A DNA stretch of 52,225 nucleotides, taken from the NCBI GenBank assembly GCA_030526155.1, contig JAUNDI010000013.1:1-52225 (forward strand), given 5' to 3'. Origin of the DNA: Bacteroidia bacterium (GTDB lineage: Bacteria > Bacteroidota > Bacteroidia > Bacteroidales > Marinilabiliaceae). Below, in pieces: positions 1-52,225 of this stretch. Numbering within the stretch: the stretch's first letter is position 1; each line of letters starts with the position of its first letter. The notes below the pieces were generated by a model. The model searched no databases and was not told the origin of the DNA. It worked only from the letters and a program-made list of their open reading frames with translations. A program made the translations under genes and the position numbers.

Positions 1-827
1 ATATCGTTCTCTTCAGGGCCTAATAGTGTTTTGATGGTCTTTAAATTCTTATCCAATATTTTTATTCTTGGCTCATCTCTATATGCGACATAAATGAGGT
101 CACTTTGAGGGCATTTTACTATTTCACCTCCCGTTACGTTCATTGGGTAGTACTTGCCATTGGTTTTGAACTCTCTATTCTTGCTTTTTCCTGTGTTAAA
201 ATCCGTTATGAAAAATTCAGAAACGTTCTCACCTACGTCAAATCCCTCTTTGTACATATCGTTGTATGCAAGAATTGTGTTGTTATCAATAAGATCAAAT
301 GACCAATGGAGTCTAAAATCCACAAAAGTTATTTTAGGTTTATAGCTACTCTTTTTAATTAATATAGAATCGGGCGCAAAATACGCTATGCTGCCTTGTA
401 GAATATCATAAATATATATACTATTATCCCTTATATGCGCGTCTGGTCCTAGCATTTCTTGAGGACCATTGCCTCGGTTGAAATAATGAGCAGTCTCTAT
501 GTGTGTATTGTAGTCCAATATTGACACCAACGGCGAACAATTGTTTTGACATTTGATTATAAATTTGTCTTTAAATACATATGAAAAAGTTTCTGCATTA
601 TTATCAAGTTCTACTTCCTCAAGAGTAAAATACTCTATAGATGGAAGATCCTCCTCTTTCAACTGGACTATCTCTCCTTCATAGTTATATACACCTTGTT
701 GGATGTTAGCTTTGTGATCCATCTTTTGGAAAGTTCTAACTTTATTTGTTCTTTTGTTCTTCGGGGTGCTATTATCACATGAGAACAAAGCGAAACAGAG
801 TGATATTATGACTATGTATAACTTCAT
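1..827 (-). CDS. 6-bladed beta-propeller lipoprotein, partial (copy 2)
   Basis: The start codon lies at 827 and the C-terminus runs off the left edge of the window, so about 275 codons are visible. The N-terminus is a lipoprotein signal peptide with lipobox LFSC (Cys17). The rest is a close copy of the neighbouring gene at 857-2032, with conserved phrases such as HYFNRGNGP, IYIYD and LIYVAY. These suggest the TolB-like/BF3164-type 6-bladed beta-propeller proteins common in Bacteroidales, of unknown function and probably anchored in the outer membrane or periplasm. It lies 29 bp downstream of copy 1, so the two are likely cotranscribed. Start-to-start distance is 1205 bp and alignable positions keep the same offset, indicating a tandem duplication without net indels. 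Confidence 0.75.
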   Translation of the reverse strand, partial: MKLYIVIISLCFALFSCDNSTPKNKRTNKVRTFQKMDHKANIQQGVYNYEGEIVQLKEEDLPSIEYFTLEEVELDNNAETFSYVFKDKFIIKCQNNCSPLVSILDYNTHIETAHYFNRGNGPQEMLGPDAHIRDNSIYIYDILQGSIAYFAPDSILIKKSSYKPKITFVDFRLHWSFDLIDNNTILAYNDMYKEGFDVGENVSEFFITDFNTGKSKNREFKTNGKYYPMNVTGGEIVKCPQSDLIYVAYRDEPRIKILDKNLKTIKTLLGPEEND

Positions 828-856
828 ATAGAAATTATTATCTAAGTTATGGCAAC

Positions 857-2032
857 TTAAGGTAATTTCTCCAATACACACTTATATAAACAAAACTCAT
901 CATCCTCATCAGCCGCATTAACATGGAATGTATCGTTTTCTTCGCAATAAGATATATACATCATCTTCTTTGCCGCCGAGGTGTCTTTCTGTTTAAGCCT
1001 TCTAACAATATCGCCATTACTATTCATTACCCAAATTTCCTGTCTTGCAGAGTGTGTCAGCACATCGCGAGCCTCATACATATCTAATTTATAAGCCCTA
1101 TCATTGATAAAAACACAATAGTTGCTTGTAGTACATGAAGAGGTATAGAAATATGACGATTTCTCGCGATTATGATAAAAGTCAAAACCTTCCACTACGA
1201 ATTCCATATCGTTCTCTTCAGGGCCTAATAGTGTTTTGATGGTCTTTAAATTCTTATCCATTATCTTTATTCTCGGTTCATCTTGATATGCAACATAAAT
1301 GAGGTCACTTTGAGGGCATTTTACTATTTCGCCTCCTGTTACATTCATAGGATAGTATTTGCCGTTTGTTTTGAACTCGCTATTCGTGCTTTTCCCAGAG
1401 TTGGCATCCGTAACAAAAAATTCAGGAACATTCTCACCTACGTCAAATCCCTCTTTGTACATGTCGTTGTATACAAGAATTGTGTTATTATCAATAAAGT
1501 CAAATGACGAACTCGTTTTAAACGCAATATACGATATCTTTGGCTTGTAACTACTCCTTTGGGTTAATATTGAATCGGGGATAAACGACGCTATTCTGTC
1601 TTGAAGAAAGTCATATATATATATGTTATTATCTTTTATATGTGCTGATGGACCTAACATATCAATGGGGCCATTACCTCTGTTGAAGTAGTGAGATATC
1701 TCTTTGTGCGTATTATAATCAAATACGGATACCAATGGTGATGTATTTCTTTGGCATTTGATAATCATTTTGTCCTTGTAAACGTACGAAAAAGTTTCGG
1801 CATTATTATCTAACTCTACCTCCTCAAGAGTGAAATACTCTATAGGTGGAAGATTTTCATCTTTTAAATAGACTACCTCTCCTTCATAGTTATATACTCC
1901 TTGTTGGATGTTAGGTTTGCGATCCATCTTTTGGAAAGTTCTAACTTTATTTGTTCTTCTGTTCTTCGGGATGCTATTATCACATGAGAACAAAGAGAAG
2001 CAGAGAGATATTAGTATTATATACAACCTCAT
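857..2032 (-). CDS. 6-bladed beta-propeller lipoprotein (copy 1)
   Basis: Encodes 391 residues if started at the ATG at 2032, which gives a proper lipoprotein signal (MRLYIILISLCFSLFSC, Cys17). An upstream in-frame ATG at 2071 would only add a polar extension before the signal and is unlikely. The body resembles the TolB-like/BF3164 6-bladed beta-propeller lipoproteins of Bacteroidales (HYFNRGNGP near the first blade, IYIYD, LIYVAYQDEP). No catalytic motif is apparent and the function is unknown. It lies downstream of an NVEALA-type small protein gene and upstream of a near-identical paralogue, a context that suggests a cell-surface partner for the secreted small protein. That partnership is inference. 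Confidence 0.8.
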   Translation of the reverse strand: MRLYIILISLCFSLFSCDNSIPKNRRTNKVRTFQKMDRKPNIQQGVYNYEGEVVYLKDENLPPIEYFTLEEVELDNNAETFSYVYKDKMIIKCQRNTSPLVSVFDYNTHKEISHYFNRGNGPIDMLGPSAHIKDNNIYIYDFLQDRIASFIPDSILTQRSSYKPKISYIAFKTSSSFDFIDNNTILVYNDMYKEGFDVGENVPEFFVTDANSGKSTNSEFKTNGKYYPMNVTGGEIVKCPQSDLIYVAYQDEPRIKIMDKNLKTIKTLLGPEENDMEFVVEGFDFYHNREKSSYFYTSSCTTSNYCVFINDRAYKLDMYEARDVLTHSARQEIWVMNSNGDIVRRLKQKDTSAAKKMMYISYCEENDTFHVNAADEDDEFCLYKCVLEKLP

Positions 2033-2130
2033 AATATTCATACCCTTAAAAGGTATGTATTTATTGCTCATCCGACTAGTTTTATTACTTGGTATATACT
2101 CTTTGATTAATTATGTACAAACGGATAAAT

Positions 2131-2155
2131 ATCTAGTAGCCAATGGCTACTAGAT
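2131..2155 (-). repeat. Perfect 11-bp inverted repeat between NVEALA gene and propeller gene
   Basis: ATCTAGTAGCC and GGCTACTAGAT flank a 3-nt loop, just after the NVEALA stop codon on the minus strand. No T-run follows, so it is more likely an RNA stability or processing hairpin, or a leaky terminator, than a strong terminator. It could uncouple expression of the small protein from the two propeller genes downstream. Confidence 0.6.
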
Positions 2156-2163
2156 TAATTGCA

Positions 2164-2496
2164 TTAGTTGTGTCTACCTTGAACTTTAATGAAACGGTCT
2201 TGTGCCCAATATGCTTTGCATTCACCTGTTGAAAGTGGGCATCTTCTTTCAATTGCACGTTCCATTGTTGCTGGATCACTAAAATCGTCAGTGTTTAATT
2301 CTCCATAATCTCTTTTTACAGAGTTGCCATACTGATCATTAGAAGAATAATAATCAAAGGTATATCCTGAAGCTAAAGCCTCAACATCTTCCGTATTTAT
2401 TTCAGAAATGATATCCTGACAATTAGACTCATAAGCTGTCCAACCTGCCATTACCATGCTAAGTGCAAGGATTGTACTCTTTAAGGTGTTTTTCAT
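2164..2496 (-). CDS. NVEALA-type secreted small protein
   Basis: Encodes 110 residues. A hydrophobic signal segment (about residues 5-22) is followed by DVEALASG at 37-44, which matches the NVEALA motif that defines a family of short exported Bacteroidetes proteins. The remainder is acidic and Tyr/Asp-rich, with cysteines at 26, 86 and 93; the pair 86/93 could form a small loop. NVEALA proteins are of unknown function; the motif after the signal resembles a leader-cleavage region. The gene is first in a minus-strand cluster followed by two propeller lipoproteins. It could be a secreted peptide precursor with the propellers as partners (inference). Family assignment is good, role unknown. Confidence 0.8.
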   Translation of the reverse strand: MKNTLKSTILALSMVMAGWTAYESNCQDIISEINTEDVEALASGYTFDYYSSNDQYGNSVKRDYGELNTDDFSDPATMERAIERRCPLSTGECKAYWAQDRFIKVQGRHN

Positions 2497-3118
2497 TTTA
2501 AAATTATGTTAGTTTTTGTGACATATTGCCACTTAATAAAATATAATAGTGACAACTACATTTTGGACTACAATGCCAATAATAGACGCACCAACAAAAG
2601 AACAAACACTCTAGTGTTTATTCTTAGTGAAAGATATAGTGAAGACTTTCAGATTGTTTGTCGTCTAAAATAGGCATTAGCCCATGTGAGAAAACCATCC
2701 GTATTATACGGTTCGCCATCTATGGTTCGTAACCTATGGCTAGATATTGCGTAGATATTTGCGTTTGCTCCTTTCTTTTGGGGTTAGACATCTTCTCGGC
2801 TAGCGTGCTAGTTTGCCGACTTCGTGCGCTAGTCATTTTTTATTTTGTGCAAACGTAGTAACATTATTTGACATATCCAAGCATCTTGTTTTTTTACATT
2901 TATTTATAATCTTTCTAAGGCAAAATTCTATATATGTTGTGCTAGCAAGATAATAAGGAGGTATCGTTGCTTTAGGAGAAAAATAGTTTCGATACACTAG
3001 TGTCTCTTAAAAAAACTGTTGATTACTACACTAAATACACTAACGCACAATGAAGTAAATCTTGAAAAATATGTCCCACATTTTAAATAGGTATATTTAC
3101 TTCCAATTTCAAATAGAA
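2497..3118. other. Long upstream region of the NVEALA cluster
   Basis: No convincing protein gene. It holds short stems: CCGTA-TTA-TACGG at 2699-2711, and competing CTAG stems at 2796-2832 followed by a T-rich tract on the plus strand. A 38-codon ORF on the minus strand (2720-2836) overlaps these. The region may contain a leader RNA for the NVEALA gene or an independent small RNA, but this is not established. The part from about 2850 to 3118 is AT-rich with nothing recognisable. Confidence 0.35.
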
Positions 3119-3387
3119 GCAAATATACATTCAGGGACTTACGTGTTTCAACAAATAACCGCCACATTCAAACGCCAGTTCAATCATATTGTCAGCAGGT
3201 ACGATGACAGGACAAAGGTATGGGCTTTTCTCATTGTAACTTTCTTTGCGTACTTTTTTGGGGATAGCTCTCTTTCTGTAAAAGTCTTCGCGAACTTGTA
3301 GACATCTTCACAGCACATGCTAAACGTTCGTATCATCTTGGATTTGGTGCGATATCGCCTAACAGGAGTATATTATTCAGAGATATG
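3119..3387 (+). pseudogene. IS4-type transposase N-terminal remnant (frameshifted)
   Basis: Reading from 3119, one frame gives SGTYVFQQITATF and HIVSRYDDRTKVWAF. From 3241 a different frame gives LRELVDIFTAHAKR then SYHLGFGAISPNRS. Together these follow the order seen in the N-terminal DUF4372 region of IS4-family transposases (GKYVFAQL, KYDGNRYVKHF, LRDL, YHLGF). One frameshift near 3235 and an in-frame TAG at about 3265 interrupt it, and nothing resembling the DDE catalytic domain follows. It is a decayed fragment with no visible terminal inverted repeats. Confidence 0.6.
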
Positions 3388-3510
3388 ATTATATTTGTGA
3401 TACCTATTTTTGACGTATTGTTTACGTCATTGTGATACAGTTTTGTTACAGAATTGTGTATACAGCTGATATTCAGTGATAAATTTTATTGCTCGTATAA
3501 AAATATAAAA
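3388..3510. other. Intergenic, no gene seen
   Basis: AT-rich DNA between the transposase remnant and the interspersed repeat. The only structure noticed is a 7-bp inverted repeat, TGACGTA-ttgt-TACGTCA-like, at 3411-3428. Confidence 0.4.
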
Positions 3511-3617
3511 GAGCACTCGGGGAGCACCCCTGTTCATCGTAAAATTAGTTTTTTTTGTGCACCAAGGGAGCACTCGGGGAGCACCCAAAGAGCACCCTCG
3601 TTCATCGTAAAAATATA
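3511..3617 (+). repeat. Interspersed repeat with 11-bp core, copy A
   Basis: Two tandem modules. Each has a GC-rich core built from 11-bp units (GAGCACTCGGG, GAGCACCCAAA, GAGCACCC) followed by an AT-rich tail starting GTTCATCGTAAAA. The first module is 3511-3544 and the second 3568-3617; they are joined by a T-run and GTGCACCAAGG. The same roughly 85-bp block occurs inverted at 25234-25360, and its core again at 52184-52225. The base composition stands out from the AT-rich surroundings. Confidence 0.8.
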
Positions 3618-3677
3618 GGGTGAAGGATTGGTGTTTGGGAGGGGATTATGCATGAGTGGGTGTTTATTTGTAGGCAT

Positions 3678-3712
3678 TTTGTTAGTATATCAATTGAGTT
3701 TTAGTATCTTTG
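3678..3712 (+). promoter_or_regulatory. Putative promoter of the structured RNA
   Basis: TATCTTTGC at 3705-3713 matches the Bacteroides -7 element TAnnTTTG. A TTTG at 3678-3681 may serve as the -33 element, although the 23-nt spacing is longer than the usual 19-21. Transcription would start near 3719-3722, just before the first stem of the predicted RNA. Confidence 0.5.
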
Positions 3713-3718
3713 CTTAAC

Positions 3719-4041
3719 TTTTCGTTGCGGAAGTCCCTAGCTTAAGGGGTGGAATGTAGTGAAGAGGGACATAATATTACAAAGGCGTTTACTGCGCTTT
3801 GTGTTTGGCGTTTCCGAAATTCTCGCAAAATTTCAATTTACCGTCAGAAACAAAGCAACGGTAGATGCCTCATGGGTATGTATCATCATGCCGGCACGTT
3901 TTGTAGTTATACAAGATGTGGTGGTAGGTATACATATAGCGTGGGGCTTCTGCGTTGCTCGTTCTATGACGGTAAGGGCGATGCGAGAAGCCTCGGAAGC
4001 GTGGAACAGAGCAACGAGTAAAGTTCTCCACGCCTTTTTTA
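3719..4041 (+). ncRNA. Putative structured RNA of about 320 nt, family unknown
   Basis: Bounded by a TATCTTTG -7 element and a terminator hairpin with six T residues. Stems visible by eye: GTCCCT/AGGGAC (3733-3738 with 3765-3770); a long stem AGGCGTTTACTGCGCTTTG (3783-3801) with CAAAGCAACGGTAGATGCCT (3851-3870), held by Watson-Crick and G-U pairs with a small internal mismatch; and GGCTTCTGCGTTGCTC (3945-3960) with the arm at 3976-3992, paired over 16 positions with one bulge. Overlapping ORFs of 90-97 codons exist here but have poor protein character and contradict the stems. I do not recognise tmRNA, RNase P RNA, 6S or SRP RNA signatures. Confidence 0.5.
3999..4040 (+). terminator. Rho-independent terminator of the structured RNA
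   Basis: GCGTGGA at 3999-4005 pairs with TCCACGC at 4027-4033, followed by C and six T residues at 4035-4040. It lies at the 3' end of the predicted RNA and no large gene ends here. Confidence 0.65.
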
Positions 4042-4090
4042 TTGATATATAGCTTAATCTGGAGAGCTAAGAGGCGGAAACAGTGAGCAT

Positions 4091-4246
4091 ATGGAGGTTG
4101 TTCCTTGGAATTCGATTTTGAAATATATAATATGGCTGATGGACAATACGGGGAAGACGAAAGAGGAGGCTGCGGAAGAGGCAGCAACTTTATTTGGCAT
4201 TACGGGAGAAGAGATATTGGAATTTATTGAAGAAAAAGGAGAGTAA
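4091..4246 (+). CDS. Small acidic hypothetical protein (51 aa)
   Basis: A 51-codon ORF starting ATG at 4091 and ending TAA at 4244-4246, followed by a second in-frame TAA. The product begins MEVVPWNSILKYIIWLMDN and has two helix-like stretches, KTKEEAAEEAATLFG and EEILEFIEEKGE. The pattern is amphipathic and reads like a small helical bundle or helix-turn-helix-like protein. A purine-rich AGAGGCGG lies about 14 bp upstream of the ATG. It follows the structured RNA terminator, so it would need its own promoter, and I see none that is clear. A weak GTGTCA/TGACAC hairpin lies downstream near 4268-4301. No family recognised. Confidence 0.5.
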   Translation: MEVVPWNSILKYIIWLMDNTGKTKEEAAEEAATLFGITGEEILEFIEEKGE

Positions 4247-4320
4247 TAATAGAGGTGATTAGAGGTAGTGTCAGCTCGATAAAATTCATTTTTGACACCT
4301 TTAGGATGGGAGAAAGGGTA

Positions 4321-4400
4321 GAAATTCGTCCCAAAATGCGCATTTCGTCCCCAAACCATGCAGTTCGTCACATTTTTATGCAGTTCGTCCCAAATATTTT
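4321..4400 (+). repeat. Four 20-bp tandem repeats overlapping a promoter
   Basis: Four consecutive 20-bp blocks start at 4321, 4341, 4361 and 4381. Each carries the core TTCGTCcCAAA at the same position, while the block edges vary. Two helical turns per unit would put the cores on one face of DNA. The last block runs into the -33 element of the promoter at 4398-4428, so the array is a good candidate for a multi-site operator. Confidence 0.75.
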
Positions 4401-4428
4401 GTTGGTATAGAGACGATATATAGATTTG
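4398..4428 (+). promoter_or_regulatory. Bacteroidales-type promoter for the zinc ribbon gene
   Basis: TTTG at 4398-4401, a 19-nt spacer, and TAGATTTG at 4421-4428 match the Bacteroides consensus TTTG-N19-TAnnTTTG. Transcription would begin near 4435, about 20 nt before the ATG at 4456. Confidence 0.7.
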
Positions 4429-4455
4429 TACTGCAAACAACTAAATTATTAACAG

Positions 4456-4713
4456 ATGAACAAAGGTAAAATATGTCAGAGTTGCGGTATGCCCATGAAT
4501 AGTCCATTGGTTTATGGGAGCAATGCGGACGGGAGTAGGAATAAGGACTACTGCAGATATTGCTATGGGGAGGGGAAGTTTTTGGATAATGTAACGATGG
4601 ACGGCTATATAGAGATGTGCGCGCAACACGGAGCCAAAGCTGGGATGCCTATGGAGCATATGAGAGCGCTTTGTAGGCGATTGTTTCCGACACTTAAGAG
4701 ATGGAAAGTATAG
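4456..4713 (+). CDS. Zinc ribbon domain protein
   Basis: Encodes 85 residues. CQSCGMPM at 9-16 and CRYCYGEGKF at 33-42 give a four-cysteine zinc site, and YGSNADGSRNKDYC between them is the signature of the putative zinc ribbon family (zf-ribbon_2 type). A conserved tail with MDGYIEMC follows. The family is small and cytoplasmic, with no established biochemical role; a metal-binding or regulatory function is likely. It stands alone, with its own promoter and a four-unit repeat array directly upstream, which implies specific control. The start is fixed by the motif being close to the N-terminus. Confidence 0.85.
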   Translation: MNKGKICQSCGMPMNSPLVYGSNADGSRNKDYCRYCYGEGKFLDNVTMDGYIEMCAQHGAKAGMPMEHMRALCRRLFPTLKRWKV

Positions 4714-4749
4714 CTTTTAGAGCAGCTGATTAGTAGATATGATGAAGAA

Positions 4750-4784
4750 AAATCCCATTCTAGCTAGAAAGTTAGAATGGGATT
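4750..4784 (-). terminator. Terminator of the lemA operon
   Basis: AATCCCATTCTA at 4751-4762 and TAGAATGGGATT at 4773-4784 form a 12-bp stem between convergent genes. On the minus strand it is followed by TTTCTTC, so it best serves the TPM/lemA transcript. It may also end the plus-strand zinc ribbon transcript. Confidence 0.75.
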
Positions 4785-4825
4785 TGTGCTATATACCACT
4801 TATGAATGATATGTCTATAAATGTA

Positions 4826-5248
4826 TTAATCTCCGAACGAGACTGTATTAGGCAACTCGTTGATATCGTCTGATTGATATGGGAAGAACTCCTTGAGCTT
4901 CTCGCCGCAACGGAGGATACCATTTGTGAGACCCTCTACGAAATTACCATTACGGAAATTAGTCTCTATTTCAGCAGAGACATCCTCCCAGAAGTTATTA
5001 CCTACTTTTTCATTTATACCCACGTCGCCTATAACGGCGAATTTATGGCTCTCTGAAGCGATATAGAATAGCACGCCGTTTCGAAGTTGTGTATTCTGCA
5101 TAGAGAGGCGATGGAAAGTATGGATAGCAGACTCTATTACGTCGCCAGGGCACTTTTTGTCGATATGTACCCTTATCTCGCCCGAACAATTTAGTTCGGC
5201 CTCAGCGATAGCCTTCTCGATGATGCTACATTCAGACTTAGAAAACAT
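4826..5248 (-). CDS. TPM domain protein
   Basis: Encodes 140 residues. The TPM fold (DUF477, sometimes called TPM_phosphatase) covers about residues 5-125, recognised by IEKAIAEAELNCSGEIRVHI and by GVLFYIASESHKFAVIGDVG. There is no signal peptide or membrane segment, unlike the longer YgcG-type members, so this is probably a cytosolic or peripheral single-domain version. It follows lemA with a 15-bp gap, a pairing seen in many bacteria (LemA with TPM proteins). A joint membrane-associated role is plausible, but the biochemical function is not established. Confidence 0.85.
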   Translation of the reverse strand: MFSKSECSIIEKAIAEAELNCSGEIRVHIDKKCPGDVIESAIHTFHRLSMQNTQLRNGVLFYIASESHKFAVIGDVGINEKVGNNFWEDVSAEIETNFRNGNFVEGLTNGILRCGEKLKEFFPYQSDDINELPNTVSFGD

Positions 5249-5263
5249 GTGTGGTATTAAGGA

Positions 5264-5833
5264 TTAGAATTCTACTTTAGGCGCTGACTCTGCACCCTTT
5301 TGAGCCTCGAAATAAGGTTTAGGTTCGAAATCGAACATACCAGCGAACATATTATTAGGGAACTTACGGATGTAAGTGTTATAGTCGCGTGCTGTATCAT
5401 TGAACTTTTTACGCTCCACTGCGATACGATTTTCGGTACCTTCGAGTTGAGCCTGTAGCTCCTTGAAATTCTCATTAGCCTTAAGTTCTGGGTAAGACTC
5501 TTGGATAACCAAGAGACGAGATAGAGCGCTAGACAGGCCATCTTGAGCAGCCTGGAACTCCTTAATATTTTCAGCATTAAGAGAAGAGGCATCGATGGTA
5601 GTTTGAGTCACCTTAGAGCGAGCCTCCACTACGGCCTGAAGAGTTTCAGACTCGTGTGATGCGTAACCCTTAACGGTAGCTACGAGGTTAGGGATAAGAT
5701 CAGCACGGCGCTGATAAACGTTTTCTACTTGAGCCCATTGAGCGTCAACAGCCTCCTGCTTTTCCACCATAGTGTTATATCCGCAACTTGAGAAGAGAGG
5801 GATAAGGAGGAGATAGAGAATTAATTTTTTCAT
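5264..5833 (-). CDS. lemA: LemA family protein
   Basis: Encodes 189 residues, the usual length for LemA. The N-terminus (MKKLILYLLLIPLFSSC) has a lipobox-like Cys17 rather than a plain transmembrane anchor, suggesting a lipoprotein. The hallmark follows: DAQWAQVENVYQRRADLIPN at about 30-49, then NLVATVKGYASHE. The remainder is a helical bundle, ending in the conserved FPNNMFAGMFDFEPKPYFEA. LemA proteins are widespread envelope proteins of unclear function. It is the first gene of a two-gene unit with the TPM protein. Confidence 0.92.
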   Translation of the reverse strand: MKKLILYLLLIPLFSSCGYNTMVEKQEAVDAQWAQVENVYQRRADLIPNLVATVKGYASHESETLQAVVEARSKVTQTTIDASSLNAENIKEFQAAQDGLSSALSRLLVIQESYPELKANENFKELQAQLEGTENRIAVERKKFNDTARDYNTYIRKFPNNMFAGMFDFEPKPYFEAQKGAESAPKVEF

Positions 5834-6000
5834 CTGAGTATTTGTATGTTATTATGTTACGAAGGTAAGAAATAATTTAATAATGGAGAGAGTATAAAGG
5901 ACAATTGATAATTGAGGAGAGAAAAAAGTAATGACATAGGTAAGTGTTTGGCACATTGTTCTATTTATTTTGCGACCATAACCCAATAACCAAAACGATT

Positions 6001-6321
6001 ATGGCAAGGAAATATTTAGATCAGACGCGAATTGCTGGAGTACAGTATCATGAGGCACTATTTTGCAGAGATAAGATGCAACCGGGGTGTGAGTTGCGCA
6101 TAGAGAGAGATGAAAATAACAAATATGACCCAGAGGCGGTAGCTCTATACTGTGGGGAGCACAAAGTGGGCTATATACCAAAGGGAGAGAATAAGCTATT
6201 AGCGTTATTATTGGAGCAAGGATGGGGAGAGATACTAGAGGTATATGTATATAATGTAGATTTAGAGCAGCATCCTGAGCATCAGTATACGATAAATATA
6301 TATGTAAAAAGCAGAGAGTGA
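6001..6321 (+). CDS. Stand-alone HIRAN domain protein
   Basis: Encodes 106 residues from the ATG at 6001; an in-frame ATG at 5944 would add 19 residues unlike the family. The HIRAN pattern is clear: IAGVQYHEALF, the acidic ERDENNKYDPEAVALY, and HKVGYIPKGENKLLALLL. HIRAN domains are found fused to SNF2 helicases and also as single-domain bacterial proteins, and bind DNA ends or stalled replication structures. This one has no attached domain, so a DNA-binding role is inference. It is monocistronic and convergent with the Phe/Tyr operon. Confidence 0.88.
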   Translation: MARKYLDQTRIAGVQYHEALFCRDKMQPGCELRIERDENNKYDPEAVALYCGEHKVGYIPKGENKLLALLLEQGWGEILEVYVYNVDLEQHPEHQYTINIYVKSRE

Positions 6322-6360
6322 CGAAAGAAGAGATACTATTATGATTGATAGCAATGAAAA

Positions 6361-6392
6361 GACCCTAACCATCCGTTGAGAAGATTAGGGTC
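6361..6392 (-). terminator. Terminator of the Phe/Tyr biosynthetic operon
   Basis: GACCCTAA and TTAGGGTC form an 8-bp stem followed on the minus strand by TTTTC. It lies between the convergent HIRAN gene and tyrA, and fits as the end of the pheA-tyrA transcript. Confidence 0.75.
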
Positions 6393-6419
6393 TGTTTATT
6401 TGGGATATTTTGGTGTGGG

Positions 6420-7196
6420 CTATTTAGCGATATTTTCTCTTAGTTCGTTGAGATAAGTATGCATAGCCTCTGTATCCTTATCCTTGATAATCTCCACGAG
6501 ACGGCCAAGCTGATCATGGATACGCTCTACCTGTTCGGGGGTGTATGGGTTGAATAGGATTTCGGTAAGAAGATAATCGTCCTCAGACAACACCCCTTTA
6601 GCGGTATCGAAATGCTTACTAAAAGTAGTACCAGGCGCATCTTGAGGCTTCATACATGCAGCGAATACCATAGAAGACACGAAAGGTATAGATAGAGAGT
6701 AAGCCGTTGTCTCGTCATGACCTTGGAAGGTGTACTCATGGATGTTTAGTCCGAGAGTAGAGTAGAAATCCTTGAAGAACACCTTACCTAGATGGTCGCC
6801 CTCCTTGATAATAATCGCGTGATTTTTACGAAGGTCGCGAAGATTAGCGAAAGTAGGTCCGAACATAGGGTGAGTAGAGACGAAAGGGTGACCAGCCTTC
6901 TCATAGAACTCCTTGAGACCAGTTTTAACAGATGCGATATCACTGATCATACAAGAAGGAGAAAGATAAGGGAGCACCTCCTCGAATGTCTGTATGGTAT
7001 ACTTAAGCGTAACGGCATTGATGAGCAATTCAGGATTGAACTCACGAATCTCCTCGAGAGAAGTCAGTCTACGAGTATTGAATACATACTGTAGTCGAGT
7101 AATCTCCTTATCATATATAGCCACATCGTGCTGTAGGCAAAGAGAATCAGACAATATAGTGCCCATTTTGCCGGCACCTACGATACAAATACGCAT
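6420..7196 (-). CDS. tyrA: Prephenate dehydrogenase
   Basis: Encodes 258 residues. The N-terminus is a Rossmann fold with GAGKMG at 7-12, and STHPMFGPTFAN carries the catalytic His region typical of TyrA (SxHPxFGP). The enzyme would convert prephenate to 4-hydroxyphenylpyruvate with NAD(P)+, the tyrosine branch. There is no ACT domain, and the protein is at the short end for the family. It begins 4 bp after the DAHP synthase/chorismate mutase gene and is last in the operon, sharing the Phe/Tyr-controlled leader upstream of pheA. Confidence 0.92.
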   Translation of the reverse strand: MRICIVGAGKMGTILSDSLCLQHDVAIYDKEITRLQYVFNTRRLTSLEEIREFNPELLINAVTLKYTIQTFEEVLPYLSPSCMISDIASVKTGLKEFYEKAGHPFVSTHPMFGPTFANLRDLRKNHAIIIKEGDHLGKVFFKDFYSTLGLNIHEYTFQGHDETTAYSLSIPFVSSMVFAACMKPQDAPGTTFSKHFDTAKGVLSEDDYLLTEILFNPYTPEQVERIHDQLGRLVEIIKDKDTEAMHTYLNELRENIAK

Positions 7197-7200
7197 AAGA

Positions 7201-8292
7201 TTACTTCTTTGATGACAACTCCTTCATGATATTATTCTGGATATTAACTGACTCCTCGTGAATATCCTCGAATACCTTGATAACAAAATCTGCGTTAAGA
7301 TTATTAGCCTCAGCCTGCTTACGACGAGTATTAAGAATCTCCTCATAACGACGAGCCTGGAGGACTGTGATATTATTTTCGAACTTATACTTACCGATAG
7401 CTGCAGATACCTTCATACGCTCGCTAAATATTTGGAGGAGCTTAGCATCTAGCTCATCGATTTTTTGGCGAAGGTCGTCGATTTCAGTACGAGGCTTATC
7501 GCCGATAGTATGATCACGGAGAACGATGCCATCGAGAATCATCTTAAGGTGAGCAGGAGTAACCTGTTGCTTAGCATCAGACCAAGCGCGAGCAGGGCAC
7601 TCGTGGCTCTCGATGATAAGGCCATCGAAGTTAAGGTCCATAGCCTGCTGAGAGACCTCTGCGATAAGATCGCAATTACCTGTAATGTGAGAAGGGTCGG
7701 TAATGATAGGGAGGTTAGGGATACGGCGATGGAGCTCGATAGGAATTTGCCACTGAGGGTGATTACGGAACTGAGACTTCTCGTACTGAGAGAAACCGCG
7801 GTGAATAGCAGCGAGTTTTTTGATACCTGCACGATTTAGGCGTTCGAAAGCGCCAATCCACAACTCGAGGTCGGGATTCACTGGATTCTTCACCAAAACA
7901 GGGATATCAGTACCACGGAGAGCGTCGGCAATCTCTTGTACGGCGAAAGGGTTAGCAGTAGTACGAGCGCCGATCCATAGGATATCTACACCATATTTGA
8001 TAGCCTCGTAGCAATGCTTAGCGGTAGCAACCTCACAACCCACGTACATACCTGTCTCCTTTTTTACACGTTGGAGCCAAGGGAGGCCCTCCACGCCAAC
8101 ACCCTCGAAAGCACCTGGACGAGTACGAGGCTTCCAAATGCCTGCACGGAATATTTTAACGCCATTCTGAGCGAGCTCAGTAGCTGTATTCATAACTTGT
8201 TCTTCGGTCTCAGCCGAACATGGACCTGCGATTACGAGAGGACGTTTAGCCTCTATACCAGGGAGCAAAATTGATTCTAACTCTAGTTCCAT
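7201..8292 (-). CDS. Bifunctional DAHP synthase / chorismate mutase
   Basis: Encodes 363 residues. The N-terminal two thirds is a type I-beta (KDO8P-like) DAHP synthase: AGPCSAE at 22-28, KPRTRPGAFEGVG, ADALRGTDIPVLVKNP and ITDPSHITGN. The C-terminal part from about residue 265 is an AroQ chorismate mutase: LRQKIDELDAKLL, IGKYKFENN, ARRYEEIL and EESVNIQ. It would condense PEP with erythrose 4-phosphate to start the shikimate pathway and also turn chorismate into prephenate. The fusion is common in Bacteroidetes and Bacillus-type bacteria; the mutase domain often gives allosteric control. Operon neighbours cover the remaining steps to Phe and Tyr. Confidence 0.95.
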   Translation of the reverse strand: MELELESILLPGIEAKRPLVIAGPCSAETEEQVMNTATELAQNGVKIFRAGIWKPRTRPGAFEGVGVEGLPWLQRVKKETGMYVGCEVATAKHCYEAIKYGVDILWIGARTTANPFAVQEIADALRGTDIPVLVKNPVNPDLELWIGAFERLNRAGIKKLAAIHRGFSQYEKSQFRNHPQWQIPIELHRRIPNLPIITDPSHITGNCDLIAEVSQQAMDLNFDGLIIESHECPARAWSDAKQQVTPAHLKMILDGIVLRDHTIGDKPRTEIDDLRQKIDELDAKLLQIFSERMKVSAAIGKYKFENNITVLQARRYEEILNTRRKQAEANNLNADFVIKVFEDIHEESVNIQNNIMKELSSKK

Positions 8293-8383
8293 ATTATCTT
8301 TTTATTGAAAGTTGGCTTGATAGCAGCCGATATAGAGCAATGCTATCGAGATTCAACATTGATTATACTGTATGATGTATGAT

Positions 8384-9547
8384 TTATAATTCTAGTTTTT
8401 TGATACGAGCGAGAGCCTCGTTGAAGACCTCCACCTTAGCGCAAAGAGAGATACGGATGAAGCGATCGCCCTGAGAGCCGAAGATGAAGCCAGGAGTAAT
8501 GAAGACACCTGTGCCGAAGAGAACCTTATCAGATAGCTCCTCGCCATTCTTATACTTATCAGGCACGCGAGCCCATACGAAGAGGCCACCTTGATTTTTA
8601 TCGAAAGAGCAACCGAGAGCCTCCATGATAGCGAAAGCAGACTGTTGACGCTCGCGATATTTAGCATTAAGATCAGCGAACCACTCCTTATCAAGTTTAA
8701 GAGCCTCCACTGCTGCAAGCTGCATAGGCTTAAATACGCCCGAGTCCATATTCGACTTAACACGGAGGACTACGTTAATGATATCAGCATTAGAAGCAGC
8801 CATACCGAAACGCCATCCAGCCATATTATGAGCCTTAGACATTGAGTTAAGCTCGATAGCTACATCCTTAGCCCCTGGGATAGATAGAAGAGATATAGGC
8901 TCCTTGTGGAGGATGAAGCTATAAGGGTTATCATTACAGATAAGGATATTATGCTTACGGCCGAAGTCTACTATTTTTTGGTAGAGCTCCATTGTTGCTG
9001 GAGCACCGGTAGGCATATTAGGGTAATTGATCCACATAAGCTTTACGCCAGAGAGATCAAGTTTTTCTAGTTCGTCGAAATCAGGCTGCCAGTTTATGTG
9101 CTCGTACAATTTGTACTTATATACTTTAGCGCCGACGAGGTTAGATACTGAAGAGTATGTAGGGTAACCAGGATCAGGCACAAGGACGCCATCGCCAGGG
9201 TTAAGGAAAGCCATAGAGATATGGAAAATACCCTCCTTAGAACCTATGAGAGGAAGGATTTCTGTCTTAGGGTCGAGTTGCACGCCATAAGAGCGATTAT
9301 ACCACTCAGCATAACCCTCACGAAGGGCAGGGATGCCCACGTAAGATTGATAACCATGAGCATTAGGTTGGGCAGCAGCCTCGGCTAGAGTATTGATAAC
9401 ATTAGCAGGAGGAGGCATATCAGGGCTACCGATACCTAGATTAATAACATCTACGCCCTTAGAGCGGAGGTCGTCCAAGCGACGATTATTTCGCGAGAAG
9501 TAGTACTCTTGTACGTTAGCTACGCGTTGTGCTGGTTCTATTATCAT
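8384..9547 (-). CDS. Class I/II PLP aminotransferase, probably aromatic
   Basis: Encodes 387 residues, normal for fold-type I aminotransferases. INLGIGSPDMPPP is the substrate-clamping start, ICNDNPYSFIL carries the PLP-ring Asp and Tyr, and NSMSKAHNMAGWRFGMA carries the Schiff-base Lys (near residue 235). FIRISLCAK supplies the carboxylate-binding Arg. It resembles AspC/DapL-like enzymes; sequence alone does not fix the substrate. Its place between pheA and the chorismate mutase fusion argues for transamination of phenylpyruvate and 4-hydroxyphenylpyruvate. It starts 33 bp after pheA and has 91 bp before the next gene. Confidence 0.9.
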   Translation of the reverse strand: MIIEPAQRVANVQEYYFSRNNRRLDDLRSKGVDVINLGIGSPDMPPPANVINTLAEAAAQPNAHGYQSYVGIPALREGYAEWYNRSYGVQLDPKTEILPLIGSKEGIFHISMAFLNPGDGVLVPDPGYPTYSSVSNLVGAKVYKYKLYEHINWQPDFDELEKLDLSGVKLMWINYPNMPTGAPATMELYQKIVDFGRKHNILICNDNPYSFILHKEPISLLSIPGAKDVAIELNSMSKAHNMAGWRFGMAASNADIINVVLRVKSNMDSGVFKPMQLAAVEALKLDKEWFADLNAKYRERQQSAFAIMEALGCSFDKNQGGLFVWARVPDKYKNGEELSDKVLFGTGVFITPGFIFGSQGDRFIRISLCAKVEVFNEALARIKKLEL

Positions 9548-9580
9548 TGTGCTGTATGAATTTGCTATTAGTGTTTAGGA

Positions 9581-10444
9581 TTACTCTTCGTGACTTTGGC
9601 GACCGAGTTGGTATTCACCCAAGACCTTGAGGGTGCCACATAGTGGGCGTACTGCGTCGAGAGCCTGCACGTAACGAGTATAGTTATCGAAAGTAAGGTC
9701 GATATAGAAGATATATTCCCATTCGTGCCCTACTACTGGGTTGGACTGGATTTTAGAGAGGTTAAGTCCGTAGAAAGCGAGCACCGTAAGGATCTTAGAA
9801 AGGGAACCCACCTCGCGAGCTTGAGGGAGGGTGAACACTACAGAAGAGCGATTGATAAGATTCTTCTTTAGTTGCTCCTCTATCTCTAGGTGAGCTGGAT
9901 CCTCCTTAACTACTAGGAAGCGTGTAAAATTCTTCTTATTAGTCTCGATACCCTTAGCAAGGATGTTCAAGCCATAGAGGTTAGCTGCTATTTTAGGAGC
10001 GATAGCGCCTACATGCTTGAGACCCTTATCGGCTACCTCTTTTGCTGAGAGGGCGGTATCGTCGGACTCTATAAGGCGGATATTAGGGTATTTGCGGAAG
10101 AAAGGAGCGCATTGAGCGAGAGCCATAGGGTGAGAATGTACCTCGGTAAGGTCCTCTATTTTGACACCAGGGAGGGCCATAAGGTTGTGTTTGATACGGA
10201 GTTTGTATTCGCCAATTACGGTCAACCCGCTTTCGTGGAGGAGAGTATAATTAGCATTAATAGAACCCACCAATGTATTTTCTATGGCTACGATACCGTA
10301 GAGAGAGTTGTCATCTCGCACAGCTTGGAAGAGATCCTGGAAAGTGGTACAAGGTACGACCTGTACCTCTTCGCCTTGGAAGTATTCCTCGGCTGCGATT
10401 TGGTGATTAGCACCCTCTACACCTTGTATAGCTACTCGTTTCAT
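9581..10444 (-). CDS. pheA: Prephenate dehydratase
   Basis: Encodes 287 residues. The catalytic domain shows VAIQGVEGANHQIAAEE, the VAIENTLVGSI loop, EVHSHPMALAQC and NFTRFLVV (TRF motif). A C-terminal ACT domain follows from about residue 200 (FTLPQAREVGSLSKIL, WEYIFYIDL). It converts prephenate to phenylpyruvate. The usual Phe-binding ESRP motif reads QSNP here, so allosteric behaviour may differ from the E. coli form. It is the first structural gene of the operon, about 50 nt after an attenuator-type terminator. Confidence 0.93.
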   Translation of the reverse strand: MKRVAIQGVEGANHQIAAEEYFQGEEVQVVPCTTFQDLFQAVRDDNSLYGIVAIENTLVGSINANYTLLHESGLTVIGEYKLRIKHNLMALPGVKIEDLTEVHSHPMALAQCAPFFRKYPNIRLIESDDTALSAKEVADKGLKHVGAIAPKIAANLYGLNILAKGIETNKKNFTRFLVVKEDPAHLEIEEQLKKNLINRSSVVFTLPQAREVGSLSKILTVLAFYGLNLSKIQSNPVVGHEWEYIFYIDLTFDNYTRYVQALDAVRPLCGTLKVLGEYQLGRQSHEE

Positions 10445-10481
10445 TTACTATTATATATTCAAATTCCCTTTCGGAGTAAAA

Positions 10482-10525
10482 TGTCTAAAAAGAAAGCTCA
10501 CTCGAACTATTGTCCAGTGAGCTTT
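10482..10525 (-). terminator. Attenuator terminator of the Phe/Tyr operon
   Basis: On the minus strand AAAGCTCACT (10525 to 10516) pairs with AGTGAGCTTT (10502 to 10493) across a 13-nt loop and is followed by CTTTTTAG. It sits between the leader peptide and pheA. GCTCACTG in its 5' arm (10522 to 10515) is also perfectly complementary to CAGTGAGC at 10576 to 10569, which overlaps the leader stop codon. The two pairings exclude each other, as in classic attenuators. Confidence 0.85.
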
Positions 10526-10570
10526 GTTTTATTGTCTTGTGCCTTATAAGCATCGACTAAGGTATATCGC

Positions 10571-10639
10571 TCACTGCTCTTCTGGTAGGTAACCAAAAAA
10601 GTAAAAGGAATAACCGTAGTAAAATCGCTTATTTGACAT
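10571..10639 (-). CDS. Phe/Tyr leader peptide (attenuation)
   Basis: A 22-codon ORF starting ATG at 10639 and ending TGA at 10573-10571. The product includes FYYGYSFYFFGY (residues 6-17), so nine of twelve consecutive codons are Phe or Tyr. It lies in the 5' leader of the pheA-aminotransferase-aroF/CM-tyrA operon. Its stop codon overlaps the segment CAGTGAGC that can pair with the terminator 5' arm. When charged tRNA-Phe or tRNA-Tyr is scarce, a ribosome stalled on these codons would leave that segment free to form the antiterminator. When translation reaches the stop codon, the segment is masked and the terminator forms. It is too short for routine gene callers. Confidence 0.88.
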   Translation of the reverse strand: MSNKRFYYGYSFYFFGYLPEEQ

Positions 10640-10696
10640 AGCTTATTGATATCTAATTGTCCTTTTTGTTGCTGATTTATTATCTTACAACGATTA

Positions 10697-10704
10697 CAAA
10701 GTTA
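10697..10704 (-). promoter_or_regulatory. -7 element of the Phe/Tyr operon promoter
   Basis: TAACTTTG on the minus strand matches TAnnTTTG. It would start transcription near 10690, giving a leader of about 245 nt that contains the leader peptide and attenuator. No good -33 TTTG was found at the expected distance. Confidence 0.5.
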
Positions 10705-10794
10705 CAAACTATTTTTGAACTACCGCGTCTTGATGATAAAAAAGTGACAAAAAGGGTAAAATTAAGTATAATACGTAGCTTATGACACTTTGGG

Positions 10795-12783
10795 TTAATC
10801 CTCGAAATAGACCTTGTCTATTTGTACGGTTTTGCCGCCAAAGGTCCAGAAGCCTATGATATTAATAGTCTTTGTATTAAATGCGCGAATAGTACCACCA
10901 TTCCACTTGTCAGGGATGGTTTCCTTCATATCGGCAATAGGGATACGCACCTCATCTGTGCTAGTAATATCTACTTGATAGCATTCGTCATAATAACCTT
11001 GGTCGAAAAGGCGGAATGAAGGACCACCTGTGAAGTCTGTCTTATCGCCAAGTTTTACTACGATATACTTATGCATAGATATATCCATGGCGTCGAACTT
11101 CCAGCCAGCGAAACCATATTGTCCTGTTGTGAAACATCTATTCTCCTCGTCGAAAGTACCTTCTCCACAAATATTTACATCGAAGACATCGCTAGTTACG
11201 CGGAATAGATTAGAGTAGTCGACATGAGGGACTACCACCTTAACAGACACCTCCTTACCGAGAGCCTTAGCGGTAATGGTTGTTTCGCCCTCTTCGACAG
11301 CTATAACTTGAGAGCCATCGACACGAACGATAGAGGCATCATCAGAAGAGAGTTCTACGCCGGTCTGTAGAGGGAATACTGCGTTGTCGCGGATAGCGTT
11401 AACGATAATCTCCTTAGAGGCGCCCTTAGAGAGACGGAGTTCTGTTGTCTTGAGACCAAGTTTAAGATAATCGGCAGACTCAGGCTGTACGTTACCCTTA
11501 GCATACTCCTCGTACCAATGGTATATTTGCCAAGGGCAGCATTCAGGGTCGTTCCAATAATTAGTATATCCAGCTTGAGACTCTGTAGGATAGAGAGTAA
11601 GATCTCTAGGGTCTGTAAATGTGATATAACTTACGTTGCCACACTTATCCATGATGTACTTAAAGTTGGCACCAAAACCAGCACCACCAGCAAGGCCTGT
11701 AAAACTCTTACCCCAAGTTTTGTTGTACTTAGCGGCAGCCCAGTCCATCTCAGTAATCATGATAGGGTGAAGCTCAGCAGCTGCAGCTATGCTACTATTC
11801 CAACCACCTTGGAAAGCCTCGTAGCCGCCGCCTACGCCCTCGCCCATGTTACCGCCATTCTCGCCGGTAGAAGACTCGGCGTCGCTACCATACCAACCTG
11901 GGTAGCAGTGAACGGCGAAACCGAGGTTATCGCCCTTTAGAGGGTACTTTACGAAAGAGTTATACTCCTGCTGCCAAGTGAGGCCAGGTACCCATATGAT
12001 ATTCTTACAATTATAGCGAATAAGATCTATGAAATGCTGCATGTAACGAGATACAGCCTTACTACGATCGCCGCCGTCTGCGCTAGCATCTATGCTCACA
12101 GGCTCATTGATAAGTTCGAACATCACATCGCCATTATTACGGATGTATGGATGAGAGCTAAAGTAAGACCACATAGACTCGAGCATCTTAAAGAAGTTAT
12201 CGCCATACTTAAGAGGCTGATCATTTTCTTCGCCACAAGGATATGGACGAAGGACCACGTAGAGCCCCTTAGAGTTGCAATGCTTAATGATAGGGAGATA
12301 TACCTTTTCGAAATATTCCTTCATGAGAGACTCAGAGAAATAGTCAGATACTGGAGTCTTTTGAGGGCGACCATCGCGAACGAACCAATAAGGGTCGAGG
12401 TGCATACGTAAGAAATCTACCTTTAGTCCGCTAGCTATTACGCCATCGATGATACGCTTATTATAGGTTACGCAACCCTCATAATCCTTACCGCCCCAGT
12501 TGTTCTCATTGTATTGGCCACTATTAAACCACCATGTGTAAGTCTGCCAAAAACCGTGGAGATTAACATGATTACCATTAGCATCGCAAAGCCAACGACC
12601 CTCGGTGTGGAGGATTGGGAGAGTACCGTAGAGATCGGAATTGTTTGGGTTAGAAGGCTTGTCGCCAGGCTCGCCTGGAGTTACTTCAGGCTCATTAGGA
12701 TCGTATACGCCTGGTTGGGTATCCTTATCGTCGCAAGAAACGAGAGCAATACACGAGAGTAATGCTATAAAAAGTCTTTTCAT
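10795..12783 (-). CDS. GH5-type glycoside hydrolase lipoprotein
   Basis: Encodes 662 residues. A lipobox (ALVSC, Cys17) is followed by an acidic Pro-rich linker to about residue 50. The catalytic TIM barrel spans about 60-430, with FELINEP (general acid Glu227) and ITEMDW (nucleophile Glu345), the two hallmark glutamates of clan GH-A family 5. A bacterial Ig-like (Big_2-type) domain follows at about 445-530 (DASIVRVDGSQVIAVEEGET), then a beta-rich C-terminal domain that may bind carbohydrate. Likely an endo-acting beta-glucanase or mannanase at the cell surface; the substrate is not fixed. It has its own promoter and is not next to a SusCD pair. Confidence 0.85.
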   Translation of the reverse strand: MKRLFIALLSCIALVSCDDKDTQPGVYDPNEPEVTPGEPGDKPSNPNNSDLYGTLPILHTEGRWLCDANGNHVNLHGFWQTYTWWFNSGQYNENNWGGKDYEGCVTYNKRIIDGVIASGLKVDFLRMHLDPYWFVRDGRPQKTPVSDYFSESLMKEYFEKVYLPIIKHCNSKGLYVVLRPYPCGEENDQPLKYGDNFFKMLESMWSYFSSHPYIRNNGDVMFELINEPVSIDASADGGDRSKAVSRYMQHFIDLIRYNCKNIIWVPGLTWQQEYNSFVKYPLKGDNLGFAVHCYPGWYGSDAESSTGENGGNMGEGVGGGYEAFQGGWNSSIAAAAELHPIMITEMDWAAAKYNKTWGKSFTGLAGGAGFGANFKYIMDKCGNVSYITFTDPRDLTLYPTESQAGYTNYWNDPECCPWQIYHWYEEYAKGNVQPESADYLKLGLKTTELRLSKGASKEIIVNAIRDNAVFPLQTGVELSSDDASIVRVDGSQVIAVEEGETTITAKALGKEVSVKVVVPHVDYSNLFRVTSDVFDVNICGEGTFDEENRCFTTGQYGFAGWKFDAMDISMHKYIVVKLGDKTDFTGGPSFRLFDQGYYDECYQVDITSTDEVRIPIADMKETIPDKWNGGTIRAFNTKTINIIGFWTFGGKTVQIDKVYFED

Positions 12784-12822
12784 ACAAGTTATGTTAGCTG
12801 TTGTATTTCATTAAAAGTGTGG

Positions 12823-12830
12823 CAAAGGTA
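12823..12830 (-). promoter_or_regulatory. -7 element of the GH5 gene
   Basis: TACCTTTG on the minus strand, 40 bp upstream of the ATG at 12783, matches TAnnTTTG. A T-rich stretch about 17-20 nt upstream may act as the -33 region. Confidence 0.5.
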
Positions 12831-12878
12831 GTGATAATTATTTAAAAAGTATTAAATGTGGGTTATGAATGATGGGGA

Positions 12879-12937
12879 GAGGAGCGAGGGTAATACTAGG
12901 ATGAGGTGCGGGCGGAGCCTTCTTGGTCGTAAAATTT
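12879..12937. repeat. Degenerate relative of the interspersed repeat
   Basis: A GC-richer patch, with GGAGCGAGGGT and CGGGCGGAGCC, is followed by TTGGTCGTAAAATTT. The latter matches the tail seen beside copy B of the interspersed repeat (TTGGTCGTAAAATTT on the minus strand near 25347-25357). It is probably an eroded copy in the intergenic space between the divergent GH5 and DUF3820 genes. Confidence 0.4.
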
Positions 12938-13037
12938 CTATAAAGAAGTATGTGCGATATAGCGTAGTGAGTATGCTAAGAATTTGGATAAGTGAGGAAA
13001 TCACGGTAATTTCGCGCGTGTAATAATCTATGTAGCT

Positions 13038-13262
13038 ATGCAGAGTGCGACTCCTGATTTGACGATATTGACTGATTTGGTACGTATGCAGATGCCTTAT
13101 GGTAGGTATCAGGGGTATATATTGGCGAGACTTCCTGAGCCATATTTAGCTTGGATGGAGCAGAACAATGCCTATCCAAAGGGTAGGATGGGTATGCTTT
13201 TGAAGACACTCTATGAGATAAAGCTAAATGGATTGGAATATTTACTGAAAGAAATACATTAA
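13038..13262 (+). CDS. DUF3820 family protein
   Basis: Encodes 74 residues. MPYGRYQGYILARLPEPYLAWM matches in content the short DUF3820 proteins (putative quorum-sensing-regulated virulence factor family), which are almost entirely this motif plus a helical tail. Cytosolic with no signal peptide. It lies 18 bp upstream of the PASTA gene and probably begins the three-gene unit DUF3820-PASTA-rluD. No biochemical function is established for the family. Confidence 0.85.
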   Translation: MQSATPDLTILTDLVRMQMPYGRYQGYILARLPEPYLAWMEQNNAYPKGRMGMLLKTLYEIKLNGLEYLLKEIH

Positions 13263-13280
13263 AATCAATATTGGGATAAT

Positions 13281-14087
13281 ATGACCTTTTTCAAGTTCTT
13301 GCGTTCTAAGACATTTTTGTGGCAGTTGCTTTTTATGGTTATTGCCGTGGTATTAATATTTGTCATATTAGGTTGGCTATTAGACGCATATACCAAGAGT
13401 GGCAAGATGGTACTTGTGCCAGATTTGAAGGGGCATCATGTAGCATCGATAGAGTTGGAGTTGAGAAATTCCGACTTAGACTATGAGGTCATAGATTCTG
13501 TATACCATGATGGTCATAGAGGAGGAGAGATAGTAGAGCAGATACCAGCCTCGGGCAAGAAGGTAAAGAAAGGTCGTAAGATATTACTTACCATTAATGC
13601 CTTTGACAGGCCAAAAGTAAAGATGCCACGCCTTGTTGACTATTCGCTTCGTAACGCTAGAGTGGCACTTGAGGGCAAAGGACTCAAACTTGGCAAGGTA
13701 CTATATAGGTCGGGAGATAATAACGAGCTTGTTTTGGAGCAGAGAGTAAACGGCGAGGTAATAAAAGAGGGAACAGAGGTAGCCAAAGGAACCGTAGTAG
13801 ATTTGATAGTAGAGCGCAACAACTCTACGAAGCAAGTGATAGTGCCATCATGTTTAGGTGCCACTATACATATTGCGTCATTGACATTAGCAGACAAAGC
13901 ACTAAAGGTAGGAGACCTACATTATGATAGTAGCGTGGTAACATCAGAAGATACCATTGCTGCCGTTGTATATCAGCAATATCCTATGGCCGATGGTACA
14001 CAACTTATGACTGTTGGCTCGAATGTTCACCTTTGGTTGACAACCGACATGCAAAAGGTAGTAGACGCTCAAATATCTGCCGAATAG
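13281..14087 (+). CDS. PASTA domain membrane protein
   Basis: Encodes 268 residues. A cytoplasmic stub is followed by one transmembrane helix at about 15-35 (LLFMVIAVVLIFVILGWLL) and three PASTA repeats: about 44-110 (VPDLKGHHVASIELEL), 111-182 (MPRLVDYSLRNARVALEGK) and 186-255 (VPSCLGATIHIASLTL). There is no kinase or transpeptidase domain, so it is a free PASTA protein facing the periplasm, the arrangement common in Bacteroidetes. A role in sensing or binding cell wall material is inferred from the domain. Five bases separate it from the rluD start, so the two are cotranscribed. Confidence 0.9.
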   Translation: MTFFKFLRSKTFLWQLLFMVIAVVLIFVILGWLLDAYTKSGKMVLVPDLKGHHVASIELELRNSDLDYEVIDSVYHDGHRGGEIVEQIPASGKKVKKGRKILLTINAFDRPKVKMPRLVDYSLRNARVALEGKGLKLGKVLYRSGDNNELVLEQRVNGEVIKEGTEVAKGTVVDLIVERNNSTKQVIVPSCLGATIHIASLTLADKALKVGDLHYDSSVVTSEDTIAAVVYQQYPMADGTQLMTVGSNVHLWLTTDMQKVVDAQISAE

Positions 14088-14092
14088 AAAGT

Positions 14093-15211
14093 ATGACAGA
14101 GAAGATAGACGATATATCGCTCAATGACGAGCTAGACGATTTGGAGGTAGATGATGAGCTCTCCTCGGACGAAGGCGTAATGGAAGAGCGAGAAGGCGCT
14201 GATGGCAACCTATATGAGCATTGGCGTTTTACGGCAGACCCAAAGCAACGCTTGATGCGTATTGACAAGTACGTAGCCGACCGAGTACCTCACGCTTCGC
14301 GTACCAAGATACAGATGGCGGCAGACGCTGGTAATATACAGGTTAATGGTAAGCCTGTAAAATCGAACTACAAAGTGAGGCCAGCCGATGTGGTAACGGT
14401 ATTTATGTCTTATCCTCGTAGAGACTTAGAGATAGTACCAGAAGATATCCCATTAGATATAGTATATGAAGACGATACACTGCTTGTGATAAATAAACCG
14501 GCAGGCATGGTAGTACACCCTGGTCATGGTAACTTCACAGGCACTATGGTAAACGCCTTAGCATACCACTTGAGAAGTCTCCCAATGTTTGCCAATGTGA
14601 GCGACCCAAGACCCGGCCTTGTGCATCGTATAGACAAAGACACATCAGGACTTCTTGTTGTAGCAAAGAACGACTATGCTAAAATGCATTTGGCGAAACA
14701 ATTCTTTGATAAGACTACACAGAGACAATATGTAGCATTGGTATGGGGTATAATGGAGCAGGAGCATGGCACTGTGAGGGGCAATATTGGGCGATGTGTT
14801 CAAGACCGTCTTCGTATGGACGTATTTCCAGAAGGCAGCGAGATAGGTAAACATGCCGTGACACACTATGACCTAGTGGAGGCACTTCAGTATGTGAGCC
14901 TAATACATTGTCATTTGGAGACAGGGCGTACGCACCAGATTAGAGCTCACATGAAACATATAGGTCATCCTCTATTCTCCGATGAGAGGTATGGAGGAGA
15001 TGCGATATTGAAAGGACAGCCTACAGCAAGCTACAGAGCATTTGTAGAGAACTGCCTTAAGATATTACCTAGGCAAGCGCTACATGCACAGACATTAGGG
15101 TTTGAGCATCCAAAGACAAAAGAGTTTATGCAATTTACAAGTGCACTTCCAGAGGATATGACAAAATGCATTGAGAAGTGGCGAACATATGCAAACAGCT
15201 TAAAGGGGTAG
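14093..15211 (+). CDS. rluD: RluA-family 23S rRNA pseudouridine synthase
   Basis: Encodes 372 residues from the ATG at 14093, 5 bp after the PASTA stop; an upstream in-frame ATG at 14033 lies inside the PASTA gene and is less likely. After an acidic N-terminal tail (about 1-35), an S4 RNA-binding domain spans about 55-105 (MRIDKYVADRVPHASRTKIQ). The catalytic RluA domain has GLVHRIDKDTSGLLV at 175-189, with catalytic Asp181. GRTHQIRAHMKHIGHP is also diagnostic. The S4-plus-RluA arrangement is that of RluD, which modifies helix 69 of 23S rRNA. The exact site assignment is inference. Confidence 0.9.
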   Translation: MTEKIDDISLNDELDDLEVDDELSSDEGVMEEREGADGNLYEHWRFTADPKQRLMRIDKYVADRVPHASRTKIQMAADAGNIQVNGKPVKSNYKVRPADVVTVFMSYPRRDLEIVPEDIPLDIVYEDDTLLVINKPAGMVVHPGHGNFTGTMVNALAYHLRSLPMFANVSDPRPGLVHRIDKDTSGLLVVAKNDYAKMHLAKQFFDKTTQRQYVALVWGIMEQEHGTVRGNIGRCVQDRLRMDVFPEGSEIGKHAVTHYDLVEALQYVSLIHCHLETGRTHQIRAHMKHIGHPLFSDERYGGDAILKGQPTASYRAFVENCLKILPRQALHAQTLGFEHPKTKEFMQFTSALPEDMTKCIEKWRTYANSLKG

Positions 15212-15222
15212 GATACTACTCC

Positions 15223-15975
15223 TTATTTTTTTAGCCATGCATCTATGAGTTGCCTTGCTATACTCATACCATCGGGCAACTTAGGTAGATTATCCCTATG
15301 GAACCACTGAGCATCCACTAGCTCCTCCTCCTGCTTTATTATATCTCCACTTTCGTACTCAGCAGAAAATGCTATCATCACACCACAAGGAAAAGGCCAA
15401 GGTTGAGACCCCTCGTATTTGATATTCCTTACCTTAATATGAGTCTCCTCCATTAGTTCGCGCGCTACACACTCCTCTAGAGACTCGCCAGGCTCGAGGA
15501 AGCCAGCTACTAAGCCATAATGATCTGAGCGGAAACTCTTTGCCCTTACCATAAGAATCTCATCAGCCCCACGCTCTACTCTAACGATAATAGCTGGAGC
15601 TAATGGAGGATAAGATAAATGACCACACTTAGGGCACCTCTTCTCAAGGGAATCAGAACGGAACGTAGGAGCGCCACATGTAGGACAGAACATAGTATTA
15701 TTATGCCAAAAGAGAAGTTGTTTTGCCCTGCACATAGCTTGGAAATCGGCACTTGCGATTTGGAGTCTTGATTCTCTCACATCATGTAGTACAAGACCCA
15801 TTGAAGACAACTGCTCCTCAGAAAGAATAGATGTTGCGATATCGCCATCTTCAAGTTGTAGTATTCCAGCTATATCCTCCCTACTAAGAGAATCGATAAC
15901 CTCAGGGACAAATAGCTGGCCATTCTCCTCTTTAAGAGCTACCTTGCCATTGACAAATGCATACATCTTTTTCAT
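15223..15975 (-). CDS. nudC: NADH pyrophosphatase / NAD-RNA decapping hydrolase NudC
   Basis: Encodes 250 residues. An N-terminal domain precedes a zinc ribbon with Cys97, Cys100, Cys114 and Cys117 (CPTCG and CPKCG). The Nudix box starts at Gly158, with RELMEE at 172-177. SQPWPFP at 190-196 is the signature that separates NudC from other Nudix hydrolases. It would cleave NADH or NAD+ to NMN(H) and AMP and remove NAD caps from RNA 5' ends. It is the last gene of a minus-strand run with a DEAD-box helicase and an unknown secreted protein. Confidence 0.92.
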   Translation of the reverse strand: MKKMYAFVNGKVALKEENGQLFVPEVIDSLSREDIAGILQLEDGDIATSILSEEQLSSMGLVLHDVRESRLQIASADFQAMCRAKQLLFWHNNTMFCPTCGAPTFRSDSLEKRCPKCGHLSYPPLAPAIIVRVERGADEILMVRAKSFRSDHYGLVAGFLEPGESLEECVARELMEETHIKVRNIKYEGSQPWPFPCGVMIAFSAEYESGDIIKQEEELVDAQWFHRDNLPKLPDGMSIARQLIDAWLKK

Positions 15976-15996
15976 GACTTGAAATAAATTTAGGTG

Positions 15997-16617
15997 TTAT
16001 CTCGCCGTTTCAATAGGACTTATCCACGCACGTTGCTCTTTAGGAAGTTCGTACTGACGTTTACCATTAATTCTTAGAGGCAAGCAAATTAGTTGTGTAG
16101 TATTACGAATATGCCCATCATCAGTCCATTGCCCGATAAAGACTACTATTTTACCCTTATGCGGACCGAACCCCTTTCTAACCTCTATTACATCAAAAAG
16201 CTCATCAGCACGATCTCTAAATACGCGATATAGATCGGGCGTTACCCTTTGATAATTACCAATGCCGAAATAAAGCTTCAATGCAGTACAGTCGATATCT
16301 ATACAAGAGTCGGATATACGCACCATACCCTCTGTGCCAGCAGGCTTATTATAGTTCTCCAAGCTAGCTTTATATGTGAGAGTAGACCAATAAGTCTGAT
16401 TACCCGCATGTTCACAAGGAATCTCCCAATGGTAATCCTCGGTATAATCGTCATAAGAATCATCATAGTATGAGTCGTCATAATAAGAGTCATAATTAGT
16501 GGTATCGCTCTCTTGGTACGCATTATCTTCTATTTGGGCTATTGCCTGATTAGGAATAACCCAAATGAAGATTGCGATGGTTAGCAACCTTATAATATGT
16601 TGCCATATAGGTTGCAA
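15997..16617 (-). CDS. Secreted hypothetical protein with Tyr/Asp repeats
   Basis: Encodes 206 residues. A signal peptide (about 1-28, ending AIAQ) is followed by a low-complexity stretch with DSYYDDSYYDDSYDDY at about 44-60. The C-terminal part looks like a compact beta/alpha fold (WSTLTYKASLENY, SCIDIDCTALKLYFGIG, GKIVVFIGQW). I do not recognise the family. It lies 9 bp downstream of the DEAD-box helicase and 21 bp upstream of nudC, so it is probably cotranscribed, although its export sets it apart from those cytosolic proteins. Confidence 0.75.
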   Translation of the reverse strand: MQPIWQHIIRLLTIAIFIWVIPNQAIAQIEDNAYQESDTTNYDSYYDDSYYDDSYDDYTEDYHWEIPCEHAGNQTYWSTLTYKASLENYNKPAGTEGMVRISDSCIDIDCTALKLYFGIGNYQRVTPDLYRVFRDRADELFDVIEVRKGFGPHKGKIVVFIGQWTDDGHIRNTTQLICLPLRINGKRQYELPKEQRAWISPIETAR

Positions 16618-16626
16618 TATGCCTTA

Positions 16627-18483
16627 CTATTTATTGTTCTTCTTGTCGCCGCGCTTCTTATCCTTTGGCTTTTGATTGTCGCCCCTTCTCTCGCCACGAC
16701 GTTCGCGTTTATCATTACCTCTCTCACGACGCTCATTTCTGCGCTCACCACGTTCACCCTTCTCTCTGCGGTCGCCGCGACCTTCACCTCTACGACCATT
16801 ACCTCTCTTCTCCTTGCGGTCTGATTTACCTGCAGGACGAGGTGTTGTCTCCTCCACTACAAGTTTGAAGCCATCTATAGACTTGCCATTCATCAACTCT
16901 ATGATATCTCCTACCCACTTCTTGTCGACCTCCACGAAAGAGAAATTACGATTAATATCGATATGACCGATATTTACCTTCTGAGGTAACTTACGGGTAT
17001 AGTCATTAATAAGACCGATGATATCCTGAGCCTTGATACGGTCAATCTTACCGATATTAAGGAATAGACGAGCTGTATCAGCCTCATCAAGCATGCCAGG
17101 CTTGTCGCCCTTACGACCCTTCTTACGATCGTCGGCAAGCTCTACGTTGAGGTCTTCAGCATTTTGGTAGTACTTATTTACACTCTCGAACTCTACGGAT
17201 ACAAACTTAGCGATAATCTCCTCCTTAGTGAGATTTTGGAGGCGCTCACAAACCTGAGGAAGAAGAGCAGAGATAGCGCTATCTGTATCTACGGCTTGAT
17301 TCTCTACACCCTCTATGAAGTGGTGAAGTTTTGCCTGGCATATCTCCTCGGCTGTAGGAACCATTACGCGTGTAAACTCCTTATGGCTCACCTTAGATAT
17401 CTGCTTAATACGGCTAATTTCACGAGTGTGAACAATAGATACGCTGACGCCCTTTTTGCCGGCACGACCAGTACGTCCACTTCTATGGATATACACCTCA
17501 GGGTCATCAGGAAGATTATAATTGATTACATGAGTAAGCTCAGTAACGTCTATACCACGTGCGGCTACATCTGTAGCTACTAATATCTGGAGGTGCTTAA
17601 TACGGAAACGCTGCATAACCATATCACGCTGAGCCTGTGATAGGTCGCCATGGAGAGCATCAGCATTATATCCATCAGCAATAAGCTTATCTGCAATCTC
17701 TTTTGTCTCTTGGCGAGTACGACAGAATACAATACCATAGATATCTGGTACCATATCCACTATTCTCTTAAGAGCAGCATAGCGGTCTTGAGCTTTGACA
17801 ACATAATAGTGGTGCTCCACAGTAGATGCACCCTCATTAGTACGTCCTATCTTAATCTCCATTGGCTCCTTCATGTACTGGCCTACCATCTTGGCGATGA
17901 AAGGAGGCATAGTAGCAGAGAAGAGGAGTGTCTGGCGCTCTTGTGGAGTAGATGAGAGGATGGTCTCAATATCCTCCTTGAAACCCATATTTAGCATCTC
18001 ATCAGCCTCGTCGAGGACGAGCCAACGAATATTTCCTATCTTTAGGCTACCTCGCTCAATGAGGTCTATGACGCGACCAGGAGTACCCACTACAATCTGA
18101 GCAGGACCCTTAAGTGCTTTAAGTTGCGTCTTTATATCGCTACCACCATATACTGGTACTATCTGAATGCGTTTACGTGTTGCGGCAAATGTAGCGAGGT
18201 CCTTTGCTATTTGGAGACAAAGCTCACGAGTAGGACTAAGTATGAGTGCCTGTGTTTGGCTAGTTTTATCATCGGCCAACTGAACGATCGGCAAACCGAA
18301 GGCTGCAGTTTTACCTGTACCTGTTTGGGCGAGAGAGATAATATCTCGTCCATGATTTAGTATCTCAGGAATAGTACGAGCCTGAACAGGTGTAGGAGTC
18401 TCAAAACCTTTGCTCTTTATAGCTTCGAGAAGTTCGTCGCTTAGGCCAAGTTCTTCAAATGTTATTGTCTTTGTTTCTTCCAT
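16627..18483 (-). CDS. DEAD-box ATP-dependent RNA helicase
   Basis: Encodes 618 residues. The helicase core holds the Q motif (TPVQARTIPEI), motif I (AQTGTGKTAAFG), PTRELCLQI, TPGRVIDL, motif II (VLDEADEML), SAT (LLFSATMPP), TDVAARGIDV and HRSGRTGRAGKKG. After it, about 465-550 has the pattern of a DbpA-type RNA-binding domain (NIGKIDRIKAQDIIGLIND, NFSFVEV). The tail from about 555 is rich in Arg, Gly, Lys and Glu, typical of CsdA/DeaD-like Bacteroidetes enzymes. Probable roles are ribosome assembly and RNA turnover, often cold-induced. First gene of the unit with the secreted protein and nudC. Confidence 0.93.
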   Translation of the reverse strand: MEETKTITFEELGLSDELLEAIKSKGFETPTPVQARTIPEILNHGRDIISLAQTGTGKTAAFGLPIVQLADDKTSQTQALILSPTRELCLQIAKDLATFAATRKRIQIVPVYGGSDIKTQLKALKGPAQIVVGTPGRVIDLIERGSLKIGNIRWLVLDEADEMLNMGFKEDIETILSSTPQERQTLLFSATMPPFIAKMVGQYMKEPMEIKIGRTNEGASTVEHHYYVVKAQDRYAALKRIVDMVPDIYGIVFCRTRQETKEIADKLIADGYNADALHGDLSQAQRDMVMQRFRIKHLQILVATDVAARGIDVTELTHVINYNLPDDPEVYIHRSGRTGRAGKKGVSVSIVHTREISRIKQISKVSHKEFTRVMVPTAEEICQAKLHHFIEGVENQAVDTDSAISALLPQVCERLQNLTKEEIIAKFVSVEFESVNKYYQNAEDLNVELADDRKKGRKGDKPGMLDEADTARLFLNIGKIDRIKAQDIIGLINDYTRKLPQKVNIGHIDINRNFSFVEVDKKWVGDIIELMNGKSIDGFKLVVEETTPRPAGKSDRKEKRGNGRRGEGRGDRREKGERGERRNERRERGNDKRERRGERRGDNQKPKDKKRGDKKNNK

Positions 18484-18521
18484 GTCGCATGGGTGTTAAT
18501 GGGTAAATGATAATAATGAAA

Positions 18522-19382
18522 TTAGTTGAGAGAGAACTTGCCGTTGCCGATTAGTTCACCATCTGTGAATAGTTCGATGCGGTATTCGCCACTCATTAGC
18601 TCACCAGCATCTACGGTATAAATTATATATGTGTCAGTATCTTGTCCGCCATACTCAATATCTCTTTTTGCCGAGAAGTTGAGCTGTTGATCTTCATACT
18701 GGAATGTATCATTTTTTGAGTGCATAAGAAGCTGACCATCTGGGCGCTCTATGCGCAAATATACTGTACGAATGCCTGTCTGACTAGTTATATTTTTGAG
18801 AATAGTAAAGCTAACCTTAAGCTTGGTTGCTTTGCTAGCCTTAGTTGTAGCCTTCTCTTTAATATTCAAACCAGTACCAGCTACATTAGATGTCTCCAAT
18901 CTAGCGGCAAGTTGCACCTTGTCATTAAGCGCATCATTCTGCTCTTTGAGTTCCGCCTCTGCCTTTCTTGCATCGGCTATCTGCTTACGCATACCTACAT
19001 TCTCCTTTTTGAGCTTCTCATTTGTTTGGTTTAATGAGTCTATTTGGAAAATATAACTTCTCATTGCCCCGCGCATAGCAGTAAGCTCTGTCTGTAGCTC
19101 TTTAATACGTCTAGCGTTGGATGCCTTTACTGTGCGCAACTCATCTTGAAGCTGTGCCACACGGTCTCGCTCTTGCTGAAGTTTCTGCTCAAGTTCTGTG
19201 TTATTCGAACGTAGTGAATCAAAATCAGAGTATAGATCTTGATATTCTGTTATCAAAAGCTCCTTCTCCTCTGTTAGAACCTCCTCCATCTCCGCCATCT
19301 CGGAGCGGCTATTGAAGTACAAGCTGATGAATATTACTGCAATTACACCAGCTATAATTAGTATAATGTTATTCTGTTTCAT
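18522..19382 (-). CDS. Membrane-anchored coiled-coil protein
   Basis: Encodes 286 residues. One N-terminal membrane helix (about 5-22, IILIIAGVIAVIFISLYF) is followed by a long heptad-rich coiled coil (about 26-160, e.g. NTELEQKLQQERDRVAQLQ) and a beta-rich C-terminal domain (VSFTILKNITSQTGIRTVYL, GEYRIELFTDGE). The layout, single anchor plus long coil plus C-terminal globular domain, is seen in a set of conserved Bacteroidetes envelope proteins of unknown role. A -7 element lies only 8 bp before the ATG, so the mRNA is probably leaderless or nearly so. Confidence 0.8.
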   Translation of the reverse strand: MKQNNIILIIAGVIAVIFISLYFNSRSEMAEMEEVLTEEKELLITEYQDLYSDFDSLRSNNTELEQKLQQERDRVAQLQDELRTVKASNARRIKELQTELTAMRGAMRSYIFQIDSLNQTNEKLKKENVGMRKQIADARKAEAELKEQNDALNDKVQLAARLETSNVAGTGLNIKEKATTKASKATKLKVSFTILKNITSQTGIRTVYLRIERPDGQLLMHSKNDTFQYEDQQLNFSAKRDIEYGGQDTDTYIIYTVDAGELMSGEYRIELFTDGELIGNGKFSLN

Positions 19383-19389
19383 TTCAAGA

Positions 19390-19397
19390 CAAAGGTA
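19390..19397 (-). promoter_or_regulatory. -7 element very close to the start of the coiled-coil gene
   Basis: TACCTTTG on the minus strand matches TAnnTTTG and ends 8 bp upstream of the ATG at 19382. The expected transcription start falls at or just before the start codon. Confidence 0.5.
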
Positions 19398-19410
19398 ATA
19401 AAATTCTTCT

Positions 19411-20310
19411 CTAAATAGAACCCATTACTATAATAGCAATACCGGCGAGTATGCCTAATAAGCAGAGCCCCTTGCGTAGCATATTACGCTCATGGAAGAA
19501 GAAGTATGCCATGAGGAAGGCTACAAGAGAATTAGAACGTCTAAGTGGCGATATCAATGAGATAAGCGCATCAGGCGCCGCTATAGCCCCATAGTATACA
19601 AAGTCTGCAATGATAATAACAACTCCAATAGCAGGTATTGTTGCTACCCAATGGAATGGTTGCTTCTCTCTATTAGGGTACCATATTATGAGCAATAGAG
19701 GTATGACAAGTAGGAACTGATAGAATGAGTAGTAACAGAGTATAGCCATTCGTGGTATATCGGCATCTCTTACCAAAAACTTATCATATAGCGCAGAGCA
19801 TGAGCCTATCAAAGTGCCTATTACAACAAACCAAACAGCTCTATTGCTCTTAAAATTAATACCCTCTCTTTTCCCAGCAAAGCTAAATAAGAAAAAGAAG
19901 ACAAGGGTAACTATCAAGCCTATCCACTGTATGCCGTTGGGCCTCTCTTGGAATATTATCAATGCTCCTATCAATGTCCATATAGGAGCTGTAGCTCTAA
20001 TTGGTGATACTATAGATAATGGCAAGTCTCTCAATCCATAATAGACAAATACCCAAGAACCTAACACTATGGCTGCTTTATTTACGAGCAACAAGTGCTC
20101 ATGTACAGATATGGCAGGAATATAATAATATGCATCTTCTGATATTATACCCATCTGCGAGAGTATGAGTATCGGCAATAACATTATGCTCGATGTGAAT
20201 GTCGACCCTAGTAAAACAGGCAACACCGCATTTTGCTTCAACGAATATTTCCTTAATACATCATAAAAGCCCAAACAAAGGGCCGAAAGAAGCGCTAAAA
20301 AAGCCCACAT
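19411..20310 (-). CDS. EamA/DMT superfamily transporter
   Basis: Encodes 299 residues from the ATG at 20310. A longer reading from a TTG at 20337 overlaps a TATCTTTG promoter element, so it is rejected. The protein has about ten membrane helices in two homologous halves, with the EamA-type pattern (MWAFLALLSALCLGFYDVLRK, SPIRATAPIWTLIGALI, SPLRRSNSLVAFLMAYFFFHE). Family members export or import metabolites such as amino acids, nucleosides or sugars; the substrate is not evident. It ends 28 bp upstream of the coiled-coil gene, which has its own promoter. Confidence 0.85.
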   Translation of the reverse strand: MWAFLALLSALCLGFYDVLRKYSLKQNAVLPVLLGSTFTSSIMLLPILILSQMGIISEDAYYYIPAISVHEHLLLVNKAAIVLGSWVFVYYGLRDLPLSIVSPIRATAPIWTLIGALIIFQERPNGIQWIGLIVTLVFFFLFSFAGKREGINFKSNRAVWFVVIGTLIGSCSALYDKFLVRDADIPRMAILCYYSFYQFLLVIPLLLIIWYPNREKQPFHWVATIPAIGVVIIIADFVYYGAIAAPDALISLISPLRRSNSLVAFLMAYFFFHERNMLRKGLCLLGILAGIAIIVMGSI

Positions 20311-20332
20311 ATTATTCTCTATTGTTTTGAGC

Positions 20333-20340
20333 GACAAAGA
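20333..20340 (-). promoter_or_regulatory. -7 element of the EamA transporter gene
   Basis: TATCTTTG on the minus strand, 22 bp upstream of the ATG at 20310, matches TAnnTTTG. It decides the start: a TTG-initiated frame at 20337 would begin inside this element. Confidence 0.55.
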
Positions 20341-20401
20341 TACTTCATAATATTATTACATTATGCTAAATATTTATAAATGAAAAGTCCTAACTCATAC
20401 A

Positions 20402-21247
20402 TCATTCTACCAATACTTTTGTTCTAGCTACTCCACTTAGTAGGCCTATACCATTTACCACATTATTATATAGTCCGTTCTGACCAAACACAGGTAATAA
20501 CATATAAGCCTTATGAATGGCTACACTCTGCATGTAGCAGTAGTGCTCGTATGTCATATGGTATAATTCTAGCTCTATATCGCCTTCTACATCTTTCATC
20601 GGAATATCACAATTCAACTTAATTATACGTCCCGCTAAATTAGCATTCGTAAATAGGCCTCTACCTTCATCATCGTTAATGATACTCGATTTCGACTCTT
20701 CAAATATCCTCCCTATATATTTTACCCCCTCTATCACATCTCCTGTCTTTGTATCTCTAGCTAATAACTGATAATAGTTATCTCCTATGCCATCGTCATT
20801 GAGCATCAAAGTACAACTTTTATAGTATTGCCCCTCTTTCTCTATCTCGTCTCCTCTTGTCAGTCTTATTGTTGGCTCACTGGGTATATAACTACTAGCG
20901 TATACTAGTTGCTTACCTTCTCTAACTACCTTAACTTCAATACTACTCCCTGAGTGAAGCTCTAGTCCGTCAAACTCTACACTTGTAGCTGTCTCAGATA
21001 GTTGCTTGGTATGGCTCTCTTTCCCATCTATAATTACATTCACTTCTGTCTCTTCTCCCAATGGCTTCTTGGCGGAGGCCTCTGTAAAGAGTATCGACTG
21101 ATATGCATGTACCTCACACCTATCGCCTGCCTCTACAAAGGCATATACCACTGTCTTGCGCTCTGCCTTGATATCAATATCGGCATCACTCTCACAGCCT
21201 ACTAGCATAGCTAATAGTAGATATGTGTAAATGTATATATGTCTCAT
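20402..21247 (-). CDS. DUF4249 lipoprotein (TonB receptor partner)
   Basis: Encodes 281 residues with a lipoprotein signal (AMLVGC, Cys18). The body follows the DUF4249 pattern: TVVYAFVEAGDRCEVHAYQS, a beta-rich middle with NVIIDGKE and YIPSEPTI, and DDGIGDNYYQLLARD. It ends NNVVNGIGLLSGV, the usual terminal motif. DUF4249 proteins are outer-membrane lipoproteins encoded beside TonB-dependent receptors in Bacteroidetes and may act like SusD in ligand capture. The start codon overlaps the stop of the receptor gene (ATGA), so translation is coupled. Confidence 0.85.
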   Translation of the reverse strand: MRHIYIYTYLLLAMLVGCESDADIDIKAERKTVVYAFVEAGDRCEVHAYQSILFTEASAKKPLGEETEVNVIIDGKESHTKQLSETATSVEFDGLELHSGSSIEVKVVREGKQLVYASSYIPSEPTIRLTRGDEIEKEGQYYKSCTLMLNDDGIGDNYYQLLARDTKTGDVIEGVKYIGRIFEESKSSIINDDEGRGLFTNANLAGRIIKLNCDIPMKDVEGDIELELYHMTYEHYCYMQSVAIHKAYMLLPVFGQNGLYNNVVNGIGLLSGVARTKVLVE

Positions 21248-23955
21248 CAGAACTTAAAACTATATTTGATATATGGCAATGGGAAGGCTATAAGGCTAAA
21301 TTGTTTTAGATTATATGTCTCTATATCTCCCTCTTTATTGGTTTGGGGTTTCCAATATACAAACATCGGATTTTTCATGCCATAAACATTATAGACGCCA
21401 AAACTCAACGTATGTTCTCCTCTTGGCCTGTCAAATCTGATATTACAACCTAATGTCAATGAATGCGATGCTACCATCCTATACTTATTGCGCTCTCCTG
21501 GTAGGGTCGCAATTGTCTGGTTGCCTTCTCTGTCTACAATATCTGTCATCAATACATATTGTCCGTCTGGTATTGTCAATGGAGCGCCTGAATGGTATGT
21601 CCACAATGCCGAGAAATCTACTTGTGGGGTGTATGAATATACTCCATATAGTGTCAACCCATGACGTTTGTCGTAGTCTGTTGGAAAGTATTTTCCTTTA
21701 TTCAGCTCGTCATATCGGTTCATAGATTTACTATATGAATATGCAAGCCAACCCGATATTCGCCCTTCTGTCTTGTGTAGCATAGCCTCAAAACCATTTG
21801 CCCAACCTTCACCACTGGTCAATAGCTTATCCCAGTCGCCATTTGCTAGCAACTCTACTCCCGAGGTGGTCTTGTAGGTCTGTAGCCTTACATAGTTCTT
21901 CCTATATCCCTCTAATGTCAATTTCAATCGATCTGTCAACTTTACCTCTGTCTCTAAAGAGACTTGCCATACCCTTGGTGGCGGAAGTGTATTGGATACT
22001 GGTAGCCACATGTCTGCAGGGGTCTCCACTGTCGCTACGTGCATCTGCTGAAGAAACTGCGACATACAAGAGCCTCCTACTTTTATTGTCAACTCGCTTT
22101 TTGGCGCATATGTCAATAATGCTCTAGGCTCTAATTGCACAAAGATCGATTTGTTTTTTCTATTCATCATAGATAAGTGCAATCCGATATTTGCACTTAA
22201 TTTCTTTAGTTTCAACTGCGACTCTACATAGGCATGTCCCTCTATCCTCTTTAAGGGGTGCTGTTTCTCTGCTCTGATTGTATCTCCTTTCTCTATGTCG
22301 CTCTTTATCATCGTATACCCTGGGTAGAAGGCATGAAGTGTCCCCTCTATTCCCGCCCTGACGCTGCTTAGGTCTATCAATGATGGGTAATATGTTACAT
22401 CTGTCTTTACCGTGTAGTCATTAAGCCCACTAAAGTAGGTCGAGGTACTGGCCTCACGCGACCCTCGTTCGTCGCTTATCTTCTTGTCTCTATTCCTAAA
22501 TCGATACCTACTAAACGAGGCTGTAGTATTACAAAACAGTTTTCCACTATACGATCTGTTCCACCTCATCGATGATATAATACTTCCCCATCTATATTGC
22601 TGCTCGTCATTTACTACTATATCTCTATATATATTATCTTCATACTCTATACGCTTATCCCTAAAGTTATAGTCGTCATTCAAATTGTCCGATCCCACAA
22701 AGAAACTCACATAAATCCTATCTTTATTACTAATAACATAATTTAGCTTGGAGCTAATATCATAAAAATAGAACGAATACCGTGTATCATTATTATTTTG
22801 AATATACCCCGAGAATATATCTGCATATGTACGTCGTGCAGATACTATAAACGATACCTTCTCTTCTACTATAGGTCCCTCAAACATAACATTTGATGAG
22901 AGTAGCCCAATATTCATATAGCCATTAAATTTGTGCATATTGCCTTCTCTCATCTTTATATCAAGCACACTAGACATCCTACCTCCATATCTAGCTGGGA
23001 AGCCTCCCTTAATAAGCGTGGCTGAATTTATGCCTTCTGCATTAAATGCTGTATATAGCCCCATTAAGTGCATAGGGTTATATAATGGCACATTATCCAA
23101 CATTACTATATTCTGGTCTGAGTTTCCACCACGCACACTCATTCCACCAAAGCCCTCTTCGCCTCCTTGTATACCTGGCGTATGCTGCATGGCTCGTATA
23201 ATGTCGCTCTCGCCCATTAAGCTTGGCATTACTTTTACCTGTTGTATAGGTATCCTTACTACGCCTGCGCCTGCGTCTGCAGGTGGCTCAAAGTTTACCA
23301 CGTCTACATCTATATCTAGAAAGTTGTCATGACGGGCCAACTCTATATTCACTACCGTGTCTCCTCTTAGGTCTATATTCATAACCTTGGAGGTATACCC
23401 AATAAATGATGCTTTTAATGGTACATTTCCTTCTGGTAATGTCAAACTGTAATAGCCAAACTCGTTACTTACAGCTCCCCTGAAGAGTATCATATCATAC
23501 ACATTGGCTGCTATAAGGGCCTCTTTGCTGCCGGACTCTTTCAAATAGCCGCTTATGGTGTATCTCTTGTCTCCGTTGAGCGGACTCACTATTACTTTCT
23601 TATCCTCAACGTGATATTGTACTTTATACCGCCCAAATATCTTGTTCAATAGTTCCAATAGCTGCCATCTCTTATGTTTTAGCTCTATGGGCCTACTAGC
23701 GTATGGCAATACTCTAGATGAATAGCTGATGGTAAGGTCGCCTACATGTTCTATGGTTCGTATCAGACTGTCTGTCGTCTCATAACTCTTTTGTGGTAAG
23801 TTAATCCAAATAGTGGCGGATAGGGTATCCTCTGTCTCTGCAGTCTGACCCCAAATGTGCACTCCACTCATACTGAGGCTCAATGCCACAATAAAAAAGA
23901 GGCGCCCTAGGCACCTCTTAAACAAATCACTATATTTTGTATGAATAGTCTGCAC
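21247..23955 (-). CDS. TonB-dependent outer membrane receptor with STN domain
   Basis: Encodes 902 residues. A signal segment (about 12-38) is followed by a secretin/TonB short N-terminal (STN) domain at about 55-105, a carboxypeptidase-regulatory-like beta domain at about 130-205 (YTISGYLKESGSKEALIAANV), a plug at about 235-345 (GESDIIRAMQHTPGIQGG, FGGMSVRGGNSDQNIVML) and a C-terminal barrel ending IKYSFKF. The STN domain indicates signalling to an inner-membrane FecR anti-sigma factor, encoded just upstream. The substrate is unknown. Cluster order is small ORF, FecR, receptor, DUF4249. Confidence 0.93.
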   Translation of the reverse strand: MQTIHTKYSDLFKRCLGRLFFIVALSLSMSGVHIWGQTAETEDTLSATIWINLPQKSYETTDSLIRTIEHVGDLTISYSSRVLPYASRPIELKHKRWQLLELLNKIFGRYKVQYHVEDKKVIVSPLNGDKRYTISGYLKESGSKEALIAANVYDMILFRGAVSNEFGYYSLTLPEGNVPLKASFIGYTSKVMNIDLRGDTVVNIELARHDNFLDIDVDVVNFEPPADAGAGVVRIPIQQVKVMPSLMGESDIIRAMQHTPGIQGGEEGFGGMSVRGGNSDQNIVMLDNVPLYNPMHLMGLYTAFNAEGINSATLIKGGFPARYGGRMSSVLDIKMREGNMHKFNGYMNIGLLSSNVMFEGPIVEEKVSFIVSARRTYADIFSGYIQNNNDTRYSFYFYDISSKLNYVISNKDRIYVSFFVGSDNLNDDYNFRDKRIEYEDNIYRDIVVNDEQQYRWGSIISSMRWNRSYSGKLFCNTTASFSRYRFRNRDKKISDERGSREASTSTYFSGLNDYTVKTDVTYYPSLIDLSSVRAGIEGTLHAFYPGYTMIKSDIEKGDTIRAEKQHPLKRIEGHAYVESQLKLKKLSANIGLHLSMMNRKNKSIFVQLEPRALLTYAPKSELTIKVGGSCMSQFLQQMHVATVETPADMWLPVSNTLPPPRVWQVSLETEVKLTDRLKLTLEGYRKNYVRLQTYKTTSGVELLANGDWDKLLTSGEGWANGFEAMLHKTEGRISGWLAYSYSKSMNRYDELNKGKYFPTDYDKRHGLTLYGVYSYTPQVDFSALWTYHSGAPLTIPDGQYVLMTDIVDREGNQTIATLPGERNKYRMVASHSLTLGCNIRFDRPRGEHTLSFGVYNVYGMKNPMFVYWKPQTNKEGDIETYNLKQFSLIAFPLPYIKYSFKF

Positions 23956-23985
23956 TGAGTTTTGTCTGCTATGCCTTATGCAAAT

Positions 23986-24888
23986 TTAACGACTTAATGT
24001 CAGACTTCCACCAACAATCTCTATCTTAATACCAAAATGTATAGATAATTCTTTTAATACCTTCTCTAATGGCTCGTTGTCAAACTTCGATGTTACCAAT
24101 ATCCCACTATTCTGCTCTATCAACCCCTCTTCTTTCTCTTCTACTCTCTTAATCTCTGGATATATATCCATCAATTCTGATACCGCCTCTCTCAATGTCG
24201 CCTCTTTTAACTCTAGTTTGTTCGAATCCCAATCTCCTATCGCTCTTTTCGAGCACTCCATCTTCTCAAAATTACCATTCTCTACTAATACCTTCTCTCC
24301 TTTTATCAATTCTGCTTCGCCTCTAGGAGTACTGACTCTTACATTACCGCTCTTTACCTTTACACTGTATCTCTCTCTATCTTTTAAGTTCTCTACCACA
24401 AAACTCGTACCTAATACCTCTACTTTCGAATCCCTTCCCTCTAAATAGACTACAAATGGTCTATCCTCATCGCGCTTTACACTGAAACTTGCTTGTCCCT
24501 CTAATACTACCACTCTTCTCTCACCTAGTACGTCATATCTCATCGTAGAGCCTTGCGCTAGTCTCACTACAGAGCCATCCTCTAGCTCACTGCTTGTCCT
24601 GTCTGTAGCGGCTGTTAGTATATTAGCATCGCCTCCTAACTCGTCAATATTGCTTGTTGTAATATTAAATAGCGCTCCAAGAGACAATAACACTACCACA
24701 GATGCAGCTACGCTCATCCATGTCATCACTCGCCTAGACATCTTAAATACTCTCTTGTCCGACTCCTGTGATGCTATGCCCGACTCCCTGCAGATATTCT
24801 GCCAAATACACTCTTTTCTACTGCGTATAGCCTCAAGTGTACGCAACTCCTCTGCCGAAATCTGATTTATGTCAATATCCTGTTTCAC
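23986..24888 (-). CDS. FecR family anti-sigma regulator
   Basis: Encodes 300 residues. A cytoplasmic N-terminal part (about 1-52) is followed by one membrane helix (about 55-75, MTWMSVAASVVVLLSLGALF), a periplasmic FecR domain at about 95-200 (RLAQGSTMRYDVLGERRVVV, FVVYLEGRDSKVEVLGTSF) and a C-terminal DUF4974-type domain at about 225-298. It would pass the signal from the STN domain of the neighbouring receptor to an ECF sigma factor. No sigma gene lies upstream, which is unusual for this arrangement. It starts 13 bp after a small acidic ORF. Confidence 0.92.
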   Translation of the reverse strand: MKQDIDINQISAEELRTLEAIRSRKECIWQNICRESGIASQESDKRVFKMSRRVMTWMSVAASVVVLLSLGALFNITTSNIDELGGDANILTAATDRTSSELEDGSVVRLAQGSTMRYDVLGERRVVVLEGQASFSVKRDEDRPFVVYLEGRDSKVEVLGTSFVVENLKDRERYSVKVKSGNVRVSTPRGEAELIKGEKVLVENGNFEKMECSKRAIGDWDSNKLELKEATLREAVSELMDIYPEIKRVEEKEEGLIEQNSGILVTSKFDNEPLEKVLKELSIHFGIKIEIVGGSLTLSR

Positions 24889-24901
24889 GTCAATAATTCA
24901 A

Positions 24902-25087
24902 TTAATGGAAATTTACCATCTCAAAGATATTCACTAGCTCCTCCGACGATTGCTCGCTCTCTTTTGCTTGCATCACCTCTTGCTCCACATTCGCACTCTC
25001 ACATGCATTCAATACCTCATTGTCGACACTTCCCATAAGTTCCGACTCCGAGAATAACTGAGCAAAAAACTGAAAGATAAATTCCAT
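24902..25087 (-). CDS. Small acidic hypothetical protein before fecR
   Basis: Encodes 61 residues from the ATG at 25087. An upstream in-frame ATG at 25135 would add 16 residues of unconvincing sequence. The start is hydrophobic (MEFIFQFFAQLF) and the rest strongly acidic (SANVEQEVMQAKESEQSSEE), ending VNIFEMVNFH. It sits where an ECF sigma factor gene is normally found, but is far too short and shows no sigma-region motifs. It is 13 bp from fecR and probably cotranscribed. It could be a sigma-binding or leader protein, or a spurious ORF. Confidence 0.45.
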   Translation of the reverse strand: MEFIFQFFAQLFSESELMGSVDNEVLNACESANVEQEVMQAKESEQSSEELVNIFEMVNFH

Positions 25088-25135
25088 GATATCTCGATTT
25101 ATTAATAACCCTTTCTCCCCAAGACAACCAACCAA

Positions 25136-25552
25136 TCAATAACACGTACCCCAAAACACTATTTTTTACAAAACAACACCCAATCACCTCAAAAACACCA
25201 CCAAATACCTCATCTCCTCAACCCCCCGAAATAATATTTTTACGATGAACAAGGGTGCTCCCCGAGTGCTCCTTTATATTTTTTTACGATGAACAAGGGT
25301 GCTCTTTGGGTGCTCCCCGAGTGCTCCCTTGGTGCACAAAAAACAAATTTTACGACCAACAGCAGACAACAATGGTATTATCAATGAGGAATGAATATAA
25401 TAAACTAGTACCAGAGAATTTGCTTGTATAGCTTATTTGTATTACCTTGGTTGGTTGTTTCTACATTTATATCAGTTGCAGGACTAAGGTATGAATGTGG
25501 AGAAAGATAATAGTTCATCATTAAGTCAAGACTACAAAACGACACATAAGCT
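25136..25552. other. Intergenic region carrying repeat copy B
   Basis: Divergent spacer between the FecR/TonB cluster (minus) and the WYL regulator (plus). It contains the interspersed repeat at 25234-25360. No other structure or convincing promoter element was found. Confidence 0.5.
25234..25360 (-). repeat. Interspersed repeat with 11-bp core, copy B (inverted)
   Basis: Reading the minus strand, the order is TTGGTCGTAAAATTT, a T-run, GTGCACCAAGG, the core GAGCACTCGGG / GAGCACCCAAA / GAGCACCC, then TTGTTCATCGTAAAA, then a second shorter core and another TTGTTCATCGTAAAA. About 85 bp match copy A at 3511-3617 almost perfectly, but the shorter module is on the other side, so the modules are permuted. 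Confidence 0.8.
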
Positions 25553-26455
25553 ATGCAGGGTCTATTCAAAAGATATCTATGGCTAGTATGCCAAATAAAA
25601 GAGGCTCCTAATGGTATAAACTTTGAGGAGATTAACAGACGCTGGAAAAAGAACACTAATCTTAATCCTATGGGCGAAGATTTGGCCAAACGAACCTTTC
25701 GAAATTGGCTAGCCGCTATTCCTGAGGAGTTGGGTGTAATGATTGAGTGCGACAGACGAGCGCCATTCAACTATTATATATCTGACTATGGCGTGGACAA
25801 TGTAAATATGCTCAAATGGTCGCTAGAGATGTACTCCGTAGGCAATATGGCCAACGAGAACAAGTCGATATATGATAGAATATTGATAGATGACGTTCCC
25901 TCGGCCAATCAGAATTTAGCTTTTATCTGTCACGCCATGCGCAATAATCATAAGATAATCCTACGTTACCATCGATTCGGGTCAGAGCCAACAGAGTATA
26001 TAGTATGTCCGTACGCCGTAAAGCTATTTCAGAATCGTTGGTATCTTATCGCCCATAGCGAGGAGAAGAATAAAGAGTATACCTATGGAGTAGATCGTAT
26101 TATCTCCCTAGAAGAACTAGATGATAAATTCGTAATGCCTGCTAAATATTCCGCCAAGGATAAGTTTAACCATAGCATAGGTATATATAGCGATGAAGAG
26201 TACCCTACCGAGACTGTGCGTCTAAAAGTAAAGGGTTATCTACCTGATTATTTCGATACACTACCTCTACATCATACACAGGTGGAGGAGTGCAAAGGGG
26301 ACGACTACGTTATATATAGCTATAAGCTAAAGGCGAATTATGAGTTGGTTAACCGCATAATGTCCTACGGCACGGCATGTGAGGTACTAGAACCGGCTAG
26401 TCTGCGTACGGCTATTAAGAGTGCGCTTCGCTCAGCTTATGAGATTTATGATTAG
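25553..26455 (+). CDS. WYL domain transcriptional regulator
   Basis: Encodes 300 residues. An N-terminal helical, winged-HTH-like region (about 1-60, LFKRYLWLVCQIKEA) precedes a WYL domain at about 125-200 (ILRYHRFGSEPTEYIVCPYA, NRWYLIAHSEEKNKEYTYGV) and a C-terminal WCX-type extension (VRLKVKGYLPDYFDTLPLHH). WYL proteins are ligand- or nucleic-acid-responsive regulators found beside defence, DNA-repair and metabolic genes. It stands alone here, divergent from the TonB/FecR cluster and with its own terminator, so the target is unknown. Confidence 0.88.
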   Translation: MQGLFKRYLWLVCQIKEAPNGINFEEINRRWKKNTNLNPMGEDLAKRTFRNWLAAIPEELGVMIECDRRAPFNYYISDYGVDNVNMLKWSLEMYSVGNMANENKSIYDRILIDDVPSANQNLAFICHAMRNNHKIILRYHRFGSEPTEYIVCPYAVKLFQNRWYLIAHSEEKNKEYTYGVDRIISLEELDDKFVMPAKYSAKDKFNHSIGIYSDEEYPTETVRLKVKGYLPDYFDTLPLHHTQVEECKGDDYVIYSYKLKANYELVNRIMSYGTACEVLEPASLRTAIKSALRSAYEIYD

Positions 26456-26472
26456 GACATATTAGATACAAG

Positions 26473-26506
26473 AAGAGCTCACTTGGTGGAAGTGAGCTCT
26501 TTTTTG
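26473..26506 (+). terminator. Terminator between the WYL gene and the carbonic anhydrase gene
   Basis: AGAGCTCACTT and AAGTGAGCTCT form an 11-bp stem with a 5-nt loop, followed by TTTTTTG on the plus strand. Convergent genes flank it, so it may serve both directions. Confidence 0.85.
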
Positions 26507-26528
26507 TATAATGGACCTAATATTAGGG

Positions 26529-27227
26529 TTATTTGCTGAAAGATACGCTACCATCATGTACGTTGTAGTAGGCACCTATTACCATAGTCTTGCCGGCCTC
26601 TACAAGCTCTTTCACGTTTTCGCGCTCAACAATTCTGTTAACCTGCGCAGCAGTATTGCAACGGATAGCCTCATCAAGAAGTTCTGGCTTTCCTACATAC
26701 TCTTTTACATCCTGACGGATAATACCGAGAAGCTCGTCTATTTTGCTATGCTCATCAGCCTCACCCTCTTCAGTGATTGCACCTGTTACGCCGCCACAAC
26801 TCTCATGACCCATAACGACCAATATCTTAACACCAAGGTGCTCTAGAGCATAATCTACAGAACCCATAACGACATCGTCATTTACAGAGTTACCTGCAGT
26901 TCTGATAACAAAAATATCACCAATACCTTGGTCGAAAATCATCTCAGCAGGTACACGGCTATCTGAACATGTCACCACAGCAGCAAAAGGAGCCTGATGA
27001 GGAGCCACCGCTACAAGACGCTTATGGTCATGATGAGGAAACAAAAGAGAATCTGCTACATAACGAGCATTACCAGCCTCAAGACGAGCGAGGGCCTCTG
27101 CAGGAGTACTTACCTCAGTCATTGTAGACTCAAGAGCCTCAGTAGCAACATTTACATTGTTGTTAGCAGTTTGTTGGCATGCACACATAGCCACAGCTGC
27201 ACAAAAAAGAAGGAATGTCTTTTTCAT
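26529..27227 (-). CDS. Beta-class carbonic anhydrase, exported
   Basis: Encodes 232 residues from the ATG at 27227; starting there gives a clean signal peptide with candidate lipobox cysteines at 15 and 17 (AMCACQQ). The beta-CA motifs are present: CSDSR at 87-91 (zinc ligand Cys87, Asp89/Arg91 dyad), RTAGN, and GHESCGG at 140-146 (zinc ligands His141 and Cys144). It interconverts CO2 and bicarbonate. Export is notable, since many bacterial beta-CAs are cytosolic; a periplasmic or lipoprotein form is inferred from the N-terminus. A -7 element lies just upstream. Confidence 0.92.
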   Translation of the reverse strand: MKKTFLLFCAAVAMCACQQTANNNVNVATEALESTMTEVSTPAEALARLEAGNARYVADSLLFPHHDHKRLVAVAPHQAPFAAVVTCSDSRVPAEMIFDQGIGDIFVIRTAGNSVNDDVVMGSVDYALEHLGVKILVVMGHESCGGVTGAITEEGEADEHSKIDELLGIIRQDVKEYVGKPELLDEAIRCNTAAQVNRIVERENVKELVEAGKTMVIGAYYNVHDGSVSFSK

Positions 27228-27254
27228 TGTTAGTACTATTGTTATTTTTTGGCG

Positions 27255-27262
27255 CAAAATTA
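27255..27262 (-). promoter_or_regulatory. -7 element of the carbonic anhydrase gene
   Basis: TAATTTTG on the minus strand, 27 bp upstream of the ATG at 27227, matches TAnnTTTG. It overlaps the longer upstream reading frame and supports the start at 27227. Confidence 0.5.
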
Positions 27263-27390
27263 GTTCATATTGCGATACGTTATTCTCGACAGTTAATTCA
27301 TTTTATATATTTTTTTGGCACGGTTTTTGGATATAGCTAGACAACAAAACAAATAAGCTATAACCGACAACACATAAAATATTATTAGCC

Positions 27391-28182
27391 ATGAAAACAA
27401 TAGTTACAATATTAGCGATGATGATGCTTAGCATCTCAACCTTGAATGCCCAAAGACATAACGATAGAGATAATCGGGATGAGAAGAGAGCCGACCGCAA
27501 AGAGATGCGCGATGAGAGAAGAGGCAACAGAGAGCACAAAGGCGACAAAAAGCGCCCACAACATAACGATGGTGGTAGACATGGTAGGCCAGAGAAGATA
27601 CACGGACATATGCCAGCACCATCTCCACATGCCCCAGCGGTAAGTTATAGATATCACAAAGATTGGAATCCTCACGTACCACGCCATGTAGAGAGCCATT
27701 GTATACACCATCACCATCATACACATGAGCCTATTGTGGTGAGAGAACATATACATTACATACCTGTACCCGTACTAGGCATGGAGAGAGAAGAGACGCC
27801 ATGGCATAGCGTCAGCACTAGAGTATTGATAAATATTCCAGAAATTTCTTCTTCGTACGAATCAAGCCTTCACTTTAAATTACCTAGCAACATAAAGGTC
27901 TTTAACGAATATGACTCATGGGGAAAGCACAAGAATATAAAAGATGTCGATATTGTCATTGAACCTATTCAGATAGGCGTAGATGAGAAGGGAAAGCCCA
28001 TGCATGCTATTGTAATGATAGATACACATGCTATAGGAGATAACGTTATCGGATATTGGGAATTTGAGGATAATTTCTTCGGCATGAGATGGTATGCTGA
28101 GAAGATAATGGACAATCATTTAAACGAGATGGCTCGCATCATAAAAGATTGGGATCGACTACATATGGTGTATGTGAGATAA
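27391..28182 (+). CDS. Secreted His-rich hypothetical protein
   Basis: Encodes 263 residues. A signal peptide (about 1-20, ending LNAQ) is followed by a charged Arg/Asp/Lys-rich stretch (about 21-70) and a His-rich segment with Cys104 and HHHHHTH at 106-112. The C-terminal half looks folded (STRVLINIPEISSSYESSLHF, VIGYWEFEDNFFGMRWYAEK). The His cluster suggests metal binding in the periplasm, which is inference. No family recognised. It has no close operon partners; a long inverted repeat lies immediately downstream. Confidence 0.75.
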   Translation: MKTIVTILAMMMLSISTLNAQRHNDRDNRDEKRADRKEMRDERRGNREHKGDKKRPQHNDGGRHGRPEKIHGHMPAPSPHAPAVSYRYHKDWNPHVPRHVESHCIHHHHHTHEPIVVREHIHYIPVPVLGMEREETPWHSVSTRVLINIPEISSSYESSLHFKLPSNIKVFNEYDSWGKHKNIKDVDIVIEPIQIGVDEKGKPMHAIVMIDTHAIGDNVIGYWEFEDNFFGMRWYAEKIMDNHLNEMARIIKDWDRLHMVYVR

Positions 28183-28216
28183 TAATAAGACAACAATAGA
28201 CATACAGACTAGTAGA

Positions 28217-28270
28217 ATATGGCGCAAAGATGACCTTATAGAGAGAAAAATGGTTATCTTTGCGCCATAT
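28217..28270. repeat. 19-bp inverted repeat spanning a promoter element
   Basis: ATATGGCGCAAAGATGACC at 28217-28235 and its reverse complement with one mismatch at 28252-28270 flank a 16-nt spacer. The right arm contains TATCTTTG (28255-28262), a -7 match for the DUF4290-murA genes; the left arm carries a near match facing the other way. No T-run follows. It may be an operator, a bidirectional promoter or a mobile-element scar. Confidence 0.7.
28255..28262 (+). promoter_or_regulatory. -7 element of the DUF4290-murA unit
   Basis: TATCTTTG followed by C matches TAnnTTTG and lies 33 bp upstream of the ATG at 28296. It is embedded in the right arm of the 19-bp inverted repeat. Confidence 0.55.
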
Positions 28271-28295
28271 GCATATAATAAATATATAACGAGCA

Positions 28296-28967
28296 ATGGA
28301 TTACAACTCAAGTCGAGAAAAGCTAGAGATGCCAGAATACGGCAGACATATACAGAAGATGGTAGACTATGCACTAACCATTAGGGACAGAGAAGAGAGA
28401 AGCATGTGCGCTGCATCAATAGTAAATGTGATGGCTAATATGTATCCAGAGATGAAGAATGAGCCCGACTTTAAGCATAAGCTTTGGGACCATCTTCATG
28501 CTATAGCATATTACCAACTTGATGTTGATAGTCCGTACCCAAAACCTACACCAGAGGAGGTATCTCCTAAACCTAAACCTCTATCCTACCCTATGCACAA
28601 AGTAAGATTGCCTCATTATGGCTATCTGACTGAACACTTTGCCAATAGAGCATGCTCGATAGAGAATCCACAAGAGAGAAAGACGTTAGTCAACTACATT
28701 GCTAACCATATGAAGAAAACATTGATAGCGATGAACAAAGACTACGCTACCGATGAGCGCTTGATGAAAGAGATACTACTCTTGACTGATGACAGACTTG
28801 AGATAGATGGTGAAATACGCACCGCATTCTATCAAGAACCAAAGAATAACAAGAACAACAAGAGTAACAAACCTAACAACAACAAGCAGAAGCAGAGTAA
28901 TAGTAAGAAGAATAATAAACCACTCAATAACAATAGAGGTAACAATAAAAACCGTAAACGCTTCTGA
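28296..28967 (+). CDS. DUF4290 family protein
   Basis: Encodes 223 residues. The conserved part (about 1-175) has the DUF4290 pattern MDYNSSREKLEMPEYGRHIQ, then WDHLHAIAYYQLDVDSPYP, YGYLTEHFANRACS and NHMKKTLIAMNKDYA. The tail from about 182 is a Lys/Asn-rich low-complexity stretch ending KNRKRF, of the kind that contacts nucleic acid. DUF4290 is a Bacteroidetes family of unknown function, commonly found directly before murA, as here (33 bp gap). Confidence 0.9.
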   Translation: MDYNSSREKLEMPEYGRHIQKMVDYALTIRDREERSMCAASIVNVMANMYPEMKNEPDFKHKLWDHLHAIAYYQLDVDSPYPKPTPEEVSPKPKPLSYPMHKVRLPHYGYLTEHFANRACSIENPQERKTLVNYIANHMKKTLIAMNKDYATDERLMKEILLLTDDRLEIDGEIRTAFYQEPKNNKNNKSNKPNNNKQKQSNSKKNNKPLNNNRGNNKNRKRF

Positions 28968-29000
28968 TTACAACACACATACTAAGGAAAAGAAAACAAT

Positions 29001-30308
29001 ATGAGTACATTTAAGATTGAGGGCGGTATACCTCTTTGTGGAGAGATAAAGCCACAAGGTGCCAAGAATGAGGCATTGCAGATTATCTGCGCTGCACTAT
29101 TGACATCCGAGCCCGTAAAGATTAATAATATACCTAATATCCTCGATATAAATAATCTTCTCATCCTACTCCAAAATATGGGAGTAAAGGTAGAGAGGCA
29201 TGATGCTAATACCGTAACCCTCACTGCAGACAAGGTAAATCTTGAGTATATGCAGACAGAAGAGTTCAAGAAAGAGGCATCGTCTCTTAGAGGATCAATA
29301 ATGATAATGGGTCCACTTTTGGCTCGTTTTGGCAAGGCTTACTTCCCTAAACCTGGAGGAGACAAGATTGGCAGACGTCGACTAGATACCCACTTCTACG
29401 GATTTCAGAAACTAGGGGCTAGATTCAACTTTGACTCTAGCGACTTCTTCTATTCTGTTGAGGCGACAGACCTCAATGGAACATATATGCTCCTTGACGA
29501 GGCTTCTGTAACAGGTACAGCTAACACCCTTATGGCAGCCACTATGGCGCCAGGAGAAACCACTATATATAATGCCGCTTGTGAGCCATATATACAGCAG
29601 CTATGTAGACTCTTGATAGCTATGGGCGCTAAGATAGAGGGCGTGGGTAGTAACTTGTTGCGCATAGAAGGGGTAAATGATCTTCATGGAGCGGAGCATA
29701 CCATACTACCAGATATGATAGAGGTAGGCTCTTTCATCGCTATGGCGGCCATGACTGCTGGAGATTTATGGATTAGAGGTGCTGGTGTAAAACATTTGGG
29801 TATTATACCTTTGGCATTTGAGAGAATGGGTATTACAATAGAGGTGCATGGCGACGACCTCCATATACCTGTACAGAAGTGCTACACTATCGACTCTTTT
29901 ATAGACGGCTCAATAATGACTATAGCCGATGCTCCATGGCCAGGATTAACACCTGACCTCTTGAGCGTATTCCTTGTATTGGCTACTCAAGCTAACGGTT
30001 CGGTATTGATACATCAGAAGATGTTTGAGAGTAGACTCTTCTTTGTGGATAAGCTTATTGATATGGGAGCGAAGATTATTCTTTGCGACCCACATAGAGC
30101 CACTGTAATAGGTCTTAATAGACAGACAAAGCTTAGAGCTACTACAATGACATCGCCAGATATACGCGCAGGTGTTGCGCTTTTAATAGCTGCTCTATCA
30201 GCTAATGGCACATCAACAATACATAATATTGAGCAGATAGATAGAGGATATCAAGATATAGAAGCTAGACTTAGCGCTTTGGGAGCTAAGATAGTTCGTG
30301 TGGAATAA
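29001..30308 (+). CDS. murA: UDP-N-acetylglucosamine 1-carboxyvinyltransferase
   Basis: Encodes 435 residues, the family length. The N-terminus shows GEIKPQGAKNEALQI with the catalytic Lys, and SIMIMGPLLARFG follows. The active-site loop reads FPKPGGDKIGRRRLDTH, placing Asp121 where E. coli MurA has Cys115. The enzyme transfers enolpyruvate from PEP to UDP-GlcNAc, the first committed step of peptidoglycan synthesis. Asp at this position is known from other phyla to retain activity and give intrinsic fosfomycin resistance. It is cotranscribed with the DUF4290 gene and followed by a terminator. Confidence 0.96.
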   Translation: MSTFKIEGGIPLCGEIKPQGAKNEALQIICAALLTSEPVKINNIPNILDINNLLILLQNMGVKVERHDANTVTLTADKVNLEYMQTEEFKKEASSLRGSIMIMGPLLARFGKAYFPKPGGDKIGRRRLDTHFYGFQKLGARFNFDSSDFFYSVEATDLNGTYMLLDEASVTGTANTLMAATMAPGETTIYNAACEPYIQQLCRLLIAMGAKIEGVGSNLLRIEGVNDLHGAEHTILPDMIEVGSFIAMAAMTAGDLWIRGAGVKHLGIIPLAFERMGITIEVHGDDLHIPVQKCYTIDSFIDGSIMTIADAPWPGLTPDLLSVFLVLATQANGSVLIHQKMFESRLFFVDKLIDMGAKIILCDPHRATVIGLNRQTKLRATTMTSPDIRAGVALLIAALSANGTSTIHNIEQIDRGYQDIEARLSALGAKIVRVE

Positions 30309-30355
30309 GGATATTTGCTTTTTTGAACTTGACAGAGTATTACTCTCGTTATATA

Positions 30356-30380
30356 GAGGAGCCTTAGGGCTCCTTTTTTG
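30356..30380 (+). terminator. Terminator after murA
   Basis: GGAGCC-TTAG-GGCTCC followed by TTTTTT on the plus strand, about 50 bp after the murA stop codon. Confidence 0.8.
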
Positions 30381-30445
30381 TTGAGTGAGACAATATGAGC
30401 AATAAAAAATCAGCATCAAATGGCTACTTATTGCAATAAACTATT

Positions 30446-30453
30446 TATTTTTG
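30446..30453 (+). promoter_or_regulatory. -7 element of the YitT-RdgB fusion gene
   Basis: TATTTTTG matches TAnnTTTG and lies 39 bp upstream of the ATG at 30493. No well-spaced -33 element was found. Confidence 0.4.
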
Positions 30454-30492
30454 ATGCACATTTGACTAGCATTTGAAATACAAACACATAAT

Positions 30493-32181
30493 ATGAGTAA
30501 CAATGCACACTTATCGGGCAATAGGGAGTTGTACCTACGCCTTATGTATGAGCTAAAAGATTATGCTCTTATTTCTCTTGGTGTTATCCTATACTCTTTT
30601 GGAGTGACTACTTTTATGCTCCCTTATGGCCTAACTACAGGAGGTGTGGCTGGTATATCATCTATTATCTATTATGCCACGGGAATAGAGGTACAGGTGA
30701 CGTATATCATTATTAATATATTGCTACTCATTGCTGCCATAAAGATACTAGGAGTGCGCTTTTGTCTAAAGACAATATATGCCGTATTTTTTATGACCTT
30801 CACCCTTTGGCTAATGCAACGACTCTTAGAGGTACCAGACGCCGCCAATGATGGTGCATATATTCTGCCTAGGCTGATAGGTGATGAGTCGTTTATGGCA
30901 TGTATGTTAGGTGCAATTATTGAAGGAATAGGATTAGCACTATGCTTTGAGAATAACGGGTCGACAGGAGGCACAGATATCATAGCTGCAATTGTAAATA
31001 AATATAGGCAAGTATCGTTAGGCTCTGTTATTATGGCTTGTGATGTTGTAATTATCTCATCATGTTATTTTGTTTTCCATGATTGGGCACGTGTAATATA
31101 CGGTTTCGTAATGTTATTCACCTGCTCCATCACGCTAGACTATTGCATACGTAGGCAACACCAGTCGGTACAATTCATGATATTCTCTCGTAATCCCGAT
31201 GCTATAGCAAGTGCCATTGTTTCGTTAGGTCATGGCGTGACTATGTTAAATGGCGAGGGATGGTATACACGCACAAGTAGAAAGGTTGTCGTAAGCGTTA
31301 TTAGAAGAAGAGAGCAATCTATAGTTCAAAGGATGGTAAAGAGTATAGACCCATACGCCTTTATAAGCCTAACTGATGCCAATAGTGTATACGGATTAGG
31401 GTTCGATGCCCTAAAGGTATCCGAATCCAAGGAAAACAAAGGCAAGAGAGTATTAGTATTTGCTAGCAATAGTACCCATAAGTTGGCCGAGGCCCGTGCC
31501 ATATTTGGTGAGAGATACGACATACGCTCCTTAGCCGATATAGGCTGTTATATAGACATTCCAGAAAAGGCCAACTCACCAGAAGGCAATGCTATGCTTA
31601 AGGCTAGATTTGTAAAGCGTTATTATGGTTTTGATTGTGTGGCAGACGATACTATACTTGAGTGCGAGGCTCTCAACGGCATGCCAGGTATCTATTCGCG
31701 CAACTATGCCTCAATAGACGAAGAGAGTATGAAGAGTAATGCCAACCTCAGAAATATGGAGGTATTAGATGAGGGGGTATCTCAAGAGATGCTTAACATC
31801 CTACATAGCCACGAACCAATAGTAGACAAACCCAAAGACCATAATGTCAAAGCCAATGTAGACAAACTTCTAAAGCAACTCGAAGGCAAGAGCAATAGAA
31901 AAGCTACATTACGCACAGTTCTAGCCTTTATTACCGGCGATTTTGACGATAGTACAAATTGGAAGATTGAGACATTTGATGGCGTATTAAGAGGTGAGAT
32001 AGCCCAAAGAGCTACAGATAATGTATCCGAAAGCTACTTTTACGACTCGGTCTTTATCCCTGAAGGCTTCGACAAATGCTCCCAAGATCTAGGCACAGAG
32101 ATAAATAACCAAATAAGTCAGCGCTCCATCGCCATCACTAAACTAAAGGCGCATCTAGATGCTAAGAGCAACCGAAAATAG
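30493..32181 (+). CDS. YitT membrane protein fused to RdgB/HAM1-like NTP pyrophosphatase
   Basis: Encodes 562 residues. Residues about 20-225 carry five or so membrane helices with YitT signatures (FMLPYGLTTGGVAGIS, ENNGSTGGTDIIAAIVNKY). A DUF2179-type cytoplasmic domain follows (about 226-300, AIVSLGHGVTMLNGEGWYT). From 318 to about 552 is an RdgB/HAM1 domain: VLVFASNSTHKLAEARAIF, PEGNAMLKARF, VADDTILECEALNGMPGIYS, and RKATLRTVLAFITGD. Such domains hydrolyse ITP, XTP and dITP. Several usual residues differ: ADDSGL reads ADDTIL, GFGYDP reads SYFYDS and SHR reads SQR. An insertion of about 40 residues follows position 408. Activity or specificity may be altered. Confidence 0.85.
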   Translation: MSNNAHLSGNRELYLRLMYELKDYALISLGVILYSFGVTTFMLPYGLTTGGVAGISSIIYYATGIEVQVTYIIINILLLIAAIKILGVRFCLKTIYAVFFMTFTLWLMQRLLEVPDAANDGAYILPRLIGDESFMACMLGAIIEGIGLALCFENNGSTGGTDIIAAIVNKYRQVSLGSVIMACDVVIISSCYFVFHDWARVIYGFVMLFTCSITLDYCIRRQHQSVQFMIFSRNPDAIASAIVSLGHGVTMLNGEGWYTRTSRKVVVSVIRRREQSIVQRMVKSIDPYAFISLTDANSVYGLGFDALKVSESKENKGKRVLVFASNSTHKLAEARAIFGERYDIRSLADIGCYIDIPEKANSPEGNAMLKARFVKRYYGFDCVADDTILECEALNGMPGIYSRNYASIDEESMKSNANLRNMEVLDEGVSQEMLNILHSHEPIVDKPKDHNVKANVDKLLKQLEGKSNRKATLRTVLAFITGDFDDSTNWKIETFDGVLRGEIAQRATDNVSESYFYDSVFIPEGFDKCSQDLGTEINNQISQRSIAITKLKAHLDAKSNRK

Positions 32182-32201
32182 GTGGTTGCTCTTAATATCC
32201 T

Positions 32202-33563
32202 CTACATAAATAACCTTATCAGCCTATCCTTCAGCTTTGTATATGGCTGATAGCGAATCTGAGGGTCTATCCATGTAGGGCTCTTAACAATTGCCTTGGC
32301 ATGACTGAATGTTAGGAATGAATGTCGACCAAAATAACTACCCATTCCTGAGTCACCTATCCCTCCAAAAGGCATTCTATGGTTTGAGAGATGAACGAGG
32401 GTATCATTTACGCACCCTCCGCCAAACTGAAGATTCTCCATTACATTGCGCTCCTCTTTTTTGTCCGAAGTAAACAGATACAAAGCCAAGGGATGTGGGC
32501 GTTTTTGTATAAACTGCATAGCTTCTGCCACACTCTTAACTTTTAGTATAGGCAATATTGGACCAAAAATCTCCTCACCCATCACCGCATCATTGGGAGA
32601 AACACTAGTCATTATTGTCGGCGTAATCTGTAATTTTTCACAATCTGAGTCTCCCCCAAATACCACTTTCTGAGGTTCAATCAGGTTACAAAGTCGATCA
32701 AAATGACGACGATTTATAATTTTACCATATGCAGGATTATCCATAGGACACTCGCCATACATCCGAGTAATCTCCTCCTCAATATATTTTACTAAAGTAT
32801 CATGTACCGATTCTTCTACTAATACATAATCAGGAGCTACACAAGTCTGACCTAGGTTCATAAGTTTGCCAAAGGCTATACGTCTAGCAGCTAAACGTAT
32901 ATTGGCGCTCCTCGATACTATAACAGGTGACTTACCACCTAATTCGAGAGTAATTGGTGTTAAATATTTTGCCGCTTTCTCCATAACATAACGACCTACT
33001 ATACCATTGCCAGTGTAAAAAATATAGTCGAAATGTTCCTCTAACAATGCCTTGCCAACCTCTGCGTCTCCATTTACAACAGTCACTAGGCGTGCGTCGA
33101 GCGACTCAGATAAAATGTGTGTAATCACCTTGGCTGTTGCTGGTGCCAACTCTGATGGTTTAACAATGCAGCAGTTGCCAGCAGACAATGCTCCAATAAG
33201 AGGCGCTACCGAGAGTAAGAATGGATAGTTCCAAGGAGCCATAATGAGTACAATGCCATAAGGACAATACATAACCTTCGATCGTGCCGGGCTGATAGCT
33301 AATGGAGTACAAACATGGTTGGCTCTCATCCAATTTTTCAGCTGCTTGATTGCTTCGTCAATATCTGAATATATAGATGCTATTTCTGACATATATGCCT
33401 CTGTTGTCGACTTTCCTAAGTCTGTCCACAGAGCCGCCATAATTTCGTTCTCGTGTTTTTTTATTCCCGCCTTCAACTTTTTCAAAGCAAGGCGACGAGC
33501 ATCAGCGTTGAGTGTAGCACCTGATAGGAAAAACGCTCTTTGAGCAGTTATCATTTGTTTCAT
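32202..33563 (-). CDS. Aldehyde dehydrogenase (class 3-like)
   Basis: Encodes 453 residues, the short length of ALDH3/YwdH-type enzymes. APWNYPFLLSVAPLIGA is the NAD-binding start, KPSELAP is the Lys motif, ITLELGGKSPVIV carries Glu207, and NLGQTCVAPDYVL carries catalytic Cys241. EEIFGPILPI and MPFGGIGDSGMG are also conserved. It would oxidise a medium-chain or aromatic aldehyde to the acid. It starts 29 bp after the AraC-type regulator on the same strand, so regulator and enzyme probably form one unit. Confidence 0.92.
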   Translation of the reverse strand: MKQMITAQRAFFLSGATLNADARRLALKKLKAGIKKHENEIMAALWTDLGKSTTEAYMSEIASIYSDIDEAIKQLKNWMRANHVCTPLAISPARSKVMYCPYGIVLIMAPWNYPFLLSVAPLIGALSAGNCCIVKPSELAPATAKVITHILSESLDARLVTVVNGDAEVGKALLEEHFDYIFYTGNGIVGRYVMEKAAKYLTPITLELGGKSPVIVSRSANIRLAARRIAFGKLMNLGQTCVAPDYVLVEESVHDTLVKYIEEEITRMYGECPMDNPAYGKIINRRHFDRLCNLIEPQKVVFGGDSDCEKLQITPTIMTSVSPNDAVMGEEIFGPILPILKVKSVAEAMQFIQKRPHPLALYLFTSDKKEERNVMENLQFGGGCVNDTLVHLSNHRMPFGGIGDSGMGSYFGRHSFLTFSHAKAIVKSPTWIDPQIRYQPYTKLKDRLIRLFM

Positions 33564-33592
33564 TGTCGTATATATTTATTGTATAATAATTA

Positions 33593-34579
33593 CTAACCTC
33601 TTATACCTTTTATAAACTGACCAACAGTTTGCCCAGTCCACTTATTAAATGCACGTAGAAATGCTGTAGTATCTTCATAAGCAAGTAGAAAAGCTATCTC
33701 CTCACTTGTATTTGATCCATTCTGAAGGTACGCCTTTGCTTGGAGCATACGAGTGGTTCCCAACTGTTGCTGATAATTGGTGTGAGCCTCTTTTAGTCTA
33801 CGTTGTAGTGTACGAACACTCATACTTAGTTTATGCGCTACATCCTCAATTCGGCTCTTTCCCAATGGTAATAACTCCGTAAGAGCACTTCGCACCCGCA
33901 TTCCAATATCGTCATTCTCTTCCATCTCTGAAAGTCGTCGTTGAAGTTCAGGCTCAATGTATCTCAAAATCGAATCGTTACGACTAAGGAATGGCAATTC
34001 TAAATCTTCTCGCATAAAGGAGATCGTTACTCTATCAGAATGTATAACATCACAACCGATATACTCTTTAATAACAGAAGAAAACGCCGAATGGACATGC
34101 TCGATCTTAATAGGCTTAATGGCACGACCTGTCGCATTCCTAAGCAAATTTACCCAATATGCCATCTTGAACTCAACCAAAACAGAAGGCAACTGACGAG
34201 ATTCTGGCACTGCCGTAAGTGTTAGAGCTATCTCTTTAGATGTCTCTTCAATATTAATATGTACAGGGGCTACAAGTTTATCGTATTCAGCAAAGCGCCT
34301 AAGAAAATTAAGCCCGCAATCGCTACAATATGCCATAAAGGATGCTGGAATAAATGTCTCAACATGTTCTGCACTAGCAATACTCAGTACCACCGACTCA
34401 CTAGATGCCATAAGCCCAACTTGCTCCACAATACGAAAATATTCCTCACCAGTAAGCAATACGTTAGCACGCTCAAATAGGTCCTCTGGCAAACTACACC
34501 TATTAAGCAAAAGTCCTAAATCCAACCCATTTTGTCGGAAGACTTCTATTAACTGTCGTTCAAAATTATATCTAATCAT
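33593..34579 (-). CDS. AraC family regulator with arabinose-binding-like N-terminal domain
   Basis: Encodes 328 residues. The N-terminal domain (about 15-200) follows the PF12625-type pattern of OruR/ArgR-like AraC regulators (FRQNGLDLGLLLNRCSLPED, FGRF-like EYDKLVAPVHI). The C-terminal AraC HTH pair is at about 240-325 (IEDVAHKLSMSVRTLQRRLK, IAFLLAYEDTTAFLRAFNKW). It probably controls the aldehyde dehydrogenase gene just downstream. Control of the neighbouring arabinofuranosidase genes is possible but not shown. A -7 element ends only 5 bp before the ATG, suggesting a leaderless mRNA. Confidence 0.88.
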   Translation of the reverse strand: MIRYNFERQLIEVFRQNGLDLGLLLNRCSLPEDLFERANVLLTGEEYFRIVEQVGLMASSESVVLSIASAEHVETFIPASFMAYCSDCGLNFLRRFAEYDKLVAPVHINIEETSKEIALTLTAVPESRQLPSVLVEFKMAYWVNLLRNATGRAIKPIKIEHVHSAFSSVIKEYIGCDVIHSDRVTISFMREDLELPFLSRNDSILRYIEPELQRRLSEMEENDDIGMRVRSALTELLPLGKSRIEDVAHKLSMSVRTLQRRLKEAHTNYQQQLGTTRMLQAKAYLQNGSNTSEEIAFLLAYEDTTAFLRAFNKWTGQTVGQFIKGIRG

Positions 34580-34583
34580 GACG

Positions 34584-34591
34584 CAAATGTA
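34584..34591 (-). promoter_or_regulatory. -7 element adjacent to the AraC start codon
   Basis: TACATTTG on the minus strand matches TAnnTTTG and lies 5 bp upstream of the ATG at 34579. Transcription would start at or near the start codon. Confidence 0.5.
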
Positions 34592-34695
34592 CGTCTACTT
34601 TCTTAAATATGGATGTTATTTTACGCCATTTGATTTGCAATTCACGCCATCTAGAATATTTGCGCAAATTCCTCCTTGTCTTAGCGACATATAAA

Positions 34696-34725
34696 AGCCC
34701 CCTAGAGCATCCACTCTAGAGGGCT
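34696..34725 (-). terminator. Terminator of the GH51 operon
   Basis: AGCCCcCTAGAG and CTCTAGaGGGCT form a stem around a 6-nt loop, followed on the minus strand by TTTTAT. It lies 23 bp beyond the stop codon of the GH51 lipoprotein gene. Confidence 0.75.
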
Positions 34726-34747
34726 TAGTATTTTATCTAATAAAATA

Positions 34748-36754
34748 TTACTTCAACTCGAATCTCCACATCTCAACAGTGTAAGCAGGGAGTGTAGAGT
34801 TTATCTCTCTCTTGCCAGCAAGATTTACATCTACCTTAACAGGAACTATCTTGTTTGGCTCATCAAGAGTATTCTCTGCATCAAGCTCCTCGCTCTGGAT
34901 ACGTGTGCGTGTTGCCTTTGCAATAGTCTGAGCATCAGCAAGACCCTCTAATTGTATTGTTACATTGTGAGCTATCGAATCGGTATTAACCACTTTCGCA
35001 ATATAAGTACCATCAGAGGCCTCATATACCGCACTAGCAAAAAGACCATTCTGGCCCTCATTACCTGCCGCTGGCTTGTCGCCAAGTAACATTGATAGCG
35101 TATGCGAACCCTTATTCTGCGCATATAGCTGCTGTACATAGTAGCTACATGTACGAACCGAACGGGTATTGTCAAACCAAATCATATCTGGACGCCATTG
35201 CCAACCCTCTACGTGTGCAAAGAGTGGAGCGTAAGTAGCCATATGTACTACATCTGCATTGCGCTCAAGACCGGTCATAAATGCAGCCTCAAGAAGTGAA
35301 GCGTGGAAGTGATTCCATTTCTTACCCTTACCATGACATGCATACTCACCAGCAAATACCTTAGGTCCATTTCTGTCGTACGAATCATAACGATTGCCTT
35401 GTGAGAGGAACCACGCCTCTGGACGATAGAAATGCTCATCAACCAAATCAGCACCAAGACGCTTCATCTCTGGCCATAGATACTCAAACTGCTTACCCTC
35501 TGAATCAGGACCAGATGTACCAACTAGTTTGATATTTGGATACTTAGCTCGTATAGCATCTACAAATGGAGCAAGATGCTCAGGGTACTCAGGTCCCCAT
35601 TGCTCATTACCTATAGCAAGGAACTTAAGGTTAAATGGCTCCTCATGACCCATCTCAGCACGTACCTTACCCCACTTTGATGTAGCTGGACCATTAGCAA
35701 ACTCTATAAGGTCAAGTGCATCTTGGATATATGGCTGTAACTCTTTTACAGGCACATGTGCCTTCTGGTCTTCATTTTGGAACTGACAAGCCAACCCTAC
35801 ACTTAATACTGGTAGTGGCTCAGCACCTATCTCTTCAGAAAGGAGGAAGTACTCGTAGAAGCCAAGACCATACGACTGGTAGTAATCAGGATAGAAACGA
35901 TGCTGGAATGTATAGTGCCAACGGTTCTCGTTGAGTGGACGATTCTCTACTGGCCCTACTGTATTCTTCCATTGGTAACGTGTAGCAAGGTCTGTACCCT
36001 CTACAATACATCCACCTGGGAAACGGAATACGCCTGGGTGAATATCTGCAAGAGCTTGAACAAGGTCTTTGCGTAGACCGTTCTCTCTACCTTGCCATGT
36101 ATCTACTGGAAAGAGTGATACATGCTCAAGGTCTACACTATTTGGAGATGCCAAGAAAATACGGAGAAGTCCGCGTTGTACATCCTCTGTAGCCTTAAGT
36201 ACTACTGTATATTTCTTCCACTCTTTAGAGTTAATCTCAATGCTAGCGTGTACATTGTCGTGCGACTCACCCATTGAAGCTGGATCTACTAACTCTACAC
36301 GTATCTTTGATGGGTTAGCAGATGCCTGACGTGCCCAAACGCTAAATCTATACTCTGCATCTTTTTGTGTAGTAACACCAAAAAAGCCCTCGTTCTCAAT
36401 ACCTGTGCGCTTGTGAGCATGCTTAGGGTCTGAAAGACGAACATAGTGTGGATTCTTAGGGAATGGTGCGCCATCTGTTCTTACCTCTACTTGACCATAG
36501 GAGTTCCATCCCATGAGCGCCTGAGGAAACTCAAACGAACGGTTCTTAATCTTCTCTGCATAAAGACCGCCATCTGCACCATAGTTGATATCCTCAAAGA
36601 AGAGACCATACATGGTACTCTGAATCTCTGCGCCCTTATGTAGAACGTCAAGAGTAAATTTATTCTCGTCACTAGCACTCACTCCATCTTTGCTACCACA
36701 TGAGCAAAGCATAGATGCTGCAGCAACAGCCGAAACTACATACTTGTATTTCAT
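34748..36754 (-). CDS. GH51 alpha-L-arabinofuranosidase, lipoprotein
   Basis: Encodes 668 residues. The N-terminus has a lipobox (MLCSC, Cys19 or Cys17). A carbohydrate-binding-like beta domain (about 80-215) lies inside the N-terminal part. The barrel shows FRFPGGCIVEGTDL at 243-256, IGNEQWG with general acid Glu384, and VFAGEYACHG with nucleophile Glu470. A C-terminal beta domain ends with YTVEMWRFEL. It would release terminal arabinofuranose from arabinan or arabinoxylan at the cell surface. It is 15 bp downstream of the second GH51 gene, so the two are cotranscribed. Confidence 0.92.
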   Translation of the reverse strand: MKYKYVVSAVAAASMLCSCGSKDGVSASDENKFTLDVLHKGAEIQSTMYGLFFEDINYGADGGLYAEKIKNRSFEFPQALMGWNSYGQVEVRTDGAPFPKNPHYVRLSDPKHAHKRTGIENEGFFGVTTQKDAEYRFSVWARQASANPSKIRVELVDPASMGESHDNVHASIEINSKEWKKYTVVLKATEDVQRGLLRIFLASPNSVDLEHVSLFPVDTWQGRENGLRKDLVQALADIHPGVFRFPGGCIVEGTDLATRYQWKNTVGPVENRPLNENRWHYTFQHRFYPDYYQSYGLGFYEYFLLSEEIGAEPLPVLSVGLACQFQNEDQKAHVPVKELQPYIQDALDLIEFANGPATSKWGKVRAEMGHEEPFNLKFLAIGNEQWGPEYPEHLAPFVDAIRAKYPNIKLVGTSGPDSEGKQFEYLWPEMKRLGADLVDEHFYRPEAWFLSQGNRYDSYDRNGPKVFAGEYACHGKGKKWNHFHASLLEAAFMTGLERNADVVHMATYAPLFAHVEGWQWRPDMIWFDNTRSVRTCSYYVQQLYAQNKGSHTLSMLLGDKPAAGNEGQNGLFASAVYEASDGTYIAKVVNTDSIAHNVTIQLEGLADAQTIAKATRTRIQSEELDAENTLDEPNKIVPVKVDVNLAGKREINSTLPAYTVEMWRFELK

Positions 36755-36769
36755 TATGTATAGTGTTTA

Positions 36770-38332
36770 TTATTTTACAGCTACAGTAACTACAGATTTT
36801 GCAGGCATAGATATGGTAAGTATACCATTCTTGAGTTTGCATCGTTTTGCTCCATCTGATAGTTGTATCTTATTTGGATTGTCGAACGAATTATAATCGT
36901 TTATCTTGTCAGATGTTACTATCTGAACCTTCTCAATAGAGCTAACCTTTACTCCTCGAATATCTACTGACACCTCTACCGATTTCTCAAGGTCAAGGTT
37001 TGCTACCGATACATGTATTGTACCACTCTTATCTACCGATGCCGAGGCGTTGACCTGCTCAACAGTAAACTCGTCTACAGAATACTTCTCAGATTTTACT
37101 GTCGATGGCAAAAGAGTAGCATCTTGATGTATCTTATACATATCAAATATATGGTATGTAGGAGTAAGTAACATCTTATCTCCATCTGTAAATATTACAG
37201 CTTGAAGCACATTGATTATCTGCGCTAGATTTGCCATCCTCACACGGTCAGCATGCTTGTGGAATATATTGAGTGTAGATGCAGCTATCAAGGCATCTCT
37301 CATTGTATTCTGCTGGAATAGGAAGCCTGGATTTGTACCTGGCTCTACGTCATACCATGATCCCCACTCGTCTACAACAAGAGCTACACGTTTCTTAGGG
37401 TCATACTTTGTCATTATAGCATCATGACGTGTAATGAGCTCGTCCATATGTAGACATCTCTTCATAGTCTCGGCATATTGTCTAGGGGTAAACTGTGTAG
37501 CCGAACCTTTATTGTCCCATCCTCCAGGGTGTGTGTAATAATGTAGCGATAGTCCCCACATTAATCTAGCAGGTACTCGTTTCATCATTACCTCTGTCCA
37601 ATTGTAGTCGTCTACATTAGCTCCACCTGCAACCTTAAGAAGCTGATTGTCTCCATAATTTCTACAGAATGTCTGATATCTCCTATAGTTATCAGCATAG
37701 AATTCTGGTGTCATCTCTCCACCACAACCCCAACTCTCATTACCTACTGCTAGAAAATGTACCTTCCATGGTTGCTCTCTACCATTCTCTTTACGTAGAT
37801 TGGCCATCGGGCTCTCGCCATCAAAGGTCATATACTCTACCCATTTAGACATCTCTTCTACAGTACCCGAACCTACATTACCACAGATATATGGCTCTGT
37901 ACCTATAAGTTCGCACATATCTAGAAAGTCATGTGTACCAAATGAGTTGTCTTCTACTACACCGCCCCAATGGGTATTTACCATCTTTGGACGATTCTCT
38001 TTAGGACCAATACCGTCTCTCCAGTGGTACTCGTCAGCAAAACAGCCACCTGGCCAACGTAGGTTTGGTATCTGAAGATTCTTCAATGCCTCTATCACGT
38101 CGTTTCTTACACCTTTTGTATTTGGAATAGGTGAATCTTCTCCAACATATAGTCCTCCATATATACAATGTCCAAGGTGCTCCGAAAAGTGACCATAGAT
38201 ATGTTTCGATATCTGCACCTCTCCTTGGTCAGCATTAACAACAATAGATGCCTTGCTTTGCGCATCTGCCATAGCAGCTATACCTATAGCTGCCATTACT
38301 ACAGAAACTCCTCTCTTAAGGATAACGTTCAT
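36770..38332 (-). CDS. GH51 alpha-N-arabinofuranosidase, secreted
   Basis: Encodes 520 residues. A cleavable signal peptide (about 1-24, ending ADAQ) without a lipobox points to a periplasmic enzyme. [11 protein letters not shown] and [14 protein letters not shown] mark the family; [12 protein letters not shown] carries general acid Glu199 and [14 protein letters not shown] carries nucleophile Glu322. The C-terminal beta domain ends [11 protein letters not shown]. It differs from its partner in domain content (no inserted carbohydrate-binding-like domain), suggesting a division of labour: surface trimming by the lipoprotein and oligosaccharide trimming in the periplasm (inference). Confidence 0.94.
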
Positions 38333-38394
38333 AATGTATGTGCGAATTAATTATATTTTACACTTATTGGCTATGTGAGCCTATTTGTCACTTG

Positions 38395-38402
38395 CAAAGT
38401 TA
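38395..38402 (-). promoter_or_regulatory. -7 element of the GH51 operon
   Basis: TAACTTTG on the minus strand, followed by C, matches TAnnTTTG. It gives an untranslated leader of roughly 55 nt before the ATG at 38332. Confidence 0.5.
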
Positions 38403-38459
38403 TCAATTGTTAAACCTACCAATGGTAAAAAAAGAGTTTTTAAGGGGTAAAAAACAAGA

Positions 38460-38493
38460 ATGTGCCCTTTTCTAGGTTAAGAAAAGAGCACAT
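38460..38493 (-). terminator. Terminator after glyA
   Basis: ATGTGCcCTTTTCT and AGAAAAGaGCACAT form a 14-position stem with one mismatch around a 6-nt loop. On the minus strand TCTTGTTTTTTA follows. Confidence 0.8.
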
Positions 38494-38522
38494 CTATTGG
38501 ATAAAAGTATTATTCTACTCTA

Positions 38523-39803
38523 TTACCATGCAAACATTGGTCGTGGAGACATCATCTCGTTAACCTCTGCCTTTACACTAGCAATTACCTTCTCGTTCTC
38601 TGGGTCTGCAAGTACCTTGTCTATCATATTTACTATGATGTCCATATCCGACTCTACAAGACCACGTGTAGTAATGGCTGGTGTACCAAGACGTAGACCA
38701 CTTGTCTGGAATGCTGAACGTGTATCAAATGGTACAAGGTTCATGTTAACAGTAATATCTGCTGCTACAAGTGCCTTCTCAGCTACTTTACCGGTAAGCT
38801 CTGGATACTTAGGACGAAGGTCTACAAGCATTGAGTGGTTGTCTGTACCACCTGATACTATAAAGAAGCCTTTGTCCATCATGCCCTTCGCAAGTGCTGC
38901 AGCATTCTTCTGAACTTGTGTCTGATATGCCTTGAACTCTGGTGTGAGGGCCTCGCCAAATGCAACTGCCTTCGCTGCTATCACGTGCTCAAGCGGACCA
39001 CCTTGCTGGCCTGGGAAGACTGCCGAATTGAGCAAGCTACCCATTGAGCGTATCTCACCTTTCTTAGTTGTCTTGCCCCATGGGTTAGGGAAATCCTTAC
39101 CAAGGAGAATAACACCACCACGAGGACCACGGAGTGTCTTGTGTGTTGTAGAGGTTACGATATCTGCATACTTCACCGGGTTGTCAAGTAGACCTGCAGC
39201 AATGAGTCCTGCTGGGTGTGCCATATCTACCATAAGAAGTGCTCCACAAGCATCTGCTATCTGGCGCATACGTGCATAGTCCCACTCACGGCTATATGCC
39301 GAACCACCACCAATAATCAATTTTGGCTTCTCACGCATTGCTACCTCTTCCATCTCATCGTAGTCTACTCTACCTGTCTCTTTGTTGAGGTGGTATGCGC
39401 ATGGTGTGTATAGCAATCCTGATGTATTAACACCCGAACCGTGTGAGAGGTGTCCGCCATGTGCCAAATCAAGGCCCATGAACTTATCACCTGGGTTCAA
39501 TACTGCCAAAAGTACTGCTGCATTGGCTTGTGCTCCTGAGTGTGGCTGTACATTGGCCCACTCTGCACCGTAAATCTGCTTGAGACGCTCAATGGCAATT
39601 GTCTCAACCTCGTCTACTACCTCGCATCCACCATAGTGGCGCTTGCCTGGGTAGCCTTCTGCATACTTATTGGTAAGGCACGAGCCCATAGCTTGCATTA
39701 CCTGGTCGCTCACAAAGTTCTCCGAGGCAATCATTTCTATGCCTCGCTTCTGGCGATTGTGCTCTTTCTCTATGAGCTCAAAGATTGTATTGTCTCTATT
39801 CAT
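38523..39803 (-). CDS. glyA: Serine hydroxymethyltransferase
   Basis: Encodes 426 residues, the standard bacterial length. [33 protein letters not shown], and [14 protein letters not shown] with PLP-binding Lys222 are diagnostic. It interconverts serine and glycine while charging tetrahydrofolate with a one-carbon unit, supplying purine synthesis. It lies downstream of the two FKBP genes and purM on the same strand; 47 bp separate it from the FKBP lipoprotein gene. It ends the run, with a strong terminator following. Confidence 0.97.
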
Positions 39804-39850
39804 ATTCCAGAATATGTGTAAGTGAATGTGTATATTCTTTTATTCTGTTA

Positions 39851-40675
39851 CTATTTTACAACCTCGATAAGCTCAATGTCGAAAATAAGTGTCTCGTTTG
39901 GCGCAATATTGTCACCTGCACCGCGCTCACCATAACCTAGCTCTGATGGAATAAATACCTGCCACTTGTCACCCTCTTTCATGAGTTGGAGGATCTCTGT
40001 CCATCCTTTGATAACTCCGTTCAATGGGAACGTAGTTGGCTGGTTGCGCTTGTATGATGAGTCAAATACTGTACCATCAATAAGACGGCCCTCATAGTGG
40101 CACTTTACCTTGTCTGTTACCTTTGGTGATGCACCTGTACCTGTAGCAAGCACCTTGTACTGTAAACCGTTCTCAAGTACTATCACGCTATCTTTCTGTG
40201 CATTCTCCTCCAAGAACTTCTTGCCAATCTCAATATTCTCTGCTGCCTTCTTTGCCTTCTCCTCCTCTTTCTTCTTGCGAATCTCGCCCGACTTCAACTG
40301 GCAGATGAAGTTTGCTTGCTCCTCTGAAAGCATAGAGTGGCCATGGACAAACTGATGTGTAAAACCATACTTGAAGGCTGCTTCGTTGATATTCTCCTCA
40401 CCAAAGAGCTGGTCCTTAACCCACTTTACATAGTCCTCGCTGAGTACACCCTCTGTAAATGTCTTAACCAACTTTAGCGAGTCAGTCTGAGTAAGTGGAA
40501 AACGCTCTGTCATCTGCTTGAGCTGTGCACCCATAAATGTACCAAGTGCGTAGCTTACACTGTCAAGGTCGTTGTTGAGCGCTACCTTGCCAGTGTACGA
40601 CTTTGAGCAAGATACCGACATAAGTGTAGCAACTGCTAGTGTCGCTGCACCAAGAATCTTTGTAATAGTCTTCAT
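39851..40675 (-). CDS. FKBP-type peptidyl-prolyl isomerase, lipoprotein
   Basis: Encodes 274 residues. A lipoprotein signal (MSVSC, Cys23) is followed by an FKBP N-terminal dimerisation-like domain (about 30-150, LDSVSYALGTFMGAQLKQM) with a basic coiled-coil linker (RKKKEEEKAKKAAENIEIGK). The catalytic FKBP domain is at about 185-272 (VKCHYEGRLIDGTVFDSS, FIPSELGYGERGAG). It resembles Mip/FkpA, a periplasmic folding catalyst and chaperone. The start fits the signal peptide. It lies 22 bp downstream of a shorter, cytosolic paralogue. Confidence 0.92.
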   Translation of the reverse strand: MKTITKILGAATLAVATLMSVSCSKSYTGKVALNNDLDSVSYALGTFMGAQLKQMTERFPLTQTDSLKLVKTFTEGVLSEDYVKWVKDQLFGEENINEAAFKYGFTHQFVHGHSMLSEEQANFICQLKSGEIRKKKEEEKAKKAAENIEIGKKFLEENAQKDSVIVLENGLQYKVLATGTGASPKVTDKVKCHYEGRLIDGTVFDSSYKRNQPTTFPLNGVIKGWTEILQLMKEGDKWQVFIPSELGYGERGAGDNIAPNETLIFDIELIEVVK

Positions 40676-40697
40676 TTCTTTATGTTGATACGTTTAA

Positions 40698-41282
40698 TTA
40701 TTTGATTTCTAATAACTCAACCTCAAAGATAAGGGCTGCATATGGAGGTATAGACTCGCCAGCGCCTCGTGTGCCGTATGCAAGGTTGTATGGTATGAAG
40801 AGCTTCCACTTTGAGCCCACTGGCATGAGCTGCAATGCCTCTACCCATCCTGCTATAACGCCGTTTACTGGGAAGGCTGCTGGCTGACCACGTCTTACTG
40901 ATGAGTCAAAAACTGTACCATTTACCAATGTACCATGGTAGTGGCAGAGAACTGTATCTGTGCTCTTTGGCTTAGGACCATTGCCTTCTGTCATTATCTC
41001 GTATTGCAAACCGCTAGGTAATGTCACCACACCCTCACGTGTCGCATTGGCTGCCAAGAATGCCTCGCCTTCCTCTTTCGCTGCTGCAGCTGCCTTCTCC
41101 TCCAACTCTGTGAAGAATTTGTTGAGTAGCATACCTGCCTCTTTGTTCTCAATACGTGGCTGCTGTCCCTCAAGTACTGCCTGTAGACCAGCTGCTACCT
41201 CTGCATAATCCAAACCTTTTGCGCCGCTCTGAAGCAAATTAGCGCCAATATTCATGCCAATGGCATATGAGATATTCTTCAT
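40698..41282 (-). CDS. FKBP-type peptidyl-prolyl isomerase, cytosolic
   Basis: Encodes 194 residues without a signal peptide. The N-terminal helical part (MKNISYAIGMNIGANLLQSG) is a short form of the Mip-type dimerisation domain. The catalytic FKBP domain covers about 105-192 (VLCHYHGTLVNGTVFDSS, FIPYNLAYGTRGAG). It is similar to FklB. The adjacent, exported paralogue shares the same two-domain plan, so the pair probably arose by duplication and now serves two compartments. A 122-bp gap with 11-bp repeats separates it from prfA. Confidence 0.92.
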   Translation of the reverse strand: MKNISYAIGMNIGANLLQSGAKGLDYAEVAAGLQAVLEGQQPRIENKEAGMLLNKFFTELEEKAAAAAKEEGEAFLAANATREGVVTLPSGLQYEIMTEGNGPKPKSTDTVLCHYHGTLVNGTVFDSSVRRGQPAAFPVNGVIAGWVEALQLMPVGSKWKLFIPYNLAYGTRGAGESIPPYAALIFEVELLEIK

Positions 41283-41332
41283 CTTCTTATTTTATTTCGT
41301 TTTTCTTAATTTACCAACTCTTAGACTCTTCT

Positions 41333-41381
41333 CATACCTCGCTCTAACCTCGCTCTATACAGGCTATACCCTCGCTATAAG
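41333..41381 (-). repeat. 11-bp tandem repeat between prfA and an FKBP gene
   Basis: On the minus strand the units are TATAGCGAGGG, TATAGCCTGTA, TAGAGCGAGGT and TAGAGCGAGGT, each 11 bp, followed by ATGAG. The last two full units are identical. It lies in the 122-bp space between prfA and the cytosolic FKBP gene. The period equals that of the cores in the interspersed repeats, but the sequence is different. Confidence 0.7.
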
Positions 41382-41404
41382 CAGAAAATCTAAATATTAC
41401 TTTG

Positions 41405-42517
41405 TTACATGTCCGACTCTTTGAGTCTCTCCGCATTCTCGGCTACTATCAAGTGGTCTATGCAATCTTGTATGTCGCCGTCCATAAATGCCCCAAGGTT
41501 GTATATCGTATAGTTAATACGATGGTCTGTAATACGTCCTTGTGGGTAGTTATAGGTTCTAATCTTGGCCGAACGGTCACCTGTAGATACCATAGTCTTA
41601 CGCTTCGAGGCGATATCGTCTATGTACTTCTGGTGCTCTTTGTCGTAGATGAAGGTTCTAAGACGACTCAACGCTCTCTCTTTGTTCTTTGGCTGGTCTC
41701 GTGTCTCAGTACACTCAATCAAAATCTCTTCTACTACTCCTGTATTTGGGTTCTTCCAATTATAACGGAGTCGTACACCCGATTCTACCTTGTTTACGTT
41801 CTGTCCACCTGCTCCAGATGAACGGAAGGTATCCCACTTTATCTCGCCTTCGTTAATCTCTACATCAAATTGCTCTGCCTCAGGCAATACAGCTACTGAT
41901 GCCGCCGAGGTGTGTACTCGTCCCTGTGTCTCTGTGGCTGGTACGCGCTGTACACGGTGTACGCCCGACTCATACTTAAGCGTACCATATACCTTCTCAC
42001 CTGTTACACTGCAGATTATCTCCTTGTAACCTCCTGCTGCGCCTTCAGATGCACTTGATACCGTCAAATGCCAACCTTTGGTCTCGCAGTACTTGGTATA
42101 CATTCTGAATAGGTCACCAGCAAAGAGAGCTGCCTCATCACCACCTGTACCACCTCTAATCTCCAATATGGCATTTCTGTCATCTTGTGGATCTGCTGGC
42201 ACAAGGAGCAACTTTATCTCTTCCTCCAACTCTGGTATGCGCTTCTCGCACTGTGAGGCCTCCTCACGTGCCATCTCTTTCATATCAGGGTCCGACTCGT
42301 TGGCTAATATATCTTTCGCCTCCTCTAGTCCGTTAAGAGCGTCTACATACTCTTGTCTGACTTTTAGAATGGAATCTAAATCCTTATACTCTTTGGTAAG
42401 CTTACGGAAACGCGCTTGGTCTGCTATCACGCCTGGGTCGGTAATCAATGTCGATACCTCCTCAAAACGCGACATCAAGCCGTCAAGGCGCTCCAGTATT
42501 GTGGTATTACTTGCCAT
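41405..42517 (-). CDS. prfA: Peptide chain release factor 1
   Basis: Encodes 370 residues. The stop-codon recognition motif PAT at 193-195 (RVPATETQGRVHTSA) is the RF1 type, reading UAA and UAG. GGQ at 237-239 (SSGAGGQNVNK) is the peptidyl-tRNA hydrolysis motif. GTGGDEAALFAGDLFRMY in domain 1 is also conserved. It begins 18 bp after purM in the plsC-prfC-purM-prfA run. The presence of prfC (RF3) two genes upstream places two termination factors in one transcription unit. Confidence 0.96.
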   Translation of the reverse strand: MASNTTILERLDGLMSRFEEVSTLITDPGVIADQARFRKLTKEYKDLDSILKVRQEYVDALNGLEEAKDILANESDPDMKEMAREEASQCEKRIPELEEEIKLLLVPADPQDDRNAILEIRGGTGGDEAALFAGDLFRMYTKYCETKGWHLTVSSASEGAAGGYKEIICSVTGEKVYGTLKYESGVHRVQRVPATETQGRVHTSAASVAVLPEAEQFDVEINEGEIKWDTFRSSGAGGQNVNKVESGVRLRYNWKNPNTGVVEEILIECTETRDQPKNKERALSRLRTFIYDKEHQKYIDDIASKRKTMVSTGDRSAKIRTYNYPQGRITDHRINYTIYNLGAFMDGDIQDCIDHLIVAENAERLKESDM

Positions 42518-42535
42518 CTATATCGCTGTATAATA

Positions 42536-43711
42536 TTAATTGTATTGATACTCGCCGTTCTCAGTCTTCAATATTACCTCTTTGCCTCCCTCTTTGGCCT
42601 CTACACGTCCTACTATCTGAGCGTCAATGCCAAACGACTTAGAGATTGCTATTACCTCCTCAGCATGCTCAGGGGCAATGTATACCTCCATACGATGTCC
42701 CATATTGAATACTTTATACATCTCTTTCCAGTCTGTACCCGACTGCTCGTGTATTGTCTTAAATAGTGGAGGAATAGGGAATAGGTTATCTTTTACTATT
42801 CTTATGCCATCTCCTATAAAGTGCAATATCTTTGTCTGTGCACCGCCAGAGCAGTGTACCATACCGTGTATCTGTGGTCTCAATGCATCAAGGAGCTTCT
42901 TGATTACTGGGGCGTATGTACGTGTTGGGGATAGTACTAGCTTTCCAGCATTCAATGGAGAACCCTCTACCTCATCTGTGAGGCGCAATGCTCCACTATA
43001 TACTAGGTCGTATGGCACTCCATGGTCAAACGACTCTGGATACTTCTCAGCTAAGTACTTCGCAAAGACATCATGTCTAGCCGAGGTAAGACCGTTAGAA
43101 CCCATACCGCCGTTGTACTCTTTCTCATATGTGGCTTTGCCTGATGACGACATACCTACTATAACATCACCAGGTCTGATATTGCCATTATCTATAACAT
43201 CAGAGCGCTTCATACGGCATGTTACTGTAGAGTCTACTATAATAGTGCGTACCAAGTCTCCTACATCAGCTGTCTCGCCACCTGTAGCATATACGCCTAC
43301 ACCCATCTCTCGCAACTCTGCCAAGAGCTCGTCTGTACCATTGATAATTGCCGAGATGACCTCACCAGGTATCAATAGCTTATTACGACCAATTGTCGAA
43401 GATACAAGAATATTATCTACCGCACCTACACAAAGAAGGTCATCAATATTCATAATGAGCGCATCTTGTGCTATGCCTTTCCATACACTGAGGTCGCCTG
43501 TCTCTTTCCAATAGAGGTATGCTAAGCTCGACTTAGTGCCTGCTCCATCGGCGTGCATGATGTTGCAATACTGCTCATCACCTCCCAAAATATCAGGGAT
43601 AATTTTGCAGAATGCCTTAGGGAATATACCCTTATCGATGTTCTTGATAGCATTATGAACATCCTCCTTTGAAGCGCTAACGCCTCTTGCTATATATCTT
43701 TCGTCTTGCAT
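42536..43711 (-). CDS. purM: Phosphoribosylformylglycinamidine cyclo-ligase (AIR synthase)
   Basis: Encodes 391 residues, longer than the roughly 345 of E. coli PurM but in line with the Bacteroidetes form. The PurM fold shows MHADGAGTKSSLAY, IAQDALIMNIDDLLCVGAVD, GVYATGGETADVGDLV and VIVGMSSSGKATYE. HCSGGAQTKILHF and VFNMGHRMEVYI mark the C-terminal half. It would convert FGAM to AIR with ATP in purine synthesis. The assignment to PurM rather than another AIR-synthase-fold protein rests on these motifs and is strong but not absolute. Confidence 0.88.
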   Translation of the reverse strand: MQDERYIARGVSASKEDVHNAIKNIDKGIFPKAFCKIIPDILGGDEQYCNIMHADGAGTKSSLAYLYWKETGDLSVWKGIAQDALIMNIDDLLCVGAVDNILVSSTIGRNKLLIPGEVISAIINGTDELLAELREMGVGVYATGGETADVGDLVRTIIVDSTVTCRMKRSDVIDNGNIRPGDVIVGMSSSGKATYEKEYNGGMGSNGLTSARHDVFAKYLAEKYPESFDHGVPYDLVYSGALRLTDEVEGSPLNAGKLVLSPTRTYAPVIKKLLDALRPQIHGMVHCSGGAQTKILHFIGDGIRIVKDNLFPIPPLFKTIHEQSGTDWKEMYKVFNMGHRMEVYIAPEHAEEVIAISKSFGIDAQIVGRVEAKEGGKEVILKTENGEYQYN

Positions 43712-43740
43712 ATATATAGGTGTATGTCGATTGTTTTTCT

Positions 43741-45315
43741 TTAGAATTCACTAGTAAAATGGAATCTTACATCCTTGAAGCCCTCTTGTGCCATCTGTAG
43801 CATATAGTTCGACTCGGCAAGGAATACATCTCTTCCCCACTTGTCTTTTGCCATATACTGCACCTTTCTCTTCTTGAACTCGCTAAGCTGCTCCTCATTG
43901 TCACTCTCTATCCAGCAAGCTTTGTAGAGGCTGATGCCTTCATATCTACATGCCGCCTGATACTCGTGCAATAGACGGTATTGTATTACCTCAAACTGTA
44001 GCGCTCCCACAGTACCAATAATCTTTCGGCCGTTGAACTGGTGCACAAATAGCTGTGCTACGCCTTCGTCCATCAACTGGTCAATGCCCTTTGCTAGCTG
44101 CTTAGCTTTCATAGGGTCATCATTCTCTATATATCTAAATAGCTCTGGAGAGAAACTTGGAATACCTTTGAATACCAACTTCTCGCCCTCTGATAGAGAA
44201 TCGCCTATCTTAAAGTTGCCCGAGTCTGGTATACCTACTATATCACCTGGATAAGCCTCGTCAATGATGCTCTTTTTGTCGGCCATAAAGGCTGTCGGAC
44301 TAGAGAATTTCAAATCCTTCCCTAGCTGTACATGTCTATATGCCTTATTTCTCTCAAATTTACCACTACAAACCTTTACAAACGCAATTCGGTTACGGTG
44401 GTTAGGGTCCATATTAGCATGTATCTTAAATACAAAGCCAGAGAACTTCTCCTCCTCAGGGCGTACTATACGAGCCTCTGTTTGTGATGTACCAGGTTGT
44501 GGTGCTATCTTCAAGAAGCAGTGGAGCAACTCTCTTACACCAAAGTTATTCAAGGCTGAGCCAAAGAATACTGGAGCAACCTCTCCTCGCAAATAAGCCT
44601 CCTTGTCGAAGTCCTCATATACGCCTGATACAAGGTCTAGCTCCTCTCTAAGCTGACCAGCTGCTCTCTCGCCTATTATCGAATCTAATTGTGGGTCTGC
44701 AACATCAGCAATCGCTATACCTTCTTGTACAGTCTGCTTAGATGCCTCGTATAGGTACAAGCTATTCTCAAAAAGGTTATATACGCCCTTGAATGTCTCT
44801 CCATTACCAATAGGCCAACTTAATGGACGTACACCTATATGTAGCTCTTTCTCTAATTCGTCAAGTAGGTCAAATGGGTCACCACAAGGGCGGTCCATCT
44901 TATTCACAAATACCATTACAGGAGTATTGCGCATACGGCACACCTCCATAAGTTTTCTGGTCTGTGTCTCTACGCCTTTTGCTGCATCTACTACAATGAT
45001 TACGCTATCTACCGCAGTCAGAGTACGGAATGTGTCTTCAGCAAAGTCTTGGTGACCTGGGGTATCAAGAATGTTAACTTTATAGCCATCATACTCAAAA
45101 CCCATCACAGATGTCGCTACAGAGATACCTCTCTGCTTCTCTATCTCCATGAAGTCAGACGTAGCTGTCTTCTTTATCTTGTTACTCTTTACGGCACCTG
45201 CTACGTGGATAGCTCCACCGAAGAGAAGAAGTTTCTCTGTCAATGTTGTCTTACCCGCATCAGGGTGACTGATGATGGCGAATGTACGCCTACGTTGAAT
45301 TTCGTCTATTAGCAT
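43741..45315 (-). CDS. prfC: Peptide chain release factor 3
   Basis: Encodes 524 residues from the ATG at 45315, matching the family start ([19 protein letters not shown]). An upstream in-frame ATG at 45336 would overlap the plsC stop and is less likely. GTPase motifs: SHPDAGKTT (P-loop), DTPGHQDF and NKMDRP. The C-terminal domains II and III follow ([15 protein letters not shown]). RF3 is the GTPase that recycles RF1 and RF2 from the ribosome after termination. It lies 10 bp downstream of plsC. Confidence 0.96.
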
Positions 45316-45325
45316 AAATCTTTCG

Positions 45326-46030
45326 TTATACTGCACTTGCTATCGAACTACGTACTGCCTCTATCAGGTCATCACGTCGCTCTTCGTACTCTGTTATATC
45401 TATTGGTTTATGTATCGTCATTGTAACTCTGCCGGGTTTTAACGTAGCTAGAGATTTACCCATTACTTTATAGGTATCCTTTATAGAGACTGGCAATATA
45501 GGCAGCTGCAAGTCCATGGCCATCTTAAAGGCGCCATGCTTAAATACTCCCATCTCTCTCTTACCGCTTCTAGTACCCTCAGGGAATATTACTACTGATG
45601 TACCTCCTACCAAGAGTTTCTTGGCTCTCTGTATACTATTATAGGCTGCTCTTCTAGATGTTCTCTCAATAAAAATATGACCCATCTTCTCACAGGCGAA
45701 ACCCAGCACTGGCACCTTTCTCAACTCTTGCTTCAATATCCACCTAAAGTCTATACATGCGCCCAATGTGCCATATACCACAAAGATATCATACGCACCT
45801 TGATGGTTACAAGCCACCACGTATGATTGTCCCTCCTCTATATTCTCTTTACCTACCACCTCAACAGGCATAGGCGTAAGCCACTGCATTACCTTAGCCC
45901 AAATTACACCGCAATAGCGTGTCAACTTCGGACTAATCAAACCAAGCAATACTATCAACACTGTACATACTATCGTAAGAATAGCAAATACAGGCACTAC
46001 GAAGAGATATTTATATATCGCGTACATCAA
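45326..46030 (-). CDS. plsC: 1-acyl-sn-glycerol-3-phosphate acyltransferase
   Basis: Encodes 234 residues. A membrane helix at about 9-32 precedes the acyltransferase motifs NHQGAYD (His76 and Asp81 of HX4D) and [10 protein letters not shown] at 149-158. It would acylate lysophosphatidic acid to phosphatidic acid in the inner membrane. A second Met at residue 2 makes the start uncertain by one codon. It is the first gene in the run plsC-prfC-purM-prfA-FKBP-FKBP-glyA and has a -7 element about 40 bp upstream. Confidence 0.93.
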
Positions 46031-46069
46031 AAACTACAACTAATGTATAATGCATTATTATTCAAATTG

Positions 46070-46077
46070 CAAAAGTA
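46070..46077 (-). promoter_or_regulatory. -7 element upstream of plsC
   Basis: TACTTTTG on the minus strand, 39 bp upstream of the ATG at 46030, matches TAnnTTTG. It could drive the whole plsC to glyA run. Confidence 0.45.
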
Positions 46078-46216
46078 GTCAGAAAATAACTACAAAGCAA
46101 ACCACAACAGCCGCATTTAACAAATAACAAACTACTATTACAAAATATCAATCATAAACAGACAATACACACATAACTAAAATAAAGAGTTGGTAGTCTT
46201 AACAAGCCAAGCGAAT

Positions 46217-46249
46217 AAAAAAAAAGCCTTGTGGTAGAACCACAAGGCT
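46217..46249 (-). terminator. Terminator after rplY
   Basis: AGCCTTGTGGT and ACCACAAGGCT form a perfect 11-bp stem with a 3-nt loop, followed on the minus strand by nine T residues. Confidence 0.92.
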
Positions 46250-46276
46250 GTGTATTGTTTTGCTACTGGGGCTTGA

Positions 46277-46846
46277 TTATTTAGCCTCAGCTGCTGCACG
46301 TGCTGCACGAGTAAGCTTAACAGCTACTACAACTGCTGCCTTAGCATTCAATACCTCGAGACCCTCGTATTGGAGCTCACCAACCTTGATAACCTTACCG
46401 AGGCCGAGGTTAGTGATATCGATCTTGAGAGTATCTGGGAGGTCCTTAGCAAGACCACGTACGTTGAGCTTACGCATTTCGAGCTGAAGTTTACCACCAG
46501 CCTTAACGCCCTCTGAGTTACCCTCGAGAACAACTGGGATAGCGATAGTAACAGGCTTCTCTTGGAGCACCTCGAGGAAGTCGATGTGAAGGATCTTACC
46601 CGATACTGGGTGGAACTGGATATCCTTAAGGATAGCTTGACGTACCTCGCCATCGATAGAGAGGTTTACGATGTAGATGTTAGGAGTCCAGATAAGGTTC
46701 TTAACAGCTGCCTCAGAAACTGCAACTGCGATTTCCTCCTTACCACCGTAAACGATACATGGGATCATGTTCTGTGCACGAAGAGCCTTGATAGCCTTCT
46801 TGCCTGCAACTTCACGCTTTGATACGCTTAGATCAAAAGTCTGCAT
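46277..46846 (-). CDS. rplY: 50S ribosomal protein L25/Ctc
   Basis: Encodes 189 residues, the long CTC form with an L25 domain (about 1-92) and a TL5/CTC C-terminal domain (about 95-180). REVAGKKAIKALRAQNMIPC and ILHIDFLEVLQEKPVTIAIP are typical. It binds 5S rRNA in the large subunit. The tail is rich in Ala (LTRAARAAAEAK). It lies 108 bp downstream of the PRPP synthetase gene and has its own promoter-like element, with a strong terminator after it. Confidence 0.95.
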   Translation of the reverse strand: MQTFDLSVSKREVAGKKAIKALRAQNMIPCIVYGGKEEIAVAVSEAAVKNLIWTPNIYIVNLSIDGEVRQAILKDIQFHPVSGKILHIDFLEVLQEKPVTIAIPVVLEGNSEGVKAGGKLQLEMRKLNVRGLAKDLPDTLKIDITNLGLGKVIKVGELQYEGLEVLNAKAAVVVAVKLTRAARAAAEAK

Positions 46847-46941
46847 TTTAATGTTAGTTTTTAAAAATTGTGTTACTCAAAATTAAGTATTTATTGCACT
46901 TAATCTCCCATCACACTAATAACGGGCATTAATTGCGGGTA

Positions 46942-46949
46942 CAAAAGTA
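46942..46949 (-). promoter_or_regulatory. -7 element upstream of rplY
   Basis: TACTTTTG on the minus strand matches TAnnTTTG. It lies just after the prs stop codon and gives an untranslated leader of about 90 nt before the ATG at 46846. Confidence 0.45.
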
Positions 46950-46954
46950 CTTAT

Positions 46955-47899
46955 TTATTTTCTAAATACGAAATGTCTTGTGATTGTTTCGTTATTATAT
47001 ACGCAAGCGATAGTCTCTGCGAACATCTCTGCTACGCTAAGCACCTGTACTTTGCTACAAGGGCGCTTCATAGGGATTGAGTCTGTGATATATACGCCTG
47101 TGATATTAGACTTTTCGATATTATCGATAGCTGGGCCTGAGAGTACGCCGTGAGAAGCGAAAGCGCGAACGCTGAGTGCGCCCTCTTCTATCATCTTATC
47201 AGCAGCTGCTGTAAGAGTACCGGCAGTATCGATCATATCGTCGAGGAGGATAACATTCTTACCCTTAACATCACCGATTACACGCATTTCGCCTACTACG
47301 TTAGGGCGAGGACGGTGTTTATTACAGATAACGAGAGGGGTATCGAAGTGTTTAGAATAAGAGTGAGCACGCTTTGAGCCGCCTGCGTCAGGAGAAGCCA
47401 TTACCATATCAGTAAGTCCGAGTTTTTCGATATAAGGGACGAATACTGTTGATGAGTAGAGGTGATCTACAGGGATATTGAAGAAGCCCTGAATCTGGTC
47501 GGCATGGAGATCCATAGTAATGATACGATCTACACCTGCAGCTGTAAGGATATCAGCTACGAGTTTAGCTCCGATAGCCACGCGAGGTTGGTCCTTACGA
47601 TCCTGACGAGCGTAACCGAAATAAGGTATTACAGCCACGATGCTAGCTGCTGATGCACGCTTAGCTGCATCGATCATCATCAAAAGTTCGAAGAGATTAT
47701 CAGCTGGTGGGAAAGTACTTTGGATGAGGAACACGTGAGAACCGCGGATAGTTTCATCGAACTTAACGGTGTATTCGCCATCTGAGAAATCGATTTTATG
47801 GACTAAGCCCAATTCTTGTCCGAAAGCTGCTGCAATTTTCTCTGCGAGGTACATTGTGCTAGTACCTGAGAAGATTTTGACTGACGATTGAGGTTGCAT
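46955..47899 (-). CDS. prs: Ribose-phosphate pyrophosphokinase (PRPP synthetase)
   Basis: Encodes 314 residues. KIFSGTSTMYLAEKIAAAFG, the flexible-loop motif YARQDRKDQPR, the divalent-cation site DLHADQIQGFF and the PRPP-binding loop ILLDDMIDTAGTLT establish the family. It makes PRPP from ribose 5-phosphate and ATP for nucleotide, His and Trp synthesis. It has its own -7 element and precedes rplY on the same strand, an arrangement (prs-rplY) seen in many bacteria. Confidence 0.97.
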   Translation of the reverse strand: MQPQSSVKIFSGTSTMYLAEKIAAAFGQELGLVHKIDFSDGEYTVKFDETIRGSHVFLIQSTFPPADNLFELLMMIDAAKRASAASIVAVIPYFGYARQDRKDQPRVAIGAKLVADILTAAGVDRIITMDLHADQIQGFFNIPVDHLYSSTVFVPYIEKLGLTDMVMASPDAGGSKRAHSYSKHFDTPLVICNKHRPRPNVVGEMRVIGDVKGKNVILLDDMIDTAGTLTAAADKMIEEGALSVRAFASHGVLSGPAIDNIEKSNITGVYITDSIPMKRPCSKVQVLSVAEMFAETIACVYNNETITRHFVFRK

Positions 47900-47930
47900 T
47901 TGATATTTACGGTTGTTCTTGTTATGTGCA

Positions 47931-47938
47931 CAAAATTA
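47931..47938 (-). promoter_or_regulatory. -7 element of prs
   Basis: TAATTTTG on the minus strand matches TAnnTTTG and lies 31 bp upstream of the ATG at 47899. Confidence 0.5.
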
Positions 47939-48010
47939 GTCAATTCTTTTCATTGACCTAAAAAGCACTGATAATTTTATAATATTTTAATGTTAGGACC
48001 GAATAGATAC

Positions 48011-49021
48011 TTACTTAGGATTATAGGCTGCGCCCATTAGGATACGTTGAGCGTCCTTGTAAGTTAGCAATTCTTCGAGAGAAGTTTTAGGGAAACGCTC
48101 CATGAACGCCATAGCGATACGGAGGCCGCAATATAGAGGCGCTCTACCTGGAGAGTTCTGACCGAAATACGATATGAAAGGGGCATCATTAATTAGCTTA
48201 GCCTTATCCATAGGCTTAGTAGAGTATAGAAGATTATTTTCTGCCATATACCCCCACATTTTAGACTCATATGTTTCGCACCATGACATTTGGCGGTCAT
48301 TATACCCGAGGAGTTGTGCCATAGATAGGTGAGGCATGATACGCCATACGCAATATAAGATACGACCTTGATATACGATATCAGAGAGGATATCATCCTT
48401 CTCAGAGAGGTTAGGATAGAGACCATATAGCCATGCGCGGACGATGTCGGGAGTAACATAATCGGCATTTTTAGTAGAACGAGCATATATAGGGACATCT
48501 AGCCATTGATAGAAACGGCAGTCGGCACCAAGGTAATGCTCGATACTAAAAGATATATAAGTAGAATCCATGAACATCTTGCTATTGAAGCCGGATACAT
48601 GGGCATATACATTAGGCACAGGAGCATTAGGGATGAGCGCCTTCATGCATTGGAAAGCATCGGTAAGTTGGGCATTCCAAGAAGAGCTATGAGCATCCCA
48701 AGCAGAATCGCACGCAGCTATCAGTTCATTATTATCTGCGTAATGGATAAACTCATCGAACCTTTGGTTAAAGAGCATATCTGAAGGGGTACCCAATCTC
48801 AATTCGCGAGATACGTAGGTAGGGAATATCTCGTTATAAGACTCTGAAAGTTTAGTTACAAGTGTCGGGATATCCCCTTGTTCATCGTAAAAAACCGATT
48901 TATAGAAAGGGTCGACCACAATATTGATATCCTTATAAGCAGAGACATCCGGATGGTCGAATTGTTGAGAACAAGCAGTGAACGACAACGCTGCTACCAC
49001 TATATATAGATACTTTTTCAT
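48011..49021 (-). CDS. gldB: GldB-like lipoprotein
   Basis: Encodes 336 residues from the ATG at 49021, which gives a lipoprotein signal (LSFTAC, Cys17); an in-frame ATG at 49033 would add four residues. The pattern FPTYVSRELRLGTPSD, VYAHVSGFNSKMFMDSTYIS, SIEHYLGADCRFYQ and LGYNDRQMSWCETYESKMW matches GldB, a protein first linked to gliding in Flavobacterium but conserved in non-gliding Bacteroidales. It starts immediately after the DUF2461 gene. A 20-bp segment around 48876-48895 is identical to part of the interspersed repeat. Confidence 0.85.
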   Translation of the reverse strand: MKKYLYIVVAALSFTACSQQFDHPDVSAYKDINIVVDPFYKSVFYDEQGDIPTLVTKLSESYNEIFPTYVSRELRLGTPSDMLFNQRFDEFIHYADNNELIAACDSAWDAHSSSWNAQLTDAFQCMKALIPNAPVPNVYAHVSGFNSKMFMDSTYISFSIEHYLGADCRFYQWLDVPIYARSTKNADYVTPDIVRAWLYGLYPNLSEKDDILSDIVYQGRILYCVWRIMPHLSMAQLLGYNDRQMSWCETYESKMWGYMAENNLLYSTKPMDKAKLINDAPFISYFGQNSPGRAPLYCGLRIAMAFMERFPKTSLEELLTYKDAQRILMGAAYNPK

Positions 49022-49032
49022 TGTTAGGAACA

Positions 49033-49719
49033 TTAATCTTGGTTACCCTCCTTATGGTATTCTATTGCACGATTGATATAATCTAGGAAAGGCTTAGCCT
49101 TTTGGAACTCTGACGCTACATGAGAGACAAGATTTGGGCTAAGAATGTAGTCTGTGGAAGGTGTTTGGTATAAGCAGAAAGCCTTATACTTAATATAATC
49201 AGCATAAGGGCAACCCTCCTCGAACCCCTTTGGCATACGCTTTAGCTTTTGGTCGGAGTCTAGGCGATAGCCCTGAGCCTGGAGAATAGTCTGTTCGAAA
49301 TCGCCGCCACCACATTGAATATCCTCACGAAGGAGGGCGAGGATTTTAGGATCCATGCAATAGTCGCCCACAGCAATCATGTGAGCATGAGGATAGTTAT
49401 TTTCTTGACCAGTACTAATATGGAAATAGTATCCATTATAACCAGACTTTTTACCACCTCGAACGATATAGCAGCCGAAATGAGTTTTGTAAGGCGACTT
49501 ATCTGCTGAGAAACGGACATCGCGATAGATACGATATGTACAATCCTTAGCTTTGAGACCGCGTATGGTAGGGTCGAATTCGGAGACTGCGGCTATGAGC
49601 TCATCGGTGAACTGTTCGAACTTAGCCTTACACTCTTCGTACTCCTTTTTATTAGCTAGGAACCACTCGCGGTTATTATTCTGGGACAAAGCGTTGAGGA
49701 AAGATATGATTTGTTTCAT
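49033..49719 (-). CDS. DUF2461 family protein
   Basis: Encodes 228 residues from the ATG at 49719, the usual start (MKQIISFLNALSQNNNREWF); an ATG at 49743 lies inside the promoter element. Conserved features are NNREWFLANKKEYEECK, TYRIYRDVRFSADKSPYKTH, and GYYFHISTGQENNYPHAHMIA. DUF2461 proteins are cytosolic with no proven function. The gene lies 11 bp upstream of gldB, a pairing common in Bacteroidetes, so the two are one transcription unit. Confidence 0.92.
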   Translation of the reverse strand: MKQIISFLNALSQNNNREWFLANKKEYEECKAKFEQFTDELIAAVSEFDPTIRGLKAKDCTYRIYRDVRFSADKSPYKTHFGCYIVRGGKKSGYNGYYFHISTGQENNYPHAHMIAVGDYCMDPKILALLREDIQCGGGDFEQTILQAQGYRLDSDQKLKRMPKGFEEGCPYADYIKYKAFCLYQTPSTDYILSPNLVSHVASEFQKAKPFLDYINRAIEYHKEGNQD

Positions 49720-49740
49720 AGATATTTTATGTGAGTAGTG

Positions 49741-49748
49741 CAAAGGTA
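49741..49748 (-). promoter_or_regulatory. -7 element of the DUF2461-gldB unit
   Basis: TACCTTTG on the minus strand, 21 bp upstream of the ATG at 49719, matches TAnnTTTG. It supports the inner start codon. Confidence 0.5.
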
Positions 49749-49830
49749 CTAAAAATTAGAAAATACGGGAATGTGTACAATTATGTCCTTAAAAATGTAG
49801 GCTACAATAAAAGATGGGGGATATAAAAAA

Positions 49831-49853
49831 AGGGGCTAGAAAACTAGCCCCTT
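49831..49853 (-). terminator. Terminator of the GH3 gene
   Basis: AAGGGGCTAG-type arms (GGGGCTAG at 49832-49839 and CTAGCCCC at 49844-49851) enclose an AAAA loop and are followed on the minus strand by a run of seven T residues. Confidence 0.88.
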
Positions 49854-49898
49854 GGAAATAAACAAAGTAAAGTATCTATTTATTGGTCGAAAAGTTCA

Positions 49899-52133
49899 CT
49901 ACTCTACTGAGAATGAGGTTTCGTTTGAGATTTCGTCACTATTAGCGGCTACCCATAGTTTGAAATCGCCTGGTTCTACCTCGTGCTTCATGTCGAGAGT
50001 TGTGAAGGCGAGAGATGCTATAGGGAGGTCGAATTCTACCTTAGACTTTTCGCCAGCCTTAAGAGAGACACGCTTGAAGCCCTTAAGCTCCTTAACAGGG
50101 CGGGTAACAGAGCCGACGAGGTCGCGCACGTATAGTTGGCATATTTCGGTAGCATCATAATTACCAGTATTAGCCAACTCGAAAGAGACGTGGAGTGTAT
50201 CGGCTTTAGAGAGCACTTGCTTATCTATTTGGAGGTTAGAGTATTCGAACGTTGTATAAGAGAGGCCGAAGCCGAATGGGAAAAGAGGACCGAACCCAGC
50301 ATCCAACCAGTAGCTAGAGCAACCCAAAGAGGTTTGACCCGCTCCGACAGGCGTTTGATCGATAAGAAGTTCCGTACCAGCAGCTGGTCGGCCTGTATTC
50401 TTATGGTTATAATATATAGGCACCTGACCCACCATATAAGGGAAAGTAACAGGCGTTTTACCGCTAGGGACATCCTTACCGAAGAGCAGATTAGCCAATG
50501 CTGTACCGCCGGTAGTACCAGGATGGAACATATACAATAGAGCGTCAGACTCCTCTACTTGCTTAGCTATAGTAAGAGGGCGACCCGCCATGATGACTGT
50601 AACGAGAGGCTTACCCGTTTTAGAGAGAGCCTCGACGAGATCCTTCTGTTTACCATAAAGGTTGATATCGGCAAGACAGTGAGCCTCGCCCGACATGATA
50701 GCCTCCTCGCCCACTACGCATACGATAACATCAGCCTGTTTAGCCTTAGCCACGGCAGAAGCTATACCCGCAGCCTTAGCATCGCGGCAATGAGTAAGAG
50801 CAGGCTCATATAGAACCTTCACACCATCGAGAGCTTGGAGAGCCTGAAGAGGAGTAACGGTATGAGAAGGCTCGCCATCGAAAGTCCACGTACCCGACTG
50901 CTCATAAGCGGCATCCGCCATAGGGCCAACGAGCGCGATAGTTTTGACATTAGACTTTAAAGGCAGTGTAGAGTTATCATTTTTGAGGAGGATAGCAGAC
51001 TCGGTAGTAAGTTTAAGAGTCTTCTCGATAAACTCAGGCGAATAAGCCACATTCTTATTCTCGTCTACGAAAGGATTATCGAATAGGCCAAGACGGAATT
51101 TGAGGCGGAGGACATTACGCACCGCATTATCCACGGTAGACATTTTGACGCGCCCCTCCTTAAGGAGTTGAGGTATATTTTGGATAAACGTCTCAGCCAC
51201 CATCTCCATATCGACGCCAGCATTGATAGACTTAGCAGCCACATCAGCGCGGTCGGCAGTATTACCATGAGCAAGCATCTCGGCGCTAGAAGCCCAGTCG
51301 GTAACGACCATAGCATCAGAGTGCCAAGCGTCACGGAGCATAGACTTAAGGAGGTAAGCATTAGCAGTAGAAGGTACGCCATCAATCTCATTAAACGATG
51401 TCATATATGTAGCGGCACCCGCTTCAGCCGCCATTTGGAAAGGAGGGAGATAGACATCGAGAAGTTGGCGAGGAGTAATATTAGCTGTATTATAGTCTCG
51501 GCCGCCCTCAGAAGCGCCATAACCGCAGAAATGCTTAGCACAAGCAGCCATAGAAGTAGGGTCGGAAAGATCAGAGCCCTGATATCCTCGAATAGTAGCG
51601 GCACCCATCTGAGAAGTGAGATAAGTATCCTCGCCATAACCCTCGGCGATACGACCCCAGCGAGCGTCGCGAGCGATATCAATCATAGGCGAGAAAGTCC
51701 ATCGAATACCATCAGCCGTAGCCTCGATAGCAGCGATACGAGCTGCAGCCTCAACAGCCTCGAGGTCGAATGACGCCGCTTGACCGAGAGGTATAGGCGC
51801 TATTGTTTTGAAACCATGAATCACGTCGCGCGACATAAGGATAGGGATACCGAGACGCGACTCATCCTTAGCGATACGTTGGAGAGCGTTGATACGACCT
51901 GGGTCGACCTCATTAAGGATAGAGCCAACGCGACCCTCGCGAATTTGCTTAGCCATATCCTCAATATTATTCATTGCGCTCAACTGATTGAGCTGACCAA
52001 GCTTCTCCTCGAGAGACATTTGCGAGAGGAGATTTTCGACTCGAGCATCGACAGACGAAGATGCAGAGTGATGGTCGACAGAGCACCCTACGAGAGAGAG
52101 AGCCAGTGAAACTGCATATAGGAATCTTTTCAT
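49899..52133 (-). CDS. bglX: GH3 beta-glucosidase, lipoprotein
   Basis: Encodes 744 residues from the ATG at 52133, giving a lipoprotein signal (LSLVGC, Cys17); a longer reading from 52166 is rejected. The GH3 N-terminal barrel has MSLEEKLGQLNQ at 39-50, ACAKHFCGYGASEGGRDYN at 197-215, and AMVVTDWASS with nucleophile Asp279. The GH3 C-terminal sandwich follows from about 365 (AILLKNDNSTLPL, VCVVGEEAIMSGE), then a fibronectin III-like domain from about 640 (ATEICQLYVRDLVGSV). Domain order and length match periplasmic BglX. It would release glucose from beta-linked oligosaccharides. Confidence 0.94.
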   Translation of the reverse strand: MKRFLYAVSLALSLVGCSVDHHSASSSVDARVENLLSQMSLEEKLGQLNQLSAMNNIEDMAKQIREGRVGSILNEVDPGRINALQRIAKDESRLGIPILMSRDVIHGFKTIAPIPLGQAASFDLEAVEAAARIAAIEATADGIRWTFSPMIDIARDARWGRIAEGYGEDTYLTSQMGAATIRGYQGSDLSDPTSMAACAKHFCGYGASEGGRDYNTANITPRQLLDVYLPPFQMAAEAGAATYMTSFNEIDGVPSTANAYLLKSMLRDAWHSDAMVVTDWASSAEMLAHGNTADRADVAAKSINAGVDMEMVAETFIQNIPQLLKEGRVKMSTVDNAVRNVLRLKFRLGLFDNPFVDENKNVAYSPEFIEKTLKLTTESAILLKNDNSTLPLKSNVKTIALVGPMADAAYEQSGTWTFDGEPSHTVTPLQALQALDGVKVLYEPALTHCRDAKAAGIASAVAKAKQADVIVCVVGEEAIMSGEAHCLADINLYGKQKDLVEALSKTGKPLVTVIMAGRPLTIAKQVEESDALLYMFHPGTTGGTALANLLFGKDVPSGKTPVTFPYMVGQVPIYYNHKNTGRPAAGTELLIDQTPVGAGQTSLGCSSYWLDAGFGPLFPFGFGLSYTTFEYSNLQIDKQVLSKADTLHVSFELANTGNYDATEICQLYVRDLVGSVTRPVKELKGFKRVSLKAGEKSKVEFDLPIASLAFTTLDMKHEVEPGDFKLWVAANSDEISNETSFSVE

Positions 52134-52183
52134 TTGCTGTAGGTTGTTATTTACAAGATAAGACACTTAGTAATTAACTAGAT

Positions 52184-52225
52184 GACTCGGGGAGCACTCG
52201 GGGAGCACCCAAAGAGCACCCAAAG
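52184..52225 (+). repeat. Interspersed repeat with 11-bp core, copy C (cut by window edge)
   Basis: Begins GACTCGGG, then GAGCACTCGGG, GAGCACCCAAA, GAGCACCCAAA in 11-bp steps up to the last base of the window. It has one more AAA-type unit than copies A and B. It lies upstream of the GH3 gene. Confidence 0.75.

Follow-up and report, generated by a model that had tools for sequence, protein, structure and literature searches.

Organization of the pheA locus

The stretch of DNA that we analysed (the window; 52,225 nt of a Bacteroidia bacterium contig) carries on its minus strand a series of genes for aromatic amino acid synthesis. The first is pheA, encoding prephenate dehydratase (9581..10444; its ACT match fell below the Pfam cut-off), and downstream lie a class I/II aminotransferase gene (8384..9547), a gene with DAHP synthase and type II chorismate mutase domains (7201..8292) and tyrA, encoding prephenate dehydrogenase and recognized by its NAD-binding domain (6420..7196). 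These assignments were made by domain search and agree with the gene order read initially from the sequence. On the same strand, a gene of the GH5 cellulase family (Pfam PF00150, 10795-12783), lipoprotein-like by eye, ends 155 nt before the leader described below.

All elements between this gene and pheA are on the minus strand, in the order TAACTTTG, leader ORF, CAGTGAGC, GCTCACTG, AGTGAGC and T-rich tail. The motif TAACTTTG (10697..10704) matches TAnnTTTG, which we take to be the Bacteroidetes -7 promoter consensus, and transcription is expected to start near 10691, about 50 nt before the leader ORF. This ORF of 22 codons (10571..10639) encodes the peptide MSNKRFYYGYSFYFFGYLPEEQ, in which the putative regulatory Phe and Tyr codons run from F6 to Y17 (FYYGYSFYFFGY, 10589..10624). 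A candidate 1:2 pause hairpin, CTTTTTTGGT / ACCAGAAGAG (10577..10601), reaches from the final Phe codons to a run of purines ahead of strand 2; it was called from folding and the evidence for it is modest. Strand 2, the 5' strand of the antiterminator (CAGTGAGC, 10569..10576), overlaps the TGA stop codon, and strand 3 (GCTCACTG, 10515..10522) is common to the antiterminator (2:3) and the terminator (3:4). The ORF and its 8-bp pairing with the terminator arm are present where the initial annotation had placed them. It had also given a terminator with T-tract at 10525-10482; the terminator stands, but its extent had to be revised to a hairpin at 10493..10525 (AAAGCTCACTGGACAATAGTTCGAGTGAGCTTT, -16.9 kcal/mol), with strand 4 (AGTGAGC) at 10502-10496, and a T-rich tail at 10487..10495 (TTTCTTTTT). 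CTTTTT follows the hairpin. Terminator and tail lie within the 126 nt that separate the leader stop from the pheA start.

A simple pattern scan returned no terminator in 10300-10900, possibly owing to the stem bulge and the interruption of the T-run, and a fold-based search, which did find the hairpin, was therefore adopted. The best 2:3 duplex in the window has an energy of -15.4 kcal/mol, and about 1% of other distinct strand-3 sequences pair better with the window's strand 2. The 227-nt leader as a whole folds at -52.9 kcal/mol (z = -4.2), a value that none of 200 dinucleotide shuffles equalled.

Conservation of the leader peptide

Similarity searches with PheA among relatives of the window's genome and among named genomes yielded 242 pheA loci, of which 194 had 300 nt of upstream sequence and a distinct last 250 nt. 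Because the loci were chosen by similarity to the window's PheA, near relatives are over-represented; many loci are close relatives, and the counts below are not counts of independent events. A few locus records bear other labels (for example L109, Sericytochromatia), and the order sample consists of matched genomes with a sequence stretch, leaving out G042, G111 and others that end at a contig end.

An F/Y-rich leader ORF (at least 6 F/Y in 10 residues) was present within 400 nt before pheA in 169/194 loci, in 157 at a threshold of 7 and in 128 at a threshold of 8. The corresponding means of ten shuffle sets were 7.4, 0.8 and 0.2, and the antisense strand gave 6, 2 and 0. Upstream of 608 other genes from such loci, F/Y ORFs were seen in 10 cases at threshold 6 and in 4 at threshold 7, two of the latter four being pheA's own leaders (L053, L234). 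A chance ORF is ruled out by the comparison of 169/194 loci with 7.4 in shuffles and with 10/608 other genes. The codons themselves are also retained: among 295 non-independent leader pairs, 526/567 single-base differences at F/Y codons kept F or Y, as did 378/389 differences at third positions. This retention points to selection on the codons, so that the ORF is very likely translated. Conservation of the ORF and of its Phe and Tyr codons before pheA had been proposed as a check on the first reading of this sequence, and relatives bear it out on both counts.

The promoter motif and the operon context recur as well. In 128/157 loci TAnnTTTG occurred in the 90 nt that precede the leader start, against 3/157 for a control window 210-300 nt upstream; this count covers 157 of the 161 loci that have a complete unit (leader, antiterminator and terminator). 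Operon content was scored as same-strand tblastn hits in the 81/194 loci with at least 4.5 kb downstream, a set that excludes the window's own short locus. The complete unit accompanied 65/70 pheA genes with a partner gene (aminotransferase, DAHP synthase or tyrA) downstream, compared with 1/11 without (L096, L097, L098, L099, L115, L117 and others), ten of which lacked it. In total, the complete unit was missing in 33/194 loci, 5 of which belong to the 70 with a partner gene.

Two mutually exclusive stems

Of the leader ORFs, 187/197 were followed by a terminator hairpin at least as stable as -5 kcal/mol, and in 177/186 tested the strand past the last F/Y codon could form a 2:3 duplex with the terminator 5' arm that was at least as stable as -8 kcal/mol. 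The two strands are matched to each other within a locus, since the mean 2:3 energy over 185 units was -13.9 kcal/mol for a unit's own arm and -9.1 kcal/mol with swapped terminator 5' arms. The double-centred statistic of this swap test was -4.77, with a permutation sd of 0.20 and a best value of -0.75 in 2000 permutations, a result weakened by a strand-2 search that starts 30 nt before the stop and misses strand 2 in leaders running past it.

Covariation was scored in an alignment of 57 rows from the window's family; of the 59 family references, the near-duplicates L044 and L185 were excluded and L026 had no usable terminator call. The terminator held 80 double-change cells versus 28.9 in shuffles, with 6/9 pairs changed on both sides, and the antiterminator held 37 versus 14.4. 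The number of antiterminator pairs changed on both sides (3/8) was not above that in shuffles (3.0); three of the eight pairs depart solely by unpaired cells, and the pair of columns 80/145 is unpaired in 38/57 rows. For both stems, double-changed cells and covariation score exceeded all 500 shuffles and all slid versions. The compensatory changes that had been put forward as a test of both stems are accordingly present in relatives. By eye, the locus L001 and its nearest relatives have CAGTGAGC/GCTCACTG/GAGTGAGC where most others of the genus have GGTGGG/CCCACC/GGTGGG, so that three strands change together; the fourth strand is slightly variable among L001 and these nearest relatives.

Ribosome geometry and proposed mechanism

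The start of strand 2 lies at a median of 16 nt past the first base of the last F/Y codon with an sd of 4.0, whereas its distance from the stop has an sd of 12.1. Strand 2 is thus anchored to the last F/Y codon and not to the stop. With the ribosome edge taken to lie 12 nt beyond the first base of the A-site codon, strand 2 is free in 155/177 units when the last F/Y codon occupies the A site, and in 170/177 if an overlap of 3 nt is tolerated. When the stop is in the A site, strand 2 is covered at least partly in 166/177 units and wholly in 115, and in 11 it is already behind the ribosome.

Constrained folding of the window's nascent RNA up to strand 3 gave the same picture, in that 2:3 formed with the ribosome at Y17 (-20.4) but not with the ribosome at the stop (-6.2). 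At equilibrium, the terminator was favoured in all four ribosome states of the window, the stalled state included, which means that antitermination must be kinetic. The ribosome-free nascent fold likewise formed 2:3, so that a 1:2 stem of the E. coli trp type, enforcing termination without translation, is at most a candidate. Pairing of strand 2 with the leader (candidate 1:2) was possible in 171/177 units versus 142.0/177 codon-shuffled controls, a modest excess.

The window combines an ORF rich in cognate codons, an intrinsic terminator before pheA, an antiterminator that shares a strand with it and a stall/stop geometry that fits both. Our reading is based on the anatomy, on conservation at the codon level, on covariation in each of the two exclusive stems, on the geometry and on the link to the operon, and we are highly confident that the element is a ribosome-mediated transcription attenuator, similar to trpL and pheL, before the pheA operon. 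The mutually exclusive hairpins and the attenuation of an aromatic operon by its leader, both suggested initially, gain support from conservation, covariation and geometry; for function, sequence evidence makes a short terminated RNA, ribosome stalling and a response to each amino acid the predicted behaviour.

In the proposed mechanism, RNA polymerase would initiate some 50 nt ahead of the leader ORF, trailed by a ribosome that translates the Phe and Tyr codons. With charged tRNA-Phe and tRNA-Tyr plentiful, the ribosome would get to the stop and cover strand 2 (CAGTGAGC), so that strand 3 is available for strand 4, and the resulting terminator would halt transcription before pheA. If Phe or Tyr were short, the ribosome would stall on the F/Y codons with its leading edge just short of strand 2. 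The 2:3 duplex could then form ahead of the synthesis of strand 4, and polymerase would continue into pheA, the aminotransferase gene, the DAHP synthase/chorismate mutase gene and tyrA.

Phe and Tyr codons in the leader

The codon content of the leaders bears on which amino acids are read. At least two F and at least two Y codons were found in 189/196 leaders; all 196 have F, and 3 have no Y. We compared the Tyr share of leaders at 33 loci with tyrA downstream and at 25 without, and found 0.41 and 0.40, respectively. The idea that tyrA in the operon raises the Tyr share was rejected on these values, and the mix of codons is no simple reflection of the Tyr branch. Of the initial proposal that a single leader reads both Phe and Tyr supply, the mixed codons hold up across relatives, but proof of the proposal does not follow, as the Tyr share is unrelated to tyrA.

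The most serious alternative accepts the attenuator as real and has it respond in practice to one amino acid, most likely Phe, with Tyr codons tolerated or tuning the stall. Both the universal presence of F, next to three leaders without Y, and the flat Tyr share favour such a reading, to which we give perhaps one chance in a few. Against it stand the 189 leaders with at least two codons of each kind, an operon that supplies both amino acids, and the geometry, by which an A-site stall on a core Tyr codon would free strand 2 in the same way. On this codon and geometry evidence, the attenuator probably reads both Phe and Tyr.

Trp occurred in the core of 41/170 distinct leaders, accounting for 42/2284 residues in a count made without a control. 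Sensing of all three aromatic amino acids, Trp included, is not claimed on that count.

Other readings of the hairpins

A leader of this kind might act mainly on translation or coupling, through re-initiation or RNA decay, and not on termination. Leader ORFs are widespread in bacteria and may work by re-initiation, according to PMC4833913. At the window, however, the 126 nt from leader stop to pheA hold a terminator and T-rich tail, and PMC4833913 gives a Bacteroidetes peak at 11-14 bp; we regard this explanation as improbable.

We hold it still less probable that a T-box, a metabolite riboswitch or a protein-binding leader uses the same terminator, with the ORF as a secondary feature. The 3' end of any structured leader with exclusive hairpins would look similar, but the position of strand 2 tracks the last F/Y codon, and neither the window nor eight related loci gave an Rfam match at gathering score, on which ground known Rfam leaders, T-boxes and riboswitches were set aside. 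A search of 9500-11500 with all Rfam families at E up to 10 gave three hits, all far below gathering scores, and no match to RF01859 or the T-box. Least probable by a small step, and very improbable in itself, is a chance ORF next to a hairpin that simply terminates the upstream glycoside hydrolase gene. That gene ends nearby on the same strand and the leader ORFs are short and AT-rich, but distant relatives, too, carry the leader codons, the promoter motif and the two stems in front of pheA, and the complete unit is absent at nearly all pheA loci without partner genes. The results on codons and covariation also count against this reading as the only explanation.

Taxonomic distribution

In the window's family, a leader within 600 nt was found in 60/60 loci and the complete unit in 59/60. 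Other families of the order had the leader in 57/63 loci and the complete unit in 55/63, other orders of the class in 29/31 and 24/31, and named records beyond the window's family in 22/37 and 20/37. Both were also present in all three loci that come from the phylum's other classes and have high ranks in PheA similarity (3/3 and 3/3). Among 40 more distant pheA loci of the phylum sample (39 of other classes and 1 of the same class), a leader was present in 2, L250 and, from the same class, L268. This sample comprises 138 genomes with pheA, 75 of which were covered (the window's own and 29, 5 and 40 loci).

Since the leader occurred in only 2/40 distant loci, and in 1/39 of other classes, the possibility of a phylum-wide element was rejected and the claim narrowed to the class. 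Within this sample, the attenuator is common across the window's class and rare in other classes.

L250, which lies outside the window's class, has a clear F/Y leader (MTKNFSTYSPFFYFGYFYFIYPKKGTCMVLR); the 38 other loci of other classes have none.

Tandem attenuators in relatives

Two complete units in series before pheA were present in 16/194 loci, that is, in 16 of the 161 with a complete unit (L130, L132, L133, L085, L088, L089, L108, L105, L126, L151, L154, L208, L216, L224, L232 and L235, of which L085 and L088 are near-duplicates). The window's family had none (0/60 loci). TAnnTTTG preceded the first unit in 13/16 tandem loci and lay between the units in 0/16, which suggests that the second unit is probably reached by read-through of the first alone. 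A division of labour with one unit for Phe and one for Tyr was considered and rejected, because the mean Tyr share was 0.46 in first and 0.43 in second units.

At L268, two F/Y leader ORFs lie before pheA.

Taken across the class (Bacteroidia by record titles), we lean towards a joint sensor of Phe and Tyr with one mixed-codon leader, to which several lineages, with at least eight family labels, have given two attenuators in series behind one promoter.

Relation to known attenuators and significance

The pheL-pheA, pheM-pheST and trpL systems of E. coli and Salmonella are leader-peptide attenuators (Rfam Phe_leader RF01859, Trp_leader RF00513). The window leader resembles them in its short ORF rich in end-product codons, in one strand common to antiterminator and terminator, and in its position before a biosynthetic operon. 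It differs in holding ample codons for both Phe and Tyr, in a strand 2 that overlaps the leader end and stop, in having no clear strong 1:2 protector, and in an operon that also includes tyrA and DAHP synthase/chorismate mutase. Reading of more than one amino acid of a branched pathway by one leader peptide is known from E. coli ilvGMEDA and ilvB, which are similar to the window leader in this respect but belong to Proteobacteria and concern branched-chain amino acids.

Within Bacteroidetes, the Bacteroid-trp RNA (RF01692), presumably a leader-peptide element, is comparable as a candidate cis-regulatory leader, but serves tryptophan genes and has Trp codons. It is listed in Weinberg 2010 (PMC2864571). 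RF01692 had no match at E 0.001 in the window's genome, with 150/241 first-look candidates scored, while the control Bacteroides ihuae matched. The same genome has, on contig C57 (L244:1276-1335, plus strand), a trpE leader ORF MKNMSLIWWRWQLPSRVRR with Trp codons (IWWRW) and a terminator seen by eye; no His leader was seen by eye in the sequence upstream of hisG.

We found no description of a Phe/Tyr leader before pheA in open full text, a search in which subscription papers were mostly outside the scope; Lopatovskaya 2010, cited in PMC4833913, may already list Bacteroidetes pheA. The available text of PMC9723704 describes a structured 5' element that precedes pheA in Flavobacterium psychrophilum, shared with other genera of Flavobacteriaceae and without an Rfam hit, together with strong clues to leader-peptide attenuation before amino-acid operons. 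For pheA, a leader peptide, its codons and a mechanism are missing from that description, which also mentions neither Bacteroidales nor tandem copies. Leader-like small ORFs in 5' UTRs of B. thetaiotaomicron are reported in PMC7366714, in whose available text pheA does not occur. The phrase 'tandem attenuators' did not occur among the matches listed in open full text, which hardly tests whether tandem Phe/Tyr attenuators are absent from print.

The probable Phe/Tyr attenuator of pheA would employ a known mechanism, is widespread in its class and is absent from Rfam; its greater novelty lies in the tandem form found in relatives. If that form works as proposed, tandem attenuators would constitute a two-step, multiplicative gate on entry to aromatic amino acid synthesis. 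Through this leader, a large class of gut and environmental bacteria would have a defined mechanism for controlling its main aromatic operon, and Rfam would gain a family that it lacks. Its mixed Phe/Tyr codons and its tandem form offer a natural experiment on how one leader may integrate two amino acids and on what a second attenuator may contribute.
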